Shown piece by piece: positions 1-7,269 of a stretch of 7,269 nt of DNA (its first letter is position 1; every line of letters begins with the position of its first letter). Position numbers and translations under genes: made by a program. The notes beneath the pieces were generated by a model. It was not told the DNA's origin, ran no database searches, and worked only from the letters and a program-made list of their open reading frames with translations. The stretch is from the NCBI GenBank assembly GCA_028818995.1, contig JAPPMR010000691.1, positions 1-7,269 on the forward strand. The letters run 5' to 3'. The DNA is from Candidatus Poribacteria bacterium. GTDB lineage: Bacteria; Poribacteria; WGA-4E; WGA-3G.

Positions 1-488
1 TGGAAGTGGTAGCGATGCACAACGGACTATGTCTACTCCATCAGGCAGGCTCCACTCAAAATATTGCCGCTTACGCGCGAAGGTTTCCGTCAATAACGTT
101 TATCATCGGGCATGTTTCGATGAACAAAGCGGGGCATCTTGATGCTATCAAGCAGTGTGGAAAACAGGAGAATATCTGGTTTGACATCGCACAGAAACCG
201 GAAGGCGCAGATGTGAGTTGGGACCTCGTGCATCTCGTCAATAATCTCAACAAAGATAGAATTATGTTCGGCAGCGACCTACCCTATTACGATTTTCGGC
301 TCGTTCAAGCACAGATCGAATCTGCACAGATTGACGATCAAACGAAGGAACAAATCGCCTACCAGAACGCGGTACGATTGGTTCAGCAATTCCGCGCAGA
401 CTGGGTGCCAACGCTAACACCGCTAACGCCGCCGCAAGTCTACTCGGAGTCTGAGATGTGGGACGCGAACGGCGCAAGATTGCGCTAA
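1..488 (+). CDS. Amidohydrolase-family (amidohydrolase 2-like) metal-dependent hydrolase, C-terminal part
   Basis: The reading frame is open from the window edge (first full codon at 3), so the true start is outside; the GTG at 6 lies inside the gene. Counting from that GTG, the residues shown are the C-terminal half of a TIM-barrel hydrolase: LLHQAGS with His12 (strand 5 metal/active-site His), a helix AAYARRFPSI, then FIIGHVS with His36 (strand 6), and DRIMFGSDLPYYD with Asp91 (strand 8 catalytic Asp). The order and spacing fit the amidohydrolase 2 family, which contains hydrolases and decarboxylases of small carboxylates or lactones; substrate cannot be told. After the usual final helix (QIAYQNAVRLVQQF) there is a roughly 30-residue Pro/Thr-rich tail ending at 160, which may be lineage-specific. 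The gene converges on the permease gene with only 15 nt between stop codons and no clear terminator. Confidence 0.85.
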   Translation, partial: EVVAMHNGLCLLHQAGSTQNIAAYARRFPSITFIIGHVSMNKAGHLDAIKQCGKQENIWFDIAQKPEGADVSWDLVHLVNNLNKDRIMFGSDLPYYDFRLVQAQIESAQIDDQTKEQIAYQNAVRLVQQFRADWVPTLTPLTPPQVYSESEMWDANGARLR

Positions 489-503
489 CCAGGGACACAA
501 TGG

Positions 504-1349
504 TTACTTGACAATTTCGACAGCGCGGATCCTACGGTGAAGAACGAAGATACAGAGAGCTATCAGGGCAATTTGGATGAGGAGTGCCCAGACCCAATGC
601 ACAGCATAGTTGGAGGTATCCCCAAATAGTGCGGTGCCGAGAATGTCGTAGTTTGCCCAAATAGATACTAAAGCTACTTTGCTGGTGCGTGTAATGACTT
701 TGAGGATTTCATAGATAACAGGCGAGCCAAACCACACAGCGCAGAAGCCTATTATGGCATAGCGAGGATTTGAGGTGAGCGATGAAAATACCAACATCAA
801 CACGCTGGAAACGAGGATCATAATTATGGAATAGGCGATGATTGAAAAAGGCATCCAATAGTTCTCTTTCAAAAACGAGGTATCGGTCAACAGCACGTGT
901 TCAAGAAATAGCAAAAGCCCCGGGATCAGCGTAAGGCAGCTAAGTAATATACCCATGACAGCAAATTTCCCTATAAGATAATCGATCCATGAAATCGGTT
1001 TGGATAGATAAAGGGAGAGCGCGTTGTTCTTCAGATCCGTGGCGATTAACCCGGACCCCCCAAAAACAGCAATCAGCGCGATGAAAAGTGAGGCGTTAAA
1101 TAGGAAATTTTTGAAAAATGCAATGTCAATGTTGATCGGAAACACGGAACCTGGAAACTGATTAACGATATAGATAATTACGGCGTGAGCCAAGATGTAG
1201 ATTGCGGGCGGAATAGCAACGATGAGTCGGACAATCTTGCGTTGTGCAAGCAGTTTCAGTTCTGCCTTTGCGATAATCCACCAGCGTGTATAATGGCTGG
1301 GGTTGAGTGTTCCTTCCCAATGTCGGTAGTTCTGTGTGTGAATAGGCAT
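504..1349 (-). CDS. ABC-2 type transporter permease subunit
   Basis: The 281-residue protein has about six hydrophobic segments (roughly 40-62, 83-104, 126-150, 168-190, 198-216, 250-271), the usual topology and length of ABC-2 type permeases. The stretch around 99-128 (GSGLIATDLKNNALSLYLSK, then PISWIDYLIGK) is the family signature that links the second and third helices: a small-residue run, 'DLKNNAL', and 'SKPIS' followed by 'LIGK'. It would form the membrane channel of an exporter in the inner membrane, driven by a separate ATPase, but no ATPase gene is in the window. The ATG at 1349 is the first start after an in-frame TGA at 1365-1367; no good SD precedes it, so expression may depend on the 1463-1981 gene upstream or on a weak site. 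The N-terminus is a cytoplasmic segment (TRWWIIAKAELKLL) of the type often seen in these permeases. The substrate is unknown. Confidence 0.85.
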   Translation of the reverse strand: MPIHTQNYRHWEGTLNPSHYTRWWIIAKAELKLLAQRKIVRLIVAIPPAIYILAHAVIIYIVNQFPGSVFPINIDIAFFKNFLFNASLFIALIAVFGGSGLIATDLKNNALSLYLSKPISWIDYLIGKFAVMGILLSCLTLIPGLLLFLEHVLLTDTSFLKENYWMPFSIIAYSIIMILVSSVLMLVFSSLTSNPRYAIIGFCAVWFGSPVIYEILKVITRTSKVALVSIWANYDILGTALFGDTSNYAVHWVWALLIQIALIALCIFVLHRRIRAVEIVK

Positions 1350-1424
1350 ATTTTTTAGTAGTTTTCAGTAGGAAGTCGCTCTCCGTGATAACTGACAACC
1401 ATTCAAGTGGATAGAGTCAATTAC

Positions 1425-1441
1425 GGCACACAGTGTATGCC
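1425..1441. other. Small inverted repeat between permease and lipoprotein genes
   Basis: Read on the minus strand, GGCATAC-ACT-GTGTGCC can form a 7-bp stem (one G-U pair) with a 3-nt loop. It sits in the 113-nt gap between the 1463-1981 gene and the permease. No T-run follows on either strand, so it is not a standard terminator; it could be an RNA processing or pausing hairpin, or chance. Confidence 0.3.
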
Positions 1442-1462
1442 TACTACCCCAATAAAATTGTT

Positions 1463-1981
1463 TTAATACTTGTAGATGGCGGTTCTTTCTAAAGTATCGG
1501 AGAAGGGTCCCTGTTTTTCAGTCTGAATTTCAACGGTGATGACCCCTAAAGGCGTATCACGCTCTGGATCTTCGTCTATTAAGTAGCGTGGAATCTCTGC
1601 AGTCATGAGCCGATCCAGTCGATTGAGTTCCTGAGACCAACGGAGATCAATGAGTCGTCCATCGTAGACCTTCTTATGTTGCACCCCATTGCGTATGGAG
1701 TAAACCTGAGCATTGGTAGTAAAATCCGCCTCAGAGATAGTACTCACGCCGACACTTGGGCTGAGAATGCTCTGGTTCCATATCAAAGGTATTCCATTTT
1801 TGTCAACCAGATAAATCCGTAGATCGATCCTGTCAACGCGCGGATCCGATTGGAGCTGGATGCCCTCAAAATTCTGAATCACGCCGCTCCCACACGAAAG
1901 CATAGCAAGAACGCAGATACCGACGAACGCGATTCTCCGACCTTTTAGTATAAACTTGCGAGGCAAGTTAAAACGAAACAC
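1463..1981 (-). CDS. Putative lipoprotein of unknown function, 172 aa
   Basis: The protein starts with a basic N-region (RKFILKGRR), a hydrophobic core (IAFVGICVLAML) and then Ser29-Cys30-Gly, which fits a lipoprotein signal with an unusual box (Met at -3, Leu at -2, Ser at -1). The mature part is soluble, beta-rich in appearance (alternating hydrophobic stretches such as RIDLRIYLVDKNGIPLIW and GVITVEIQTE) and has no motif I recognise. The start is GTG, chosen because GAAGGAGG lies 6 nt upstream; an ATG two bases earlier is in another frame and stops after 12 codons. It would be anchored to the inner or outer membrane. It lies between a possible 21-aa leader ORF and the ABC permease on the same strand, so it might be co-transcribed with the permease, although a 113-nt gap separates them. 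Confidence 0.75.
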   Translation of the reverse strand: MFRFNLPRKFILKGRRIAFVGICVLAMLSCGSGVIQNFEGIQLQSDPRVDRIDLRIYLVDKNGIPLIWNQSILSPSVGVSTISEADFTTNAQVYSIRNGVQHKKVYDGRLIDLRWSQELNRLDRLMTAEIPRYLIDEDPERDTPLGVITVEIQTEKQGPFSDTLERTAIYKY

Positions 1982-1987
1982 ATCAAT

Positions 1988-1995
1988 CCTCCTTC
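1988..1995 (-). promoter_or_regulatory. SD site GAAGGAGG that sets a GTG start
   Basis: On the minus strand GAAGGAGG is followed by 6 nt and then GTG at 1981. This match decides for the GTG over the overlapping out-of-frame ATG at 1983. Confidence 0.8.
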
Positions 1996-2016
1996 ACATT
2001 TTTAAGGGCAACTTGC

Positions 2017-2035
2017 AGGTTTCCTATAGAAACCT
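2017..2035. other. Perfect 7-bp hairpin in the leader of the 172-aa lipoprotein gene
   Basis: AGGTTTC-CTATA-GAAACCT is a perfect 7-bp inverted repeat with a 5-nt loop. On the minus strand it begins at the stop codon of the 21-aa ORF and ends 21 nt before the SD of the lipoprotein gene. No T-run follows, so intrinsic termination is unlikely; a role in translation control or RNA stability is an inference. Confidence 0.5.
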
Positions 2036-2099
2036 ACTTCACCTGTTTAACGTGAGTTTGATAATTAATTTCTGAATTTTTTGTAGAAGAGGTTTTCAT
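2034..2099 (-). CDS. Possible 21-aa small protein or leader peptide
   Basis: ATG at 2099 is preceded by AGAAGGAG with 8 nt spacing, a very good SD for so short an ORF. The product begins MKTSSTKNSEINYQ and ends HVKQVK: polar, Lys/Ser/Thr-rich, with no signal or membrane segment. The TAG stop touches the 7-bp hairpin at 2017-2035, and the next gene (172-aa lipoprotein) starts 52 nt further on. The arrangement resembles a leader peptide followed by a hairpin, but there is no run of one amino-acid codon that would suggest attenuation. It may equally be a chance ORF behind an SD-like purine run. Confidence 0.35.
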   Translation of the reverse strand: MKTSSTKNSEINYQTHVKQVK

Positions 2100-2304
2100 T
2101 AGAGATGCTCCTTCTTTTTACCCCTATATTGGTAGGGTGTTTTGTTCTGGCACATCCTGTGAAGCAAGGGTTATATGACAGTTCCCCGACAGACCGCTTG
2201 GGGAGGGTTGTGTCACAGCGAGGCATTCGCCGACACGTCGTCCGTTAAATCAGCGTGCGGAGTTTCATGCGAATTCTCTGAAATACAATAAATTATCTTA
2301 ACGT
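2100..2304. other. Intergenic stretch without a recognised gene
   Basis: This is the remaining part of the 323-nt gap between the two lipoprotein genes. Beyond the SD of the 21-aa ORF it holds a TCCCC/GGGGA inverted repeat (2183-2187 with 2200-2204), a CCCTA/TAGGG pair around 2121-2137, and a 14-nt sequence (2239-2252) that recurs at 3248-3261. On the minus strand TATAAC (about 2172-2177) could be a -10 box but has no convincing -35. I see no known riboswitch core and no terminator after the 216-aa gene. Confidence 0.4.
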
Positions 2305-2955
2305 CTACATTTTTCGATAGACGCGCGTGGTGTCGTTTGTCAGTGTGAGTCGGGCACCCGACACGCTCCATGTATAGGTCGAAAGTTTTAATCCGCTCTG
2401 GATCGTCTGTTGAAATCCTTCTGAAAACCCCTGTTCAAATTCTCGCTGAAAATCGGCGAGTGCTGCGGGGGTGTCTTTCAGTCTTGGATCCACGTGGGTC
2501 CACTGGAAATCTCCCAAGGTAAAGTTCTCAACCTCACCGTAGATCATTTCCAGCGTCGTCCCTGCCACAACGTAGTTTCCTTTTGTCGTGTAATCAATGG
2601 GCACGCGAAACACCAAGTGAACTCCCGCCAACGTTTCTGAGACGGTGCAGTCAAACGTCACGCGGACCTTCCTATACAAGGCAGTGTCACTTGCGAATAC
2701 AAGTTTGGTTCTTGCGGTGTATAGTTCTATCTTGAAACCTGCCTCCTGCGTGGTGAGGGCACCTTGAAGGGATTCGATTGGCGTTTTTCCATCAATCGTG
2801 AGGAGTTCCCAGATTCCGACTAATTGGCTCGCTGGGTCCTCCGGTGGCAGAATGTCTTTCTCACCAGTGCATCCGAAAAGTCCAAGTAATATCAGAAAAA
2901 AAACGTACAGACAAGAGATGCTGCTGTATCTCCCGCGGGGTTTTGTGACCGTCAA
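2305..2955 (-). CDS. Lipocalin-like lipoprotein, 216 aa
   Basis: The N-terminus has a lipoprotein signal: basic residues (KPRGRY), hydrophobic core (LYVFFLILLGLF) and box Leu-Phe-Gly-Cys with Cys29. The mature chain begins with LVGIWELLTIDGKTP, the G-x-W strand typical of lipocalin-like small-molecule or stress-related beta-barrels, continues with strands such as GVHLVFRVPIDYTTKGNYVVAGTTLEMIYG, and ends with YTWSVSGARLTLTN...TRVYRK, the usual closing strands of that fold. An insert rich in Phe, Glu and Gln (about 165-190, FQREFEQGFSEGFQQTIQSG) is predicted helical and may be lineage-specific. The start is TTG, supported by GAGGAGA 7 nt upstream; it lies 2 nt after the stop of the 91-aa gene, so the two are very likely co-transcribed and translationally linked. 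Ligand and function are unknown. Confidence 0.8.
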   Translation of the reverse strand: MTVTKPRGRYSSISCLYVFFLILLGLFGCTGEKDILPPEDPASQLVGIWELLTIDGKTPIESLQGALTTQEAGFKIELYTARTKLVFASDTALYRKVRVTFDCTVSETLAGVHLVFRVPIDYTTKGNYVVAGTTLEMIYGEVENFTLGDFQWTHVDPRLKDTPAALADFQREFEQGFSEGFQQTIQSGLKLSTYTWSVSGARLTLTNDTTRVYRKM

Positions 2956-2957
2956 AC

Positions 2958-3233
2958 TTACGTCTCCTCATATTCTCTGATATCTATATATCCCTCACCT
3001 TCTTTTACTGTGTTGGCTATATAGTTATGCACCCATTCAGCTTTTCGTTTTTCAGAAAATTGCGAAATGACAAAATCAATATTCTTCTCCTTATCCAAAC
3101 TTGCGATCTTCAGATTATAGCCATCACCTGGAACTGATATATCTCCTGAAAGAGAAGTATAGCCTTCTGCCTCTGTGATATATATCCTGCATCCAGTAGC
3201 ATCTATAAGTCCTTTTGTGCAATTAATAATCAC
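2958..3233 (-). CDS. Hypothetical protein, 91 aa
   Basis: I do not recognise this protein. It has no signal peptide or membrane segment. The N-terminal half (CTKGLIDATGCRIYITEAEG, then SLSGDISVPGDGYNLKIASL) looks beta-rich, with Cys5 and Cys15; the C-terminal half (FSEKRKAEWVHNYIANTVKE) looks helical and ends in an acidic tail. The start is GTG, chosen because GGAGGT lies 5 nt upstream; the ATG nearby on that strand (3246) is out of frame and stops after 7 codons. It is the first gene of the minus-strand run, and its stop overlaps the SD region of the lipocalin-like gene. It lies downstream of the minus-strand promoter and CRISPR-like unit at 3349-3465, about 200 nt away. Confidence 0.65.
   Translation of the reverse strand: MIINCTKGLIDATGCRIYITEAEGYTSLSGDISVPGDGYNLKIASLDKEKNIDFVISQFSEKRKAEWVHNYIANTVKEGEGYIDIREYEET
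2963..2969 (-). promoter_or_regulatory. SD site GAGGAGA that sets a TTG start
   Basis: On the minus strand GAGGAGA is followed by 7 nt and TTG at 2955. It lies inside the last codons of the 91-aa gene, which indicates coupled translation. Confidence 0.7.
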
Positions 3234-3238
3234 TGATT

Positions 3239-3244
3239 ACCTCC
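3239..3244 (-). promoter_or_regulatory. SD site GGAGGT that sets a GTG start
   Basis: On the minus strand GGAGGT is followed by 5 nt and GTG at 3233. It supports the non-ATG start of the 91-aa protein. Confidence 0.7.
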
Positions 3245-3317
3245 ATCCGTCCGTTAAATCATCTACCCAGGTCAATACGAAATCTATCTGAAAATCATCG
3301 GCAAATAGCCTCAATTG

Positions 3318-3344
3318 AATGTAACGAAAGCCTTTTGTTACGTT
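3318..3344. other. 27-nt near-palindrome next to the CRISPR-like repeat
   Basis: GTAACGAAAG (3321-3330), one base, then CTTTTGTTAC (3332-3341) match as a 10-bp inverted repeat with one G-U position; three further pairs extend it to 3318-3344. It ends 4 nt before the intact 30-nt repeat. As DNA it has the form of a dimeric regulator's operator; as RNA the inner bases would have to open to make a loop. It could end or protect the minus-strand RNA described below. No strong T-run follows on either strand. Confidence 0.55.
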
Positions 3345-3348
3345 TAGT

Positions 3349-3445
3349 GTTTCTATTCCACACTGGTTCGATTAAAAGTCAGGAAAATGATCATGTTTCG
3401 CGGTTCTTGTCGGAAGTCTCTATTCCACATTGTTTATTATACCGC
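3349..3445 (-). CRISPR. Miniature CRISPR-like unit: one repeat, one spacer, one degenerate repeat
   Basis: The intact repeat is 3349-3378 (30 nt; plus strand begins GTTTCTATTCCACACTGG and ends CGATTAAAAG). A 37-nt spacer follows at 3379-3415. The second copy at 3416-3445 begins GTCTCTATTCCACATTG: 17 of the first 20 positions match, but only 2 of the last 10. On the minus strand the repeat ends in GGAATAGAAAC, which resembles the ATTGAAAC handle of a repeat family often tied to type I-B and type III systems (from memory). That makes the minus strand the likely transcribed strand. In that direction the first repeat is degenerate at its 5' half while the handle half is kept, and the second repeat is intact. 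Repeat and spacer lengths are standard. No cas genes are present and no further repeat units were found on either side. Confidence 0.7.
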
Positions 3446-3465
3446 TTTTAGGGGACAGATGTCAA
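3436..3465 (-). promoter_or_regulatory. Consensus sigma-70 promoter reading into the CRISPR-like unit
   Basis: On the minus strand TTGACA (3465-3460) and TATAAT (3441-3436) are separated by 18 nt; both boxes are perfect. The -10 box lies in the decayed part of the degenerate repeat. The expected start, near 3429-3430, would give an RNA that begins about 14 nt before the spacer and so keeps the repeat-derived handle. The same promoter could also feed the minus-strand genes from 3233 on. Confidence 0.75.
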
Positions 3466-3544
3466 TCTAAAATCCGCTTTGTATCTTTTCCCAAAAGTGA
3501 TATAATGATACCTATAAATGCAGGATAATTCGTGATATTTTCGC

Positions 3545-3574
3545 TTGACAGTTTTCGCGTTTTTGGTGTATCAT
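3545..3574 (+). promoter_or_regulatory. Sigma-70-like promoter for the 113-aa gene
   Basis: TTGACA (3545-3550), 18 nt, TATCAT (3569-3574). The expected start is about 3581, at the first base before the structured leader 3582-3657. It is divergent from the minus-strand promoter at 3436-3465. Confidence 0.7.
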
Positions 3575-3581
3575 GAAAAAA

Positions 3582-3657
3582 GCATTGCTGGTAGGGAACA
3601 CAATCCGCGTCGCTTGGCGCGGTCTCTACCACTACTGAGTTGTGTCGGGAGCAATGC
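3582..3657 (+). ncRNA. Highly structured 76-nt leader or small RNA candidate
   Basis: Several complementary segments nest here. The outer stem is GCATTGCT (3582-3589) with AGCAATGC (3650-3657), 8 bp. Inside, GGTAGGGA (3590-3597) pairs with TCTCTACC (3623-3630), 8 bp with one G-U, and stacks on CCGCG (3605-3609) with CGCGG (3618-3622). The 7-nt bulge left on the 5' side (ACACAAT, 3598-3604) is complementary to GTTGTGT (3639-3645), which would close a pseudoknot. The element starts where the promoter at 3545-3574 is predicted to begin transcription and ends 61 nt before the 113-aa gene. It could be a cis-regulatory RNA, a small RNA, or a copy of a palindromic intergenic repeat. No family was recognised. 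Confidence 0.5.
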
Positions 3658-3658
3658 C

Positions 3659-3675
3659 AAAGAAAGTAATGCGAT
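3659..3675 (+). repeat. 17-nt direct repeat, copy 1 (AAAGAAAGTAATGCGAT)
   Basis: The same 17 bases occur at 5582-5598. This copy lies between the structured leader and the 113-aa gene, 43 nt before its ATG. It contains an ATG (3669-3671) that opens a 17-codon ORF ending in a TGA overlapping the ATG of the 113-aa gene. Confidence 0.7.
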
Positions 3676-3718
3676 ACCTCAATAGTGTTTTACATATTTT
3701 TCAAAACAGGAGGACAGA

Positions 3719-4060
3719 ATGAAGGAGATTACATACGGTCTCTCAGGGCGTATACAAGACCCAGAAACGATGAATACTGTTATTCTAAACGGTGTGAAAT
3801 TGACAGGGACACCTTTACAGGTTGGAATGATTTTTGACGCTTTAAAAGACTTGCCCGGAGCTCCCGATGTCTCGCCAAGCAATGAGACGGACGTGAAAAT
3901 TTTCAATATGGGTAAAGACGCTTTGGAACAAGCAAGGTCTGAACAAGGCGATCTTTCTGGCGATTATGAGGACCCAGATAGATCCGATAATGATGAGGAA
4001 GAACTTGCCAGACTCCGCTCTAATTGGAGAATCCATGTTTACCCTACGGAGACTGAATAA
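3719..4060 (+). CDS. Hypothetical acidic protein, 113 aa
   Basis: I do not recognise this protein. ATG at 3719 has AGGAGG 5 nt upstream, so the start is secure. The N-terminal 50 residues (MKEITYGLSGRIQDPETMNT... LTGTPLQVGMIFDALKDLPG) look like a small alpha/beta unit; residues about 74-95 are strongly acidic and low-complexity (SEQGDLSGDYEDPDRSDNDEEE), probably disordered; the end (LARLRSNWRIHVYPTETE) returns to ordered sequence. It has no signal peptide or cysteines. It is the first gene behind the plus-strand promoter at 3545-3574 and its structured leader, which suggests that its expression is controlled at RNA level. Confidence 0.7.
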   Translation: MKEITYGLSGRIQDPETMNTVILNGVKLTGTPLQVGMIFDALKDLPGAPDVSPSNETDVKIFNMGKDALEQARSEQGDLSGDYEDPDRSDNDEEELARLRSNWRIHVYPTETE

Positions 4061-4072
4061 GGAGATTTCACG

Positions 4073-4120
4073 ATGTATTTTGTTTTTGAAGATCCAAACC
4101 GCATTGGGATTTGGATATAA
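4073..4120 (+). CDS. Possible 15-aa small ORF
   Basis: GGAGAT starts directly after the stop of the 113-aa gene, and 6 nt later an ATG opens MYFVFEDPNRIGIWI, ending in TAA. SD and spacing are good, but the peptide is very short and aromatic-rich and may be the relic of a longer gene or chance. It lies between the 113-aa gene and the 160-aa lipoprotein gene. Confidence 0.25.
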   Translation: MYFVFEDPNRIGIWI

Positions 4121-4144
4121 ACGCTATAACAAAAAAGGTGACGG

Positions 4145-4627
4145 ATGAAACCATACACGCTCTCATTCATTTTCGTATGTTCTATTCTATTCACTGGCTG
4201 TTCTTCCCAACAGCTCTACACGGACAAATCTCCTGAGTTAGAAATCAACGGGGGAGAGATCGTTACTCCCGATACACATATAGAGCTGCAAGTGCTCATA
4301 AACATGCTAACTGCGGATGTGGGCGAATATGTATTTGAAGCTATCGTCGTAACAGGGAAAACGGACTGGGATTTCCTCTCAGAAGAATGGCAATATCAGG
4401 AAAATCATCACATCTATTTACGAAAACTTACACTTGACATAAAAACAACGACGTTTTTGTTCGGTGGAAGCCGTGTTATAACCGTTCATCTCAATAGGGA
4501 TACTCTCTATCGAGATAAGAATTCTCTTGAATATATGGACTTTCGTGGTGATGCGACAATTCGCCTCACACGCCACATCGGAATAGCAACATTCAAAGGC
4601 GATATTATTGACGTGCCTACGAAATGA
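4145..4627 (+). CDS. Putative lipoprotein, 160 aa
   Basis: The N-terminus MKPYTLSFIFVCSILFTGCSS is a short lipoprotein signal with Cys19 after Phe-Thr-Gly, followed by Ser-Ser. The mature part has alternating hydrophobic strands (HIELQVLINML, YVFEAIVVTGK, RKLTLDIKTTTFLFGGSRVITVHL, DATIRLTRHIGIATFKGDII) and reads like a small beta-sandwich or barrel; I know no family for it. A purine run AAAAAAGGTGA lies 3 nt before the ATG, a modest SD at short distance. It would sit on the periplasmic side of a membrane. It follows the 113-aa gene by 84 nt on the same strand and probably shares its promoter. The intergenic region after it holds a new promoter. Confidence 0.7.
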   Translation: MKPYTLSFIFVCSILFTGCSSQQLYTDKSPELEINGGEIVTPDTHIELQVLINMLTADVGEYVFEAIVVTGKTDWDFLSEEWQYQENHHIYLRKLTLDIKTTTFLFGGSRVITVHLNRDTLYRDKNSLEYMDFRGDATIRLTRHIGIATFKGDIIDVPTK

Positions 4628-4636
4628 ATTTTTTCA

Positions 4637-4665
4637 TTGACATTTTTTACGATAAAATCTTGAAT
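4637..4665 (+). promoter_or_regulatory. Probable promoter for the small secreted protein gene
   Basis: A perfect TTGACA (4637-4642) is followed by 17 nt and TTGAAT (4660-4665; 4 of 6 matches to TATAAT). It lies just past the lipoprotein stop and about 60 nt before the ATG at 4727. The region is AT-rich, so the -10 choice is uncertain. Confidence 0.45.
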
Positions 4666-4726
4666 TAAAAAGAACTTGTTGGACAGGAGTTTCAACATAA
4701 TAACCTAATCTATGGAGGTTTGGATA

Positions 4727-5044
4727 ATGTTTAAGACGAAAGGCTTTTCAAAAACTCAGCGGCTGATATTCATATTGTCTCTTGCTGTCGTTGCTTCACT
4801 GTGTATCGTATCATTACTACCTATCTCACAAGCGGACGAGGACGAAGACGATACTTGTATGACTTGTGAACTCGACGCAGATGCGCAACACTACGATATA
4901 TGGTATGGCGTCTATCTTTGTAGTGGTAATTCACAGCATTATCAGCATCAATGGAAATCTCCAATTCTGTGGATGGGAAACAGCGAGGAGAAATGCCGAG
5001 GCTATGTTCTCGGATATGCGTATCAAAATTGTGGAGGCAATTAA
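4727..5044 (+). CDS. Small secreted cysteine-containing protein, 105 aa
   Basis: The start is ATG at 4727, with GGAGG 8 nt upstream; an earlier in-frame ATG at 4712 overlaps that SD and is not used. Residues 1-36 form a signal peptide: basic start (FKTKGFSKTQR), hydrophobic core (LIFILSLAVVASLCIVSLL) and Ser-Gln-Ala before a probable cleavage at 36/37. The mature part opens with DEDEDD, then has five cysteines (44, 47, 65, 90, 102) with a CMTC pair, and is rich in Tyr, His, Gln and Trp. The cysteines could form disulfides or bind a metal; the acidic start and CxxC do not decide. I do not recognise the family. It is followed after a strong hairpin by a gene for a two-helix membrane protein. 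Confidence 0.7.
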   Translation: MFKTKGFSKTQRLIFILSLAVVASLCIVSLLPISQADEDEDDTCMTCELDADAQHYDIWYGVYLCSGNSQHYQHQWKSPILWMGNSEEKCRGYVLGYAYQNCGGN

Positions 5045-5085
5045 CACCGGAATGAGTCGTTTTTGACTTGCAGAAAGTTGCGATA

Positions 5086-5119
5086 GTAGATGGGAAGATA
5101 TGTGTTGCTTCCCGTCTAC
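5086..5119 (+). other. 12-bp stem-loop between two small genes
   Basis: GTAGATGGGAAG (5086-5097) pairs with CTTCCCGTCTAC (5108-5119), 12 bp with one G-U, around a 10-nt loop. It is the strongest simple hairpin in the window. No T-run follows, so it is not a standard terminator. It lies 41 nt after the 105-aa gene and 24 nt before the SD of the 58-aa gene, where it could stabilise the upstream message or shape the downstream leader. Confidence 0.6.
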
Positions 5120-5155
5120 ATCACACAAAGCGACTGTGGAAGAAGGAGATTCCTG

Positions 5156-5332
5156 ATGGCATTTTTTTTAGCTCTAATTTACTTTATTCTCTGTGTTGTG
5201 AACCTGATATACAACATCTTCATTGAGAGATACGCGAACGGTTTTGAAGCGATCTTGGTCATGGGCGTAACCGCGATAGGTCTCTGGCTCTCGTGGCGTG
5301 TGATGTCTGATAGTTTAGGAAAGAAAAAATAA
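5156..5332 (+). CDS. Small membrane protein with two helices, 58 aa
   Basis: ATG at 5156 follows AAGGAG with 7 nt spacing; a longer version from an ATG at 5090 would begin inside the stem-loop and is not favoured. The chain is two hydrophobic helices (about 3-24, AFFLALIYFILCVVNLIYNIF, shown in part, and about 31-51, EAILVMGVTAIGLWLSW) joined by a short polar turn (ERYANG), with a basic tail GKKK. Both ends are probably cytoplasmic. Function is unknown; small two-helix proteins act as accessory subunits, holins or toxins, but nothing here chooses among them. Neighbours are the secreted cysteine protein and a broken gene. Confidence 0.65.
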   Translation: MAFFLALIYFILCVVNLIYNIFIERYANGFEAILVMGVTAIGLWLSWRVMSDSLGKKK

Positions 5333-5364
5333 GTAAGCATTTACTAAACTGAATCGGAGAAAAC

Positions 5365-5583
5365 TTGCCTGAATCACTGATGAGGGCACGTTAACATAAA
5401 CTTGAAGCCGCCTATCATTTGTTCCCCTACAGATCCACACAAAAGACACTCGCATTCTGGCAGCAAGCCAACGGTGGTACTGAAAGCCTTAAGCGTATCA
5501 CCGAGGACGATTTGATGTATCTCCAAAGCTTAGGGATCACCATAACCCAAACCCAAAAAGGGTTTCGCATTTCAACGCAATAA
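5365..5583 (+). pseudogene. Broken small gene, interrupted by an early in-frame TAA
   Basis: A frame starting at TTG 5365 (GGAGA just upstream, at 5356-5360) reads LPESLMRAR, meets TAA at 5392-5394, and then stays open for 62 codons to TAA at 5581. The part after the stop has clear protein character: HKLEAAYHLFPYRSTQKT, FWQQANGG, ITEDDLMYLQSLGITITQ, ending FRISTQ, with an apparent helix then a strand pair. A single change of CAA to TAA would explain the break. No alternative ATG lies near the start of the downstream part, so the intact piece is unlikely to be made from its own start. Family unknown. The 17-nt repeat copy at 5582-5598 overlaps its final stop. Confidence 0.5.
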
Positions 5584-5598
5584 AGAAAGTAATGCGAT
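5582..5598 (+). repeat. 17-nt direct repeat, copy 2 (AAAGAAAGTAATGCGAT)
   Basis: It is identical to 3659-3675. This copy ends 29 nt before the ATG of the 95-aa gene and overlaps the stop of the broken gene. Here the inner ATG reads only four codons (MRSL). CGCATT (5566-5571) could pair with its AATGCG. Confidence 0.7.
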
Positions 5599-5627
5599 CC
5601 CTTTGAACTGGAGGCATTTATAGACCC

Positions 5628-5915
5628 ATGAAAAGAAAGGTAGAATTAACACCGGCAGAACATTCGGAGATGGGTAAGCATCTAAAATGTATGAAAAATA
5701 CGTTGGCAGAAATGGATATACCTCAGCATTATCGCGTAGATTCCAAAGTGAGGAAAAGATGGAACGCCACGATACAAACGATACAGGATCTGCAACGGGA
5801 ACTCGATACGGATGCTTTTCGGAATAACCCAGAGGAATATCGTCAGGATTGGTATTATACCACGATATTGCGTGAAAGTCAAATATTTCTCGCAATGAAT
5901 TACCAAATAGTTTGA
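5628..5915 (+). CDS. Hypothetical helical protein, 95 aa
   Basis: I do not recognise this protein. It is polar, soluble in appearance and mostly helical (LTPAEHSEMGKHLKCMKNTL, then KVRKRWNATIQTIQDLQREL, then YYTTILRESQIFLAMNY), with one cysteine at 21, resembling a small helical bundle. It has no signal peptide. The only SD-like site, GGAGG at 5610-5614, is 13 nt before the ATG, longer than normal, and no better start is in frame, so initiation may be weak. It follows the broken gene and is followed by the metallopeptidase gene after 38 nt, probably in one transcript. Confidence 0.6.
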   Translation: MKRKVELTPAEHSEMGKHLKCMKNTLAEMDIPQHYRVDSKVRKRWNATIQTIQDLQRELDTDAFRNNPEEYRQDWYYTTILRESQIFLAMNYQIV

Positions 5916-5953
5916 TTTAACGCGTGTTTAATGTGAAGAGAGGAGTGTAATAA

Positions 5954-7269
5954 ATGCGTATTAGAAAATGTTTTTTGATCCTAATATTGATGCTCATTGT
6001 TGTCGCAACAAGTGCTGATTTGACAATAAAGGTACATCCTAATAACGGATGGGGTGGTGTACCTACCACTAATATAACACTATTATGTGAGAATGTGGTA
6101 AGTCATTATCAGGATTATCTAAGAGAGGAATATAAATTAGAAGGACACATCAATGTATACTATGATTCTGGAGGACCTTTTGTTATAGGTAATGATGTAT
6201 ATATCTCGGCAAAGGGTACTAATTTACCTCAATTCATATATCAGTTTTCACACGAAGTGACACACATTCTACACAATCACCATATAACATCTACAAATAA
6301 CCCTAACTTGTGGTTTCATGAATCTATATGTATGGTGTCGTCTATATGGGTTCTAAATGAAATGAGTAAAACTTGGAAGGATAATCCGCCATATCCGAAA
6401 TGGAAAATATATAGGCATAATCTCAAAAATTATGCGGACACCATTATGAATATAGATGCGGTCCAATATAATGGAACAGCAGAAGAGTGGATAAAAGAAT
6501 GGGAAGATTTTTTGCGTACTCAGTATAATAATTTTTCACAACATTTAACGGTCGCTCAACTTTCATATACTCATTTCTTAGGTATTTTTGAGGAATATCC
6601 ACAGGTTTGGAACGCTGTACGACAAATGCCAGCCACAGATGTAAAGATAAATGAATATATGTTTGATTGGCTAGCTTCTGTAAATGATGCTGATAAAGAA
6701 GTTGTGCAGCTACTTATCAATGCAATGGAACTTTCCGATGAACCTGTTGCGTCTTCCAACACCATGCCAGATATAGTATTGGGTGAAATAGGCGATTATA
6801 TACATCTCACTTGCAAAAATAAAAATAGTATGGATTCGCTTGTGCCTATAAATCCACCTAAACAATGGTATGGTTACACTACGGATGTGACAGAAAAGTA
6901 TCCAGATGGCACAAGAGCACCAAGAACAGGTTTGCATGATAATTTTGATGAGATGCACATACTGGAACATTGGATATATACCCATGCGCCAGCAGTATTA
7001 ACATACGATATTTCTTCATTGCCAGTTCTATATTTTAGTTCTGATGTTATTTTACCACATCCTCATTGTGGTGGTGCTGCGTCAATAGAATTAATAGCAC
7101 TTGCAGATGACGTGGAAATTTACTCTAAGGAAGTCTATTTAGTGGATTCTGGTATTCATATAGAGTTTGATATACCATCTAACACCGAAAAATTTGATTT
7201 ATTAATAGGGGATCTTGGCAATCAAGGTTGCGATCATGTTGTTTTAGGTGAACCAAGAATATATATAAC
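5954..7269 (+). CDS. Secreted HExxH metallopeptidase with C-terminal NPCBM-like domain, 3' end cut off
   Basis: The frame is open from ATG 5954 (GAGGAG, 8 nt spacing) to the window edge, 438 codons without a stop. Residues 1-21 are a signal peptide (RIRK, hydrophobic core, ATSA before Asp22). His100-Glu-Val-Thr-His104 is a zinc-binding HExxH, and Glu123 in LWFHES lies 18 residues later, the HExxH-x18-E spacing of gluzincins; Glu101 would be the catalytic base. The region after it (SICMVSSIWVLNEM, NPPYPKWKIY) resembles, from memory, a family of uncharacterised bacterial secreted peptidases with WFEES. From about 328 on, an NPCBM-like sugar-binding domain follows: YDISSLPVLYFSSDVILPHP, HCGGAASIELIALADD (369-384 area) and GDLGNQGCDHVVLGEPR (to about 435). 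The product probably cuts protein while bound to glycan outside the cytoplasm. The gene is AT-richer than the genes at the left end. Confidence 0.8.
   Translation, partial: MRIRKCFLILILMLIVVATSADLTIKVHPNNGWGGVPTTNITLLCENVVSHYQDYLREEYKLEGHINVYYDSGGPFVIGNDVYISAKGTNLPQFIYQFSHEVTHILHNHHITSTNNPNLWFHESICMVSSIWVLNEMSKTWKDNPPYPKWKIYRHNLKNYADTIMNIDAVQYNGTAEEWIKEWEDFLRTQYNNFSQHLTVAQLSYTHFLGIFEEYPQVWNAVRQMPATDVKINEYMFDWLASVNDADKEVVQLLINAMELSDEPVASSNTMPDIVLGEIGDYIHLTCKNKNSMDSLVPINPPKQWYGYTTDVTEKYPDGTRAPRTGLHDNFDEMHILEHWIYTHAPAVLTYDISSLPVLYFSSDVILPHPHCGGAASIELIALADDVEIYSKEVYLVDSGIHIEFDIPSNTEKFDLLIGDLGNQGCDHVVLGEPRIYI

Follow-up and report, generated by a model that had tools for sequence, protein, structure and literature searches.

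A CRISPR array fragment at the end of a DNA segment probably moved by an IS982-type transposase in Candidatus Poribacteria

Introduction

Some insertion sequences mobilise neighbouring DNA by means of a surrogate end, as in the one-ended events of the ISEcp1 type. For mcr-1, PMC5821093 describes segments with two, one or no flanking copies of ISApl1. Single CRISPR units with a function of their own are described for CreTA. According to the accounts in PMC9458426 and PMC8501985, the CreA guide has a single spacer, its first repeat is degenerate but retains the handle, and spacer positions 1–5 and 7–11 pair with a promoter beside a PAM; the same accounts derive the CreTA repeats from minimal CRISPRs, which then degenerated.

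Here we analyse a 7269-nt stretch of DNA from Candidatus Poribacteria (contig JAPPMR010000691.1), referred to throughout as the window. A preliminary description, made from the sequence of the window, had noted a solitary CRISPR-like unit with a degenerate first repeat and a -10 box in the lost half of this repeat, and had considered that this pattern fits a purpose-built guide of the CreA/CreR kind better than random decay. Comparison with other poribacterial genomes leads to a different reading, in which the unit is the end of a transposed segment.

The repeat-spacer unit

The unit and its promoter consist of the following features.

3349..3378, minus strand: complete CRISPR repeat, in the crRNA sense CTTTTAATCGAACCAGTGTGGAATAGAAAC, with 1–3 mismatches in 30 to the repeats of poribacterial arrays
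3379..3415, minus strand: spacer, 37 nt
3416..3430, minus strand: truncated repeat, 3' half, with the 8-nt handle ATAGAGAC, one change from ATAGAAAC; stops at the insertion junction
3436..3465, minus strand: promoter TTGACA-N18-TATAAT, 12/12 consensus, with the -35 box at 3460–3465 and the -10 box at 3436–3441

Read along the minus strand, the order is TTGACA (3465–3460), 18 bases, TATAAT (3441–3436), AAACA (3435–3431), the half repeat (3430–3416), the spacer (3415–3379) and the repeat (3378–3349), followed by ORFs of 91 and 216 amino acids, a lipoprotein gene and a permease gene.

The repeat at 3349–3378, the 37-nt spacer at 3379–3415 and a second copy at 3416–3435, with 17 of 20 positions matching between the copies, are as the preliminary description gave them. 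It was also right that the handle half is the half kept on the minus strand, and that the -10 box occupies the half that is lost. The agreement of the two copies is beyond chance: for the 20-nt core, the best match in 2000 dinucleotide shuffles of the neighbouring window DNA was 15, and none of the shuffles reached 17. The inserted part of the second copy is 3416–3430 only (15 nt, 13 of them matching), and the remaining five bases of the 17/20 match are the AAACA of a target repeat, outside the inserted DNA. In the crRNA sense, it is repeat 1 that is truncated, and repeat 2 (3349–3378) is not degenerate. The Rfam model CRISPR-DR2 covers 3349–3378 over all 30 positions, at 26.6 bits and an E value of 0.12, which is below its gathering score of 37. 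The period of the unit is 67 bp, like that of the arrays of relatives (about 65–70 bp).

The same repeat in poribacterial arrays

Allowing up to 3 mismatches, the repeat is found in 28 of 46 poribacterial genomes, 15 of which hold at least 15 copies, so that the absence from relatives that the preliminary description had thought might speak against it is not observed; a reversed control pattern of the repeat is found in none of the 46. In one genome (G002) a type I-B cas operon (cas8b1, cas7, cas5, cas3, cas1) precedes the array in the same strand sense, and in another (G014) it lies beside type III-A genes (cas10, csm4). Its kinship with the repeats of these arrays identifies 3349–3378 as a true CRISPR repeat, of the same kind as those in the type I-B/III arrays of Candidatus Poribacteria, and the unit as CRISPR-derived.

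Seventeen loci were examined for leaders. In nine arrays the -10 box of the leader promoter ends 21–22 bp before the first repeat. In L135 the distance is 24 bp, and in L134 it is 24 bp to the first repeat and 90 bp to the second; L050 has none in 220 bp, and L132, L058, L087, L068 and L069 start inside an array or at a contig edge. Judged from the orientation of the G002 array behind its cas operon and from the leader promoters of the nine arrays, the minus strand is the crRNA sense of the unit in the window. The unit is an array fragment and not a complete array, because the -10 box overlaps the place of repeat 1 and there is no leader 21–24 bp ahead.

Of 84 genomes from the phylum, 68 have a Cas6 match at an E value of 0.001, and 59 have one over the curated cut-off. 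In G001, the genome of the closest relative fetched (L001), a search found no Cas6, and no copy of the repeat with up to 3 mismatches. The same genome has a solitary CRISPR-like repeat, CTTCTAATCGAACCAGTGTGGAATTGAAGT, with 4 mismatches (L104 1513–1542, G001:C61), between genes for tRNA-Lys (1430–1504) and tRNA-Glu (1561–1637).

Two further loci are candidate ectopic mini-arrays. One is a two-repeat array at about 2868–3017 of L134 (G025:C94), whose first repeat follows a leader promoter TTGGCA-N18-TATAAT at a distance of 24 bp; downstream of it there is more degenerate sequence that resembles the repeat. The other is a one-repeat remnant at about 2926–3010 of L135 (G020:C74), with a similar TTGGCA-N18-TATAAT leader promoter 24 bp ahead.

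The promoter ahead of the unit

A promoter scan of the region found two promoter-like sites against 1.9 expected: this one, and another on the plus strand with a score of 11. We fetched 48 syntenic loci, all titled Poribacteria, and the lipoprotein gene is present in every one. A promoter-like match lies within 400 bp upstream of it in 38 of the 48 (the upstream sequence of L023 and L030 is short), and in 35 this consists of TTGACA and TATAAT with at most one mismatch, 13–192 bp before the gene. The three left out of the 35 (L004, L027 and L028) look like other promoters, and 10 loci have no promoter match.

The lipoprotein promoter of L001 is identical to that of the window in both hexamers and in 17 of the 18 bases between them, and runs straight into the leader of the gene. 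The inter-hexamer sequence of the window promoter differs from that of the nine CRISPR leaders. On this comparison, the promoter in the window is the ancestral promoter of the lipoprotein gene and not a CRISPR leader. The preliminary description had counted the -10 box in the lost half towards a guide; the promoter is instead that of the lipoprotein gene, shared by 35 of 48 relatives, none of which has the unit.

The inserted segment

The segment that separates this promoter from its gene, and the genes within and behind it, are as follows.

2049..3430, no strand: inserted segment, 1382 bp, missing from the site in the relatives compared
3431..3435, no strand: target-site duplication, promoter-side copy, TGTTT on the plus strand and AAACA on the minus strand (TGTTTA, 3431–3436, if 6 bp)
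2044..2048, no strand: target-site duplication, gene-side copy, TGTTT on the plus strand (TGTTTA, 2044–2049, if 6 bp)
2958..3233, minus strand: passenger ORF, 91 aa, start codon GTG; no Pfam match; database relatives at 58–76% identity
2305..2955, minus strand: passenger ORF, 216 aa, with an N-terminus like that of a lipoprotein; without a Pfam match; a 99% identical protein in another Poribacteria genome
1463..1981, minus strand: native lipoprotein-like gene, 172 aa, with its promoter now about 1.4 kb further off
504..1349, minus strand: native ABC-2 type permease, following the lipoprotein gene in the same orientation; its Pfam match falls short of the curated cut-off

The relatives supply the empty site. 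In L001, positions 1–2049 of the window adjoin 3431–3478 (at L001 9315 and 9320, the overlap being the duplicated bases), and L002 has the same arrangement, with 1–2041 joined to 3433–3474. The empty site in L001 is TATAATAAACAGGTGAAG; the corresponding junctions in the window are TATAATAAACA-ATGTGG and CACGTT-AAACAGGTGAAG. The direct repeat AAACA thus flanks the segment, with a length of 4–6 bp by choice of boundary. None of the 48 loci holds the CRISPR repeat at the syntenic site with up to 8 mismatches allowed: a long array here in relatives would, by the preliminary description, have spoken against its reading, and they have nothing. Five off-register 15-mer matches resembling the repeat, each with 4 mismatches, occur in 5 of the 48 upstream regions and were left out of this count.

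In what is probably one and the same Poribacteria genome, the relative of the 216-aa passenger has 99% identity and that of the permease only 95%, and this difference suggests a recent spread of the passenger. The 91-aa protein has 8 database matches, among which the genome with the 99% relative was not recognised. Relatives of the permease in Candidatus Poribacteria, 94% identical, are named 'ABC transporter permease subunit'. Among the best 8–10 candidates from each of 84 genomes there was no further copy of the segment, and a DNA search for a donor gave only short matches besides the repeats and IS tips. These include 75 bp at the end of the 216-aa gene (2300–2374), 93% identical to G011:C122 8408–8482, where the rest of the gene was not found, 82–83 bp at 78% in G032 (window 2182–2263), and 26 bp in G081.

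L001 carries another insertion of its own (about 7904–9280), which has the inverted ends GTCACTTACCCCC and is situated immediately upstream of the lipoprotein promoter, so that this intergenic region may attract insertions. Elsewhere in the window, a long ORF at 5954–7267, open at the window end, has a weak NPCBM domain match in its C-terminal part, below the curated cut-off.

The IS982 tip and the proposed surrogate tip

The two ends of the segment are very different. The end further from the promoter is a recognisable IS end.

2049..2088, plus strand: IS982-family terminal sequence, with the tip AACGTGAGTTTGATAAT facing outward; the spanning matches listed in G005, G006 and G077 are 95–98% identical

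This end starts AACGTGAGTTTGATAATTAATTTC, a sequence that is dispersed over at least several places in each of G005 and G006 and at least ten in G077. The tip at 2049 has the top score of 14,490 window positions. In the loci examined there are 10 pairs of such tips facing each other, of which five are flanked by A/T-rich direct target repeats of 5–6 bp and five have no clear duplication. The transposases of the tip elements scanned belong to PF13612, which we take to be the transposase family of IS982 elements.

At the end nearer to the promoter, a second inverted tip is represented only by a weak surrogate, with 8 of 14 matches and a one-base offset. Read from 3431, the junction ranks 44th of 14,490, but leaves a duplication of 4 bp, where the family has 5–6; if the duplication is taken as 5 bp (AAACA), the surrogate tip is shifted by one base from its best register and ranks 7728th of 14,490. 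Because a second inverted tip is absent, the segment is not classed as an IS982 element itself; it is likely to be a product of an IS982 transposase. Within the segment we recognised no ORF for a transposase, which would have acted in trans or have been lost.

Origin of the unit

Whichever mechanism was responsible, the comparisons above make us very confident that the inserted DNA brought the CRISPR fragment with it, as one of its ends. How the segment came to have this end is less certain, and we consider that it was probably transposed into the leader of the lipoprotein gene by way of its one IS982 tip and a surrogate tip, carrying at its end the half repeat, the spacer and the full repeat. 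In this event the IS982 transposase would have paired the true tip with a weak look-alike inside a CRISPR repeat (AATGTGGAATAGA compared with AACGTGAGTTTGA), and the surrogate tip would have cut repeat 1 in half and left it as the degenerate first repeat. The segment would have inserted between the existing promoter and the lipoprotein gene, with the permease gene behind. Such a pairing would explain in one step why there is a tip at one end, why the target is duplicated and why the repeat is truncated. The -10 box in the lost half and the degenerate state of repeat 1, which the preliminary description had read as design, would likewise be two consequences of a single insertion, and its preference for a purpose-built guide over random decay is not supported, the promoter being older than the unit and the repeat being cut by the junction.

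The main rival is a history in two steps, in which an array segment flanked by two IS982 copies was inserted as a composite transposon, and the promoter-side copy was later deleted together with most of the array, so that half a repeat was left next to AAACA. An IS982-type copy does adjoin an array in G014, which speaks for the one-step history as well: the element occupies L137 7343–8361, has the target duplication ATTATT, and stands 62 bp away from the leader-side end of the array beside the type III-A genes, just upstream of its leader promoter. Furthermore, the repeat and the junction (AACCAGTGTGG and AAACAATGTGG) agree at 9 of 11 positions in register, a possible microhomology for the deletion, and the mcr-1 segments with two, one or no ISApl1 copies (PMC5821093), as described there, are a parallel for decay of this kind. 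This history nevertheless requires two events, the second of which must end exactly at the boundary of target repeat and IS tip, and we regard it as unlikely, if still worth serious attention. We can hardly credit that the unit is the remnant of a long array that decayed in place. Arrays of one and two repeats do exist in Poribacteria (L134, L135), but none of the 48 relatives' loci has the repeat within 8 mismatches, no CRISPR leader precedes the unit, and the flanking target repeat and IS tip would be left unexplained. An assembly chimera of unrelated poribacterial sequences is just as hard to believe: the contig is only 7269 bp long, and IS982 tips are often near contig ends in G006 and G077, but two separate junctions fall at the same 5–6 bases of the empty site, which by chance would happen at about 4^-5. 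Off-target integration by Cas1-Cas2 duplicates a target of the size of a repeat; it was rejected, as the target repeat here is only 4–6 bp long and one of the two repeat copies is shorter than the other.

A guide like CreA or CreR, that is, a minimal CRISPR selected to direct Cascade to a chromosomal promoter, has a form that the unit does resemble: the descriptions in PMC9458426 and PMC8501985 give two flanking repeats, of which the first is more degenerate and keeps the handle, and a strong promoter lies ahead of the unit. Degeneracy of both repeats and physical linkage to cas genes also define such guides. However, this promoter belongs to the lipoprotein gene, the 48 syntenic loci are without the repeat at up to 8 mismatches, and repeat 2 is intact, being within 1–3 mismatches of array repeats. 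No terminator-like site was seen at 3100–3349, on the way from the unit to the following genes, and none of the 11 window ORFs (7.3 kb) scanned with Pfam is a cas gene. The arrangement of promoter and half repeat is absent from the 84 genomes apart from one match with 1 mismatch (G060), which was set aside as chance since the control also gave one match (G047). Partial matches to the spacer within the 7.3-kb window are at best at the level of shuffles, and none pairs at positions 1–5 and 7–11; the site at 6915 on the plus strand, with 23 of 37 matches, a score reached by 3.6% of shuffles, was set aside for its lack of seed pairing. We thus find a guide of this kind very improbable, and a selected regulatory role of the unit is not indicated.

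Searches for other targets of the spacer gave no match within 3 mismatches in 46 poribacterial genomes or in the 84 that include them. The 21-nt seed has no exact counterpart in viral contigs, from which the exact repeat is also absent. A blastn search of 3340–3440 against phage records returned no similar record.

Predicted transcription and its consequences

As a rule, RNA starts 6–8 nt after a -10 box. The promoter would accordingly start RNA at about 3430–3428, at the first inserted bases and 5–7 nt before the handle ATAGAGAC. The transcript would then begin with the unit, in the manner of a pre-crRNA that has no leader, and continue into the mRNA of the four genes that follow, those for the 91-aa protein, the 216-aa protein, the lipoprotein and the permease. 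Because the RNA would start only 5–7 nt before the handle, a Cas6 cut at repeat 1 would not be needed. If the cell has Cas6, a cut at repeat 2 would set free an RNA like a crRNA and shorten the mRNA at its 5' end. A function through RNA structure was set aside, as 3430–3300 folds no better than its shuffles (z 1.36, with 187 of 200 shuffles at least as stable).

The unit could therefore give a crRNA by accident. It could also serve as an ordinary single-spacer immune memory, do nothing at all, or mildly affect the operon by way of Cas6. On the sequences compared here, its origin seems accidental, and not that of an evolved guide.

A more far-reaching possibility is the birth of an ectopic guide in one step: a transposase using a repeat as its surrogate end would set a minimal array behind a resident promoter, and in so doing truncate repeat 1 to its handle, supply expression, and couple the release of crRNA to the host operon. 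We think this distinctly doubtful, but if true it would be a concrete route to guides of the CreA/CreR type with degenerate first repeats. The locus suggests that no selection is needed to make a minimal unit that is driven by a promoter and has a degenerate first repeat, since a single transposition can do so. A degenerate first repeat with a promoter in its lost half is thus, alone, no evidence of a regulatory guide. The locus is a possible origin for 'ectopic repeats', and not a demonstrated regulator. A search of open-licence papers found no published case of a unit made by transposition in this way.

Comparison with known systems

The unit shares with the poribacterial arrays beside type I-B and III-A cas genes a repeat that is 1–3 positions in 30 away from theirs, and a normal spacer length, but it has one spacer, no leader, a halved first repeat and no cas gene recognised nearby. 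With CreA of the CreTA systems it shares the single spacer, the degenerate first repeat that keeps the handle, the second repeat and the strong promoter. It differs in that the promoter is that of a host gene, the second repeat is intact, and no seed-matched target in the window and no cas gene nearby were recognised.

The likeness of the segment to the IS982-family and short paired-tip elements of Poribacteria lies in the tip AACGTGAGTTTGATAAT and in a target duplication such as those of 5–6 bp found at half of the tip pairs; those elements carry paired tips, whereas the segment has only one. ISEcp1-type mobilisation differs from the event proposed here in that the family in the window is IS982, no transposase is left, and the surrogate end is in a CRISPR repeat and matches weakly, but the outcome is alike: one genuine IS tip, one unrelated end, a short target duplication, and passengers between.
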